Positions 1-64,000 of a DNA stretch of 64,000 bases are shown in pieces; within the stretch, counting starts at the first letter, position 1; every line of letters begins with the position of its first letter. Below the pieces are notes generated by a model. The model had not been told where the DNA came from. It saw only the letters and a program-made list of their open reading frames with translations, and searched no databases. The translations under genes and the position numbers were made by a program. The stretch covers positions 806,001-870,000 of the forward strand of contig JAWWNJ010000040.1 in assembly GCA_037176885.1 (NCBI GenBank). Reading direction: 5' to 3'. The DNA is from Favolaschia claudopus (lineage: Eukaryota; Basidiomycota; Agaricomycetes; Agaricales; Mycenaceae).

Positions 1-815
1 ACTATGCACTCAACATCTGGTGGACTTAGCAAAAAAAAAATGAGCAGTTGTTTCATGACGAAAATTCATGATGTTTTGTCTTGAATCCATATTGTCACAA
101 AAGCAAGGTTCCGAGCATCATGAAAGCCGTCTTGAGATTCATAACGTCGTTCATGACAAAACATCATGAAACCTGAATTTCATAACAATCTGCATGAATT
201 TCATGATGAATACTTTGCACAGTGCATACTTGAAGGCTGAAAAAGCTTGACAAAGGGGCCCTGACCTCCACCCAACGCTGAAAGACAATATATATGTTGA
301 AAAAAATTCTCTCCGGCGATTTGAGACATCATTGATCGCATCAATGATGGGACCTATTTGGTGGTGTTTAAGCGATGCGCACCATAAGTATACTCTATAT
401 ATTCCCATAGTTAACCTTGAGTTAACCACTGGTTGACTTTCCATAGCACTATTTATTTCCTATTGTTTTCCGTAAGGGTGCCAATGATGTTGTCGTACAA
501 CCTTTGATGACTGGAAGTAATCCGAAATAATCCTCCGCCATTCCCAGTAGACTTTTCAGAGTGTAGTCACAGAATATTTTATCATGAGCTCTCTCACAGG
601 CTGACAGCTCCTTGGGAAGCTTGCAGGAGCCTGTTCCATATTAAACATGTCTCCTATGGTTGCGGCCAAAACTTCATGACCAGTCCCAATTTTGCTCAAA
701 ATCCTTCGGGATTCGAGATTTAGCCGGAACTAGGGTATGGTTTATAGGTAAAATTTTTATTTCAGAGGAATCGGAGGTACTCCTAACTTAGGGTTACAAA
801 ACGCGAAATTTGAAC
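1..815. other. No gene recognised
   Basis: Only short, unconvincing ORFs are present. The first 210 bp are rich in TCATGA/TTCATGA words, and a similar ATTTTCATG cluster recurs at about 2415-2500. No transposon ends were identified. Confidence 0.5.
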
Positions 816-819
816 AGCG

Positions 820-1180
820 AAAAACCAAAATTGTGTGTACTAAACTCGCGAGTTTGAGGCAGGTAATCAAGTCTTTCTCTGCCATTCTGCCTCTGCAACC
901 CCAGACTCCTTCTTCCGGACCCCACAGTGAAAGTGAAATCTCCTAACCATGCTGCACAGCCACCGGTCCGAGTGATCCGCAATCAAAAGCGCGAAATTGC
1001 CGTGCAAAACACGGAAAACCCGTTTTTTCGAAGTTTTGCTCCAGTACGTTTGTAGATTACCTTCTTGCAATGCTATTTACGCAATCCCAGGATGTCTCAA
1101 TGAAAACTGACGTGACAGTATCAATTACCAATTTGGGACTGCGACTTGCCACGAAGTTCGGTCCGCAACCATATGCGTGT
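820..1180 (-). repeat. Internal-deletion derivative of a DDE transposon
   Basis: About 820-950 resembles 9660-9770, and 955-1180 resembles 10478-10695. The two segments lie side by side here but are separated by the transposase region in the longer copy. This looks like an internally deleted, decayed copy of that element. Homology was read by eye over many shared 10-20 bp blocks, such as ATTGTGTGTACTAAACTCG. Ends are not defined. Confidence 0.5.
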
Positions 1181-2787
1181 CTGGACGCGTTTGCGACGCG
1201 TCAATACGCGTCAAAACGCGTATTTAGTCGCGGCCATCATGGAAATAACCATCGAGAGATGATAGACAGGAAATTGTTTTGTGTATAAAAATCGGAATAC
1301 TTAACTACCCATTTGTCAAACTAATTAAATAGTTTTACAATTAAAGCCAAACAAAACTTCAGCTATCAGATTGCACAGTAACTACCAAATCTTTCAATCC
1401 TTCCGATCGTGAGCACAATCCATTCAATCGTTCGATTACTTCATCAGATTGAGGATACAGTCGCAAACCCCGAAGCGAAACGTTTAGCATTTTCGCTTGA
1501 TTGTGGGTAAGTAGGAAGCGGAAACCGGTGGCGTTTGTTATAGGCTTATAGTTTATTCTCCTGGCTACCACTTACAATCAGGAATAAAGTGAATCGACTA
1601 TGTTTTCGTTGAGAACGAGGGCAATGTATGGGGCGGGTCAAATATCGCCAAATAACGTGATAGCGAAACACTTTAAAACACAACAAATTGAGCCATTCTT
1701 GCGCAAATCGACCAGTTTGTTCAGTACTTTCGATGCAATCCGCCTCAAAATGACTTTCTATATTACTACTGTATGGCACCGGCCACAATTCCAGAGCAAA
1801 AAATAGTATTTTGCATTGGTGCATTTGCCGGCGTAAACATAGCCGAAACAACAAGGCCATTGCCGGCGGCGACAGGACTTTCGACAATTTCTTTGGTGGG
1901 TTGGGTGCTCCAATAGTGGGGTGCCTGTATGCAAAGATTTGGCCCCGGAGGAAAGCTTCAACACTGTATTCGGCGAGTGTTTCGCTTCCTAGTGCCGTTT
2001 CATTAAAAACATACTGTAGAGCGGGGAGGAGGGGCAGCATTGCTGTTTGGGGCGGCCGTCAGCCCCTGCAAACTCTGAGTCGAGGAGGAGATGAAGAGAG
2101 GTTATTTAACACACCTCAGGGGCGGCAGACCCTAAGTTGTTGGCACAAGGTGCTGCACGCCGAAGCAGCCGCAGATGCACTGCAGCCCCAGGCTGCTGGC
2201 GCTGGCGTCCTGGGCCGCTCCGGGAGAAGGGAAGAGCCGGGCCACTAGGGCGCGGGTGTCGACAGGGGGAAGTGGACTGTTGAGTCCGGGGGTAGCTTCG
2301 CGGCACTGTGCCTACACGCCGTCGTTAACAGCATGGCGGACCGACGATGCGGATTTTATTTCCCCTTCGATATGGCCCCAATGTGTCGAGAACAGCCGAC
2401 GGCACCTGAGTTTCATGTCCTATTCCCTGAATATATAAAATCATGTTCCTTTTCGACGTTTTCATGTGCCATTTTCATGTGCCGATTCCATGAAAATCAT
2501 CGCAAAGTCCAGAACCCCGCCCAAATCATAGGAATTGTCCATTAAAATTGAGGTGGGGCCGATTAAATTTAAAGGACAAGTATATGATATTAGACTCTAT
2601 ATACTCTAAGTACAGTTGGTACTAAACGGGTGCTTGATGCCCTTGCAAGAGTCTAAAGTATCAAGCACCCCGGGACAGCCTCGCTCGCAATTTCACCTAT
2701 CCTTCTCACCTTATTCTCAGCAACGTCGTTCGCGGCAGCCCTCTCACTCAGATTCCATAGCAACTGCCCCTTGTTCTGGAGCAAGAA
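1181..2787. other. No gene recognised
   Basis: A small cluster of GACGCG/ACGCGT words lies at 1186-1235. A minus-strand ORF at 1359-1571 and a GC-rich stretch at 2030-2300 show no recognisable domain. Confidence 0.4.
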
Positions 2788-3135
2788 ATGGCTCATTGCA
2801 TTCAGGTACCAAGCCGGAAGCTTTTTTCAAATAAACCTAATGTATCGGTAGACGCAACCTTGACGTGCGGCTGGGCGAATTGTGGAAGACAAGAGACTCT
2901 TGGAAAGATCCAAACTCATGTTAAGGAGAGGCACGTGGCCTATGATCCAGAAAAGAAGGCGACATGTGGCTGGACTGCTCTTGGTTATAAATGTAAGCTT
3001 CAATCGCCACAAAAAAGGGTTACAATAGGCGGGCTGTGTAAGCATATCATGCTGCACGCAAAGCAAGCCGTGCATCTGAGGTGCGAAGTTTGTGGAGTGG
3101 TTTTCGTTGGCGAAAGCACCTTCAAGCAGCATTAG
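2788..3135 (+). CDS. Small C2H2-type zinc-finger protein, possibly truncated
   Basis: This 115-residue ORF has Cys/His spacing typical of C2H2 fingers. A first finger-like unit (CGWANCGRQETLGKIQTHVKERH) shows C-x4-C and H-x4-H spacing. A second looser unit has CGW..CK and LCKHIMLH. A third begins CEVCG and ends FKQH directly before a TAG codon. Reading past that stop gives LHRK, which would add the second His of the last finger, so the stop may be premature. A role in nucleic-acid binding is inferred from the motif only; the family is not recognised. No intron or neighbouring operon-like partner is seen. Confidence 0.4.
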   Translation: MAHCIQVPSRKLFSNKPNVSVDATLTCGWANCGRQETLGKIQTHVKERHVAYDPEKKATCGWTALGYKCKLQSPQKRVTIGGLCKHIMLHAKQAVHLRCEVCGVVFVGESTFKQH

Positions 3136-3141
3136 CTTCAC

Positions 3142-4725
3142 CGTAAAATATACCGGGGTGGTTGGAAGCCGGAGATCTAGAGTAGAGCTCGCTAGGAACC
3201 AGAGCTACGAAACAATTGCGTAGAATGTAGTCTATATTCTGCGCTACTCTGAATCTGATACGAAATTCATGTATTCATAAGGAAGCGAGCACGTCCGTGA
3301 CGTCACTTGTGCATTTATTGATCCTATCCGAGGCCAACCGATATCTGCAGGCGATAGTAAGTACCAGCCGCGCCCGTGTTTTCAGGGGGGCTCAACAACA
3401 AACCGGAGTTGGCTTAAATGAAAGAGTATGCTTCAAGTTCACGAAAAAGACCATGAGTGGGTTGGGATTTCCATGTTTCAGAAACTGTTCCATCGAACTC
3501 AGCAACCTTGTAATTGCAAGGAGGTGCCAGATTCCCTGCTGGGGAATATCTGTTAGGGCCCAAATCCGCGTGCTGCTCTTCTACGTAATGTTCCGCTTTC
3601 TAGTTTACGACTGTACTCTTCAGATAGTTCCAAGTTGCACTGGGGTTCCTCCGGCTATTATCGCTGCCATTCATTCGCCCATCCCTCTGCACATTGCGAC
3701 AACTAGGGTCCCATTTTTAAATTTTTGGCGACGACTGGCAGGCAGCAAGTCATGGTTTCCATAGCTTCCCCGACATGTGTCCAGCAGCAGTGACCTTGGA
3801 TAAGCCGGGTATTGACCGCGGACAGCTTGTTTTTGCTGCTGACGATGAACATCTCAAAACGCGGGAGTACATCCAGACATGGGGCGTCCGATTCTCCAGT
3901 CGCGACTTTTTCAAGTCGAATTTCATCCTGGCGCTATGGCTTCCCCAAACCTAGTCTAGAATTTACCGCGTGGCAGGTCATAGGAGGGTCGCCTTATTAT
4001 ATAATCATCGCGTTTGGCAAGTTGTTCCCACGACAGTTCCTGCCTCTTTCAACTGCGGGGTCGCTCATTTTCCCATAGTATGAACGGTAAGATGCATTAA
4101 TGACAATTTCTCTACACTCCCCGGAGGTCAGAATATCTTATTTTCCATTTTGCAGTCCAAAGGCGAGTATTGTTTCTCTTCGCCGCCTTTGGCCGGCGGC
4201 GAACACCTCAAATTGAACTCATCCAAATCTCATCCGTTTCTCGAGCTTTTTTCTGGCTTCAAGTGCCGATAATGCGTTTTAGATTATTTGAAAGCCTTTT
4301 GCGAGAATAAGGCGCGTAAATACGCGTTCTAGATGCCAGGATGGAACGTGAGAAATTTATGATTATATAATAAGGGGACCCGCCAATCACGCATCCGCAG
4401 CACACATATGCTGCGGCCGCTCACGACGCTTCTTGTCTCCCCCCACCATGACCTCCCTCCAAGTCACCATTGTAGAGCGCCGCCGTCACTCTCGCCAACA
4501 CACTCTGCTGTAACGGACCACGCCTCCTTCCCTACGTCACCGCCCTCTAGGATCAATCCACACCGCTGTACCGAGCTAGATCTCTCTGCAGTGCGCAAGA
4601 CTCTCAAAGGATTAAGGGGTGGCGAAGGATGAGCCGGGATGAAGTGGTTGGACAGGGTAATATTGTGAGTGATACTGCGAGAGTGCATTGCACGAGAGTG
4701 CGAGAAGAAGAAAAAAATGAGTGAA
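3142..4725. other. No gene recognised
   Basis: ORFs of 74-155 codons are present but none has a recognisable domain. About 3571-3613 contains a dispersed word (TGCTCTTCTACGT..AGTTTACGACTGTA) that recurs at 16430-16472 and, inverted and split, at 15741-15767 and 15940-15955. Confidence 0.4.
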
Positions 4726-4885
4726 AAAAAAGGTGCGCAGACTTGTGCGCTGAAAAGGTGCGCGATGTTGCAAACAGACCAGCGCGAAAACACGCAATTC
4801 CGCGCTGGTTTTTCTCCTCGGACTTTCGGCTGCAAAAGGTGCGCAATTCTGACTTTGGGGCAAAAAAGGTGCGCGAAACTCGAAA
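4726..4885 (+). repeat. Cluster of AAAAGGTGCGC motifs
   Basis: Four near-identical direct copies of AAARGGTGCGC occur at about 4729, 4755, 4836 and 4865, with GCGCTGGTT/AACCAGCGC words between them. Repeated short motifs of this kind often mark the sub-terminal regions of DNA transposons. No terminal inverted repeat was found. Confidence 0.45.
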
Positions 4886-5621
4886 AAACCAGCGCATTAT
4901 TAAATGTGCATTTGGACCGCCATATAGACTCAGCTGCTATTTGCCCAAAGCTCCACACGGCCATGACTTGCGTAGTGCTGCCGCAAGGTGGAGGCCCTCG
5001 GAGGCGAGGTGACCTCACCTTGGCTCCATTACTTAATACTTTGTATGGTAGTCGAGGTGATGGCGCCTCGATACTATTTTCGGACACATCACTTTTATAT
5101 TACGCAAACACGCGTGACAGTCTGTGACACTCGCGTCGCGGTGCACTTTCGACTGCTAATTTAACCCTCTCTCGCATTCAGTGTGTTGGAACTCCGGTAA
5201 ATACTGTGTACCTACTCTTAAGAAAGACAGATTTACGCGTTATAATGTATTTCTTACGCTCAATGGATATATATTTGTTGATTTTGACTTGCATGTAGAA
5301 TTGAGGTTCAGAGGACTTTTCAAATGTTCTGGGCTCAGCATTAGTCTCGCAAAAGCGTGTTACATACTGTTGAATTGACAAATGTGCTTTAACCGCCCAT
5401 TTTATGCAGCTGGTTCCCGTAAACTCATCTGTGGGTAATTGAACACTGTAAAGCCCATTTGCTCGCAAACCTACCGAAAATGAGGAAGAGTTGGTCAGTC
5501 TTTGTCTCTACATGAAACTTCAGCAACTGTGGTAGCTCTATGTGACATTTTAAGCCATGGTAGCCGTGATTCATTCAATCTATACTACTCTTTTCCTATG
5601 AAACACATTAATCATATGTAG
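4886..5621. other. No gene; AAGGTGA-type motif patch
   Basis: About 4980-5065 has repeated AGGTGA/TCACCT words like those at 8765-8866. The remainder has no recognisable gene. Confidence 0.35.
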
Positions 5622-5626
5622 CTCTA

Positions 5627-5830
5627 TGTGACGGAAGCGAGGGGAGGTCGAGTTCCGGCACAAGGGGATCAAACAAAAGAACTGGTGTAAGTCTTAGATT
5701 GACCAAGGGAAAAGCTACTACGACAAGAACTAAACTACTTATACAGGAAAATCGAGGCTGTGTGCGTGGAGTCATGGGGACAACACGGGCAGATCTCGCC
5801 GTGAGCGGATGCGAACGCCGATCCGTCACA
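5627..5830 (-). repeat. 3' LTR of the gag-only element
   Basis: A 204-bp LTR identical to 8401-8604 with inverted ends TGTGACGG/CCGTCACA. It is the 3' LTR because gag reads on the minus strand. Confidence 0.92.
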
Positions 5831-5842
5831 TCCGCCCTCCAG
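5831..5842 (-). promoter_or_regulatory. Polypurine tract of the gag-only element
   Basis: Reading the minus strand, CTGGAGGGCGGA abuts the 3' LTR. It would serve as the plus-strand DNA primer in reverse transcription. The same AGGGCGGA tract abuts the right LTR of the miniature element at 35957. Confidence 0.7.
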
Positions 5843-6006
5843 ATCGTCGACCACGACGAGCTCAATCTTCATACAAAAATCAATAAATCTTGTTCAAAAT
5901 CAATTCAACGTTCGAAATGGTCTTCGAAAAATCAAAATCAAACCATTTGGGTATCCTCGCCCTCCTCGACGACCATTTCGATGTCGAGGGAGGAAATTGT
6001 GCGAAT

Positions 6007-8304
6007 TTAGAAGTGTTCAAGAACTTCCGTGCTCTCCAACAGAGCATCGCGATCATCGTTCAGCGCGAAATCAACCGCGTGGGATGCAAAACCAGGAGGC
6101 CCTCCTTTCGAAACCATCGTGTTGAGTTCAGGACAGTTACGAGAAAGGTGACCCTGTACACCACAGTTAAAGCATAAACCAGCGGCAAGGTATTCATTTC
6201 GTTTCTTAACCGAAAGATGCTTGCCGCTGTCGCGAGATTTCGACCCAGTCGTTGAAGGTTCGGGTTCAGCACTGGAAACCGAGATAACGCGCCCTCCATT
6301 ACGACGTTTCCCGTTCGAATCTGAGTCCAGTTTCTGGTCATCGGGCTTGGATTGAGTCTTACTCGATCCAGCCATATCAATCTCATCATTATCATCGTCA
6401 ACCTTGACGATAATTTCGGCGCTCTCAGCACCAGCAGTAACTTCAGCCCAAGAAGAGGTTTCTGGATCAAGTTTATCGCGAAACATTTCCTTTCGAATGT
6501 CAGGGTTGAGGCTACGCCAGAACATGACAACCTTCTCTTGGTTGGCTTCAAGACCAATGGTGTTATAAATTCGTTCCCATTCAGCCTTGTGAATTAAAAC
6601 TGACTTAGTGCCTTGGACACAAGAGCGCAATCGAGTGCGTTGTTTCTCACGGAAATTCACAGGGAAACAAAAATTGAATAAACCCCAAAAGAACTCACTC
6701 AGAGTCCAAACGTGCTCATCATTCTCAACCTTGCTGTTGTAGAATTCAAGTGCACGAGCCGTCAAATAGTACGACAAGTAAAACACTCGTTGATCAGTCG
6801 GGACTTTGCCAAGTTGCACATAATTCGATCCTTCTTTAACAAATCGATGGAATGCAATGGCATCCGGTGAGCCATCATACTCCTTTGGAGGTATAGGCTT
6901 CAATATCATTTTATTCTTCCTGTGAGAACTCCGTTTCTTCCTAGAGGAACGGCGCTTGCGACGATGACGTGACGGGTATGACCTCCCGGAACCTGAACCA
7001 TCTGAGGACTCAGAGTCGGAGTTCGACGAATCAGAAGGTTCGGATGGGGTGGGTGAACCATCCACACACTCGGCATTGCGCAGGGTGCGCTCTATAAAGC
7101 TGCCTGGCGCAACGCGTACAGCAGGAGTGGGATCGGGACGGAATCCGCGAGCTCCGTGATCCGCACCGATGTGTCTATCAATGCTGGTTTTAACAGCAGT
7201 CTGTGCCCGGGTTAAGTTAACCTTGGGCGTTATCGTCCGAGAACGTTGCAAGCTGCGGATCTGCGCTTGCAGATCAGCAATCTTTTCATCTACACTCTGG
7301 CCAGAGTTAATTGAATCCTTCATCGGCTTGAGCAATGATCTCGGAGTTCGGGGTTCGGTCCGTTCAGAAGCCAAGGTGATTGGCATCTGATCAAAGAACC
7401 CAGGTGGCGGTGAAAGCTGTTCTTCTTTGACAGCACGGCGAATTTCGGCGAAATTCTCAAGAGCGGTTCTTTGTGCGTCGATATCGCGCTCAGAGAAATC
7501 TTCCGAGAGGTTAGCTGCACCCCAGTTGCGAGGGTCAGCACCTTTACCTTTCTGGCGGGAGGTTCCAACACCAGAAGGTATGGCCGGACTGACAATAGTT
7601 TCAGGCACATTCACTGCCGATCTATCATCAATATCTATCAAGTTCGTGTTCTCATCAACGGGCGGGATCTCACGCGGGATAGTTACCCCGCGCCCCGACG
7701 CAGCAGCCAAAGCTTCCTGTGCCAAAGCTTGGTGGCGGCGAGCAACACTCACAAGCTCATCAACACTCATATTCTGAATCGCACGCGAGACAGTGGATGT
7801 GGAACGGGATAAAACATTTTGAGAGTTTATTACAGTGAGTGAATCCACCGAAACATGACGACCGGGCGTTGCCATGCGAGGCGTGGCAAGGCCTTCGTCG
7901 AGCATCCCCCAATCCACGGCTGAGGTCAAGACGGGCCCAAAGAGCTCGGTATGCGTCGAGGGTATCGACGATGAGGTCTCGTTGCCCAAAGGCAACGGTT
8001 CGACGCCCGAAGGCGAAGCGGTCTCACCACCCGAAGGTGATGGGGTCTCGCCGCCCGAAGGCAGCGGTGTATCTACACGAGGTGATGGTCGTCCACCCGA
8101 GACCGCCTGACTGTAGGAGAAGTCAGGGGAAACGGGGCGTGATTTTGTCGAGGAGGCACGACTCTCCGGTCGGGGAGTCCCAGAGCGCGGACTCGCGGTG
8201 TTGGCAGCACTGGCAGGTCTTCCAGTCAACGCAGGCAGTCCAGAGACTGCTTGGTGAGCGTGAGAGCGAAGCGGGTAACGAGCGCGGCCAGCGGGATCAG
8301 TCAT
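6007..8304 (-). CDS. Gag polyprotein with CCHC zinc knuckle
   Basis: A 765-codon open frame with no breaks. The N-terminal half is Ser/Pro/Thr-rich and probably disordered. A basic run (RHRRKRRSSRKKRSSHRK) lies in the middle. The segment from IPPKEYDGSPDAIAFHRFVK onward, with LSYYLTARALEFY, fits the Retrotrans_gag (capsid) family. One zinc knuckle, CFNCGVQGHLSRNC (CX2CX4HX4C, residues 711-724), lies near the C-terminus. The protein should package element RNA into particles. The frame ends 41 residues after the knuckle with no pol frame or slippage site downstream; only about 180 bp separate the stop from the LTR. That an intact gag survives without pol suggests it is functionally retained. 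Confidence 0.85.
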   Translation of the reverse strand: MTDPAGRARYPLRSHAHQAVSGLPALTGRPASAANTASPRSGTPRPESRASSTKSRPVSPDFSYSQAVSGGRPSPRVDTPLPSGGETPSPSGGETASPSGVEPLPLGNETSSSIPSTHTELFGPVLTSAVDWGMLDEGLATPRMATPGRHVSVDSLTVINSQNVLSRSTSTVSRAIQNMSVDELVSVARRHQALAQEALAAASGRGVTIPREIPPVDENTNLIDIDDRSAVNVPETIVSPAIPSGVGTSRQKGKGADPRNWGAANLSEDFSERDIDAQRTALENFAEIRRAVKEEQLSPPPGFFDQMPITLASERTEPRTPRSLLKPMKDSINSGQSVDEKIADLQAQIRSLQRSRTITPKVNLTRAQTAVKTSIDRHIGADHGARGFRPDPTPAVRVAPGSFIERTLRNAECVDGSPTPSEPSDSSNSDSESSDGSGSGRSYPSRHRRKRRSSRKKRSSHRKNKMILKPIPPKEYDGSPDAIAFHRFVKEGSNYVQLGKVPTDQRVFYLSYYLTARALEFYNSKVENDEHVWTLSEFFWGLFNFCFPVNFREKQRTRLRSCVQGTKSVLIHKAEWERIYNTIGLEANQEKVVMFWRSLNPDIRKEMFRDKLDPETSSWAEVTAGAESAEIIVKVDDDNDEIDMAGSSKTQSKPDDQKLDSDSNGKRRNGGRVISVSSAEPEPSTTGSKSRDSGKHLSVKKRNEYLAAGLCFNCGVQGHLSRNCPELNTMVSKGGPPGFASHAVDFALNDDRDALLESTEVLEHF

Positions 8305-8400
8305 CGGGGTCGATGTCGAGCTCAGAGGGGGTCAGAGAAGGTCGGGGGAAAGCGTAGTCAAGAGCGTCGACAGTCTAGAGACTTGGTATAGTTCAAAAGA

Positions 8401-8604
8401 TGTGACGGAAGCGAGGGGAGGTCGAGTTCCGGCACAAGGGGATCAAACAAAAGAACTGGTGTAAGTCTTAGATTGACCAAGGGAAAAGCTACTACGACAA
8501 GAACTAAACTACTTATACAGGAAAATCGAGGCTGTGTGCGTGGAGTCATGGGGACAACACGGGCAGATCTCGCCGTGAGCGGATGCGAACGCCGATCCGT
8601 CACA
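8401..8604 (-). repeat. 5' LTR of the gag-only element
   Basis: A 204-bp LTR identical to 5627-5830. It lies upstream of gag on the minus strand and so should carry the promoter. Confidence 0.92.
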
Positions 8605-8609
8605 CTCTA

Positions 8610-9639
8610 TCATGAGCCCCAAAAAACTTCTTGCTTCACAAAAGCAGTACATATTGTCTTGTGTAACATATTAGACACTTTTCTCCCACTCTACAGGGCG
8701 TCAATGAACAAAACAATGTAGAAAGAGTGAAGTTCAAGGCCGTGGGACGGTGGATTTCCAAATATGGATGACCTTGGCCGCCACCTTGAGGCAAGGTGAT
8801 GTCACCTCAAGGTGCACCAAGGTTGACGGCCCATCACCTTGAGGTACCTCGACCTCACCATCACCAAAACAGGAAAATAGTTGCCGAGCCTTGCCATCGG
8901 CGGAATGCTCGGAATCCACAGCAATGTCCACAATCATTCCGATTTTTTCACCCGGCCTTGCAAAAGCATAAGGATTCCGGAATGGCCGCCATTTTCCGCA
9001 CATTGGGAATGCTTAGCCTAGATTTTGCTAGCTTGCATGGCATTGCCAAGATCCCACAGCTCAGCTCCCTTTTCCCTTTGAATAAATAGCCCAGGACACA
9101 CGAGAAAATGGAAAGAAAACACATTTCCATTATACAATACACGAAAAACAAATACAAAAAAGGTAGGAGCCGATGACCACTTCCTCGCCCTAGAATTCCG
9201 CCACTGAGGAACGTGAAAACTTGTGTTTTGATGATTGATCCCCGGAGTCCAAGGCAGCGATCAAATTCTAAGAACTTGAGGATACGAGATAGAGCGCGTT
9301 TGAAGGTGCTTGAGAATTACGATGAGGAGACGAGGTCTTGAGATCTTGATTGCTTGACGAATATTGATATGCCCAGATCACGATATATTGATTTTGACTC
9401 GATGTGAGCGACACAAGTGGCAATGAGGACCATTGAATTGGAAAAAGAAAGAGATACGCACAATATCATTGATAATGAAGTCAAAAAATTCATCCCCATC
9501 CACAGATCCGGCCACAATGCGCGTACCCAGATAGCCAGCAATGGTGATGGCAGCAAGAATACTGTACCGTTCCCCGCGTACAAAATCTGCGTCAATCTCT
9601 GCGCGCTGGCCAACAGGAGCTGCCTCTTTTCCGAAAGAT
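8610..9639. other. No gene; AAGGTGA/TCACCTT patch at 8765-8866
   Basis: About 8765-8866 is dense in CAAGGTGA and its complement, including a near-palindrome around GGTGATGTCACC. The rest has no recognisable gene. Confidence 0.4.
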
Positions 9640-10697
9640 TGTTCTGTCGTCTTTGCTGGACCGCAAAAACAAAAATTGTGTGTACTAAACTCGGGACTTT
9701 CTGGTACCTATTTGAGCCTTTGCCTTCCATTCAGCCTCTGCAACCTCGACCTCCTTCTTCTGCACCCCTCAATGGGAACGATACCTCTTGACCGCAAACT
9801 CGGCAACTGGCCCTGTTGCTCCGTGGCGGTAAACACTGGCATACCGATCGGCGCGGCGGAAGAATCGTCGAATGGTCGGAAGCGGACAAGCGTGGAGAGC
9901 TTCGTCTGACGTCAACGAGCTGCTGGGCCCTCTTCCAGGTCCACTGACCGTTGGATCGTTCACGGAAGTATCGCTTGATCCAAGCCCAAAAATATTCAAT
10001 CGGGTTCATCTCGGGATGGAATTTGGGGAGGAAGTGGCAGAACATGCCAGGCGCAGCTTCACGCCAACACCATAGGGTCCCCGCTTCTTCCCTAGACCAA
10101 ATTAAATCACTAATTGGATTGTCAATAATGAAACGCACCTGTCTGATTATCTGCCGCCATAGACCCTCCCAATCTATTTTCAGCACTCCGAATCTCAGCA
10201 ATTCGACGCTTCTCCTCGGCTGCTTCCCTCCGCGCTGTCCACCGCTCCTCAAATGTCATTGGGGTCGGTAACTTCTCCCCGCCATCTTCTTCACTTTCCG
10301 ATCCAGAGTCTTCGTCTTCCCATGCCATGGGATCTTCATCCGATGTTGGATCGGGGGTTTAGTGCACAACCAGAAACATTCCATTCGAGTCGCGCTGAGC
10401 CTGGGATCCTTTCTTATGCAGCCTGGGCATGGAGGGCGTTGATGGTGAGGACGAGGGCGCGATTGATGGCGTTTCACAGCCACCGGAACGATTGATCCGC
10501 TATCAAAAACGCGAAATTGCTGGACGAAACATTGAAAATCAAGGTTTCAAACTTTTGCTCCAGTAGATCTATAGAATACCCTCTAAAGATGCTATTTAAA
10601 CAGTCTCAGGATGCCTCAACCAAAACTGGATCGACAGTATGCATTGCCAAATTGGGACTCAAGTTTGTCACGAAGTTGTGACCGCCACCATACTTAC
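9640..10697 (-). mobile_element. Decayed DDE (IS630/Tc1-like) transposon remnant
   Basis: This region holds a broken transposase (9771-10150), and its flanks match the deletion derivative at 820-1180. No clean inverted termini were found and the right side is interrupted by a MITE at 10700. Confidence 0.5.
9771..10150 (-). pseudogene. DDE transposase, C-terminal part, frameshifted
   Basis: One minus-strand frame gives FCHFLPKFHPEMNPIEYFWA followed by IKRYFRER. This is the catalytic-glutamate block of the Tc1/IS630-type DDE transposases, where the usual motif is P-x-L-N-P-I-E-x-x-W. The expected C-terminal continuation, TIRRFFRRADRYASVYRHG and AEFAVKRYRSH, lies in another frame, so at least one frameshift separates them. 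Upstream segments carrying the first two catalytic Asp residues are not recognisable. It is a dead copy; a source element elsewhere in the genome is likely. Confidence 0.7.
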
Positions 10698-10699
10698 TA

Positions 10700-11107
10700 T
10701 GGTGCGCTTCACTTAGTCACCGCCTCCTTTGCACTACTGCCAAATCGGCCGGAGGCCCAAATTTTTTCAAAACACCCTATTGAAGCCTGGATTTCAACCA
10801 ATTTGGGGACTTTTTGAGTGGACTTTTGATGCACCTACTGGTGCGATTTGGGTTTGGCATAGGAGTGGTGTTTGATATCCCTTGTATTGAGGGTTCTGGA
10901 GGCCAGCAAGATCGAAATTGGTGTATACTGCCAAATTGGGTGGAAAACTTATAGCTCCTTCAATTATTCAAATTTTGGAAATCTCTCTTGGGAAGTTGTT
11001 CCTCTGTTGAAAAGGAGTCGTTTTGCAAGAGGAATAAAAATTAGGGCAAAAACTGAGGTCACAGTTAGCGTTGTCACGGAGAGGCGGTGACTAAGTGACG
11101 CGCACCA
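10700..11107. mobile_element. 408-bp MITE with about 30-bp TIRs, TA target
   Basis: The left end TGGTGCGCTTCACTTAGTCA is mirrored by the right end TGACTAAGTGACGCGCACCA, with the arms continuing into GAGGCGGTGACTAAG. TA flanks both ends (10698-10699 and 11108-11109), as expected for Tc1/mariner-type insertion. It has no coding capacity and sits inside the older DDE remnant. Confidence 0.7.
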
Positions 11108-11109
11108 TA

Positions 11110-12122
11110 ACCGATCGCTTGATCATGTGACTACCACGTTTTCATCATACATATGACCTTTAATACGCTTTTTGCTCTGTCCTGTGTCCATATTTCAATG
11201 GCGACGCCGCCGCTCAACGCTCCTTACGTTTCTGTGAAGTCATTCTAATCGACAACTTGCATTGCACTAACTTTCTACCATAGTCCGCTTGTAGTATCAC
11301 CCAAGATTACCTAGATTTCACCAGCTGTGATGATTCAAGCGTTGCTGCTCGGTTTTATGGTCAATACTTACCAAATGTTGACAGCTATCCGCGACTCTGT
11401 CCTCTCGCTGGCTTCGCTGATCGATCTGTATTCTTACTCTGGTCGGTGGAATCCGCCTTTCTTGAACACCAAAACTGATGCAGATCCTCAAGCTGAGATC
11501 TCCTGCACCTCCCTGAAATCTTGCAGCCCACAAAACACATATCCCCGCCCCATTCTTGCTCACATAGTTGTTCACGGTCTCGTTTTCGAGCTGCTTACCC
11601 CACAGTCCGCTTGTTTTTTGGACTGACTTTCGACTCCTCGGTTTCTGACGCCAACGGAATGACTCTGCGACGTGGATCGGAGCATTATTCTTCGCGCCGT
11701 TCCCCGTTCTTACTGTATTTTCACTTTGAATATCAACCTTGTGTCTGTCTTAGGATGGTAGAGAAGGTACTGTCAAAAGAACTTGATCCCAATTTTGCAT
11801 ATTTGGCTGTAGAGAGAGACGATTTCCAGCTTGTGTTGACAACTTTTCCGGAGACAACTTTGGCTGCTAAGGTAACCCCCATCCACCCTCTAGAAAGGAC
11901 GTGAGCCCAGAAGTATACGGAGACTACTACAGTGGTGATGGAAAGATCTGCACGCGGAGTTTCTCACGCAATTCTGGGTCGAATGACCTCGAATAAAATG
12001 CTGACATTGGAATAGAACATTTTCAAGATTTTTGGGATACATACCTTGCCTAACGGCGTGGTGTGGAATGAATTTATTTGTGATTTTCCGGAAAATCAAG
12101 TCCGTGGGAAGAAACACAATGC
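11110..12122. other. No gene recognised
   Basis: ORFs of 75-127 codons (for example 11327-11626 and 11521-11904, plus) show no recognisable domain or transposon ends. Confidence 0.4.
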
Positions 12123-12125
12123 AAT

Positions 12126-12323
12126 AGAGACTTTGCGGTAGCCACCGGTGGGCCGTGGCTATCCGAGGCTAATTTTTCTCGAGACCGGATGACAGCCTCT
12201 GGGTGGATTAGCCACTATTTTAATTTATACTATGGGATGCTAGGGTGGCTAACTTGATCGGGAGGCTCGAAAACCTATTGCACACGAAGAGCCACAAATA
12301 GCCACCGGTGGCTTCCGCAAAGT
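12126..12323. mobile_element. MITE of the AGAGACTTTGCGG family, right end clipped
   Basis: The left terminus AGAGACTTTGCGGTAGCCAC follows AAT (12123-12125). The right side ends CCACCGGTGGCTTCCGCAAAG, the inverted counterpart, but lacks the last TCTCT and a second AAT. Related copies are at 47694-47880 (complete) and 48925-48999 (half). Confidence 0.65.
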
Positions 12324-12877
12324 ACAGTATACAGTTGCCGACAGTTGAGTTTGGCTTACAGCATGAGCGATGGCTAATGTGGGTTTGTTTCAGCCGAATG
12401 CAATACTGTACTATTTCGATCATTTCGCCACGCACGTGATTTTTTAATTTTTCCGACAAATCTCCAAATTCCGCTAAAATCAATGGCTGATTGTGACTCA
12501 GAAACATCCAAGGAGTGACAATGAGAAACCTTGCGTTGATTTCCGGGGCCAGATATTGAGGTTGTGCGATGGTCAAGACGGTCGGCATTGAGGCAGACTT
12601 GAAAGGATGACAAAAAAAAAGACGGGAGTCGAACGAGGCCACTCGCGGACGTGGGCACTTCACCTAATCTCAAGCCACAATATTGAGGAAGTACCACGGC
12701 GCTAGTTGGAGATTCTCGGAGCCCATGGGCAGCAGGACCAACAGAAATGACTTATGGATATGTTTGACGATATAAATATAAGCGAGGCAAAGTGAGGAAA
12801 CTGAATGATCATATTTATTCCGAAGACAGGCGCAATTCCAGCAGTCGAAGGTGGGACACTGCCTAAATTTGTTTGCC
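12324..12877. other. No gene recognised
   Basis: Short minus-strand ORFs overlap one another, without a recognisable domain. Confidence 0.35.
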
Positions 12878-12885
12878 TGACCAAG

Positions 12886-13411
12886 TAAGGCTCCAACCGT
12901 TTCCGTGTGTAAACGTTTTAAACGGTTATATCCGTTTCTTTTTTCGTTTGTTTTGCCGAGGTCGACAAACGGTAAACAAAAATAAAACAAACGATTAAAC
13001 GGTTACTTACTTTCATCAGCCAGATCTGTGTGCCGAAACATCCGGTGCGCTGCCGTTCCATGCAAGTTGAAACCGGTGTTGATCCTGCGTTGATCCTGAG
13101 CATCAGGATCATCAAGTCAGTGCCTTAGCGGCTGAATATTCGGCTTCGAGACGGCGCACGACATCTTGATGCCTGCTTGGCCAAGTGAAGCATGGCTCCA
13201 GCGATGAGTGTACACATTTTGTAAGTCCATTCAAACCTCGTTGAACTTATTTGATACCTCGAGAAGTGAGATCTCTGTGGTTTGAGCTATGCCGCTCCGG
13301 GCCGCCCCAACATCCGTTTTAAACGATTAAAAAGATTTTTCTAAAGGTTTATTACCGTTTCCGTTTGTTTTGCCCTCGGGCGCAAACGAAAACTAAAAGG
13401 TTGGAGCCTTA
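12886..13411. mobile_element. 526-bp non-autonomous hAT element
   Basis: The termini TAAGGCTCCAACCGTTT and AAAAGGTTGGAGCCTTA are inverted. They are flanked by a perfect 8-bp duplication TGACCAAG (12878-12885, 13412-13419), the hAT signature. The interior is rich in CGTTT/AAACG words near both ends (such as AAACGGTTA, CCGTTTCCGTTTG), likely transposase-binding sub-terminal repeats. No ORF of note. Confidence 0.85.
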
Positions 13412-13779
13412 TGACCAAGGCGGCAGCTTCAGCTAAATGCCGCTGGCGTGTGGGATCCGGGATTCCTTTGACATGCTATAACATTCAAGTCAGCTTGACC
13501 ATCCGCCGCAAAGAAAAAATAATTTCCGGATGTTTTCGCCTTGTAGGTCATCGTCGTTAAGCATAGATTGCCAAGAGCTCATAAATAATTCAGAAGCAGA
13601 TATAGACGCTGCCAAGATTGGTGTGTTCTCAGCGGACATGACACTCTGAACTGCGTGCGGTTGCTGAGAAGAATCATGAGCAAAATATTATTTCGGAGCA
13701 ACGGAGAGAGAAGACCTGAAGGATGAGCTCCATGAGCTCGAGACGATCCCAATGTTTTGTTTCGAGATGATGCCGGAAG
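13412..13779. other. No gene recognised
   Basis: Sequence between the hAT element and the end of the hAT transposase relic; no feature seen. Confidence 0.35.
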
Positions 13780-14232
13780 TCATCCACAGTGCGGAAGAAT
13801 TTTCTCACTGGCTATAAATCGATGTAGCGTTAATGCAAACCTGATTTTCAAAAATTCACTTGCCTGTTTCAAATACCGAAGACGACGTAACATATAGAAA
13901 ACTGAGTCCCACCGCGTTCGCACGTCCGGGAATAGAGTCACAACCGCCAACTTGATTTTCTGAGTTGTGTTGACGTCAAGGAAAATGTACCATGACCCAG
14001 CAGTATTACCCTCCACAATGATGTTCTGGACTGGAGATCATCTCGGCGCTGGCCAGACTTACGGACATAAGCTACAGATTTCCGTGCTCGCCGAATAGGA
14101 CCGGCTTTGCGACTCGAAACTGCCGCGCGCTGCGCCCTTGGTGGGGCATCAGAAGATGAACTCGGGGTGGCGAGGTCGGTTTCTGTGTCCGAATACATTG
14201 CACTGTCGTCTTCCTTTTCCATAACCTGCATT

Positions 14233-14667
14233 TAGTGTTGCCGGAAGCTGGAGCTAGCTCCGAGCTGAGTTCAACTCCAACTCGACCCCTTCCCAAAAGT
14301 GGCACCTCGAGGTGATGCCAGCTCGCCTCGACAGTCTCGACTCCACCCTCGTCACCCAAAGCGGACGACGTGACATTTTGGGTGGTGTAACTGAGTGACA
14401 TCACACTCCCTCCCCAGTTTCTGTATTGGCCGTTTCTTGGCCGTTTTCGACGTATAAAAAGCAGTTTGAGCTTGAAGAGAGCTCAGGAAAACCTTCCACA
14501 TAAAAATTTGGTCCATTCTCCCCTAAAATTTTGCCCTTCGGGTCCCTGGGACACTAGATTCCCATATCCGGTATCAGCTCTGAGGCAGCTCCGGTCAACT
14601 CGAGCTGACAGCGAGCTGATGGGCAATCAACTCGAGTTCAGCTCCAACTCAGCTCCCGGCAACACTA
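14233..14667. mobile_element. 435-bp hAT-type MITE, copy 1
   Basis: Termini TAGTGTTGCCGG and CCGGCAACACTA, flanked by the 8-bp duplication CCTGCATT (14225-14232, 14668-14675). It is inserted in the hAT transposase relic between the RCFAH block and the acidic linker. A second copy at 53138-53751 looks identical apart from a nested insertion, so both moved recently. The interior has GAGCTGAGTTCAACTC-like palindromic words near both ends. Confidence 0.93.
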
Positions 14668-14724
14668 CCTGCATTGTAGCTTGTGCGCACAGGTTGATGA
14701 TGTGAGCGAAACATCTGATGTAGT

Positions 14725-15277
14725 CAAGGGCCTTCCGAGATAAGAAATTTCCTTATATAGAAGGGGGGGAGGGGGGTCCCGAGGGCCTCGAGAAAAAACT
14801 TTCATATGAATTTTTGTAACTCGGTTCTGAGGGTTGTATGCAGCAGATATATGCTAGGTACGTTGTTCTACAGCCTTATTTTAGCAATTCAGTACTTCAG
14901 ATCCAACTCTGGCCACCATGGTCCATTGTCACCGTCAGATGGGTTTGACCGCCGCTCGGGCCTCTGGGAGCCTCGGCTGTCAGTGTGTATGCTGTTGCTT
15001 GGTCCAGAAGACTGGTTGCTGACATTGAGAAATATCAATTTTGCAGAGTGCAGGTACGTGGAAATGTGCAAAATAACAGGTTCTTCGGTTCAAATGCTGA
15101 TGTTGAGTCCGAAAATACATAAATTTGATACAGCTAACAAATTGGGCAGTGTGAAGATCACGTGAATTTACCATATAAGGCATATTACGGCAGCAGGAAG
15201 GGAGGGGGGTCACCCGAAGTCGCTGAAAAAAAAAACTTCGACCCCCGGTACGGATTTCGCGGATCGGTATCCCCTTG
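14725..15277. mobile_element. 553-bp non-autonomous hAT-type element
   Basis: Flanked by the 8-bp duplication GATGTAGT (14717-14724, 15278-15285). Ends are CAAGGGCCTTCCGAG and its counterpart GGATCGGTATCCCCTTG, with only about 6 bp of strict inversion. Removing it restores continuity of the hAT transposase reading (the FDAKKNYI block to the RCFAHIINL block), which supports the boundaries. Confidence 0.75.
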
Positions 15278-15620
15278 GATGTAGTTCTTCTTCGCGTCAA
15301 AGTCTGGTATCAGGGGGATGAGACTAAACATCATTGAAGCATTGTTGGATGCGTTGTCAAGGGTGAAATGCCCAATCTGAGTTCGTCGGTCAACACGATA
15401 AATACCTGATTTGAATTTGAAACGTACCTTGTGAATAATCCCTGCATTTTCGAAAATAGAGGCGACAATACGTGCCAGCCGGTGGCCGCTGTGAGCACCG
15501 CGCACGCGCCGGAAAGCCATAATGGTTGGCTTTGCCAGAATTGGTTTTGCCGTCCAGGGTCTCGTGGATGAGTTGATGAATCAAAGTGTGGAAACATACC
15601 ACTTCTGCAGCTGCATAAGT

Positions 15621-17239
15621 GTAGGCGCCATATCGGTTATTCGAGACGTCGGGGAATCTGCTAGGTTCGTCCAGATCGATAGTGCCGGGTTAGAAATGAT
15701 TGTGTAATTTACAGTACAAAAATTACATGTAAATTACGCGTACAGTCGTAAACTAGGAAGCGCAACGATTAGCTTTCCCCGCCGATTATTGGATGAAAAA
15801 TGCACCAAAACTCTGAGTTTTGTGTGCTAGGGTAATAGCCCCGCATCCGTTCTGCAGATTCGTGAAAAATTCGGGGTCGATACAGTCTGTTTTGAGTGAG
15901 TTCAACGGCCAAAGTTTGGCTCCACCCAAATGGGCCAAATAACGTAGAAGAGCAACAACAGTAAACAAAGCTAGAATCCTTCCCCGCAGGTCGCGACAAC
16001 ATAGAGCATGTATATTTAGGTCCTAGAAGTATCATACCATAAATCAAGCATGCACAGAAACACCAGGTGGTGTTTATATTGCAAGGCAAAATTCACAATT
16101 CAGCTGAAAAAATCAAAAATCAGCAACAAACCAGCTGGTTCTAGCCCTTCAAAGAAGCTATTCAGTCCAATTTTTTTGCCAATGGGAAAAAAGGTCTGTG
16201 GGGACTTTTTAGACACCAAATTTTCCATGGAGATGTTCAAAGGTTTGGGGAAATCACAAACTTCCTTCCAAAATTGGGCTTTTTCGACAAATTGCGCTCC
16301 CACTGCCCAGGGAAGTAGTTTTTAGGCTCCAAAAAGTGGTACATTGAATTCAGCGACCTCAAAAATGGCAGGATAGTGCAAATTCCAGCTCACCAAAATT
16401 TCCGCGGGTAGGTACGGAATATGCGTGTTGCTCTTCTACGTTACGTTGCGCTTCCCAGTTTACGACTGTATTACTCGGCCTCAGCGTTATGCGTGACATC
16501 ATAGAATTTTGGAAACGACACCGATAAAATCCGTTTCAGTCATACAGATTGGTACAGTACTCGCCCGCCTACCTCCGCTGGATGCCTGTCGAAGCTTCCT
16601 ACGCCCATGAAGTCCGTCGCGACCGCCGCATCCTTATCCGCGCTCCCGTCGTTGATGGGTCGAATCAGGACCTCCACATCGCTACCCTCCTTCTGGAGGA
16701 AGATACTCTGAATACTTGTCTTGCCCCTCGCTCGTCTCGTCCATCGCGCCCGCTTCCTCATTTCTCCTAACACTGCATCGAATCAGGCCATCCGCATCGC
16801 TAGCCTCCTCGGTGCGCGGCGCCGTCGGGCACCGAGGGCACGCAATCCAGCAAGAAAAAAACACGCGGGGTTTGTGGCGAAGCCCCGACAAACTTAAGCA
16901 CCCCGCCTTCGGCAGGGCCGGCTCGCGACCGCCGCAGAATTTTGATTCACCTTCACATCGCCACGCCACATCTCGCATGTCCTCCCCCTCGTCGTCCCGC
17001 GCCCCTGGTCCTCTCCAAGTCCTGTGCTTCAACCCGCGTCATGTCCTTCCCCTTCCAAGCTTCTCTGAATCTGCTTTCGTTTCCCTCGAATTGGCGTCAT
17101 GTACCCTCAAACTCGGCAAGACACTACCCACAAACACGACTAGACTCTACCAACACCGCTCGAATTTTACACGCCACCAACCATTTCATTTGCTGTATTG
17201 TAGTTTACTATAGTACAGCACCGCGTCTTAGTAGTTACT
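15621..17239. other. No gene; dispersed repeat words
   Basis: 15741-15767 and 15940-15955 are the two halves of the word seen intact at 16430-16472, as if about 170 bp had inserted between them. 16538-16560 resembles a MITE end at about 51918-51935 (CATACAGAT.GGTACAGTA). ORFs at 16549-17241 have no recognisable domain. Confidence 0.35.
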
Positions 17240-17700
17240 AGTCTGTTAGTTACCGCGTCAAATAACCGGCGGCCTGCGTTATTATGTCAGCATCACGGAA
17301 GCACGCACAAACAAATGGTAAGCGACACGCGACTTGACGCGTTTGCAATGCATTCCTCTAATCGTAGGCGTCCGGACTGCGCACCCAGTATACTCGGACG
17401 CCAACTCAACACTCTTCATGAAGTCAGCTCGGCTCCAATGGGGCGGGATACGATTTTCGACCGTTTTGGGCCATAACACAACCGGGATGTTAGTACGGCG
17501 AGTATTAGGCTGAAAATATCAAGCAAGGATGAGCAACAATTTTATCTGGCTATATTACTGCTGTCTGAGAAGATCCGACGCCTTTCTGCGCCCTTTAGGC
17601 CCCAGGACGCGTCCTCGTCGCGTCCCACATTGGTTCACGTAAGCTTCCTAAAACGGATAAGGCAGGCCGCCGGTTATCAGAGCGCGGTAACTAACAGACT
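17240..17700. mobile_element. 461-bp TIR element
   Basis: The left arm AGTCTGTTAGTTACCGCG, continuing to AACCGGCGGCCTGC, is mirrored by the right arm GCAGGCCGCCGGTTAT and CGCGGTAACTAACAGACT: about 45 bp with a few mismatches. No convincing target duplication was found. It is non-coding apart from a 65-codon frame. Confidence 0.6.
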
Positions 17701-17826
17701 TTATTGAGCGAGGTACGAGCTAGAATCAATAAAGCGTCTGTCTAGAGAGACTAAGTAGTTACATAGTTTACTTGTTGCGGTATAAAAATGCTGATACCAA
17801 AAAGAGAAATCACATGCTCTGATTCG

Positions 17827-19660
17827 TCATAGAGAGCTGGTAGTACACGTGTTTGCGCCAGCCATCGTGGCCACCATCCAGCTTCCGGGCTTGTCCTTTA
17901 ACTCATTGAACGAGGCCTGCGGAAAGAAAAAGACATGGCTAACTCGTCCAGGGGTGATTCCATTGGAACTGATGTGGGATCCCGATTTCCACGTCCCAAC
18001 AGTATGGTAGAGCAGACCAGACATAAAAATAATAATGTCACCCTGGCGGTAACTGTTGAAGCTTAGTGAGAGCTCGTGTAAGCACATATTTTGCCGTACC
18101 TGAGCTTCACATCGATTTCTGACAAGTACAGTTCACCGCCCGCAAAGTCACCCACGCAGAAGGACGCTGTAGGGCCATCATCGAGACCATCGACGTGCTC
18201 CAGAACCTGCAACTTATATACAATTGCCCTGCCAATCCAGGGACCTGGGTCAGCTATCTCCCAGACCCCAGCTTTGAATGCTGCCGAATACTTGGAGTAG
18301 TATTCTGGGAACGCCACCTCAAACATGCAGCTCAAGTAGATAGCCACCTCCTGTGTAGCCTGAAAGTAGTGGCGCACGGCAACAGCCGCTTGGCAGCCGC
18401 GGAAGAAATCGCTGGAAGGCATGAAGGGTCCTTTCTGATGATGGTGGTAAGTAAGCAATGTAAATGAAACAGAAAAACTCACCGAGTGCCCCTGCATAGG
18501 CCAGCAATGAACGAGATGAGTAACTCCAGCTCTTTCGGATACCACCTCCGCTGTGCCAGATGCATGCATATGGGGTGTATGTCATGAATTTGTCATCCTC
18601 TACATGTCGAACATCTCGTTCTGGCGCCACGGGTTGAACAACGGCGTGAAGCATCTGAGCTGCTTCCCAGGTCCTTTGAATCAACGATTGCTGTGAAAGA
18701 TTGTCAGAAGTATCGAACTTAATTTTGCGTCCACATACGTTGAGGCCGTCATAATTCTCCTCAGTTCTCAGGAAGCGAGGGTAGTGTTCTACAGCTCTTT
18801 CCTGACTCCCGGGATAAGGATATTTGCCTTTGTTCAAACAAGTATTTTGCTACCCAATGTGGACTCACTCCAATCATTCTCGAATCACTTCCATGAGCAG
18901 CAAAAACACAAGCCAAAGTCGTCCCATTTATGTCTTTGAAAACTCCCGACATAGCATCTGCTGAGAACTCTCGCATACTCTGGACCTTTGCGGCCGCTTC
19001 AGCCTTGAGTGCCTTCGTATTTTTAGGCCGTTTCTTTAGTTCATTGATATCCACAGGCACAATAAAGACGTCGGTATCGAGTGCCCAGCGAGCCGCTTTT
19101 TTACGCGCGTAGATCACAAAGTCAATGTGAGGGACTACGGGGGTGTAGCAAGTCAAGCTTGGCTTTTTGACTGCTGCTGCTTTTAGCTACGAATCGACCG
19201 AACTTAGATCGGGAAACCCTATGATATATACGTAGCAAGACGCACCCTAGCAGCTCTTGCTGCCTTTTCAGCCTTCGTCAAAGCATTTTTTCCTTTATGT
19301 TGCGTTTCATAGGGCCCAGATTTACTCTAGGGATCCTTTCAGTCAAGGTAATGCATGACTTGAAAACCAACCTCAGCCTTTGATTTCCGGATCGGCAATT
19401 TGCTGGCTCTCATTTCTGGGTTGTTTCGATTTAGAAGACCATAACTTGAAGCAGCGGCCGTTACTGCCTGTAAAGAGGTCAAGAAATCCATTTCATGTGG
19501 GAGGAGTGGCATCTCCGATTCTAAAAGGACACATGGGAAGAACGGCTTCCGATTGATTGAATGGGCGTTTTTAGACTCGTTGTGCTGGGGCTTTAGCCAA
19601 AGGTGCACCAAAGGGCCGTGTGGAGCAGTCAATCCTAATTTATTTTTCCAATTCACTGCA
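17827..19660 (-). pseudogene. TET/JBP-like 2OG-Fe(II) dioxygenase gene, probably decayed
   Basis: Minus-strand exons can be joined across short introns at 19327-19371, 19187-19245, 18802-18868, 18435-18482 and 18053-18099. The last exons carry a double-stranded beta-helix signature: LEHVDGLDDGPTASFCVGDF (HxD iron ligands), FAGGELYLSEIDVKL, then GDIIIFMSGLLYHTVGTW (distal His) and TPGRVSHVFFFPQ (2OG-binding Arg). This pattern fits TET/JBP-like DNA base oxygenases, which are expanded in basidiomycetes and linked there with KDZ transposons. Between about 18600 and 18530 the frame changes without an obvious intron, so one frameshift is likely. The 5' end is uncertain because a dispersed repeat begins near 19664. 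It could also be another 2OG oxygenase family. Confidence 0.55.
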
Positions 19661-19663
19661 TTA

Positions 19664-19896
19664 GAGTGTACAGTATTTTGACGCTCCTTTACACACCTAA
19701 ATTTGTATCCCATATAACTTTCGTCGAGGATCAGATATTGTGAAATAAATTTGATAGAGTCGTTCCTGAAGGTCTTAAGAAGGGTTGACCAAGTTTTGGA
19801 GGCTATACGGTCATTTTGTACATTGTATTTTAGCGGAATACCGTGAAGATCAGCTACAGTATCTTTACGCTGCTTTAGTGACATTCCTTTGCACAC
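19664..19896 (-). repeat. Dispersed element end abutting the oxygenase gene
   Basis: TACAGTATTTTGACGCTCC followed by TTTACACAC starts here and recurs at 38448-38475, with different sequence on the left in each case. That marks an element boundary. The reading frame to the right encodes CVKERQNTV in both copies. Element type unknown. Confidence 0.45.
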
Positions 19897-20207
19897 TGTG
19901 ACATTTCTCCCTCAGTTTTCATTCAAGGTCTGAGATACACTGCATTCAGGACCCCTCTAGCAACGCCAAAAGGCTCGGTTTGGCTGCATCGTGGCAGCTT
20001 CGGCTAACTGAGGCTATGCTGCGGCTGCCTTCGGCCAGGTCACCCAGCCGCGGACATAGCCGAAGCGCCGGCAGGTGTGGCTAGGCCGTCGGCTGCCGTC
20101 GGCCAGCTTTGGCTGAGGGACTAGCCGTAAGCCAGCGCCATGATGGCTGAGTTGCCGCCCTTCTCTGCCGGCTCATATGGATGGTCTGGGGATTGGCTAA
20201 GATCACG
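19897..20207. repeat. CTTCGGC/GCCGAAG-rich patch
   Basis: About 19955-20155 is dense in GGCT, CTTCGGC and GGCCAG words in both orientations. It could be a small palindromic repeat; no termini identified. Confidence 0.3.
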
Positions 20208-20307
20208 TCATCCCCTCCTCGTCATCTCATCCTTTTTGCTTCCTCCCACCACACTCGCTTTCTCCCCGCCTTCGCTGCCCTCCTCCTCCTTAGTTTTTCT
20301 TTGTCGT
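20208..20307 (+). repeat. Split direct repeat A1
   Basis: 100-bp pyrimidine-rich repeat identical to 21875-21974. It contains CCTCCTCCTTAG, a plausible 3' splice site just before the open frame of the recombinase. Confidence 0.9.
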
Positions 20308-20371
20308 TGCGGACCTCATCTGGTACAGTCTCAAACCTGCCACCCGCGCTGGGTACGATGGTGTCGTTGCC

Positions 20372-21697
20372 ATGTACTCCGCCTTTGCCCGAAGCCGTGG
20401 TTTCACCCATCCTGACGGCAAGGTGCTCCCCGCCACCGCCGCTGGTCTCCAGCTCTGGATCGCAGAGAAGGCTCCCTTTGTCCAGCCTGCTACGCTCTCC
20501 CGTTACCTCTCCAGCTTGCGTACCATCCACATCGAGCATGGATGGTCAGTTGAGGCGCTTGACGACCCCATTCTCAAGCGCCTCATCAGCGCCGCTGAAC
20601 GCCGGTATGGTACTGCGCCCCGCCGCCTTCGTCGGCCCATCACGCGCCAGATCCTCGCTGACATTATCGCGGAGCTCCCAGACGACCATGATGGTAGGAT
20701 GCTCGCCTCCGCTTTCACCCTTGCCTGGACAGCATTCATGCGCTGCGGGGAGTTCACAGTCGCTGACGGTGCAGCCTTCGACCCCTCCATTAACCTTACA
20801 GAGGGCTGCATCTCGAATGTCACTGACTCCTCCCTTCTCTGCACCATCCAGGCAAGCAAGACGGACCCTGGACGGCGAGGGGCTCAGGTCCTTTGTGGAG
20901 CCGCTGTTGGTGCCCCAACCTGTCCTGTTGCCCGGTTCAGAGCGTACCGTGAGTGTCGTCCAGCTGTCTCCCCGTATGCTCCGCTGTTCGTCACCTCCAC
21001 GGGTGCACCCCTCTCACGCTCCTTTGCCCTCTCCGCACTTGACGACTGCCTTCGAAGGGCTGGGTATAGCTCGGGTGAGTTCACCGGCCACAGTTTCCGC
21101 CGTGGAGCTGCCTTTGCTGCTGCGGAGGCAGGGTACACTCAGGAGCAGATCAAGCTCCTGGGCCGCTGGAAGTCGGACGCGTGGAAGCTCTATGTTGACT
21201 GCCCCCTCTCCATGCTACGTGAGTTGTCCTCCAAACTCCACTCCACCTCTGCCATCTATCGCTCCCGTCCTGCCTCCACGCCCCCTGTTGCCCCCACTAC
21301 CCCTCCCCGTCTCTTCATCCGGATTCCAGCCCGTCCCACACCTCTCCCCCCTCCACCCCCTCCCCCTTCCCTCCCTGCTTCCAAGCGGCCTTCCTCGAAG
21401 CGCGCGCCTCCACCTCTCCCCCCTCCACCCAACCCCCCGGTTCTCTCCACTTCTAAACACCCTTCTTCGAGACGTGCAGCCGCATCTGTCCCCCCTCCAT
21501 CCGCTCCCCCTGCCCCCTCTACTGCAAAACGGTCTTCTTCGAAACGCGTGCCTCCGTCTGTCCCCCCTCCATCCTTACCAGCCTCGCTCCCCCGTCCCTT
21601 GAGGGCGCCAAAGCCTCCTCGCGCCGGACCCACACGTACTGCTGCTGTTTCCCGTCAAGCACAGATTACGCGGCGACGTGAGACTGGCTGGTACTAG
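20372..21697 (+). CDS. Tyrosine recombinase (phage-integrase fold)
   Basis: A 441-codon frame from this ATG. The catalytic set is visible: Arg124 in AFMRCGEF, Lys163 in QASKTDPGRRG, His240 and Arg243 in TGHSFRRGAA, Trp266 in LLGRWKSDAW at the second-His position, and the nucleophile Tyr274 in WKLYVD. An N-terminal SAM-like region precedes it (residues 1-90). From about residue 290 a Pro/Ser-rich tail with four SSKR/SSRR units follows and is probably disordered. The frame is open upstream to 20294 and encodes SLKPATRAGYDGVVAMY, like the usual start of this domain. The real start may therefore lie upstream, perhaps via splicing at the TTAG in A1. It should join the element's circular DNA to the target. 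Confidence 0.85.
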   Translation: MYSAFARSRGFTHPDGKVLPATAAGLQLWIAEKAPFVQPATLSRYLSSLRTIHIEHGWSVEALDDPILKRLISAAERRYGTAPRRLRRPITRQILADIIAELPDDHDGRMLASAFTLAWTAFMRCGEFTVADGAAFDPSINLTEGCISNVTDSSLLCTIQASKTDPGRRGAQVLCGAAVGAPTCPVARFRAYRECRPAVSPYAPLFVTSTGAPLSRSFALSALDDCLRRAGYSSGEFTGHSFRRGAAFAAAEAGYTQEQIKLLGRWKSDAWKLYVDCPLSMLRELSSKLHSTSAIYRSRPASTPPVAPTTPPRLFIRIPARPTPLPPPPPPPSLPASKRPSSKRAPPPLPPPPNPPVLSTSKHPSSRRAAASVPPPSAPPAPSTAKRSSSKRVPPSVPPPSLPASLPRPLRAPKPPRAGPTRTAAVSRQAQITRRRETGWY

Positions 21698-21779
21698 CAT
21701 GCTGTTTGTGGAGTGCCTCTGGCTTCTGCGCTCTTCCTCCCCCACCTTTGGCTGGTCGCTTGCGCAGAGCTTTGTTCTT

Positions 21780-21873
21780 GGGCTGCCGAGGCCCTCCCTT
21801 GCTGTAGAGGTATTGCGGACTCGAGAGCCGAGTCATCTGCCCAAAAGTAGACAAAAAATCATATTTCTCACGT
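21780..21873 (+). repeat. Split direct repeat B1
   Basis: 94-bp repeat identical to 22041-22134, beginning GGGCTGCCGAGGCCCTCCC and ending TTTCTCACGT. Confidence 0.9.
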
Positions 21874-21874
21874 G

Positions 21875-21974
21875 TCATCCCCTCCTCGTCATCTCATCCT
21901 TTTTGCTTCCTCCCACCACACTCGCTTTCTCCCCGCCTTCGCTGCCCTCCTCCTCCTTAGTTTTTCTTTGTCGT
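21875..21974 (+). repeat. Split direct repeat A2
   Basis: Identical to A1 (20208-20307); joined to B1 with one base (G) between. In DIRS-like elements the B1A2 join serves as template for completing the ends. Confidence 0.9.
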
Positions 21975-22040
21975 CCCACCCTCCATCCCCAGCTTCTCCT
22001 TAGTCTTTTGCATACCTGTGTAGACTTTTAGTTACACGGG

Positions 22041-22134
22041 GGGCTGCCGAGGCCCTCCCTTGCTGTAGAGGTATTGCGGACTCGAGAGCCGAGTCATCTG
22101 CCCAAAAGTAGACAAAAAATCATATTTCTCACGT
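22041..22134 (+). repeat. Split direct repeat B2 (right end)
   Basis: Identical to B1. The element's right border is at or near 22134; a TCTCTC run follows. Confidence 0.9.
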
Positions 22135-22798
22135 ATCTCTCTCTCTCTCAGTGACTAGCGCCAATCCCCTGTTTCCAGCACAGGCTGTAAACTTCCCTCA
22201 GCACCTACTGGACACTATCGAAAGCCTCAGGCAACCTCGACCTCCGCAAACGCAGTAACTGAGTGGAGGTAAATGGAACCGGTGTTTCTCACGATATCTA
22301 AAAAAAGCCTGTCCTTGTTTATCCTTACAGGAATCTACAAGCTGTCATCCGAGCACAACTTCTTTCCAGGGGGTCGATCGTACAACGCAATCAGGGAACT
22401 GACCGGCCGTTTGAATGGCTGGACCTCTGGCTAAAACCCGTAGGACCTAAGAGGAGTTCTCCCCTCCGAGGTAAAAATCCCCAGAATCCACCAGTAACCC
22501 AACGCAATTGTACGTCTTCCCTTTGCCGAAGCATGCACACCACCCGCTGACGCGAGCCCAGGGACTTTAGGGTGGTAGGGTGATTTTTGTTTTATTTGAT
22601 ACCACCAAAAACAGTAACCAAAAAACAACCAGGTCCAAAATCGGCACGAGGAAAAGTGTTGGAAGGATAAACAAGCCGAGTCAGTACGAGTCACGTACCG
22701 AGTCAGGTTGCACAGGATCGTTGATACGCTGGCGTAGAGACGCACAGCCGACCGCAATACGATGAGATCCAGCTGGGCTGGATCGGGATGTTTTCTTC
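22135..22798. other. No gene recognised
   Basis: Only short frames without domains. Confidence 0.35.
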
Positions 22799-23310
22799 AT
22801 GCAGAAAGCTCATTTGCGGCCAGACCAATCTGAGATGGTGAGAGGTTTGGAAGGGTTTGACTTCTTTATGATGTCACGAAAGATGCCGGAGGGACAGGAC
22901 ACGTACGGGGGAGTTTGCGCATTTGTACATGTGCGCAAGTCTCTGAAGGCAAAACTGGATATCGAGAGATCGTCACCGGATATCCTCGTCTTGCGCATCG
23001 GCGATATGCACTTCGTCAATGCTTATGTAGCAGGAGAGCACTCAAGTGCGACAAGACACTTTGCCGAGGGGCAGGCTCTCCATCCTTGGGACACTTTCTC
23101 TGTGCTTGTTAGAGAGATGTCCGAGGCGGGCCTAGCTTTCTCAGCTCATGGTGATCTCAATGGTAGATCTGGCCCATTGTGCCCACAATGCGTGGAGCAC
23201 CCGCCCCGTATCGCCACAAAATGGTCGTAAACAGCCAAGGTCGGAAATTGTTTGCGCTCTGCGAGGAGAACAACTTGCGGGTGGTCAATGGTGATTCACA
23301 AGTTGAATAG
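22799..23310 (+). pseudogene. LINE-type endonuclease (EEP) fragment, frameshifted
   Basis: The frame from 22799 encodes GFDFFMMSRKMPEGQDTYGG, then DIERSSPDILVLRIGDMHFV, NAYVAG and FSAHGDLNGRSG. These resemble the endonuclease/exonuclease/phosphatase fold, where GDLNGR is the conserved G-D-x-N motif. The frame stops at 23230, while the expected continuation (QGRKLFALCEENNLRVVNGD) follows in another frame from about 23222. The first catalytic Asn/Glu blocks lie upstream or are lost. No reverse transcriptase follows; an RT fragment of similar style is at 58650-59370. It is probably a dead piece of a non-LTR retrotransposon, but a stand-alone EEP gene cannot be excluded. Confidence 0.6.
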
Positions 23311-24353
23311 CACAAAAGGGTGGAGCCGTTCGCGAGATATCGAGCCGTCAAGTTGTCAGATTTTGGCTGTTTTTGCCATTTTTTGGCAGTCTTTCAGTTG
23401 CGGCAAAATCAAATGTCCCTACCATAAAGGAAATTTGAATCAATCTCGACCTTTTGCCCAATTACACATGCTTTGAAGGAGATTTCTGGTGATAGAAAGA
23501 TTGAGGAGACATCTAGGACCTACCCTGAACTTTGAGACTTTTAATTTGACCCAGTAACGAGTGAGTTATGGCTCCAGTCATCTGAATACAATCTGAGACG
23601 AAAAGGCCGAATAAGATTGGTCCAAGCGATGTAGTACGATATTTCCTGCCACACTATCGTCCCATTCTTTGTTTCCCCGACACCCTCCAACAATGGAAAA
23701 GCAAATGTTCTTACCATAAAAGGAAATTCCAATCAAACAAGACCTTTTTGGTCCTTTTTCTTTATTGACATAAGCGAAGGCCGATCACCGCCGAGATGAC
23801 AGGGTGATTCGTAATGACTCAAATCTGACAACTCAGTGAATGGGATACGCGAGTGATACGCGTGCAACTGTACTCAAGATGTACTTACCGTTTGCTTTCC
23901 TTCGCCAGCCTTCCACCAGTGTATTGAGCCATGTCCCTGGATCTTCACACCCCCATCCTTCTCGCTATGCCGCGGCCAGTGTTGTCCTTTAAAAGAGACT
24001 CTCATCTAATTCTATTCCTTAGCTTTATAGCAATGGATAGTAACTGGGTCCGCCTCAAACTAAATGAAGGTGAACGACTGGCAGGTATTCATAGTTAAGC
24101 AAAACAGCTTACTGTTGTTCAACAGGTTTGAAGCGCCGCCCTTCTATCAGGGCTCTATGCGCTGGTTGGCGATCTCCCCTTCGTCGTGTCACCTTGAAAA
24201 AAGAGAATATGCACTTCCCCGCATTTAAAATCACTCCAGGTGGCTCATCAGAACAGAAATTTGAGGCTCACCTTGTGGATTGCGATCGCGATCAGCAATG
24301 GCTCAGCAGCGGCCGACTTCCATGAGTATGAAGATCTGCACCAATTTGTGCGG
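23311..24353. other. No gene; diverged direct repeat
   Basis: About 23409-23462 and 23702-23756 share CAAATGT..CTACCATAAA.GGAAATT followed by AATCAA and GACCTTTT. Nothing else recognised. Confidence 0.4.
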
Positions 24354-24358
24354 GTTCG

Positions 24359-24559
24359 TGTGACGGAAGCGAGAGGGAGTCGAGTTCCGGCACAAGGGGA
24401 TCAACAAAGAACTGGTGTAAGTACTAAATTGACCAAAGGAAAGCTATCTACGACAGAACCTAACTACTTATACAGAAATTCGGAGGCTGTGTATACGAGT
24501 CTTGGCAACGACTCGGGCAAATCTCGCCGTGAGCTGATGCGAGCGGTAGATCCGTCACA
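24359..24559 (+). mobile_element. Solo LTR related to the gag-only element
   Basis: A 201-bp sequence starting TGTGACGGAAGCGA and ending GATCCGTCACA, clearly homologous to but diverged from the LTR at 5627. It is flanked by a perfect 5-bp duplication GTTCG (24354-24358, 24560-24564). It is the product of LTR-LTR recombination of an older insertion. Confidence 0.9.
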
Positions 24560-24564
24560 GTTCG

Positions 24565-24858
24565 TAACACATACCAGGTTACCAGGTGACAAACTTGTGC
24601 TAACAGAGGTACTACATATGTACCTGCATAATTGTAAAAGGCTTATGTACACCCATGGTTCTTTACCCTGAAGCTTTTCGGGCCCAGTGATTGGGGGAGC
24701 TTGCTCCCCCTTTTCTCAGAGCGGTAACTTACCTAAATGTGATGTGGCTGTGTCGAGTACTTGTGATGGGTGCTGTCAATCGCACAGCGGCTTGATAAGC
24801 ACATGATCCCGGTATGCAGCAAATATAGTTCCCCAAGTTAGCAGTCGACGGGTTGACG
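24565..24858. other. No gene; small hairpin
   Basis: GGGGGAGCTTGCTCCCCC at about 24695 is a perfect short hairpin. No gene recognised. Confidence 0.35.
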
Positions 24859-24860
24859 TT

Positions 24861-26009
24861 TTACAGCAGTTTGCAGATGTAATGACACCACGTCGCATCA
24901 CATGTAAAGAAAGCACGAAAAACACGTCTTCTTGTATCGCCTCGTTCTTGCTCGTTTCTTGCCCAATCTCGACTATTCTTGTAAGTATGAGGTCGCCTTA
25001 CAGCCTTTCCGGACGAATCTGACGCAGACACTGCACCGCCTCGCCGTGCCGTCTGTTGTCGACGTCCCCTTTCAGGTCGAATAGCATCAATGGCCATAGG
25101 CGTAGGAGCTACTGAACGTGGAGAGGGGGACGGGATGGCAGTGGGCATGGACACCGAGGGGGCATAAGGAGTAGAGCTGGGGCGGGGAGTAGGAATTGGG
25201 GACGCCATTACCTGCGTAGGAATAGAGATGGTGGCAGGGTTATGGGGTAGGGAGTGAGAGGCGGGGTAGGAAGACTCCTGTGGTGCAAATCGCACCCCAG
25301 ACTTCCTTGGCTGTGTAGCGGCACCTGGGTGCGGCTGAGCACTGGCCGCTGGAGGGGGTGGAACCGGAGCTGGTGGCTGAGACGGATGGACGGGGTGTGC
25401 GCGCTTCTTCAGCGGGCGAGCTCCCTCGCCAGAAGCGTTCGGCAAAACCGGCACCGGGCCAGGAGGGGGAGGAGCAGGGTCCCCCGAAAGGCGTGACGGA
25501 CCTTTCTTCTTAGAGCGGATACGCTTACGCATGAAACGCTTCCCAAGCGCAATTAGCGCTTCACCGATTTGCTGGTCGGTACCACGGATAGATACACGGC
25601 GCTCCAAGGGGGAAGCCTTATCAGTATAGGCTCGAAGTTGGGCGCCGGAGATGTCGTGCGACTGATGAAGACCCTTACCACCACGGCCAACGATATGCCC
25701 GACAACCGAGTCAGGCACCACAAGCGTACACGAGTAGCGGGACGGTGCGTCCTGTGCAGTAGGGAGGGTTTCGGCGAGTGGTATGGCGGTGTGGCCGACA
25801 GCGATGATGGCAGGGGTAGGGGCCGGGGTTGAAGGTTCAGAGCCCCAGCGAGCGCCATCCCAGGAGAAGCGCCAGGCATGCCCTCGGGGAGTAGAGGCTG
25901 CAGTGTCCCCAAACTCAAGACGATCAAGACGGTCGTGGACGCGCTGTAGTTCGCTTCGAAGGAGAGTGCAGTAGGAATAAAGGTCCTGAGGAACTGCGGG
26001 GGTTGCCAT
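24861..26009 (-). CDS. KH-domain protein
   Basis: A 382-codon intact frame. Residues 92-160 form a KH RNA-binding domain, with LVVPDSVVGHIVGRGGKG containing the GxxG loop (GRGG, residues 108-111). Next come a basic patch (RKRIRSKKK), a long Pro/Ser/Ala-rich stretch (about 170-340) and a basic end. The last 20 or so residues (FFTCDATWCHYICKLL) are encoded by the left terminal repeat. The opposite arm encodes almost the same peptide in its own outward frame. ATG at 26009 has a good context, a pyrimidine-rich leader and a TATA box about 175 bp upstream. RNA binding is supported; its role in a mobile unit is unknown, perhaps Gag- or ORF1-like. Confidence 0.7.
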   Translation of the reverse strand: MATPAVPQDLYSYCTLLRSELQRVHDRLDRLEFGDTAASTPRGHAWRFSWDGARWGSEPSTPAPTPAIIAVGHTAIPLAETLPTAQDAPSRYSCTLVVPDSVVGHIVGRGGKGLHQSHDISGAQLRAYTDKASPLERRVSIRGTDQQIGEALIALGKRFMRKRIRSKKKGPSRLSGDPAPPPPGPVPVLPNASGEGARPLKKRAHPVHPSQPPAPVPPPPAASAQPHPGAATQPRKSGVRFAPQESSYPASHSLPHNPATISIPTQVMASPIPTPRPSSTPYAPSVSMPTAIPSPSPRSVAPTPMAIDAIRPERGRRQQTARRGGAVSASDSSGKAVRRPHTYKNSRDWARNEQERGDTRRRVFRAFFTCDATWCHYICKLL

Positions 26010-26183
26010 AGCAAGGGAGGTGTAAGGTCGATGGTAGGATGAGGGCAGAGTAGGAAGTAGGGTGGTCGGCTGGGGCTAGGAGAGTGCCAGAGTCGAATAG
26101 AAGGTTTGTTATGCTGTAAGGGGAGAAGGGCCCAGGAGCCAAGTCGATAACAAACCTGGGGATCAGAGATCCCCAGCGGACTA

Positions 26184-26191
26184 CTTATATA
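26184..26191 (-). promoter_or_regulatory. Candidate TATA box for the KH gene
   Basis: Minus strand TATATAAG, followed by a C/T-rich leader to the ATG at 26009. Typical fungal core-promoter layout; no direct evidence of a start site. Confidence 0.45.
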
Positions 26192-27121
26192 CAAGAGGTG
26201 ACGTAAGATATGACATAAGTGAGCACACAGCATGATGTCTTGGAGACAGAGAACTTCTGCCCAAGTCAAAGGACGTCCTAGCTGTGGAATCCCCTGACAG
26301 GGATTTCCTTTTTGAGAAGCGCGGAAAAAATTCTGTCATTCTCATTACTTTCCGGAAAGGCTGTAATCCGGGCCTCAAGACGCTGGTATTTTATTGGCAA
26401 AATTCCGACTTTCATTTTGGCCGACATCCACTTGACACCCAGCTTCTCCAACATTGTCGCGCTCGGCGCGATTCTGGACGGAATCGCCCATGTGTAGGCG
26501 CACTTGGAAGGCATTCTTGGTCGCTCTTGGCATATGTGCAATAGGGTTCGCTGCAATGTATGTGTGGTAAAGTGGCTAATAGTAAGTAAGCCACGCAGAC
26601 TGTGGCAAACGAGCAAAAAAATAGAATACGCCACAGCGAAAAATTAGCGTCCTTTCCTTTTGAGGACGCACCCCTGGTGCTATACACCGCACGGCAGAGA
26701 ATTGCTACTTACGCGCGCCTGAGAAGGAACAAAACCAGAGAACAAAACTGTGATCACGGTGGAAGTAGAGAAGAGACACGAGAACAATAAGTTATCTAAC
26801 TGGAATCCGCGCTACAAATGCATATAGATTGAAAGCGACTAGAACTGCCTTCCTAACGCGCCTACACACGAGCTCCAGAATTGCGTCCAAGACGGCGATG
26901 ACGATGACGAGCAAGGTGGATGTCGGCCAAAATGAAGTCAGGATTTCGGCGATAAAAGATAGTCGTTTTGAAGCCCGCATTACGGCGAGTCCTCCAATAC
27001 CAAAATCATGCTATTTGTTGTCGAAACGAGAGAGATACGAAGGAGAGAAGAAGACGTGTTTTTGTGCTTTCTTCTCATGTGATGCGACGTGGTGTCATTA
27101 CATCTGCAAACTGCTGTAAAA

Positions 27122-28080
27122 GGTACAATTCCAAGTAAGCGTTTGCTTTTTCAATGAGTGTCGCGAAAGGATCAAGAAAGGATCGTCTTCCTCTTGAACT
27201 TCGATTCCGTATGTTATGCCAAGAATAATGGCTCCCGTCAGTCTAAAATTGTCATGACATGTGAGAACGAACGGAATAGAAGAAGTTAAATTGAACTTAC
27301 TTCCTTAGATGGTAACTTATAGAGTAGCGTCGGCACCGGGGTTCAATACTCGTCATCACAGAAAGTAACCGAAAATTGCAACATCTCGACACGGTCACAT
27401 GATGATGTCGCGCTGCTTGGACCTCAAAATATAATGTATCATAGTATAATCTCGTATGTGGTATGAAATCTGGGGCAAACAAGGTTGTCTTGCTTAATTA
27501 GAGTGTCACGATACTAATCCATACATACAATACAAGACAGCTTGTCCAATCTGCAAAATAACCGTAGATGTCCCACCTTGGGTACGGCACTCAAGGTGTG
27601 TGAATCAGTTTCAGACCATGGCAGACCAGCACAATCACAATCATTGTACCATTTATGTTCACCCTCAATGCCGCACCTTTCTGTGGATAGAGTATCAAAG
27701 TGGCCCTGTACTTGATCAATAAGACTAATAACTCACTGACTCTGACAGCGAAAGAGCTGAATCAACGCAGAAAAACAGTTCAAGTTCAACCTTAGCCGGG
27801 AATGCCCGAGAAGCTGTCAAATTTCCGCGGGATTGATCGGCCCGCAGTTTAAACTCCGGTCAGTATCAGTATCAGTATCTGACCACCGCCATGAGTAACC
27901 GGCCGCGAGCCTCGAGGCTCTCGTGCCTTAATTAAGGCAATGTATTTATCGATATTATTTGAAATTCATATCTTGAAGGCGCTTCTCCCGCAACACCACC
28001 TCTAAAAGATTTCTTCTTCCTGTAATGCTGTTTTCAAGTCACAACATTATTTTGTCGAGTTCAAGGCGTACAAGGTACAA
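27122..28080. other. No gene; short tandem repeat
   Basis: A (TCAGTA)n run lies at about 27857-27880. A 30-bp word (ACTCGTCATCACAGAAAGTA and on) at 27347 recurs at 39197. No gene recognised. Confidence 0.35.
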
Positions 28081-28083
28081 GGG

Positions 28084-28190
28084 CGGTATATATAGCTGCT
28101 AGCTGCGTCTCCTTCGACAGTACTCTCCAGTCCTGTCCCGCCGCAACCCTTACCCTCCAAGTCACTTTCGTCCTCGCACTCACACTCCGA
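28084..28190 (+). promoter_or_regulatory. Orphan core-promoter-like segment
   Basis: GGCGGTATATATAGCTGC followed by a C/T-rich leader resembles a fungal core promoter. No matching gene follows in this direction, so it may be a truncated gene's 5' end. Confidence 0.3.
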
Positions 28191-28191
28191 G

Positions 28192-28521
28192 CTATCCGGG
28201 GGAGAATCCCATTACCGTGAACTCCAAGAACTTAACCATGTAGGAGGCAAGCTTGTAACCTGGTGCCACATCGCCCAAGAGTGGGTAAAAGTACCAAGGT
28301 AAATATCTTCTCGACTTGTACTCGTAGCAAGGCCACAACGCATAACCAACGCCGGGCCCGTTGATGTTGCTGCCTCTGGGTTTGAAAAAGCTTACGCTAA
28401 TAAGAATCCTTTCTTTTGCCCCCATGCCAAATCGGACGGCTAAAAATACAATGCCCTCGTTATGCGAGTTGGCGGACGGTTCGAAGGCTCTGTAGCTGAT
28501 TTTTACTACGCTCGGGACCAC
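28192..28521 (-). CDS. Hypothetical 109-codon ORF
   Basis: An open minus-strand frame with an aromatic-rich C-terminal half (YALWPCYEYKSRRYLPWYFY). The family is not recognised. It may be a fragment, because neighbouring sequence is repeat debris. No start context, intron or partner gene supports it strongly. Confidence 0.2.
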   Translation of the reverse strand: MVPSVVKISYRAFEPSANSHNEGIVFLAVRFGMGAKERILISVSFFKPRGSNINGPGVGYALWPCYEYKSRRYLPWYFYPLLGDVAPGYKLASYMVKFLEFTVMGFSPG

Positions 28522-28557
28522 GCATGCCCCTTCAAAAGTCTGTGATAGTCTCTTCTT

Positions 28558-29480
28558 TTGCCGAAACTTGTTTTCACAGTTCTTGTCGAGCCGCTGTCCA
28601 AGCCGAAGGTGCTTTTGACCCGGAGCGATCTTGAGGAGTATCGTCGTAAGGTCTTGTCTGCGACTTTGGTGTGCTTGCTAACACTTTTATCAGGCGCTCA
28701 AGATGACGAGGAAGCTTCTGATGCTGAAGAGCATTCATCCCCTATGCCACAAGCCTCCCAGTCCTCGACCTCAAGCGCAGCTTCCGCATTGTCAACCACT
28801 TCTACCATCTCTCGGCTGGTGGTGGAGGCCCAACTCACCCCTTCTGCCCGCAGTTACGCACTTCCAGCAACCTCCAGGCCATTGCTGCCCATTCCAATTG
28901 GGGGCGGTACTGTGCTCGCAGATGGCGTGCGTACAAAGTCGTTCTATTCACATAGTGTTGCAGATGCACGCAAGACACCAGGTTCGGCAATTGTTACTTG
29001 CCCCCTCTTTCACTGTTTTGATGCACTCCACGGTTTTCGGACTTCGATATAATGAACTACATTCTGGATATAGATTTCTCTGGAGTGCTCCAAGGTACGG
29101 GAATGCCTATCTCCTGTCGATCACCAGTCTAATCAGTGTACAGAGGACCCATCTGTGCATCCAGCATGGAATATGGATGAACCTCATGTTACCCTCCAGG
29201 TCTACGATCAACGGCTGTACCCTCGATGCCTCGACCGTACCTTTAATTTTCTCAACTTCATGTACAAGCCGCTCGGACAGGCCTAGGTGATTAGACAGTT
29301 GAACGGCGCACTTGGGGTTCCATACAAAGACTTTGCGAACCTCGTCCGCTGCAGTGTTCTTTGTGATGGATGTCTAGCCCAGTTTTCGGGGCACGGGTAT
29401 GATGCCCATCTTCAAGATGGAAAATGTACCAATCATCCAGACCTGCGTTCCGGTGAGGTCTAAACTCTGCAAACTACAAT
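28558..29480 (+). pseudogene. Unassigned gene remnant with Cys/His-rich end
   Basis: Frames here are broken. A Ser-rich stretch (28700-29000) is followed at about 29180-29456 by a readable segment: VYDQRLYPRCLDRTFNFLNF, a TAG, then GVPYKDFANLVRCSVLCDGC, HLQDGKCTNH. The C-x2-C...H...C-x2-H pattern could bind zinc. A GT..AG intron may begin after the last segment (GTGAGG near 29453). The family is not recognised; the in-frame TAG near 29285 argues for decay. Confidence 0.3.
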
Positions 29481-30160
29481 TGGATTCTAACGACAAAGCC
29501 TAGTCAACGAGATCAGCATTTTCGAGCCTGAATTCAAGTTTCGCACGTTTCGCAACGATGAGACCCCAAAGAGCGTCAAGTTTTGGAGGCAGTTCACACG
29601 ATGGAACGCCGTAGCCAAGCCCAGCCAAATGTCGGAAATCGGGCCCGAATTGGGCCGGAGAGTTGACCGAGAAGCCCGAGGCTTGAGCTCAACAGCCGGC
29701 GCAACAGCGCCGCAGGGCGGAAGGCCCCGAGCCATGGCTCGGACAGTAGGAGGGAGGGCCCGCTCGCTGTGTCGGGCTTAATTTCTATAGCTTGTGAAAG
29801 TTCACAATATATTGAGTGACACTCAATATATATTGACCGCCAACTCACACTATATATTGTCTGTCTCGTCAAGCTATACACACCATATTGCGACTTGTAG
29901 CTCTATTTAGATGCAAATATATGAGGTACATTTGTATCATAAGGGGTTTTGAATTTTTTTACACAACGAACAGCATACTATGCTACAGTGGTGGCAAATA
30001 GAAATTGCCGTGGCTTTTTGGCCAAAGTCTTGCTGTATACTTCACCGAATGACCTGAAAAAAAATGCAGAGATAAGTACATGATACCTCTGTACCGCTTG
30101 GAACACTCAGCTATATATTATGCCCTGACAATGCATCAATAACAGGACAGTTTCTGATTA
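29481..30160. other. No gene recognised
   Basis: AT-rich with ATATATTG words at 29800-29870 in both orientations; no gene or clear termini. Confidence 0.35.
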
Positions 30161-30264
30161 TTGCCATATCTGGAAAGACTCAATGTATCCTCAGCAAAAA
30201 AGTGTCATCCTATTATGACACTTTTTTTTGCTGAGGGTACATTGTGTTTTTCCGGATATGGCAA
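30161..30264. repeat. 104-bp near-perfect hairpin
   Basis: TTGCCATATCTGGAAA...AGTGTCAT folds onto ATGACACTTTTTTTTGCTGA...CCGGATATGGCAA with few mismatches and a loop of about 6 nt. It may be a tiny foldback MITE or, if transcribed, a small-RNA hairpin precursor. Confidence 0.75.
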
Positions 30265-30545
30265 AAAGCGGAAACCATCCATTATTGATATCCACTGTAG
30301 AGAGAAGTCGCAGCCGGAACAGCCGCGCGTGCGCTGGCTCGTTCGGCCGTGGCATGGGGCCAGCCTGACCGCGCGACCGCGGTCGGCATGACTGTGCCCG
30401 CACGGCCATCTCAGCTGCGTTATGGCCAATTTCGCGGTCAACCTGGCTGCGCTACCACAGCCAGCGCGACCGTGGCCCACAGTCAGTGCAGCCGCGCCTT
30501 CACAGTCAGCCTAGCAGTACCCTCACAGTCATTGTACTCTTTGGT

Positions 30546-33200
30546 TGCGCTCGATCCAATTCGTGATAAAATCTTGTATTACTATTCAATCTACATACTG
30601 CTACTACCCCCAAGCTGTACTATAGACCATTATACCTCTGCAATTGATAATCCTCACAATCCTAGCAAAGGGAATCAGTTAAGGAACTTCCATGAGCTAC
30701 CCACTCACTGGCCGAGCAAATATCCTCTCAGACCACGCCCGACGCGCCGTCTCCTATCCAACTCCATATCAGAATCGTAAAAGTATTCACCATTGCACAG
30801 CACTCACCTAGACACGTTTTTGGTGAATCTATGACATATCTCAGAATCATATTCGTCGCTCGATGTGACGGCACTTAGCTGTAACCAAACCACATATTGT
30901 TCACGAAATCTGAGGTCAGCGAGATTCTCCTCTAGGTAATGATGCACCTTTTTGAATGGTGCGCGTCGTCCCGTTGGTTCGCAATATGAGTGGGGGCGGA
31001 ATCAGCGAGGTTCTCTTACAGACGGCAATGTACCTTTTATTACTGGCGCGCATAATGAGCTGGTGCTGTCCACCATATGTTAGCTATTGTATATACTATA
31101 TCTTATATCTTACATACCTTCGAAGGTCCAAATTCATGTCGACCGATCTATCCAAAGAAATTCCCGTTAGCAAGCGACATCAAGTGTTCGCGATACCTGT
31201 AGAATCCTACCTTAGCTTCAACTGGGCCGCAAAGCCGACCTATACGAAACTCACGAGAGTGAAGCCGGCACCGTCTTGAGAGTCACCCCAGAAGTCACTC
31301 AATAAATCAGTGCTGATAAATGTATGGCGAAGCGACTCACCGCGCACGTCGATTTCGCTCGTTCTACTAGATTGGATGCTGACTTGCTGAATTTTAGAGT
31401 CGAAAATGCGCGTCTGATGGCGCGAGGCGGGGACTTAGGTGTTGTCCGGTCAGAAGACGGTGGGGTCGGGATAGTTGGTGGCGGCGGGAGACGAAGGTGG
31501 TGATGGCGAGAGAAGCGCGGGGGATTGCGGTCGCGTGGGAAACGGCGTTGAGAGAGCGGCGAAGAGGGAGTAGCGGGAGCGCCGTGTCGAGGGCTTGAGG
31601 GGCAGGATTGGTGGAGATCGGAAACGAGCGAATGGCGGCGGTGTGGGGCTTGGATGGAGGATTTGAGGTAGAAGGCGGAGTGTTGGCGAGGAAGGCAGCG
31701 GTGTCAAAGCCTGATTGACGACATGCTGTCAAGTTCCCTTGGGGACGATGGCGGCGGGCGGCGGTAGCGAATAGGAGTTGGGTGGGATTGCGAGGTAGGC
31801 GGTAGTTGGGCTGCGGAACGGCGGCGAGGTAGACATAGCGTAGAGTAGACACAGGGAACGTGGGGGAAAGTGGCGGCGGGGCGTCAGCGTCGTCATAGAG
31901 AGAGGGAGGTAAGGGTCAGGCTTGCGTGAGCGGACGTGGACGGCGTTGCTGATTGAACGAGCGCATCTTGACGGCCCTCGAGTGTGGCGTTCGTTGTCGT
32001 GCTGGAATTGACGTGTCGGTATGAGGGTTGTGGAGTGTGGAGGTGGAAGGGTCGAGGGCGCCGTTTCGAGCGAGGAAGCTGGTGTGGTGTAACGGGTCTT
32101 GAAGTGAGTCAGTTATGCGCAGAGACGCAGCAATGAGAGTTACTCGCCCAGTATCCAACGTCGACACATTTCCCAGGATACTTCCAAACGTCGCAAACGA
32201 ATCCTGGCACTTGACGAGCCCGCCGGCGACCATCCAGTCAAATGTGTCGAATGAGAAGCCTCCGCAGGGAGCTGCGAATTGAGCTCGTTGAGGGTAGAGG
32301 AGGGAGGAGGGGCAAAGAGGAGGAGAGACATTTTCGCGCTCAGCAGAAGGAGCTGAAGGGAGGTGGATGAGACCGACGAGGGGGAGAGAGTTAATGACAC
32401 ACGCACCTTTAATCAGAATACAAGGTGGCCGATGGCGTGTTGCAGAAATTGGTGATTGGGAATGAGATCGTGGCGGAAACGAGCGGTTGACGAGCGAATT
32501 GACGAGGCGGAACGTTGAGGAGTGTCGAGGTGGTTGAATCCGAGTCTCTCCGCATACGTTCCCATCAAGTCTTGAAGCTAATTGCAAAGTATCGAGAGGC
32601 TGAGGAGCGCGTGAATCAGCGATGCAAATGATGGTCATACCATGTCCCTCGTGCCGGTCAAAGACGGTGGGAGGGGATAGTTGGCAAGCTCAAAAGAATT
32701 CAAACGTTTCATAGTCGTCAGAGCACCCGGATGAGGCACTTGAACGCGTCTTACGGGCGCGAAGGCGCAATGTCGATGTCAGCCTCAGAGGCCGAAATTT
32801 GGGCATTATCGGGTCGTCTCAGCGGCGTGGGACGTGTCGATGACCTGCATGAGTTGGCTTGTATCATCTTCAGGTGCATTGAGGGAAGCCGCGGGACGAG
32901 CCACAAGATGAAGGAAGAGGGAAAGGAGCGATGTGTTATGTACATGTCACTGATGTCATGTAATCACGTGACTGACACGTCGCGTTTTTGCCAAGTCCGA
33001 AAGTTGCGTTTCCAACGGTTCGGCCGAAAATTCTCAAAAATTCAGATAAATTCCAGAATTATTGGTCCGCTGTGCTGGTGGGTCCCTTAAATCTCCCATG
33101 AGTATGCGGCCTGTATTTCTTGCCAACTGCGGAAATTTTTAGGATGCCAGGTTTTTGCCAGATTCAACAAATTGAAATCTGCCCCGAAGACACTAAAGAC
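30546..33200. other. No gene recognised; GC-rich false frames
   Basis: Minus-strand frames at 31394-31852 and 31916-32638 are long, but their composition is Ser/Pro/Arg-rich and fits GC-rich non-coding DNA. A plus ORF at 32731-33090 has no domain. Confidence 0.35.
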
Positions 33201-33207
33201 AAAGTAA

Positions 33208-33356
33208 ACTCAGCCGGGCACACGAGAGGGTGAACAACTGTATTAGAGTATGTACCTAAAGACAAAGTAAACTACAGTCGTCGTAAGTAAAGAGAGGGAA
33301 GTCAAAGGTATAGAAGACAAACCTCAGCCGGGCACACGAGAGGGTGAACGACTGAG
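33208..33356 (+). repeat. Direct repeat pair
   Basis: CAGCCGGGCACACGAGAGGG followed by TGAAC.ACTG occurs at about 33211 and 33324, about 113 bp apart, each preceded by AGACAAA. Type unknown. Confidence 0.5.
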
Positions 33357-33890
33357 GTGTGTCTGTAGCTACTGCGAATATATGTAGACGATTGTAGGTA
33401 AAATGATAGGAGTATACATATTAAGGGGGCAGGCTATACGAGTAACGACGAAGTCGTTACTCCGGCTATATGGCCAGCCGAGCCACTACTTCAGCAGACA
33501 CACCAACTGTGAGTTAAGCCTGGGCGTCGGATACGGTGCTCTTCATATTTTTTGGGATGTGGAAACTGTCAGGTCGTACAAGCTCAAGTGTCCACGACGC
33601 GAATCAGACATCTTTGTCAAGCTGACACTGACATCAGGTGTAGGAGCTGTTCAACTTGTCGTGTTCGGCTGCCAGTGGTCCTCGGCTGGGACGCGCGGGG
33701 CATGGTGATGTCGGTGTGTCGGTGCAGCGTCCGAGTTGCGTGGGCGACGATGAGGGCTTGTGAGATGTAGGGCTACCTTGGTCGATGTTTAGGCGGGAAC
33801 GAGGTGATGGGAACGATAGTGTTAAATTTCGATACAAAAAAACCTGCGATGAGCGCAGAGTGCCGCTATGTACAATCTGATATTATATTA

Positions 33891-35148
33891 TTGCAGTTTG
33901 CATTGACATATGTATTGGCACAGCCGCATTTTGTAGAATTTTGAGTTGCCTCAGTATATGATTTATTCCTCCCTCAATTCCGGGTGGATTCCTTTGAGAC
34001 CATAACCAAAATTCACCGTTTTGGGAGGCGCATCCAGCCATACCAAATTCATAGCTAAATACGCGTGTCTAAAAATCTCAATATCCTTCAATAACCGTTC
34101 GGCGCGTGAATTTACACGGTGAGATCAGGGTGCTTTGAGGTAAAAGTTCAAGGTATAAACTGTTTGAATACCTCCCGGCTACACACCTCTAAAGTTTGGT
34201 GAGGGCGGATTGACGCGGCCGCGACGCGTCGAAGAAGGCCAATCAATGCGCTGATCGGACGGGTTGCCACCGCGAAAGCTCAGTGCAGGAAGAAAGGGCT
34301 GCTTGCTCAAAGGTCAATAGCGTACCCCAAATGCCTTCTCAACGCTCTGGGTCCACGCTTAGCGGAGCTTTGAGGAACAACACCTTGTAGTGACACACCA
34401 GGGCCACTGAGTGTACCCCGTTCAAGGTACCAGTGGCGGCATCTCAGCAGGTAAGAGCCTCTTCATGATCTACGGGGCGCTCCAAGACATCGAGAAAGGG
34501 CTCAAGCTTGATTGCAGATTCTGCAGAATGCCTTGAAGGTTGGCTTCCATGTTCGACCCCAGAGTCTTGGACAAATCTTGGTACTACGGCCGAATAGATA
34601 GCGTATTGTTGCTTCCTTCCTTTGCATTAATAATAATAATAATAATAAAAGATACACTAGGCAAATCCAACAAGGAACGGGTCTCCCGGTGCCCTCTTAA
34701 GTAGTCTGAAGCGCTCGCGGACCGACAGAGGTCTAAGAGGGTGGAAGAAAGAGGCAAAGCATCCCAAGTGACCGCGGATCATCATAACCAAATGATGAGC
34801 TTCTTCGACGCATCGCGGGCGCGTCAATCCGCCCCCGTTTTGTTTCAAACTTGACAGGTATGTAGCCGATAGGTATATGAACACTTTCTACCTTGGACTT
34901 TCTCTCAAAGCGCCCTGATTTTACGGCGTAATTTCACGCGCCGAACAGCTGTTGGTAGGATATTGAGATTTTGAGATTCGCGTATTTCGCTACAAATTTG
35001 GTATGGCTGGATGCGCCTCGCAAAACGGTGAATTTTGGTTATGGTCTCAAAGGAATCCACTCGGAATCGAGGGAGGAATAAATCATATACTGTAGCGCCT
35101 CAAAATTCTATCAAAATGCGGCTGTGCCAATATATTTGCAAACTGCAA
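33891..35148. mobile_element. Long-inverted-repeat element, 1258 bp
   Basis: The ends TTGCAGTTTGCA and TGCAAACTGCAA are inverted. The arms stay alignable for about 300-360 bp each, sharing GATTTATTCCTCCCTC, CAAAATTCACCGTTTTG.GAGGCGCATCCAG and GGGCGGATTGACGCG. TA flanks both sides (33889-33890, 35149-35150). There is no transposase, only a 75-codon frame. The RNA would fold into a long hairpin. Confidence 0.75.
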
Positions 35149-35727
35149 TAAACCCTCTCTTTGCATGGGTTTGACGAATAAACACTTCCTTGGTCAATCT
35201 GACCATGGTACGGGATGGTCCGACTGTGGGGCCGCAGTCAGGCTGACCGCGCCGCCACAGCCGGTTTGACCGCCGACACGGCTGATCTGACTGTGGTTTA
35301 CGAGCTTGTAAAAACACGGGATTTATGGGTAGTTATAGGCAGTATAGACTTTATGGTGTATATTGTGTATTAGACTCAACAGAATAAAGACTTGTAGCAA
35401 CATATGACAGGAACAGCCAGATTGACTGTGTTGAGAATGACTGTGCGGCGCACAGTCGGCATGACCGTGGCAGGCCACGGTCAAAATTTAGGCGGTCAGA
35501 ATAACCGCGCGAAAAATCAAATAACCGCGGCGCGGTCATACCGGCTGTGACTTCTCTCTACAGTGTGATGCACTAGCAGTTACCCGTGCTACGCTACCGT
35601 GTGATCTGGTGTGGCTGACAATCGAGGAAGAGAATTAGAGAGTTGGATTAATTATACAAATGCATGGAATTTGATTATTTAGTGTTTATTTGCGGCGCCG
35701 CCACTGCGACGACCAGTGGATGTTCCT

Positions 35728-35870
35728 TGTAACGAATCGGCACGTTACAGCGGTCACGTGGCCGAACTGGGGTAACTTGGACCCAGAAACGGACGTGAGA
35801 CGAAGGGACAGATAGTCTAACGGTTATGCGGGTGCGACTCCCGCATGTTCCATTTTCGCCTGTTGTTACA
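35728..35870 (+). repeat. Left LTR of the miniature element
   Basis: 143 bp. It differs from the right LTR by a 2-bp indel (GGACCCAG against GGACAG) and by lacking a 7-bp TTTGGCA segment. Confidence 0.9.
35805..35852 (+). other. tRNA-like sequence lacking an anticodon arm (left LTR)
   Basis: Forty-eight nt fold as follows. Acceptor stem GGGACA/TGTTCC (6 pairs, one G-U) plus discriminator A. D-arm ATAG..TTAT containing a perfect A-box match, TAGTCTAACGG. T-arm TGCGGG/CCCGCA with the 7-nt loop TGCGACT, whose B-box GGTGCGACTCC matches 10 of 11 positions. A TTTT tract follows at once, like a Pol III terminator. The anticodon arm and variable loop are missing. A- and B-boxes are only 7 nt apart, so normal Pol III use is doubtful. 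Confidence 0.75.
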
Positions 35871-35872
35871 TT

Positions 35873-35883
35873 TGGTGGAACAT
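35873..35883 (+). promoter_or_regulatory. Primer-binding site of the miniature element
   Basis: TGGTGGAACAT begins 2 nt after the left LTR. It is the exact complement of ATGTTCCA plus CCA, the predicted mature 3' end of the tRNA-like sequence in the LTR. Confidence 0.75.
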
Positions 35884-35945
35884 CAGTGAGTCGTGTTCGA
35901 CTCCCGCAGCTGGCATAAGTTGCCGAGCTTCCGCAGAACCTCGAC

Positions 35946-35956
35946 AGGAGGGCGGA
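35946..35956 (+). promoter_or_regulatory. Polypurine tract of the miniature element
   Basis: AGGAGGGCGGA directly precedes the right LTR and matches the tract next to the 3' LTR of the gag-only element at 5831. Confidence 0.75.
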
Positions 35957-36104
35957 TGTAACGAATCGGCACGTTACAGCGGTCACGTGGCCGAACTGGG
36001 GTAACTTGGACAGAAACGGACGTGAGACGAAGGGACAGATAGTCTAACGGTTATGCGGGTGCGACTCCCGCATGTTCCATTTGGCATTTTCGCCTGTTGT
36101 TACA
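35957..36104 (+). repeat. Right LTR of the miniature element
   Basis: 148 bp, otherwise matching the left LTR; carries the second tRNA-like copy (36032-36079). Confidence 0.9.
36032..36079 (+). other. tRNA-like sequence lacking an anticodon arm (right LTR)
   Basis: Identical 48 nt to 35805-35852. The TTTT tract is displaced by the 7-bp TTTGGCA segment. Confidence 0.75.
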
Positions 36105-36251
36105 TTCCTTCACCCTTGTCTTGAGCCTCATTCGTGTGTTGGTCAAGCTTACGCTTCTTTGGATTCGGCTCAGAGGTGTTGGTGCTACCGGAAGTCTGAT
36201 CTCCAAAGAATTTGAGGCGCGCGGGAGTACCGGTGTTTACTGGCGAAGCAT

Positions 36252-36629
36252 TTAGTGGCTTGCAAGAAGAGGAAAGGCTGGGAACATACCAATTTTGGTC
36301 GAACTCTCCTCAGCCTTCGGCGCCGTCGAAGAGGCATTGCCGAGAAATGTCACCTTCTCGATGTCAACAATAAAATGCTTTACTGAGCGATCGTCGTTCA
36401 GCTCAAGCCCGGTGAGGAAGCTTTCCACCGAAACACTCTTTCCCTTCCCCGGAATGCGTTTGTACTTTTCCCACCTCGGTGTCGCAGGGAATACACAGTG
36501 AACCGGGAAGACATTGTCTGGAGTTTTTGTGGCAGAAAGGTACTGCTCGGCTTTGATATCAAAAGTCGAATTTGGTTTGTCGATGTTGCTGAGAATACCG
36601 CAGACGTGAATGGTAGCGTGGGTGCGCAT
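36252..36629 (-). CDS. Small OB-like protein, Helitron neighbour
   Basis: A 125-codon frame, MRTHATIHVCGILSNIDKP...FDIKAEQYLSA...FPVHCVFPATPRW...VSVESFLTG...HFIVDIEKVTFLG. I recognise this as a recurrent hypothetical basidiomycete protein, often found near Helitron-type genes. The strand pattern suggests an OB-like fold, as in single-strand-DNA-binding proteins, but this is from memory and pattern only. It lies downstream of the Rep relic on the same strand, so both may come from one element. It may have further 5' exons: an AG lies just upstream of the ATG. Confidence 0.45.
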   Translation of the reverse strand: MRTHATIHVCGILSNIDKPNSTFDIKAEQYLSATKTPDNVFPVHCVFPATPRWEKYKRIPGKGKSVSVESFLTGLELNDDRSVKHFIVDIEKVTFLGNASSTAPKAEESSTKIGMFPAFPLLASH

Positions 36630-36759
36630 GTTGAGACTGTCCGGGGAGCCAAGAGGGATTATCTAAGGGAACATATCAGGGCAAAGAAAAAAGAAAGCAA
36701 GTTAGATAAAAGACATACCGAGACAACGTCTCCGAAGAAGTGATAATCGAGAGGAGCAA

Positions 36760-38450
36760 GCTCCTGGGAGTACAGTACTGCGGGAACTCCTGATGAGTGT
36801 ACTTTTGAGCCTCAACACCTAACCGGCCGCCATCCCGGTTGGCGGCAAAGATCGCCAGGGTCAAACGTCACCATGTGCTGCCCTTTGAGATGGACAGGAA
36901 GGCGGACAACATTGGGAATCTGAGTGTGTGGGTCAAAATGGAAAATGCGCCAAGACGCCTCTGGAGGTCCTATGTATCGACCGTCAATCTAGGTCTTGAT
37001 TTCGTCTCGATCGACTTCCAGAGTTGCGCGATCGCCTCCCTTGTGAATGTATTTGAAGGGATATTTGATGGACTTGACCGTCACGGCGCACTCCACATTG
37101 ATATGGCAGTCAAACTTGGCGGAGAGGTATGGTGAGTAGGGAACGATCCAGGAGTTATCAACGTTGTGTCGTCCCACAGGGTATTCACGACCATCTTTGG
37201 GACGCTGGTAGAGGGGGTATCCATCGGTGTCCATTGAGGTGTGTGCCTGGAACGGTTTGGGGAAGAACTTTGTACAGCGGCCATTTTCCATGCAGGGAGC
37301 TCGGGGATTCAGAGCCCCACACGGGCCATGAACCATACATCTCTGCACAGTTTCAAACAGGAGTGGCTGAGTTTCGGGGTCGGGCCATCGCGCCCAGATT
37401 GCGGAGTCGATATCGATGTCGTCGGGGTTAAAAAGCTTATGAGGATGGCGAAGAAACACCAGAAGGTGCATGTGGGGAAGACCGCGCTTTTGGAACTCAA
37501 TGGTGTATACGAAGGCCGCGCACTCCCCAAAGATACCATATTTGTAGATCTCCTTGATGATCGCTTTTTTCTTGAGCTCAAAGACACGCGCTACCAAGTC
37601 AGGTCGATCGTAAGATGATTGACCATGAAGAAGGGCGCGAGTGACTTCGCTCCATTGAGGGTTGGCTGTAACAGTGATAAAAAGATCAACCTTCGGGTAC
37701 ATGCTCAGCAAAGAAAAGAAGCACAACAATTTAGCATTCTTACCTTGCGGAAGTATCGAGCGATTGCCATAGCATCTTGGTACCGCTGTTGCATGTGTCG
37801 AGGACCTCCAATGTAAGAAGAGGGAAGAATGAAACGTCGGCCGAGTTCATGTAGATCCACCGCGTCGTCGCGATTGGAGATGGCGTCCTCCAGTCCGCTG
37901 TACAGGGATTCACGAAGTTTTATCTGGTTTTGACGGAAATAGTTGAGACGGTTTTGGTCGATGGATGCAAAGGCATCAACCATATACTGTTGAAGGAGCC
38001 GAGGACCACGCAGTATGGTAGAGAATTCCCTGTCGCGGTCAAAGAGACGGAAGGCGTAGAAGCGGGTCTGAGTGAGGCTGCCGGGTTTTGTCTTGTCTGG
38101 CTCGTCAAGGGATAAGTTTGCATGTTAGCCGTGTTCGCCGCATGGGAAGAGCAGAACAAAATATAGCGGGGTATATGCAGGGTGGAGGTCGGAGATGCGT
38201 TGCATGGGGGCGTCTCCGGAATTCCGATTATGTAGGATGATATCGCGTCGAACGATGTTGGGGTCTTCAGTTCCCGAATCGTCGCCAGGCAGAATGACCG
38301 CTACCTCCTCCGCAGTGGGTAGGTTGTAGCGTCGACGGTCATTCCCAGGAACAACTCGAAGTCGCACCTCGGCGTCGTGGACTTCGTGGTCCTGGGGAAT
38401 TTCATAGGCCTGCTTGTAGATAGCAGCGTAGGGGTGGGAGGTGGTACAGT
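36760..38450 (-). pseudogene. Helitron Rep (HUH endonuclease) fragment, two nonsense codons
   Basis: Minus-strand blocks match the Helitron Rep N-terminal region: LPTAEEVAVILPGD and RISDLHPAYTPLYFVLLFP, then LTQTRFYAFRLFDRDREFST, VDAFASIDQNRLNYFRQNQ, SSYIGGPRHMQQRYQDAM. After a 53-bp intron (37691-37743) come VDLFITVTANPQW, the HUH motif LPHMHLLVFL, and KYPFKYIHKGGDRAT with the Tyr pair. A TAA at 38125-38127 follows GEHG, and a TAG at 36989-36991 follows DEIKT; readable sequence (IDGRYIGPPEASWRIFHF) continues past it to about 36760. The SF1 helicase half is absent. The 5' end is cut at 38448 by a dispersed repeat. The copy is dead. Confidence 0.85.
37691..37743 (-). other. Intron in the Helitron Rep relic
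   Basis: 53 bp from GTAAGA to CCGAAG. Removing it joins AIARYFRK to VDLFITVTANPQW in frame, matching the uninterrupted family sequence. Confidence 0.65.
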
Positions 38451-38500
38451 ATTTTGACGCTCCTTTACACATTGACCCTCCTTTACACACCTTGAATATT
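38448..38500. repeat. Dispersed element end (second copy)
   Basis: TACAGTATTTTGACGCTCC then TTTACACA, as at 19664. Here CCTCCTTTACACACC is repeated about 20 bp further on. It abuts the truncated Rep gene. Confidence 0.45.
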
Positions 38501-38661
38501 GGCCGCATTTGGGCAAATCTGAGCAAACCAAGCAACTACCTACTGAATGTGGGCCATTTAGACTCCATTCAGACACCTGTACACGAGTTTGGGCCGTAGA
38601 TGGACCAGAGTCAGTGAAAATCGTGCGATCATTGCCATCAATTTTGCCAACTTTCATCAAT

Positions 38662-39190
38662 CGGTCGTTAGTCTCGGAAACCCAGACGTCTCTGCGCAAT
38701 CCTTGTCGCAGAACGCAGGGACCGGAGGTCTTTCCATATATGGGTAATACAAGGCATTGGTGACAGCTGATTGATTTAGGAGCGGGGTGGGAAAATTAAA
38801 AGGCTTAGAGACGTCTGGGGCGATCGATGTGGTGTCACCTACCATCACCCCGTTCCCCGCCAAAGTGGCTGGTGCATACACAACAGCTGCAAGCATTCGT
38901 CGTCCCACACGAGCGCCCAATGGAAGAAGAAGACTGCCCCTCCTCACCTGGAGGCATTTCCTTGAGTATGCGGTTGAGTATGCGGGCCAGTGGAAGCGTC
39001 TCAACGTGTTAATAAATAGAGAGGGCGGAGTGATGGTAGGTGACAGCAGGTCGATCGGCCCAGACCTCTCTACGCCCTAACAATTCTCCCACCCTTTTCA
39101 CCGTCAAAAATGTCCTCTATTCACTATATATGGAAAGACCCCCGATAGGGACTGCGGAGAGAGGTCTGGGTATCCGAGACTATCGGTCGT
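38662..39190. repeat. Inverted pair of TAGTCTCGG-family repeats
   Basis: A forward unit (38662-38860) starts TAGTCTCGGAAACCCAGACG and ends GTCACCTACCATCACCC. A reverse unit (39027-39190) carries the same start and end. Each unit has its own internal inverted words (CCCAGACGTCTC and GAGACGTCTGGG). A third unit is at 49287-49462. They may be termini of a larger element or small stand-alone repeats. Confidence 0.55.
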
Positions 39191-39249
39191 CTACACACTA
39201 CTCGTCATCACAGAAAGTAACCGGAAATTTGATCGGTTTGGGCCAAATT

Positions 39250-39366
39250 TGTAGTTTTTTGTGGTGAATTTTTTATGAACATAATGTTTGGCATCTACTG
39301 ACATCTCATGCACTGGTCATCTCAGCCAGGAAGATTCAGTACAGCTCGTAGACTAAGAATAACTTT
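39250..39366 (+). repeat. Direct repeat, copy 1
   Basis: About 115 bp from TGTAGTTTTTTGTGGTGAAT to ATAACTTTG, repeated with a few changes at 40718-40834. Element type unknown. Confidence 0.6.
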
Positions 39367-39407
39367 GACACTTGTGATTTTGCGCAATTCGACAAAAGCG
39401 CAGCATT

Positions 39408-39573
39408 AGAGCTTATTTGCAACCGGTGAGAAGGAGATTTTCAAGTACAAAGCTAAGCGAGGATTGTGAAAAGTGAGAGGCGCGTACTGGCACAAATTTC
39501 CGCTCCACAAGTGAGAATTGACTGACATCTAGGTAGGGTAATTCCTATTTTTCACCGGTTGCAAATAAGCTCT
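39408..39573. mobile_element. 166-bp MITE, AGAGCTTATTTGC family
   Basis: The termini AGAGCTTATTTGCAACCGGT and ACCGGTTGCAAATAAGCTCT are perfect inverted repeats. The 3-bp duplication is ATT (39405-39407, 39574-39576). Its right half recurs at 44474-44534. Confidence 0.9.
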
Positions 39574-39576
39574 ATT

Positions 39577-40717
39577 GGACAATGATTTTGGCACATAGTT
39601 ATGAGTTTGATACTCTTGGGTAGTAGATATGTATGGAATGATTCCACAGCACAAGAATTGGACCGGAAAGATAAGTGCAAATGCAAAGTCTAGGCAAGTT
39701 TTGTCCGAGGGCACACAACAAACATAAACAGATTTGCGTGCTGCAACATTTTCACAGCTGAAAGTCATATTTTGAAGGGCAGTTGCTTCCAAACTGTCTG
39801 TAACTACAAGATAAGACGGTGAACTAGTATTATGCGTCATTCGTGTACCTTCCAACAGTTTCATTCGAACCAAAACCACAATTTCAACAATTCTGGCTAA
39901 GATCTTTGCATGCATATTGCTCATAATGCATAGGCTTTGGGGGTCCACGGGCCTTATGCATTATGAGCTATCCGACTGTATATACAAGTACGACAGGGCC
40001 GAGTACTTACATGTAGGGATGACACATGAGATATGAATAATATCGTCCTTCTCAAGTCCTTCTAACAATTCCAACAGGTGCAGTACCTGTTGGAATATCG
40101 AGTGTGCATACTTATGCCATGCGCACTCAATTGTCCCACGATAAGGCTTCATGGGTACATATAGAGTATACTAATCGCTTGCGCCGGAAACGAGCTGGCA
40201 TGTTACGAAGCTTCCGTCGTATTTTGACCGGGCAGGCCACCGTGTCGTGGAATCTTCTGCCCTTCGGAGGCGGTTGGGATAGTGTCTGGGTCGTGGCTCA
40301 ATCATCGCACAGAGCAGCACAGAGGTTAGGACTCCGTCTAAGGCTGTTTTTTGGTGGAGTCGAAGCGGACACCAGGCCGGTGCCGGAGCCTGTACTCTGA
40401 GCAAGATCCTGCGTGGCAAGGCCTTGGTCAATGATCCGAGTGCCACGCGCTATCTGCCTGAAATTAAGGTGCTAAGGATATATGTACACACAACAGAAGA
40501 GCACACAGATTCGATGATGCTATTAGCCAGGTCGAGCGTTTCCTTTTGATCCAGTTGCAAGCACTCCGTTGCTCGACCATTCTCCGGCACGACAGTGCCA
40601 GCTATAGTAAGTTTTAGGTGAGTGAATATATTCAAATATATTCATAATATATTCGTATTTGTAGTGTATCGTAACCCGATATCCGATTTTCGAATGCCGA
40701 TTCCTCCTTGGCTTCGA
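39577..40717. other. No gene recognised
   Basis: Minus-strand frames of 60-139 codons at 39529-39948 and 40171-40446 have no recognisable domain. Confidence 0.35.
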
Positions 40718-40834
40718 CTGTAGTTTCTTGTGGTGAATTTTTTACGAACATAATCTTTGGCATCTACTGACATCTCATGCACTGGTCATGTCAGCCAGGA
40801 AGATTCAGTACAGCTCGTAGACTGAGCATAACTT
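40718..40834 (+). repeat. Direct repeat, copy 2
   Basis: Matches 39250-39366. Confidence 0.6.
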
Positions 40835-40901
40835 TGTCCTGCATTATTCTGCGATGTTCTATTACATCACTGAACGCTGGCAACGAACAAACAGACAAGT
40901 G

Positions 40902-41102
40902 GAAAAGCTGTGCAGCGGGGAGAACCGGGCATCAATGGGTTGCATCCGATGTGCTGCTTAGCTAATTATGAGGTTGGAGAGACCTTGTCAAGCAAGGTAA
41001 AGTCTATTGTATCCCTTGTTTCAGTAGTCTCTTGTATTCCCGTTCCCCCACGAATATGTACTTGTTCCCGCAACTCACCGTCATGGGCTCGTCGCTGATT
41101 CA
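40902..41102 (+). repeat. Duplicated segment, copy 1
   Basis: About 200 bp (GAAAAGCTGTGCAGCGGGG to CGTCGCTGATTC) nearly identical to 44268-44469. It includes the 3' part of the transposase relic on the minus strand. Confidence 0.75.
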
Positions 41103-42319
41103 TGTATCCCAACTCGTCGAGGTAACGGCGTGCTGTCGTCAGTGACACGGGCTTGGCAATCCCATGCTCTACACGCACAGCTGAATCATTCAGGTATTCC
41201 CGGCAGTAATCTCGTTCCCAAGACCTTGTAAATGAAGCCATAGATCATTCGCAAGGTCTTCATCTGCTAGCATACTCTCTTTCCAGTCCCCGTAGGGGTT
41301 TACATCCAGAACTTCGCGATCAAGAATGAATTGCCGTGATAAGGCAGCTAAAACCCGAGCACAATGTGGCCCTCGCCCGAGCCCGCAAGCTGCTAATTTG
41401 GCTGACTCCCCCCATTGAGCATAGGTGCTAATGCCGGGAGTAACATAGAAATTGAGCATGGTTCTTATACCTATGAGCCGGTTGCGGGTGAACGGACTGA
41501 TGTTTGGATCTTTATAGCCGACTCCGCGAAGTCCGAAGAGGTCTGTGCCACGAAGTTCTCCACGCAAAAATTTCTGAAGGCATTCCAATGCAGCCCTTGC
41601 CTCTCCAAGATCTGGGGCTCGACGGTGTACTCCGGGGCGCATAGCCTGTTCATTAACCCGGTCTAGAAAAGACCGGGGAGCACAAGGGCGTGGATAACTG
41701 TCATCAAAACTGGTCGATGTCGCCAAGAGGTCTTCATCCTCGGGTACATCCAGAAAGTCTCGGGGATCATCGAGCGTACCATCTGCAGGCTTGTCCGGGG
41801 AATGGGGGTGACCTTCGCCGAGGAGCAGGAAAGGTGTGTGTCGATTGATGATCATCGATATCGGAATCCGAGTCCAAGCACAAGTCATCTTCATCATCAA
41901 CTTCTTCCACTGTCGGCTTCGGCAGTTGGGGAAGTTTCTAGAGGAACTGACGCGCTGCCGGCGCGCCATGGATAGATTCAGGCGAGCCAGGAACAGAAAA
42001 TGCATGGAGGGATGCGGTAAATGGATCTGACAAGGCTGGGTCATCACTCGACGCGTCAAACGCGTGAATTGTGTTGATTAACGCGTCTTCAAGTTCATTC
42101 AGCGTGTTTTCTACCTTCTGGATGGCAGTGAGGTATGTGGCAATGTATCTGAAGGTGTTCAACACGTACCGGCGCGTCAATATTCTCCTTATGCCTTTTT
42201 CTCGGTGACAGCCATTTTGCTATGAGTTCTTCCCACACACGCTTGATCCCATTGGTTATATTGCTGGGTAGGTTAGCTGCGCGAGTCTTTTTCGCCTTCG
42301 AGTACGCCCCCATAGGCAA
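40966..42319 (-). pseudogene. Fungal DDE-type transposase, N-terminal part
   Basis: Minus-strand blocks include SNITNGIKRVWEELIAKWLS, a long acidic stretch, AALECLQKFLRGELRGTDLF, ISTYAQWGESAKLAACGLGR, GPHCARVLAALSRQFILDRE and NPYGDWKESMLADEDLANDL. In a shifted frame come REYLNDSAVRVEHGIAKPVS and LTTARRYLDELGYMNQ. The last block resembles the helix-turn-helix part found just before the catalytic domain in a widespread basidiomycete DDE transposase family. The catalytic domain is missing: the sequence ends in a duplicated repeat. Several frame changes occur. Family placement is from memory. Confidence 0.5.
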
Positions 42320-42394
42320 TTGAGACGGCGCGCAGGGCGGAAATGTGCGGTCTCAAAGACAGATTTGATAATTCCGGGATCAAGTCTGATTATT

Positions 42395-42510
42395 AGCCTG
42401 TTTGCGATGCAGCCATTGAGTGGCTAATGGCTACGCAAGTGTCCGAATTCCGGCGTATTGACGAAGGCTACCCCCGGTATGAGCATCCGAATTTCATTCT
42501 AAATAGCTCT
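42395..42510 (-). repeat. Unoccupied paralog of the 44535-44930 segment
   Basis: On the minus strand this matches 44535-44619 joined directly to 44895-44930 (CGCCGGAATTCGGACACTT ... CAATGGCTGCATCGCA). It is an empty-site copy that confirms the insertion at 44620. Confidence 0.75.
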
Positions 42511-44265
42511 TCTTGACTTCGACATAAAAGTTCAGCCCATCAAACTTTCCTAATACGGAAATCGGTAGCCGTTCAATGGCTCCAATGGCTCTTCGCAAAT
42601 CCTCTATTCTCCCGTTTTGATTTTCCAACAACTGGTCGAAGGATTTGAGCTAATCTAGCCTACTGATGACTTTATAGGTATTTCTTTCGAAAGCCTCCGA
42701 AAAAGGAAATTGTCACACTGATGCACGTGATGTTCGTCGGGTCTACCTTACACAGCCTTCTGTGATATTCCAGCCTACGTTACGTATGGGTGGTTTTTCT
42801 GTTGGACTGTTCTGACGGGAATTTTCCTATTTGGTAAGTAATTTGATCTTGCCGCAACTGTATACTAGGAAGCTCCGACTACGTCGGAAGGCACCTTGCT
42901 TGCTCGAAGGATAGATTCCGCACCCGAGAGATGATGAACTCTCCGGCGTTTTTTAATCAACTGAGTCCGAGGCCGACGTGTAAAGCGCTAGCAACTTTTA
43001 ATTAGGGTAAGTAGTAAAACAATAGATGATGGTGCGAGAGAGACTGCAATAGATGATTGATTACTCATTAAGGGCCGGGAAGGCCTGGTGTTCAAATGAA
43101 ACGAGCCGTAGCAAGATTGTAGAGATGTGACGAGTCCCCAAAGTAGAATGAAGCTACGAGTTCCACTGCGCAGGGCAAGAACAGCGCGTAGGATATGGAA
43201 TGAGAGCCTTCAATGAAGCAAAGTACTGAAACTGGCAACTGAGCGGTGAGGTGAGCGAATCTGCAGACAGAGAACGACGAAAGCGACGACCTGTCTTTAA
43301 CTCAACAGAAGACATAGGTCACAGGCGACGATGACAAAAACAAGTTGAGACGACGAACCGGTCTCAAATTAAAAGTGTGAGATACTTCGAGTCGATGAGT
43401 CTGTGCATTGGTTGAAAGCCCAGGGGCTGAATGTGCGTCCATATGTGCAATGTAGGCCGAAGGGATGCCATTGAAGAGGATCTACTGAAGATTAGAGTCC
43501 GGGAGAGACAATGACACTGGAAAGAAGAAAACAGAGCCCGCGAGGACATATCGGAGTGCGAACTGTGGTTGGTATAGGAGGTAGTCGAGGAACGAGGCGC
43601 ATTGCGGTGATCATCGTCCAGTCGTCGTGCTGTCGGTTTTGTTATTGACTTGGAAGAGGCATCTTGCGTGTACACATGTACAATAAGACCAAACTTTGTA
43701 GTATCCTGGAGAGTTTTCTCGTTGAACATTGAGCCTTGACAGCTGAGAAATCGTGTCATGTAGAGATTGAATCAAGGAAATTTGTTGGATTGATTATGTT
43801 TCGAAGAGGCTATAATGGGCACTGGCTGGGCTCGTTGCAGCCAGTTGTAACGAACATCTGACATTATAGGGCACTAAATTGGATGGAAACTAGAAGCCTG
43901 CCCAAAGAAGTCGTGAAAATGTAAGAGCTGGGAGTTGGGAGCGAGCGAGAGAGATAGTTGGCACTACTAGCAGAGCCGGAACAACTGAGCACTTTAAATA
44001 TTCAGGCCTGACGACTCGGGAAGTCGACGTTCAAGATTTGCTGAAGCTTCCCGGGCCTCTTGAAGAGGATCCCCATTGAAGAGGATCTAGATGGCGAGGA
44101 GACATTGCCCGTATTTTTTCTTGCTTCCAGCAGAACACCTGCTGCGGGCTTCCAGTGCTTTGTAGGACTGAGGTGCGCGTTAGGCGCGCTTGAAAGCCTT
44201 GGTGGCTTTCTGGCGGAGAAATTGTTTTCGGATCTAGTGCCCCGATGGAATCGTGGTTTCGGACG
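42511..44265. other. No gene recognised
   Basis: A minus-strand 131-codon frame (43364-43759) is Ser/Thr-rich without a domain. No element ends found. Confidence 0.35.
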
Positions 44266-44267
44266 AT

Positions 44268-44469
44268 TTGAAAAGCTGTGCAGCGGGGAGAACCGGGCAT
44301 CAATGGGTTGCATCCGATGTGCTGCTCAGCTAATTATGAGGTTGGAGAGACCTTGTCATGCAAGGTAAAGTCTATTGTATCCCTTGTTTCAGTAGTCTCT
44401 TGTATTCCCGTTCCCACACGAATATGTACTTGTTCCCGCAACTCACCGTCATGGGCTCGTCGCTGATTC
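44268..44469 (+). repeat. Duplicated segment, copy 2
   Basis: Near-identical to 40902-41102; joined at 44470 to the right half of a MITE, so the join is a rearrangement point. Confidence 0.75.
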
Positions 44470-44473
44470 AAAA

Positions 44474-44534
44474 GAGATTGACTGACATCTAGGTATGGTA
44501 ATTTCTATTTTTTCACCGGTTGCAAATAAGCTCT
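44474..44534. repeat. Right half of an AGAGCTTATTTGC-family MITE
   Basis: GATTGACTGACATCTAGGTA through CACCGGTTGCAAATAAGCTCT matches 39520-39573; the left half is missing. Confidence 0.75.
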
Positions 44535-44619
44535 AATGAAATTTGGATACTCGAACCGGGGGTATCTTTTGTCAATACGCCGGAATCTGGACACTTATTT
44601 AGCCATTCAATGGCTGCAT

Positions 44620-44894
44620 CAGGCCCCCGGTCACTGACATATAGGTCTGTAACATTGAAAACCCGAATTTTGGCCTGATTTACTCTATTTTTCAGCACTG
44701 ATGGCGCTCTGGCGGCTTCAAAAACCACGATTTTTTTCTGAAAATGCGCGCAAACGCTTAGTTTAGAGGAGCTGCATCGCCCTATCTAGTCAAAACCTCT
44801 GTCAGATGGCTGGTTCGCCAAATAGACCTCTCAAATTGGACGTTGTTTTACTCTATGGATGTTACAGACCTATATGTCAGTGACCGGGGGCCTG
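44620..44894. mobile_element. 275-bp MITE with 35-bp TIRs and 6-bp duplication
   Basis: The ends CAGGCCCCCGGTCACTGACA and TGTCAGTGACCGGGGGCCTG belong to 35-bp perfect inverted repeats. CTGCAT flanks both sides (44614-44619, 44895-44900). The empty paralog at 42395-42510 has a single CTGCAT, proving a 6-bp duplication. No ORF. Confidence 0.92.
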
Positions 44895-45021
44895 CTGCAT
44901 CGCACACAGGCTAATTCAAAACATTTCAACCATCCCGGAAGATTCCACACTGCACAGCGTGATCTCTGCGAAGCAGAATAACTTCAGCGCTTATTATGTA
45001 CATACTATACACTGGGTCACT

Positions 45022-45197
45022 AGAGCGTATTAGTTGCGCTCTCCGCCCATATTAACAACCTGAATCTTTTTGCCATCAAAATCCAGGGGAGCACACCTTT
45101 CAGTCGGGATTTAGCCTGTGGCTCCACCTTGAAAATATTGTGTGGAGCCCCGTTTTACATTAGGATTTTGTTTTTGTGCCCCCAACTAATACGCTCT
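45022..45197. mobile_element. 176-bp MITE, AGAGCGTATTAG family, copy 1
   Basis: Termini AGAGCGTATTAGTTG and CAACTAATACGCTCT with the 3-bp duplication ACT (45019-45021, 45198-45200). It appears identical to the copy nested at 53423-53598. Confidence 0.93.
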
Positions 45198-45594
45198 ACT
45201 AATAATATGAGTTTGACAAGACGATGAGGGGACTTGATCATTGTGACATCAAATTGATCAATCCCTGGGCGTGAGGCACTCTCCACGTGACTTGCGCCCC
45301 TTGTTTGTCACAGTCCTCTCCTTCTGTTTTCAATGACGAACAGAGTGTGGCCGCCCGGATTCTTTGACGACAGGCCGGTGGAATTGTATCTGCGCAAGTA
45401 TTTCATGGAATCCACACCTTGCAGCCGACCACTGACATGTTCTTCTAGCTTCCCAACATCATCCATACGTCGTAAATCCCGGGCCCGTACCTCCCGTATT
45501 CAGTTTCCCCCACCACCATTCTGCCTCCTCCTGCATATCATTTGGTCCCCCCTTTGTCCCGCAGCTCTGCCCAGCCTCGAATCACTCGAATGCT

Positions 45595-45990
45595 GTGGGC
45601 AGCTTGAACCCCCAATCCTCCAGTCATTGTGAACAATACTCCCAGTACTCGTTACTGAAGGTGACTTCGGGTTCCCGTTTATTTGGCACCATTGAAGATT
45701 TTCATCCAAAGGATCTCGCTCCTAGCCACACTAAATCAAAAGCATCGAACCGAAAACATGTAGAGCGTCGAAAAAGAGCGCGCCAAGCATGTGATACATG
45801 CAGAATTCGTAAGGCGCGGTGCGAAAAGGCAGACGGAGCTCAACAGGAAGGCTGTCGAGGCTGCGAGCAGCGTGGCGTCGCGTGCACCGTCTCCGTAGAG
45901 AGGTCACAAAGGAGAAGCCAAAGAAAAGCGAGCGCACCCAAGCCCATAGCCTACTCACAGCAAACATGTTCCCGAGCTCTGCATACTTAG
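45595..45990 (+). pseudogene. Zn(II)2Cys6 transcription-factor fragment
   Basis: The 131-codon frame contains RRKRARQACDTCRIRKARC and GCRGCEQRGVACTV. The six cysteines fit C-x2-C-x6-C-x10-C-x2-C-x6-C, the Gal4-type binuclear zinc cluster that binds DNA. A Ser-rich N-terminal leader precedes it. The frame ends 36 residues after the last Cys, with no dimerisation or fungal_trans domain. A copia-type LTR element begins 69 bp downstream. It is either an old truncation or an exon of a gene whose remainder is lost. Earlier exons may lie at 45333-45590 (MTNRVWPPGFFDDRPVELYL). Confidence 0.6.
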
Positions 45991-46059
45991 CCTACATACT
46001 TAGGGTGCCATCGACCATTGACGCTGGCAGTGGAATGAATAATTGGAGCGGGCACAGTG

Positions 46060-46301
46060 TGTCAGGATATGAATTTGTTGGTTCGCATCATTCCGACTTC
46101 GGACATTTCTTATCCATTGATACCTATCTACATTTATATACTTCTCGTAGTTGAGTACAGTCTAAAAGAAATCATTCTTACTCTTTACCCTCATCTCTGA
46201 GACTCTTGTGCCCCTCCGTGTGCTCCTGCACCTGCACTCCAGCAGCTCTTGTTCTGATAGAGCTCTACTGGCTTTCAGCCACCTCGGTTTATATTCGGAT
46301 A
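46060..46301 (+). repeat. Left LTR of the copia-type element
   Basis: 242 bp; its last bases (TTCGGATA) have lost the terminal CA seen in the right LTR. Confidence 0.88.
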
Positions 46302-46313
46302 GGTTATGGGCCC
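46302..46313 (+). promoter_or_regulatory. Half-tRNA-Met primer-binding site
   Basis: GGTTATGGGCCC against GGTTATGAGCCC expected from the initiator tRNA-Met anticodon arm. Confidence 0.6.
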
Positions 46314-47434
46314 CGCGCCCTAGCGTCTGAGCTTGATGCGAGAGCGGCTTGCTCTAGCGACCTCCGGGATCTTACCATCCACTCATTACTTCCACTGTTC
46401 ATCCTGATCTATGCCATCCTCACATCCACCTCGAATCTTTGCTGCTCTTCCTAGGTCATCCTCTTAAGCCTCCCTTACACTGCAGCCTCGACACTCTTAT
46501 CTCTACAGCATCTACTGGTTCTCACGCTGCTGTACAGATCTCTCATGGATGTCAAGTGCCTATGCACATGACCTACTCATCCCGATGACTGTCCGAGAGT
46601 TCCTTCCCACACACTATGCTCAGTTCTCCCACACTGTGTGCAGCTTCGGCCTCTCTCTGGATCCTCACTATTGAAAGGAATTTTTTCCTTTCATGATCCT
46701 TCCATCATCCCTAGCATTTTCACCCTCGAGGAGGTTATTATTTACCTCAATTGTCCTGCTGTTCCATGGATTACAACGGCGTCTACAGCCATTGTCGGTT
46801 CACTTCCCCTTGCACAACAATTCCTACCAGCATGAGCTTCCATATTCATTCTGCCGACCTCTTTCTTCCATCACAGATTACGACCTTTACCGTTGGGCAG
46901 AATACACCACCGACTTCTATTCCTAATCGCTGCACTGCATGCTGCGGTTTCTTGGGATAGGTGGGAGCCAACATTGCTGCTCCAACTGCTGTGCTGTCCT
47001 TGCGCACACAGTGTATCACATCCAGATTTTATTGTTCACTTGGATAGTGGAGCCCTTTTCGCTGGTATTTTCTAGGTATCTAATGGCCAGTGCGCTGCTA
47101 TGTATACGCGCAGGATCTGGTTATCATCAAGTGAAGGCTTATGGGCTTCCACTTGGATCGCACATGCGGACGACCAATTATAGCCAAGTTGCGGAAACAA
47201 CACTTGTTCACACCAACTTCTCCATTGTAGCGCAACTGTCTTTTCAACATACGGTGACGGGGACTGTAGCCATTGTCTTGATTGCAGTTTGCGCTGCCTT
47301 GGTGTTTGTTTTGGTATGACTGCTATAGTTCTTTCTGTCTTCTGAATGCGCTATTCGGTGGGAGCTCTCGCACATTCGTTATTGTTGCTTTTATTCCTTT
47401 GTAGGCTATATCTCGTTCTTTGCGAAGGTGGGAG

Positions 47435-47678
47435 TGTCAGGATATGAATTTGTTGGTTCGCATCATTCCGATTTCGGACATTTCTTATCCATTGATACCT
47501 ATCTACATTTATATACTTCTCGTAGTTGAGTACAGTCTAAAAGAAATCATTCTTACTCTTTACCCTCATCTCTGAGACTCTTGTGCCCCTCCGTGTGCTC
47601 CTGCACCTGCACTCCAGCAGCTCTTGTTCTGATAGAGCTCTACTGGCTTTCAGCCACCTCGGTTTATATTCTGATACA
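47435..47678 (+). repeat. Right LTR of the copia-type element
   Basis: 244 bp, from TGTCAGGATATG to CTGATACA. Confidence 0.88.
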
Positions 47679-47693
47679 GTGTGTGGAGGTAAT

Positions 47694-47880
47694 AGAGCCT
47701 TTGCGGTAGCTGCTGGCGGCTAATTTTTCTCACGACCCACTAAGCACCTGGTCTCAAGTAGGCCACCCTGAGCAGCTGTTATGAAGGACATCCCAAGGTG
47801 GCTAACTTGGCCCAGTAGCATCAGCAGTCGTTGTGTGGCACGAGCCGCCAGTTCGTGTGGCGGCTCACCGCAAAGGCTCT
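47694..47880. mobile_element. 187-bp MITE, AGAGCCTTTGCGG family
   Basis: Termini AGAGCCTTTGCGGTAGC and inverted counterpart TCACCGCAAAGGCTCT; 3-bp duplication AAT (47691-47693, 47881-47883). Related to 12126-12323 and 48925-48999. Confidence 0.88.
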
Positions 47881-47883
47881 AAT

Positions 47884-48504
47884 GTCGCAAAAATCGAAAG
47901 TCCGATATAACGAACAGATGGGAGGTGTTGGAGGTTGAAGCGAGTGATGGGACCCCAGAGACGGTGATGGCTTTGTTTGTCTTGCCTCACTTGATCTTTT
48001 CTTGCCTACTTTGGCCTTCACAAGTCAATTCGGGAAGGGGAACGAGAAGTATCGTTTCAATGATCGGGACGCACACGCTGCTCTGACCACCCAGGAATGT
48101 CTTGCATTAACACAGTAGGTAATAGGTACAGACTGTTGTAGAAAGAAAGAACAAAGTACAATCTGTATATGACCGCGTAGACGGAATGAGAAAGTATGCA
48201 TCTGGTACTTAGGACCAGCACCAGACCAGCGATTAAAGTAATGAGGCAAGGGGAGCGAGGGGCGAGGAGCACTGTATCAGGATCAGGAATTAGGTAGGAG
48301 AGGGAGGTCGAGATATTGAAAACTAATAAACGTAATAAATGAAACACAGAAGGCAGTCAAGAGATAACGAAACACAGAAAACAAACAATGAAAAGAGTGA
48401 AGTGTGAGTACTTGAGTACGGTAGGGAGAGACCGAGGGAGTCCTGTAATATGAGGATATAATCTAGCCTTAAGCGGTTTGAGCTGGAGCTAGGTAATAGA
48501 GAGG
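47884..48504. other. No gene recognised
   Basis: Minus-strand frames up to 96 codons without domains. Confidence 0.35.
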
Positions 48505-48532
48505 TTGTGCGAGCGACCCAGGTCGCTTTTTG

Positions 48533-48662
48533 ACCGCTCAGATCTCCGCAGCGAAGGTTACCAGATGTGAGCTCCAAGCGACCTAGAAGAGTGTTGTCCT
48601 GGGACATTCCTAGGTCGCTGGGATCTCACATCTGACACTGCTCGTTGTGGAGATCTGAGCAG
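48533..48662. repeat. 130-bp foldback
   Basis: CTCAGATCTCC..GCGA...CAGATGTGAG..CC.AGCGACCTAG is mirrored by CCTAGGTCGCTGGGATCTCACATCTGACACTGC..GTTGTGGAGATCTGAG. Stem of about 50 bp with mismatches and a 20-nt loop. Confidence 0.7.
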
Positions 48663-48924
48663 TTTAATAGCTAATACCTTCATTCCGCCACACTGATTGC
48701 CATGCTCTTCACACCGTCAGAGTCCTCCCCTTCCACGTTTGTTTTAAAATCGAAATCACGCTGGAGTTCGAAGAACTCGCAGAACTTTTCAAAACGAAGC
48801 TCGCTGCACTCCGCCCAAAGGCGAGGGAGCCAAGGCAGCCCCTACATCACTACAGGATACAGAACAAAACCGTAGCTACGTGAGTGCGCAGAAAATAGCA
48901 AAAGGTAGAACAAATAGTGGCTAA

Positions 48925-48999
48925 TTCACCCGGAGGCTGTCATCCGGTCCCGAGAAGAATTGGCCTCCAATAGCCACCGGTGGCTACCGCAAAGTCTCT
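48925..48999. repeat. Half copy of an AGAGACTTTGCGG-family MITE
   Basis: The right part TAGCCACCGGTGGCTACCGCAAAGTCTCT is followed by AAT (49000-49002). It matches the left arm of 12126-12323 in reverse; the other half is missing. Confidence 0.7.
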
Positions 49000-49002
49000 A
49001 AT

Positions 49003-49286
49003 ATTAAAGAAACTTGTCCAGGCCTGGAAGCTGTCCCCTCACGGAGAGGCAAAACTCGGAAAATTGTCGACACTGGCATCGGATGGAGACGGAACGCGGA
49101 GAGCTCACTATACCTTGTGCGTATGCACAAGTTGCGAGAGACCCACGCCTCCCCCAGTCTGACATTGCTAAATAGGGAAAGACTTACCAAATATAGTAAT
49201 GGGCGGGAGACCCAGGAGCGGATGTATCTTTCTGGTTGGCATGCTTTGCTGTGGTCACTCTCATCGATTGGTAAGTGGTAAAACAT
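49003..49286. other. No gene recognised
   Basis: No domain or element ends seen. Confidence 0.3.
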
Positions 49287-49462
49287 AGTCTCGGATACCC
49301 AGACGTTCCTCCGCAGTCCGAGAGGGCGAGATTAGATATATCGGAGCTACTTCCTAATCTGTAATTTCAATGACAGGTTTTGGCGTTTGATTGATTTTGA
49401 GGGTGATCGGAACAAGGGCGTAGGAACGTCTGGGCCACTTCCATTGGGTCACCTACCATAAC
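49287..49462. repeat. TAGTCTCGG-family repeat, third unit
   Basis: Starts TAGTCTCGGATACCCAGACG and ends GGGTCACCTACCATAACC, with inverted words CCCAGACGTTCCT and AGGAACGTCTGGG inside. It lies 60 bp upstream of the helicase fragment. Confidence 0.55.
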
Positions 49463-49522
49463 CCGGTTCGCGCGTCACCGCGTCCACGCCGTTCGCTCGC
49501 GTCCGCCGCCACCTACAGGACC

Positions 49523-50305
49523 ATGCCTCCGGAGGGTGGGGACCGTCACCCCGCCCTCCGCGAGCGCTCTCAGCACCTCCTACATGATGCGGCAGCCACT
49601 GAATATGGTTACAATTCAAGGCATACACACGACACAATGAGCTCCGTGTTCCGGCAGCGCACAAACAACACCGCGCACGACTGGCAGTTAGACGTTGCCG
49701 AGGCTCTCATTTTGAAGCTCGACAGCTTGGTCATCGCAGGCACGGGCATGGGCAAGACGACCCCATTTGTCCTGCCTCTCCTCCTTCCTCAAAACAAGTC
49801 GAAGCTCGTCCTCGTTATATCTCCATTACTCTCCCTGCAAAAACAACAAGTAAGTGTTGACTTCTACGTGCAACTACACGTTCTCATCCTGTGTCAGATG
49901 AAGACATTCAATCAACTCGGAATCTCTGCGGCAGCCGTCAATAACGAGACGTTGGATGAGGGTTTGCTAAAGGTGCGTTACCAGAAGCTGCTTTTCACTT
50001 TTTCTTTGGCTAATTAAACGTGTGCAGCGGCTAAAATCTCACAAGTTCCAAGCTGTTTTTGTCGGGCCTGAGATGCTCATGGAGAACCCACTCTTCCACC
50101 CCTGGATCCGGCACAAGGACACGCTCGGGCGCGTTCTCTTCGTCGCCATTAACGAAGCTCATCTCATCCGCATCTGGGGAAGCGACTTTCGGCCTCAATA
50201 CCAATTGTTGTCCCGTCTCCGCTCGCTGCTACCCACTCGCGTCCCTGTTCTTCCCACATCCGCCACCATTACACCCGAGGCCGAGCGCGAGATCTGCGCG
50301 GCCCA
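49523..50305 (+). pseudogene. RecQ-like helicase, N-terminal half only
   Basis: Three exons (49523-49849, 49898-49972, 50028-about 50305) are joined by GT..AG introns of 48 and 55 bp. Visible motifs: Gln motif region SSVFRQRTNNTAHDWQLDVA; Walker A VIAGTGMGKTTPFVL; motif Ia VISPLLSLQKQQ; motif II INEAHLIRIWGSDFRPQY, with Asn replacing the usual Asp of DEAH; motif III VLPTSATITP. Motifs IV-VI are absent: at about 50305 the sequence switches to the 3' end of an oppositely oriented frame. The Asn in motif II and the truncation imply no helicase activity. Such helicases are numerous in basidiomycetes and some are telomere-linked; that link is not shown here. Confidence 0.8.
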
Positions 50306-50718
50306 AGGACGTGGGGAGACTCGGCGGAATCAGTGGTGCCAGCTTTCAACTCATCGGGGTCAAGCTCTTCATCGCCGTCAATGGATGGCGTTGGTGATGG
50401 GCAGCGCGATTGACTGGGCTCCGAGTCCGTGTTGATGTCTTCCTCCAGGTTGTCATCATCCGAGTCAAGCTCAGGAAGATCGTGCTCATCGTCATCGTCG
50501 AGGGCGAGTGACGGCTCAATGCTGCTCTTGCTCGATACCTTCGAAACACGCTCATCGCGGCCGATTGAGAGCAGATCTGACTCGGCGGCGGCTCGTGGGA
50601 AGCTTTCGATGTGTTCTGAGCTCGTAGATTGTGTATTGCTCGATGACGAGTGCCCTAATACAGCGTCGACGTTGGACATAGCAAGCGGCGGGGTTATGGT
50701 ACTAGTGGAGGTGGGCAA
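50300..50718 (-). CDS. Acidic Ser-rich ORF facing the helicase
   Basis: About 140 codons from an ATG at 50718. It is rich in Ser and Asp/Glu (LALDDDDEHDLPELDSDDDN), ends ESPHVLGPRRSRARPRV and overlaps the helicase tail-to-tail. Function not recognised. It is probably the C-terminal or linker part of another gene; the acidic runs suggest disorder. Confidence 0.3.
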
Positions 50719-50871
50719 TGCCCGTCAGATCAGTGATTTCATTGTTCTTGTTTATTGATGAAGGCACCCCGCCAAACCCATATGTGGAACTGCCGACACG
50801 CTTTCCGAACGGCGCAGGCTACGGCTCGCAAATCCTTGGAAGCCGAAATGATCCAAATTATAATGCCCAGG

Positions 50872-50969
50872 GGATGTAGTGAGGAATTTGGGAAATTCGC
50901 ACTTTTGGCGATATCTCTGTTACAGAATACAATCATTTCTTTGTTTCTCATAAATTCCTCACTACATCC
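50872..50969. mobile_element. 98-bp palindromic MITE
   Basis: The ends GGATGTAGTGAGGAATTTG and AAATTCCTCACTACATCC are inverted. No clear duplication at the flanks. Confidence 0.65.
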
Positions 50970-51314
50970 TTGAGATTCGACAAAATAAAAATTTCCGGCA
51001 CTTTGAGTTTGGTGCCGCGATGCCGGGTTCCTGTGCAAAATGTGTTACAAGGTCGGCCGCCATCAAGGTGACAGAAAGTGTGGCATACGCGTGACATCAC
51101 AGTGACCCGACGCGCCGCTCGTCGTCAATTCACGCTCTTGCCCCGTCCTCGACGTGTCTATTGTCTCTAATCCATACCCAAGGTCAGTTATACTCAATCA
51201 GATTCAGATTTGCGACGTGATACTCAGCAAACAATTTTATTTTAGCCTCATTACTCTAACTTTATCTATTCACAAACTCGACAAGCAGTCTTTGCTATAG
51301 TGCTCGCACTGGCT
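50970..51314. other. No gene recognised
   Basis: Upstream region of the coiled-coil relic; no feature seen. Confidence 0.3.
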
Positions 51315-51760
51315 ATGGGGGACAAAAAGCTCAGCAAGCCGTCTCTCAGGCGTTAAACAAGGGAAACAAAGAGAATATCACCGCCCCTGCTCCTTCCTCT
51401 TCCAGCACCTCAAAGTCGGCGCGGAAGCTCAAAGACTACAAGAAGGAGTATCAGAATTTACAGCGGAAGCTCCGGCATGCCACCACTTACAAAAACAAGC
51501 TCAAGGCAGCGCTTGACGTGTACAAAACCCGAGCCGAAGACAGCGAGAAGGCTGTAGAAGCTGCAAGACAGGAAGCAAAGTGCCGTGAAGAAAGCTTGCA
51601 GCTGGCAGTCGCCAAGGCCCTGGCATCAGGAGAGCAGAAAGCTGCCGATTTGAAGGAGCTAGTGGTCGGAGTACGCAGGAAGAACAAGGCGTTGCAGCAA
51701 AGGGTTCGTCGAGCAGCTGGAACTCTCGCACGATCCATCGAGAAGGCGAAGAAGGGAGTA

Positions 51761-51935
51761 TACTGTACCGATATGTATGGTAGCAACATAACGCATAACG
51801 CAGAGCCATTTTTGCTTACAAATCGTCCCATATATGGTAATTTTGCACTGCTTTTGCACAGCAAATTACCATAAAAGGCTAGCAACGGCGCGTAACGCAT
51901 CTCAGAGCGTTGCCTCCATACAGATCGGTACAGTA
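51761..51935. mobile_element. 175-bp MITE, TACTGTACCG family
   Basis: Termini TACTGTACCGATATGTATGG and CCATACAGATCGGTACAGTA; TA on both sides (51759-51760, 51936-51937). A fragment of the same end lies at 16538-16560. Confidence 0.75.
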
Positions 51936-51938
51936 TAC

Positions 51939-52976
51939 TAGAAACGAAAACGAAAACGACTATATATAGAATAGCCGATAGATGGCCGGTGGTGCCCGTC
52001 GGCAGCAGGTTCAGAAACGAAAATGAAGCAGTCGGCACGGAACAAGTCAAGGTCGGCTCTATGACGCCAAGGGTCACGGTCACGTACATGCTCATGTTGG
52101 TCCCGTTCCGATGCTCGGCTACTAACTTACTTAAAAATAACCGAAATTGCCGTTTTTTCCCTCCGCAAATTGCAGCTATCTACAAAACACTGGAGCGCTC
52201 CGAAAAAAAGTTCACACAACGGTTTTGACAACTCCTGCCTAATTCGGCCAGCCCGCTCCACTCTCTCCAACGACACTCGCCCTTTCGTCACTGCTCCTGG
52301 AACGTCTCTCTCGCCTACCATGCCCTACAATACCTTCCGCTACATCCCTCCTGCACACAAGCGGCTCATGATTACCATGGCCGCCAACGGGATGTCCAAT
52401 CAAGAAATTGCATAGGCTGCAACTGACGCGCCAGCCGTCGACGCAATGGATCCGGCAGTGCCTACCTCATATGGTAATTGACGTCATCGCATCAATGGGA
52501 ACTTTTTTTCGGAGCGCTCCAGTGTTTTGTAGATAGCTGTGAGATGCTCGTGCAACTTAGCTACTGCCGGCAGCCAACACAAATCAACAGATAAATATAA
52601 AATAATAATATTTGTTTACTTTATGTAGTCCATTCTTGTTTACCTTTAGTGTTTGTCTATAAGTATCATGTTTGCCACGAATCTCATACTTGGGTATCGT
52701 AAAAATTTCTATTTTATGATTTTGAAGTGAAGTGATCTTCACAAGACACGCCGCGTGCGTGACCTGGTACAGCCACTCGGACGCGTTCGGCAAGCGGCCG
52801 ATGACACAATACACCACGTACATTGATATACTGTGACTGTGACATCAATCCAATCCTCTCGGCTTCTTTGCCCGGTCATTTTCGTTTCTGAATGCTGGCA
52901 ATTGATGGACTTGATGGCCTGGAAGGCCGCCTGATCATTATTAGCTAGCCGCGTTTTCGTTTTCGATTTTCGTTTA
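51939..52976. mobile_element. 1.04-kb TIR element with AAACGAAAACG ends
   Basis: The left arm TAGAAACGAAAACGAAAACG and the right arm CGTTTTCGTTTTCGATTTTCG with TTTA are inverted. Homology continues about 100 bp inward (CAGAAACGAAAATGA). TAC flanks both sides. It contains the nested element at 52173-52539. No transposase. Confidence 0.6.
52173..52539. mobile_element. 367-bp TIR element with a transposase start inside
   Basis: The ends CAGCTATCTACAAAACACTG and CAGTGTTTTGTAGATAGCTG continue through GGAGCGCTCCGAAAAAAAGT: about 38 bp, perfect. Inside, a plus frame from 52320 encodes MPYNTFRYIPPAHKRLMITM, AANGMSNQEIA, stop. It resembles the helix-turn-helix start of Tc1/IS630-type transposases, so this is probably a deletion derivative. 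Confidence 0.7.
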
Positions 52977-53137
52977 TACCGCGAAGAAGCGGTCCTTCTT
53001 CCACCGGGTGACACAGAAAGGGATCTATACGATCCAGGCCCGTAAGCTCGCGCGCATTATGGTCGATTCGGGCTGCGCACGCGGGAAGGTTGGGCCGCTG
53101 ATGCGCCGGATGGATATCAAACACGAAGACTGCGAGT

Positions 53138-53751
53138 TAGTGTTGCCGGAAGCTGGAGCTAGCTCCGAGCTGAGTTCAACTCCAACTCGACCCCTTCCCA
53201 AAAGTGGCACCTCGAGGTGATGCCAGCTCGCCTCGACAGTCTCGACTCCACCCTCGTCACCCAAAGCGGACGACGTGACATTTTGGGTGGTGTAACTGAG
53301 TGACATCACACTCCCTCCCCAGTTTCTGTATTGGCCGTTTCTTGGCCGTTTTCGACGTATAAAAAGCAGTTTGAGCTTGAAGAGAGCTCAGGAAAACCTT
53401 CCACATAAAAATTTGGTCCATTAGAGCGTATTAGTTGCGCTCTCCGCCCATATTAACAACCTGAATCTTTTTGCCATCAAAATCCAGGGGAGCACACCTT
53501 TCAGTCGGGATTTAGCCTGTGGCTCCACCTTGAAAATATTGTGTGGAGCCCCGTTTTACATTAGGATTTTGTTTTTGTGCCCCCAACTAATACGCTCTAT
53601 TCTCCCCTAAAATTTTGCCCTTCGGGTCCCTGGGACACTAGATTCCCATATCCGGTATCAGCTCTGAGGCAGCTCCGGTCAACTCGAGCTGACAGCGAGC
53701 TGATGGGCAATCAACTCGAGTTCAGCTCCAACTCAGCTCCCGGCAACACTA
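53138..53751. mobile_element. hAT-type MITE, copy 2, with nested MITE
   Basis: Same termini as 14233-14667; 8-bp duplication CTGCGAGT (53130-53137, 53752-53759). It is 614 bp long, exactly 435 plus a 176-bp nested element and its 3-bp duplication. Confidence 0.93.
53423..53598. mobile_element. 176-bp MITE, AGAGCGTATTAG family, copy 2 (nested)
   Basis: Identical by eye to 45022-45197; duplication ATT (53420-53422, 53599-53601). The uninterrupted host sequence GGTCCATTCTCCC is present at 14513, confirming a 3-bp duplication. Confidence 0.95.
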
Positions 53752-53776
53752 CTGCGAGTCCGAAGAAATTTGGCTC

Positions 53777-53817
53777 ATGACGTAGTTGGATTTTAGGCTG
53801 AAATCCAACTACGTCAT
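53777..53817. repeat. 41-bp perfect hairpin
   Basis: ATGACGTAGTTGGATTT and its exact complement flank a 7-nt loop (TAGGCTG). The loop is not T-rich as in a Pol III terminator; origin unknown. Confidence 0.75.
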
Positions 53818-56408
53818 CGCTTGCAGTGACATGTACAAGTCACATTCTACAGTGACTCTACTACAGACCTTAAATGCGGGGCATTTTTCTATTTGATTGC
53901 GGGCCATTATAATTACTTGAATTTTGTGTGAAGCTGCAGTGGCGGCAGGGCGGGACAGCGTCGGTGACGCGTTTGGTACTCGAAAACGGACTTGTCGATG
54001 GCGGGAGAAGGTGTTTGACAGCGTGCAATCGATCTTTGATCGGGGAGATCCGAGGGCACGTGCGAGGCCAGGTGTTGGGGGGATAGCGTTCAGTCGCCGG
54101 GTGGGGGTAGGAGCCCCTCGACCCCACCCTCCCTACGGAATGCTTATGTAATTCTACTGAATACGGTAATTCCTTGACAGTTTTCCCACCCAAGCCTGAT
54201 TTTTTGGGTCAAAATTGGTTCATAACTGGCAGTTTGGGTTCAAACACTGAAACAGCCTCCCAAAATGAGCAATTTCCCGTGTTCAGTCTGGGTCGGCAAC
54301 ACTCGGCAGATCGGTCAATATTATGTAATCTAATACATTTTTTCGACATTTTTTTCCCGACCCTCCCAAACGCATTTTTGAAGTGTTCTGCAGCTTTGTC
54401 CAAAAAGTGAAATAAGAGGCCGGGGACCACCCCCTCCCTCCCAAGGCTGTGTTTCGGCTTTTGCCGGTGACCACCCCTTGCGTATGATACGCGCAAAGTG
54501 GATACTGAGCTTGAGGAAATATCGCCAGAAAAACCCAAGCCTTGGGAAAGTGGAGAAGATCTTGACAATCCAGTGGATACCTCGCATCGAGGCCGAGCTA
54601 AAGTTCATGCACTACAGCTTGTCCTTAGAACCAAACTTCTGGCATGCAAAACCACAAAGAATTCTGGGATTTCGTGTGCAAATATACCGACGCTCGTCCA
54701 AAAAGAGTTAAGGTTCCTTTGATTCTTGAATGAACTCTCGGTCGACTTCTGCTACGATGCCAAAGACCTTCAATTTCGATCAACTCGCCTTCAACGGGCG
54801 AATGGCTCGTGATCTCAATGCAGAACCTCCGGATGTATCCCCGAGACAGTCGTACACGCGCGAAATAAGCCTACAGGATATTCAGGAAATGAAAACAGAG
54901 CGCCATAGTGCTTCAGAGACGGTCGTAGAGGGGGGGGGGGTCAATTGCCAAGTGCGCCAGAGTGCGCCAGAATGACTCATAGTACTTCATAGTGGGCCGT
55001 TCTCTATGACGGTCTATGGCTTAAGAACAGTTTTTCCTGATGGAAAAACGGTGGATTGGGAGGCATCAACTAGAACTTCTTCATCAAGACGATGCGGGAG
55101 ACCGCTTCCATTCATCCTCTACAGAGTTGGCCACACAAGATACATTAGAAGCGCTAGAACTCGTCAACGAAGACAGTCAAGTGCATCGTCAGAGTCCTCC
55201 GATTTCTCCACCGACGCGTCACGGATAAGGCACTTCAAAAGCGGTCGGAGCTGCCTATCCCGCGACACAGACACCTGCTCCCTACGCCTTTGAATTTCCC
55301 CGGTCACTATCAAGTCGAACAAAATTGAGCGCATAGTTTTCAGATTCCCGAACTGTCCATGCCACAGAGGACCCTGCAAGTAACGCCATGCAGTGCTGCC
55401 CATGATGTCCGTCCAGGGCTTCAAGCAGAGCTTGTGAGAAGGAGTAAGCGCTACCGAGATAGGGGCTATCCGGGAAGATGAACAGAAATGCCAGGGAATA
55501 CGAAGCGCGATCAGTGGAGAGCAGAGACATTGCGTGTAGTGCCGCACGGTGGCAATCTGTATTGGTAATTATTTTCGAGAATATGACTGCCGATCCGTAG
55601 AGGCAGAGCCCAAGTCTGTGAGGGGTTTACGGGAGACAAAGAGGTAGATATTGGGAACCGGCATTGCCTGAGCCATCTGTTTGTTCATGTTTACTCTCCG
55701 CCAAACGGACGATACGACACGTTCCGGCTTCACGCGCCTTTCCCTGCGGTTGTTTTCTTTAGTGTAATTGGCAAAACTGTTTCTAGCTATGCTAGGTACA
55801 GGACTGTAAGTTTTCAGATTATTCTGTCACCTCTTTGTTGTCGAAATCAATATTTTGCGTGGCCAAAGATGGTTTGACACATATTGATGGCAAGTCGGTC
55901 ATTTCAGCGACTCACGTTCTGGGTAGATTTCAAGGTATCTTCATGTCAGAAGAAGGCTTGAGAGCTTTTGATTGCTCTCCTCGGCCCCTTCAAGTACTTT
56001 TACCAGCCAAAATCGTCTGAACCTGCGACAACGGCTCGTGGACAAGTTTTTGATTGAGAATTCCAGCAAAATTTTCTCGTCTGGTGGAGGGCCCTGTCAA
56101 GCTCAAGACTGGAGCTCCAGTACATTTGCTAGTGTTTGCAGCCATGAACTGAGCATTTCTTAGCAAGAAAAAAAATGCAAACCGCACTTGATGCTGGAAT
56201 TTAGGCGGGGCACTGCCGGGCCGGCCTTCCCGAGAGTTGTGGCGCAGCGAAGAAAAAATTGAGTTCTACAAGGCTAAATAGGCATGAGATCCTTCGAAAT
56301 TCTCCCTTTTTCCTCCTTCCTTCTTTCCTTTTTCGGCGATTTTTTTCTTCTCCTTCTGGCCGCCCACAAACATGATTACCGAGCCCACAAGAAAGGCTCG
56401 AATTGAGG
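53818..56408. other. No gene confidently recognised
   Basis: Frames at 54478-54722, 54730-54975, 55006-55293 (plus) and 55164-55547 (minus) lack domains. Overlapping frames at 54478-54722 suggest a decayed gene. A G11 run occurs at about 54932, and GTGCGCCAGA is doubled at about 54950-54970. Confidence 0.35.
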
Positions 56409-56410
56409 TA

Positions 56411-56664
56411 CTGTATCATTTCGACCGGTTGTTCACGGGCCGTTACGCGTTACACCTTTTGTTCACTGGACCAATTGTTCACCGGCCGGTAATCAAAGGA
56501 AAATTGCCCGATATGGTAGTCCGGCGTTAGCCGGAGCGGAAATTTTGACATATTCTTGCCTCTTTGGGACAGAAAATCGCCTGTTACGCGTTACGAGGCG
56601 CAAAATTGTTCAGTTCACAGCTGGGCGTTACCCGTGACGTGAACAACCGGTCGAAATGATACAG
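56411..56664. mobile_element. 254-bp MITE with perfect 27-bp TIRs, TA target
   Basis: Termini CTGTATCATTTCGACCGGTT and AACCGGTCGAAATGATACAG extend to 27 bp (adding GTTCACG). TA lies on both sides (56409-56410, 56665-56666). Mariner-type insertion; GTTACGCGTTAC words recur inside. Confidence 0.9.
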
Positions 56665-56831
56665 TATGTAGCGGTGCATACTGTCTCTGAATGCAGAGGT
56701 ATCGCATCCGATCCTCGCGGTTATATCGAGAAGTTGGCGTCTCTGCCCGCCCCTCGAATGGTCGATCTATATCATCTGGGCCCGCCTAGTTGTATATCCT
56801 CGCCGAAAAGGGTAGGAAGTCGGCAGAATGC

Positions 56832-57266
56832 CAAGGGGGCACCGGCATTCTAAAAAAATATATACTGTAGTGCCGTTTTTTTCTTTTCCGAACCGGACTG
56901 CGTTGACCTAAAGTTCATCCCACAAATAAATTTATTGAAGGGCCAGTTACTATTCTATTGTCTTGAGAAGAGTATCCAGACCAATCTAGATGCTTACATC
57001 CTTCTTTAAAAGGCAAAACATGGCAACATCAAGTTGGCAGCTCCACCAAACAAAGCCACATTGAGACTGACTACAGAGGAGTAGCACGACGAGTATATCC
57101 TCTGAAAAGCTACATGTAGAGCTCAAACACAGTGCTTCTCACTCAAACAGACTACCAGAAGCTCATTCCCGCCCACAAACTGGGGGGTCAAATTTTTTTT
57201 CCCGGCCTGACGGCCGGACTAACTAACTAGCCCTTAGTCGCCCGTTAGATTGCCGGTGCCCCCTTG
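56832..57266. mobile_element. 435-bp non-autonomous hAT element
   Basis: Termini CAAGGGGGCACCGGCATTC and inverted GATTGCCGGTGCCCCCTTG; perfect 8-bp duplication CAGAATGC (56824-56831, 57267-57274). No notable ORF. Confidence 0.92.
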
Positions 57267-57304
57267 CAGAATGCATGAAAAATCAGCTGAAAGTGTTGAG
57301 ATAG

Positions 57305-58481
57305 GGGCAGGGGTAAATTGACGCGGCAGACGTTTTGATGACGCGTCACTGACGCGCCGCATTTGGACATTGACGCGCAACGCGTCGATCTCTCCATCGA
57401 ACCGACGCGGGTATTTTGAACATTGTGTGGTAGGACTTTATAATGAACTATGTTTCCTTGACCCTTTCTGAATTTGATCCAACGAGAAGCGTCGTCCATC
57501 CTGGGCTCACCTAACCGTGACTCCCCAGTTGAGAACTTCGAATATGTTCCTCAGGTGGCTCATACATTCAGTCATTTTATTCAATGGAGCTTGATATCGA
57601 GTTGAATGCACTGGGAGAAGACTTTTGTAGGTGGTCCAAAATCATTGTCCCAATTTTTGAACGAGTACTGTACCATACCATGTTCAATTCGGCAATCAAA
57701 ATATATTGCTGTCAGCCTTCAACGAAAAACAGAATGAAAAGCTGGATTATCCTTTCTCATTGCAGGATAATGTGATTCAAAGGCGTTAGGAATCACTCCA
57801 GGAAGATGCTGGAAATTGTCGAGAGTCGAACAGCGAGGTTTGGAGGCTGTCAGACTCAATCTCTTCAATACTAATGTTTTACTATTATGCGAATGATACC
57901 CACAAATCACAAAATGGAAGAGTTTCCCATCGCTTGTCAGCTGCGACTGAATATCTGAGTATATCGGACTTGAAATCTGAAAAATGTTTTCGCAATGTTC
58001 AAGCGCGTCACTTTAGAACGCAGGTATTGGTGACGGTGCCATCTTGACGTGCAGGTAAGTAAAGTGGTTTTCTAATGGGGGTTGACGCCGGAAGGCGCGA
58101 TCATTGACATTTCAGGAAATTTGCATTGACGCGGCGCGCGTCTGGACTGACGCGCCGACACAACAGGTTTGACGCGGCAACTTCACGATTCGGCGCTAAA
58201 TCTTGACGCGACCAAGCCATTGACGCGGCATCACTGACATGTGATTGACGCGTCTTGACGTTCTAAGTAATTCTGGGCAAGAGTTTTTCGCACAATATCA
58301 ATTACTAACAACCACTATGGGTGTGCTAGAGTATACATATGGCCCTTCACGAGTCCTGTATGGCATAGGTAAGCGAAACTTAATCGTTGGCGGGGAGTTC
58401 GAAAGGTCACAAGAAATGTGATTGACGCGAACTGACGCGCGCGCGTCAAAACGTCAGTTGCGCGTCAAAATCCCTTTGCCC
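57305..58481. mobile_element. 1177-bp TIR element with TTGACGCG arrays, 9-bp duplication
   Basis: The ends GGGCAGGGGTAAATTGACGCG and GCGCGTCAAAATCCCTTTGCCC are imperfect inverted repeats. They are flanked by a perfect 9-bp duplication TTGAGATAG (57296-57304, 58482-58490). TTGACGCG/CGCGTCAA words occur over a dozen times, concentrated at 57315-57415 and 58090-58470. The 9-bp duplication fits Mutator-like or perhaps KDZ-type elements. No transposase inside. Confidence 0.85.
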
Positions 58482-58490
58482 TTGAGATAG

Positions 58491-58649
58491 CGAGTTTGGA
58501 GGTCCATAGGCATATTGGAATGCAGTACAGCCCATTAATATTAGGGTCGTTCACACATTCCTTTTTCACTCCCTTTTTCAACCCTTTTTCGCTGTTTTTG
58601 GTATTCTCTTCGTTTTTTGCCCGGTTTTTTTCCCTTTTCATTTTGAATA
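58491..58649. other. Low-complexity block replacing the end of an RT fragment
   Basis: T/C-rich run (CCTTTTTCACTCCCTTTTTC) from about 58555 to 58650, where the LINE RT reading stops abruptly. Confidence 0.4.
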
Positions 58650-59370
58650 CCACGGTCACCCGGTGGCGATGTAAGAAGGTTGCCCAACGAATCAGTTGTC
58701 GGGGAAAACCCAGCGCTGCTAATTCTTCGACGACGACTTGATGAGAGATTCGGTTGAAGGCACCTTTCAAGTCGTAGAACCGGGTTGAGACAGTGTTGCC
58801 CTCATCCAGCTGGGATCGGACACGGTGAAAGTAACCGTCGACAGCCTGTTGTGTGCTGTGGGCTACCACCGTACTGGACATCCTCGAGAAAATCTAGAGA
58901 CTCTGCGTCAAATGAAAGACGGTCGGCAATCAAGCGCTCGAGGGGCTTAGCGAGGACATGCTCGAAGTTCTCGACGGGTCGCCATGCTTTGGGGGAGGTC
59001 TTGTCCTTCTTCCCGGCTTTAGGGACCGGCGTGGCGACGTTGGCTTTGAACGGCGAGGGCTTGATTCCCAGAGCCACAGATGCTTAGAAGATGAGGCTGA
59101 GTAACCGCGTTGCACGTATCCCATTTGAAGACCATAGCGGTCAGGCGCTTTCTAGGGCGGTGTCGTGGATATGACCTTGTCGACCTCGGAGTCGGAAACA
59201 GCCGTTCGTTGGCAATTGGGATCGATTCCGCAAGTGAGACAGGGTCTGTAAACCGGCAGGTTTAGTTCGACGGCTTTGTTACCGAACCAAGAACGAGCAA
59301 GGACGCGGCCACGATGTTGAAGTGTGTTGTCGTCCAGCCGAGACGGTCCGTAGATCCGCGTTCAACACGC
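58650..59370 (-). pseudogene. LINE reverse transcriptase fragment, frameshifted
   Basis: Minus-strand blocks include VPKAGKKDKTSPKAWRPVEN, FEHVLAKPLERLIADRL, SFDAESLDFLEDVQYGGSPQ and, in a shifted frame, STQQAVDGYFHRVRSQLDEG. Then comes RFYDLKGAFNRISHQVVVEE, where FYDLKGAF is RT motif A with one catalytic Asp. The YADD motif, thumb and RNase H are missing. Upstream, KVISTTPP, a stop, then KAPDRYG marks the RT entry region. At least two frameshifts and a stop are seen. It is a dead non-LTR element directly downstream of mei2. Confidence 0.8.
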
Positions 59371-59659
59371 GATAACCTCATGTAAATTAGCCATACAGAT
59401 CATCGATTCTTTTGCTTTTGCTCTCATCCCGCCTCTGCGCGTCGCTGCCCCGGAGTCGATATCCAACACACGATCGAGATGGGAGAGAGCTGTTACAGTG
59501 ACGACTGCACAATACACTATTGGACTGAACTAGATAAGTCCAGAACATATACTATACAGGTTTTGACATGCGCTTTCCTCAGAAAGCGCACGTGGAATTT
59601 TGCTTTATCAGAATCGCAGTCAATTGTGCTGCTGCAATTACTCAGTAGCGAAAGCATCC
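59371..59659. other. mei2 downstream region
   Basis: Spacer between the LINE fragment and the mei2 stop; no gene recognised. Confidence 0.3.
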
Positions 59660-62052
59660 CTATTTCCGACCCGGGTAAACTCTCAGCCTCGTTGGTTCGG
59701 GGAAAGGCTCGGGCAGCCCTTGTTTGGGCCCATCTGAGTAGAATATCTTGGGCTGCCAGGACAGTTGTTTGTCCATAATGCACCTGTGACTCCAATGAAA
59801 AAATTCAATGAATGCTGAGTATATCTCCAAAACGTACGAATTTCTGAATTTTGCCACCAACGCCTTCTTTCCCCTGCACCGTAAGTTACAAATATTCATG
59901 CAGCTAAACGCTTAGATAGTAGACAACAGACTGGTAATCAGCATAGCTCATTTGTAGGACTTTCTCGCTCAAAACCATATTCCTGAAGCCATTTGTTGAG
60001 AAAGCGTCGTGCATGGACAGAGACAAACCATTTCTCGCCGAGTTTGGCTTTGGCGAAATGCATTAGATCTTGCACGGTGATGAAGTTCACAAAGGCGTAT
60101 CCAGCATTGCGGCCTGAAGTGCTTGGTTGGTGGGAGGTGATGTGGTCAAAGAAATACCGACGAACCAGTTCGGAAGTCCATTCTTAGGTACAGGAAGTCG
60201 ATCTTGCGAGGGCATACATGGTCTATGTGTGCCATCAGCTCCTTGTCGCTGATCCTGTTGGGTATATTTTTTATCATGACCGTTGTGCGGGTGTCTTGGC
60301 CGTGCTCAATGCGCGCCAGGTTCAACTGATTCCGCTCAGCAGAGCTGTTGTTCTGTTGAGCAGCCCGCAATGGCACAACGTTAACGGTCATGGGGATTAG
60401 GGGACCAGTAAGGCGAACAGAATGAATCGGCAGAGGATGCTGGAGGGAATTGAACAGCGCATTCCCGGGAAACAAGGGCAGAGGAGGGTAATACAATGAA
60501 GCTATGTGTTGGGGTCTCGGCCGTAAACATTGCCAGTACTCGCTTTCAGGAGTGGTGGAAAGGGGATCGGGAAACCCATATATACTAGGGACCATCGTGT
60601 TCTGATCTGAGGTCCAGGTACCCATGTTTATGTTTGGCGCTACCGAATATTGCTCTTGCCCTTTGTAGTTGAAGGCGTAGGGATATTGCGTTGGGGGACA
60701 GGAGTAACCGTAAGCCGGAATACCAAATGGAGAGAGGTGACCAGGGCCCTCGTGAGTTAGCCCAAGGGGTGGATGTGAGACACCATCCACATTGCGGGCA
60801 GGCGACGCGACGTCCAAATCCTGTCGCTCAGGGTTGCCAGTGGAAAGACGCATATTGTACAGCACCTTGCCGTCGAGCTCGGTGCGTGCAACGCGAGCCT
60901 CGCGAACATCGTAGTATTCCACGCAAAAGAATTTACGAGACGCGGTCTACAGTCATGTTATCAGATTGGTCGCCAAGAATTGGAAAGCGACTGCACATAC
61001 CTGTTCCATTCCTGGGGCAGGACCAAACGATTGGAGTGCACCATACAGTTTCAAGAGACTAGTGACCCTTGTGATACCTATTTCTTTCTCCAAATCCTAG
61101 AGCATAACATGAGAGCCAAAGCAACCTCAAATCATCCCACCTTTACCTCTTTACTGGTGTGGGGCTCAAATACCAGCTCTATGCTCAAGAAGAATGACCC
61201 TTGAAGTTCTGCCAAGAAAGAGGACGGCCCGACTGTCTATGAGCAAGTCAGCATTGCTCTCAAACCTCGAGGTGGCACATGCCTCTGTAAGGTCTGGCGC
61301 AGTGACAAACGCACAATCAACCCACCCGCTTATCCCACGAGATTTCATATTTTCGCCAATGCAATCGGCAAGAGCGTCGCCGTCCGTAGGCGTAGAGAGA
61401 AGTACTTGCGCTAATCTGGCCTGTCGAACGTCGTAAAAGGCCAAGATCGCAATACCGTGCGACTCTTGGTAGCGAAGAAGCGCTCCTTTTATGCTGGCCA
61501 GCTCATTCGTTGACGTGCTAAGGGATGGCGTATATTGCGTATTCCTGGAATGCAGTAAGGAGTTGCGGACCGCTAAAGTCCGAAGGATCGCGGACTGAAG
61601 GTCTTTAGAGCTGACTGAGCGGGAGATGTTTCGAAGCTGTTGTACCAATGTAGAAGGGAGCAGAACGATAGCACAAATGGAATATACCAGTAAAAAGCGA
61701 GTGGAGATCGTGTCCAGATCGTCAAAGAAAACCTCATCTTCACCGTTGTTTGCGGGTGTAAGGTGGCCGCCCGAGGAGTCAAGGCTCGGATTATGGCTGG
61801 GGCTAGAGCTGATACTTCCCTCGATGGAACTCTCGCTGGCCTTCCAAACACCTTTAAAGAAAGGCGCACGGTGCTTGAGAAGGCCTCCACCATTTTGCAC
61901 CGATTGGTGCGTAGGAGATGGAAACCTGAAGGGCGTAAAGCAATGACTACACAATATTTGATTGGGTCAAGTTACCTAACGGTGCCAGAGGAATGATGGT
62001 CTCGAGCAAGCCAGGGAGCAACGGGCAGTCTGAGGTTGGAGGAGTTCGACAT
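59660..62052 (-). CDS. Mei2-type RNA-binding protein
   Basis: ATG at 62052, stop at 59660. Introns can be placed at 61926-61975, 61097-61146, 60947-61000, 60114-60165, 59983-60028, 59874-59931 and 59784-59837 (46-58 bp). One more junction near 61180-61270 is unresolved: an intron or a 1-nt shift. The diagnostic C-terminal RRM reads NLARIEHGQDTRTTVMIKNI, PNRISDKELMAHIDHVCPRK, IDFLYLRMDFRTG, GYAFVNFITVQDLMHFAKAK, SEKVLQMSYADYQG, SWQPKIFYSDGPKQGLPEPF. Exon 2 carries an N-terminal RRM-like region (GIAILAFYDVRQARLAQVLL). Mei2 proteins bind RNA and, in fission yeast, switch cells into meiosis. No disabling change was seen in the RRM; it is the only clearly intact host gene here. Confidence 0.9.
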
Positions 62053-62487
62053 GATGGCAGACTGAGACAGTGCACCGTGGAGAAACGTGCACCCCAACCA
62101 TTGTCATTATGTCATTGTCAACGCGCAATCAGACACCCACGTGATTTCCCCTTTTTGAGAAAAGGCGTGACTTTTGACAGTGTTGCTGGCTAGCCACTGC
62201 ATTCCGAGGCCTGATAGGCGAAGTGGTTTTACGTCAGCCTATCTCGGTCTATCTCAGCCGACCCGTGTGGGCAAACTTGGCCGAACCCACGTCAGCGAAA
62301 TTTTTCCCACCTCTGCCTACCCTTTGCCTACCTCCGCTGACGTGGGATCGACAAACTCCGTCTACCCAAGCCTCCGCACTGGGAGCGCTCCCTCCCATCC
62401 CGCCGCCTCCTAGCCTGCGCGTATCATGATGTAGGGGTGCCACTACACCCATTGAAGCTTAAACATGATCCAATAAATTATTATAAC
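62053..62487. other. mei2 upstream region
   Basis: Presumed promoter side of mei2. About 62208-62400 has GCCTA/CTCAGCC words but no identifiable termini. Confidence 0.35.
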
Positions 62488-62690
62488 TTCTCCCGTCGAA
62501 TCGTGGCCATCCCTGAGCTCGTTTCCAGCACTAGAACAGCGTTTTTCGTCCAAATGGCTCCTCTTTCTTCCCCTCTTTCTGTTTTTCTTCTCCCGTTGCA
62601 TCGTGGCCATCCCTGAGCTCATTTGCAGTACTAGAACGGTGATTGTCGTCGAAATGGCTCCATTCCTCCCTCTCTTTTCTGTCTCTCTTG
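62488..62690 (+). repeat. Tandem duplication of about 100 bp
   Basis: TTCTCCCGTCGAATCGTGGC...AAATGGCTCCTCTTTC is repeated as TTCTCCCGTTGCATCGTGGC...AAATGGCTCCATTCC with about 15% differences. Confidence 0.75.
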
Positions 62691-62699
62691 TTTCTCTCT

Positions 62700-63415
62700 A
62701 CTTCTTCTCACTCGCAACGGCGCTATCTCGAACATGCGTCGCCAGGCCTTTCAGCCTGGGCCCTCGACCTCACGCGGCATACCAGCAAGCATAAATGATC
62801 GCACAGACCGGAACCGCAATGCAAACATGTACGGCGAAGGAGCGCCGCAGGGGGACCCGTTCGTAGTATTCTGCCCTCGACCCCGCTATGCTAATAGAAG
62901 TAATTCACGAACAGTTTCTTTCCGACGAGCTGTCAGGACCAGATTCTGACGCTGGCGAAACTAATGAAGCTTGGAAAGTTCGACTGGCAGCTGCAGCTGG
63001 GCTTCCGACCTCCCCAGAATTGTTGGCCAAATTCGAGATATTTGAAATTACAGTACCCAACTGGCGTTCGCTCTGGGTTTGAATTATCCACAGAATCAAC
63101 GAAGCATGTTCTAAATTTACCGCAGTTTTCGAATCTCATTCACGATATGGAAGCGCAGGCGGGGCTCGACAAGAAACTCAAGTATCATCGCGTCGACGTT
63201 GGCCGGCCCTCTGACCGTATTCCGCGTTGGGCACCGTATAATTTTGGCATATCATCAGACTGGTGGGGGCGACAACGGAACAGTACGTGCTAATAAAAAG
63301 CTTCTCAAGGAGTGGATGGAGTGGCCTGAGCCAGAGGGCTGCGGGCTCATTTTCGAGCGAGACGACGATGGGGAGATAATCAATATGAGTTACGCGCAGA
63401 ACATTAGCTCTTAGT
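62700..63415 (+). CDS. Unassigned gene fragments
   Basis: Plus-strand frames at 62734-62949, 62888-63082 and 63199-63414 may be exons. Readable stretches include HEQFLSDELSGPDSDAGETN and EWMEWPEPEGCGLIFERDDD, which have natural codon-like composition. No family recognised; no consistent splice model was found. It may be a host gene next to mei2. Confidence 0.25.
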
Positions 63416-63781
63416 TCGCATTTCTCTACTAGAATACATAGATTTAGATTGCGGGAATCCACTAGTCTTCATCATCGTCTCCAGTTGCTGTGCCGAGGTC
63501 CAAAGCAGAGAAAGAGCTTGGAAACTGATTGTTCGTTAGATCAGGAATTATATTTCAATCGCACCCTGTCCATCGTTGTTGTGATCCATATGGGCGGGAT
63601 ACAATATCCAACAACGCCTCTCGCAACTTGACATTGAATGTCTGCAAGCGGAAGCACCTGCGGCGGAAAGCCTGCTTCGTTTGGCGCTGCGTACTGGCCA
63701 CGAGCCCAAGTCTCGACACCAAGCTCGGGACTACCGGATTTCAGCGCACATCAGACAGAGGAAATTGAAAACTCACAAATC

Positions 63782-64000
63782 ATGCCAAGGAAAGTCATTG
63801 TTTTCCATGGGAGTGTCAAGAGTTGGTACCAGCCATTCGATGAAGGCAAGCACCGTCTTTTCAGAATCGAGAATCCCTTGCTGACGGTGTCGAAAAAGGT
63901 GCCGTATTTCGCCGGCATGCGGCTCGCCGTTGAAATGTACCTGAATGAGAGAGGAAGCAGCACCACGTCGCGAGTAATTTGTAAATGTAAGGCGGCGACC
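63782..64000 (+). CDS. Unassigned ORF running off the window
   Basis: Open from ATG at 63782 to the window end (73 codons, incomplete). It starts MPRKVIVFHGSVKSWYQPF and contains RIENPLLTVSKKVPYFAGMR, LAVEMYLNERG. The composition looks coding. The family is not recognised and the 3' end is outside the window. Confidence 0.35.
   Translation, partial: MPRKVIVFHGSVKSWYQPFDEGKHRLFRIENPLLTVSKKVPYFAGMRLAVEMYLNERGSSTTSRVICKCKAAT

Follow-up and report, generated by a model that had tools for sequence, protein, structure and literature searches.

Retroelements primed by tRNA are described as depending on tRNA made by the host. The closest described systems to the element reported here are the Helenus TRIMs (TRIMp3), introduced in 2024 as short LTR elements that encode no protein and hold a tRNA-like sequence in each LTR (Kojima 2024, PMC10886601). 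According to the accessible text of that description, Helenus elements occur in Agaricomycetes, the fungal members carry a 5-bp TSD, one family forms tandem arrays and a Copia element is inferred as the mobiliser of the fungal members (PMC10886601). Their PBSs are assigned in the same text to host tRNAs, in fungi mostly to the anticodon loop, and complementarity between the tRNA-like sequence of the LTR and the PBS was not found there (PMC10886601). Cassandra and Ajax, as treated in that text, carry 5S rRNA in the LTR, and the primer of Ajax is host tRNA-Leu (PMC10886601). A 2026 meeting report, in its available portion, addresses transcription only.

We analysed a stretch of 64 000 nucleotides from Favolaschia claudopus (contig JAWWNJ010000040.1; hereafter the window) and searched the genome of this fungus (265 Mb). 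A gene near the element resembles proteins of this species at 75% and 96% identity, over 79% and 56% of the query, respectively. Reading of the sequence and comparison of direct repeats delimit a complete miniature LTR element of 377 bp at 35728–36104, with the following features.

35723–35727, no strand: left TSD, TTCCT (sequence; uninterrupted related site at C54:128476–129132).
35728–35870, + strand: 5′ LTR, 143 nt, TG...CA (direct-repeat comparison and other copies).
35805–35852, + strand: tRNA-like 48-mer in the 5′ LTR, with acceptor GGGACA/TGTTCC, G3·U70, discriminator A, box A and T-arm.
35813–35823, + strand: box A, TAGTCTAACGG (sequence).
35831–35841, + strand: T-arm and degenerate box B, GGTGCGACTCC (sequence).
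35853–35856, + strand: TTTT, candidate Pol III terminator, abutting the tRNA-like 3′ end (T4 count).
35873–35883, + strand: PBS, TGGTGGAACAT, the complement of the tRNA-like ATGTTCCA plus CCA (sequence).
35895–35904, + strand: consensus box B, GTTCGACTCC, in the internal region (counterpart in family B, GTTCAATTCC).
35946–35956, + strand: PPT, AGGAGGGCGGA (sequence; counterpart in family B, AAGAGGGGAGGG).
35957–36104, + strand: 3′ LTR, 148 nt in this copy (LTR alignment).
36032–36079, + strand: tRNA-like 48-mer in the 3′ LTR (sequence).
36105–36109, no strand: right TSD, TTCCT (sequence).

The sequence-only reading had placed two LTRs, a TTCCT duplication, a PBS and a PPT within 377 bp, and all of these were confirmed; its claim that the PBS pairs exactly with the tRNA-like 3′ end extended by CCA likewise holds, over 11 nt. 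It had further described tRNA-like sequences with A- and B-boxes and a following TTTT. The 48-mers and box A stand, but box B is degenerate within the LTR, and in the 3′ LTR a small deletion and an insertion just past the tRNA-like sequence move the TTTT (36087) 7 nt farther on. The two LTRs of the window copy align with 0 substitutions and nine gap columns. The tRNA-like sequence of the 5′ LTR lacks an anticodon arm, and a TT dinucleotide separates this LTR from the PBS. The insertion host is another repeat, of which empty copies exist, and the empty site at C54:128476–129132 matches the left flank across 163 bases and the right flank across 500, in both cases at 100% identity. The tRNA-like sequence in its LTRs would make the element a Helenus-type TRIM.

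Further copies, which the earlier reading had suggested looking for, are numerous, and the element is not a single-copy curiosity. Family A, that of the window copy, has at least 51 genome matches (68 candidates, 40 scored); a related family B, first met as an LTR adjoining one A copy, gave 24 matches when its LTR was used as the query. Family A elements measure 373–377 bp, with an LTR of 143 nt and an internal region of 86–87 nt, into which a retrotransposon protein would not fit; in family B, as represented by L069, the LTR is 165 nt and the internal region 96 nt. Among the regions of the listed matches, family A takes the form of two-LTR copies, solo LTRs, LTR-sharing arrays and truncated copies. 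TSDs, all of 5 bp, were found at 11 of 31 outer spans, and the solo LTRs L054 and L055 carry one; sorted by eye, 13 of the 20 spans without a TSD begin past a PPT or stop before PBS sequence and are not plain outer ends, and the other seven simply lack one. The 17-mer GTTACATTTGGTGGAAC, which joins the LTR end to the PBS, occurs at 45 genome places (0 in the control), all within copies of families A and B. Identical columns between the two families number 56 of 106 in U3, 51 of 88 in the internal remainder, 40 of 49 in the tRNA-like sequence and 12 of 13 in the PBS region; U3 scores 8.0 and the internal remainder 10.0, against shuffled maxima of 5.0. On these alignments A and B are judged to have a common ancestry, as even U3 scores above the shuffles.

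Three of the listed loci (L035, L036 and L069, in C78, C3 and C7) are tandem arrays of 3–4 LTRs in which LTRs are shared. A single 5-bp TSD surrounds the whole array in L035 (family A) and L069 (family B), and L036 has none; the two arrays with a TSD either were inserted as a unit or expanded later. L040 and L056 (C33 and C40) have identical flanks, which enclose a full element at one locus but a solo LTR at the other; they are likely to be alleles that record LTR–LTR recombination, and the assembly may hold both nuclear haplotypes. At L031 and L049 (C78) an antisense LTR piece is fused to sense U5 or internal sequence.

The comparison of the two families carries the main finding. The acceptor GGGACA/TGTTCC of family A occurs with the PBS TGGTGGAACAT and the acceptor GGGACG/CGTTCC of family B with the PBS TGGTGGAACGT, the tRNA-like 3′ ends available for pairing being ATGTTCCA and ACGTTCCA, respectively. 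The match ends in both after 11 nt, comprising CCA, the discriminator and seven acceptor bases. A loose pattern recovered 57 LTR copies, 41 with GGGACA/TGTTCC, 12 with GGGACG/CGTTCC and four variants, none of them crossed; the earlier reading would have been refuted by the lack of a conserved tRNA-like fold across copies, and an exact acceptor type is kept in 53 of 57 LTR copies. Among 20 distinct units (internal region present, identical ones collapsed) the PBS ends in ..AT in 14 A units, in ..AC in one A unit (an ending borne by some A copies) and in ..GT in five B units, again with none crossed. Seven further units are cut short (family A, two ..AT, one ..AG and one ..AA; family B, two ..GT and one ..TA). 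The PBS therefore tracks the tRNA-like 3′ end across the two families instead of varying independently of it. In a pair count over a ten-row alignment the acceptor change is the sole pair altered on both sides; one such pair was also reached in 350 of 500 shuffles, so that the weight rests on the PBS moving with the acceptor. Because A and B are related, the step change amounts essentially to one informative event, at three positions. Since the related family B changed its tRNA-like end and its PBS in step, the element probably makes its own primer and does not borrow a host tRNA.

The tRNA-like sequence departs from a canonical tRNA. Rfam gave no match in the window at gathering scores and one weak tmRNA match only on the element at E up to 5, neither search finding 5S rRNA in the element; the covariance-model route proposed in the earlier reading thus does not recognise the sequence, and ARAGORN does not recognise the LTR sequence as a tRNA. 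A tRNA-Asn(ATT) called by ARAGORN elsewhere in the window (34482–34572, + strand, 91 nt, several mispairs) is probably spurious. The tRNA-like fold has an energy of −15.8 kcal/mol in family A, against a minimum of −17.9 kcal/mol, and of −11.9 (acceptor and T-arm as drawn) or −13.6 kcal/mol (acceptor enforced) in family B, against a minimum of −18.4 kcal/mol; in neither family is it the minimum-energy fold. The consensus of box A is TRGYNNARNNG, which TAGTCTAACGG in the LTR fits, and we take this segment to be a box A. The LTR box B is degenerate (GGTGCGACTCC in family A, CGTGCAATTCC in family B) and begins just 18 nt past box A. Both families have a consensus box B, absent from the earlier reading, in the internal region (GTTCGACTCC and GTTCAATTCC), 82 nt past box A in the window copy; if the LTR box A and the internal box B are used together, transcription would be confined to the 5′ LTR, and the two LTRs, otherwise identical, would be told apart in this way. 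T4 runs occur in the window copy at 35853 and 36087 only, after the first and second tRNA-like sequences, and in one B array only directly after each of its three tRNA-like sequences.

We consider it rather probable that the element is a Helenus-type TRIM that supplies its own reverse-transcription primer. We lean slightly towards the wider proposal of an LTR retroelement that encodes a tRNA-like primer, in which one non-coding Pol III unit of <300 nt would make both template and primer, and primer and PBS would co-evolve as a closed pair with no need of the host tRNA pool, the tRNA-like sequence perhaps stemming from a captured tRNA-Ala. In this scheme a single Pol III-type unit would have two products, the template RNA and a tRNA-like primer ending in CCA. 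Termination at the first TTTT would give a precursor of ∼50 nt, which would be trimmed past the discriminator A before the addition of CCA; read-through to the TTTT of the 3′ LTR would give a template slightly shorter than 300 nt, in which the tRNA-like sequence serves as the R repeat. Either the tRNA-like RNA with its CCA end or the 3′ end of the template, which is just as tRNA-like, would anneal to the PBS and be extended by a borrowed reverse transcriptase, and the minus-strand strong-stop DNA would read tRNA-like-CCA joined to AATGTAAC. The PBS could be copied anew from the primer at every cycle, which would keep it matched to the tRNA-like sequence. Among three options raised by the sequence-only reading, an element that encodes its own primer is thus the best supported, given that the PBS changes with the tRNA-like 3′ end between A and B and that the searches described below turned up no host tRNA gene ending in either way; mimicry of a host tRNA used as primer went unsupported, and priming in cis, the third option, may still hold.

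No autonomous partner was found. L101, a relic that resembled a different LTR with a shared PBS and was considered as a partner, was rejected, as its upstream repeat is a TIR DNA element beside a decayed TRIM internal region; the other PBS-like pattern matches (L097–L100 and L102–L104) are unrelated by eye. The repeat in question, ∼600 bp by eye, is present at L165–L171 and L101, has the terminal inverted repeats TAAGATAGAGAGCGTGGGATCCCCGCACCTTA and gave at least 40 matches to its last ∼136 bases at 95–100%. Scans of IMG/VR returned 18 stretches with the 17-mer of LTR end and PBS, which were taken as chance, and none with the tRNA-like 5′ half.

Truncated copies bear on how the primer might be used. 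Ten independent copies end 3′ inside the internal region, and five of these (L033, L052, L060, L067 and L074/L075) stop 11–13 nt in, at the PBS border as judged by eye; the remaining five are L031, L078/L079, L084 and the fragments L070 and L101, neither of which has an A or B LTR upstream, and the tally omits ends ≤4 nt into the internal region, such as L030 and L057. The ends at the PBS border would fit DNA with the primer end unremoved or recopied, although they are suggestive only. L067, which runs from about LTR position 75 to the PBS followed by GCG, is the one border stub of the five to extend past the PBS, and its three additional nucleotides fit the tRNA-like sequence; it may be integrated strong-stop DNA with three primer nucleotides copied, a weak indication, as three nucleotides are too little. 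Four independent insertions (L042, L064/L065, L066 and L107) are truncated 5′ at LTR positions 55–58; the other 5′ ends scatter, and we therefore do not claim a start site. At L050/L051, one event at two places of C180, the 3′ LTR breaks at ATGTTCCA and continues with CCA and the reverse complement of U5, the junction lying in a 73-nt perfect inverted repeat; this fold-back, exactly at the tRNA-like 3′ end, is likewise suggestive only.

Such a junction of ATGTTCCA, CCA and anti-U5 would also be in keeping with self-priming, in which the primer is no separate small RNA: the full-length RNA of the element, cut back to ATGTTCCA and with CCA added or not, would prime from its 3′ end, annealing to the PBS close to its 5′ end or to the PBS of another copy. 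The predicted 3′ end of the template bears the same tRNA-like end followed by TTTT, and when the full-length RNA is folded in silico, GTTCCA from the 5′ tRNA-like sequence is base-paired with TGGAAC from the PBS. However, the inverted repeat at L050 extends into the flank, which makes a DNA-level fold-back equally likely, and the junction, a single event, can be placed anywhere within an 8-nt match. A search with the junction pattern gave six matches against five in the control, and two of the six are the C180 pair, the other four being judged by pattern alone. We regard self-priming of this kind as unlikely.

A shade less likely still is priming by a host tRNA, the LTR sequence being a tRNA-derived Pol III promoter and the PBS match an inheritance from the same tRNA lineage. 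The PBS starts with TGG, as do the PBSs of tRNA-primed elements. G3·U70 and A73 are alanine identity marks, and the longest D-arm match is to the host tRNA-Ala L131 (13 of 15; E 5.6, not significant alone); taken together, these make derivation of the tRNA-like sequence from tRNA-Ala possible. The Helenus families covered by the accessible description use host tRNAs (PMC10886601). This explanation would nevertheless require two such tRNAs, one per family, and the genome patterns and a sample of 37 host tRNAs yielded no gene with either 3′ end. The sample derives from 58 Rfam tRNA-model matches among 63 scored of 8616 candidates; as a positive control, ARAGORN detects all 37 tRNAs compared, and the B-box spacing of the search pattern holds for every one of them. 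The best match of a 3′ end to the PBS among them is a tRNA-Ala with seven contiguous and eight total of 11, and the longest match elsewhere is 9 nt, in the intron region of an Arg tRNA.

A search for TGTTCCA preceded by a canonical T-arm returned 21 matches (18 with the reversed pattern), none of the 21 being a tRNA by ARAGORN. A wider NGTTCCA pattern gave 76 (25 reversed), of which 66 are by their letters one gag repeat; all five matches that end in TGTTCCA or CGTTCCA were inspected and proved not to be tRNAs. ARAGORN rejected the NGTTCCA candidates in C10, C53, C211, C20 and C18, a check that left out those ending in GGTTCCA in C34, C63 and C242; the candidate in C10 (L092) would pair nine of 11 at its 3′ end, but neither ARAGORN nor Rfam sees a tRNA there. 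The 5′-half pattern, GGGACR with box A, gave 80 matches against five in the control, 77 of which are by their letters A or B copies, and the candidates in C26, C171 and C242 are not tRNAs by ARAGORN. The search for a host tRNA with the acceptor GGGACA/TGTTCC, which the earlier reading had proposed, thus found none, and mimicry of such a tRNA gains no support from the genome matches, though an origin from tRNA-Ala may hold. A gag-like ORF with a CCHC zinc knuckle lies in the window at 6007–8304 (− strand), and the same gag peptide is encoded in L096 (by eye), one of the 66 similar pattern matches. A 441-amino-acid ORF at 20372–21697 (+ strand) is tyrosine recombinase-like by eye, with no Pfam match at 0.001.

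The complementarity could instead be structural, an R–PBS hairpin that serves packaging, dimerisation or PBS masking and is unrelated to the primer. Six of the eight hairpin pairs are present in the predicted full-length RNA fold, and the complementarity is retained in A and B, but such a role does not account for a match that starts exactly after the discriminator base; it also leaves unexplained why TGG, two bases into the internal region, should match a CCA that the LTR does not contain, and why no PBS-fitting host tRNA is present among those found. We consider it improbable. Chance or shared descent, whereby A and B inherited a once-accidental match, is very improbable: the two families share ancestry and the step change counts as a single event, but ATGTTCCA appears anywhere in a mononucleotide-shuffled LTR in only 23 of 10 000 shuffles, and more rarely still at one given place, and acceptor and PBS changed jointly against a background of wide divergence in U3 and the internal remainder.

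The preferred reading, that of a primer encoded by the element, has consequences beyond this locus. If true, a matched pair of primer and PBS would break the dependence on host tRNA, and where TRIMs carry a small-RNA gene in the LTR, this may in some of them serve beyond promoter use. No description of such a matched pair was found in the literature covered, in which subscription papers were thinly represented and preprints and the 2024 supplements were not included. Tf1 self-primes with the first 11 nt of its own mRNA; the element would resemble it in taking its primer from its own RNA and not from a host tRNA, but differs in that its PBS matches the tRNA-like 3′ end plus CCA, 40 nt from the tRNA-like start, the 5′ end of the transcript being only putative here. 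The template RNA of the Mauriceville mitochondrial retroplasmid ends in a CCA tRNA-like structure at which reverse transcription starts; unlike the LTR element, the retroplasmid has neither PBS nor integration. The mascRNA of MALAT1-type transcripts is a tRNA-like RNA trimmed and given CCA by host tRNA enzymes, but is the product of a host long RNA and not a primer. In contrast to tRNA-derived SINEs, which lack LTRs and use target-primed reverse transcription, the element has LTRs, a PPT, 5-bp TSDs and solo LTRs.

As with Cassandra and Ajax, in so far as their accessible description goes, a small-RNA-gene Pol III promoter would lie within the LTR of a TRIM, theirs being 5S rRNA and the putative one of the element tRNA-like. 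With Helenus, as portrayed in the available text, the element shares two LTRs, a total length of <1000 bp, the absence of coding capacity, a PBS, a PPT and a 5-bp TSD (PMC10886601). It differs from the Helenus families described there in having a PBS that none of the 37 sampled host tRNAs fits (at best seven contiguous of 11), which is not a definitional difference, and above all in that its PBS is the exact complement of the 3′ end of its own LTR tRNA-like sequence plus CCA and changes in step with it (PMC10886601). The remark in the sequence-only reading that no parallel was known for a tRNA-like LTR sequence matched to the PBS thus needs dividing: tRNA-like LTRs are known from Helenus, and the matched PBS is unreported in the text consulted (PMC10886601). 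The tRNA-like LTR being already known, the new part, relative to that text, is the matched PBS, a property that Helenus was said to lack; the element would provide a positive case for the question that Kojima (2024, PMC10886601) posed there and answered negatively.
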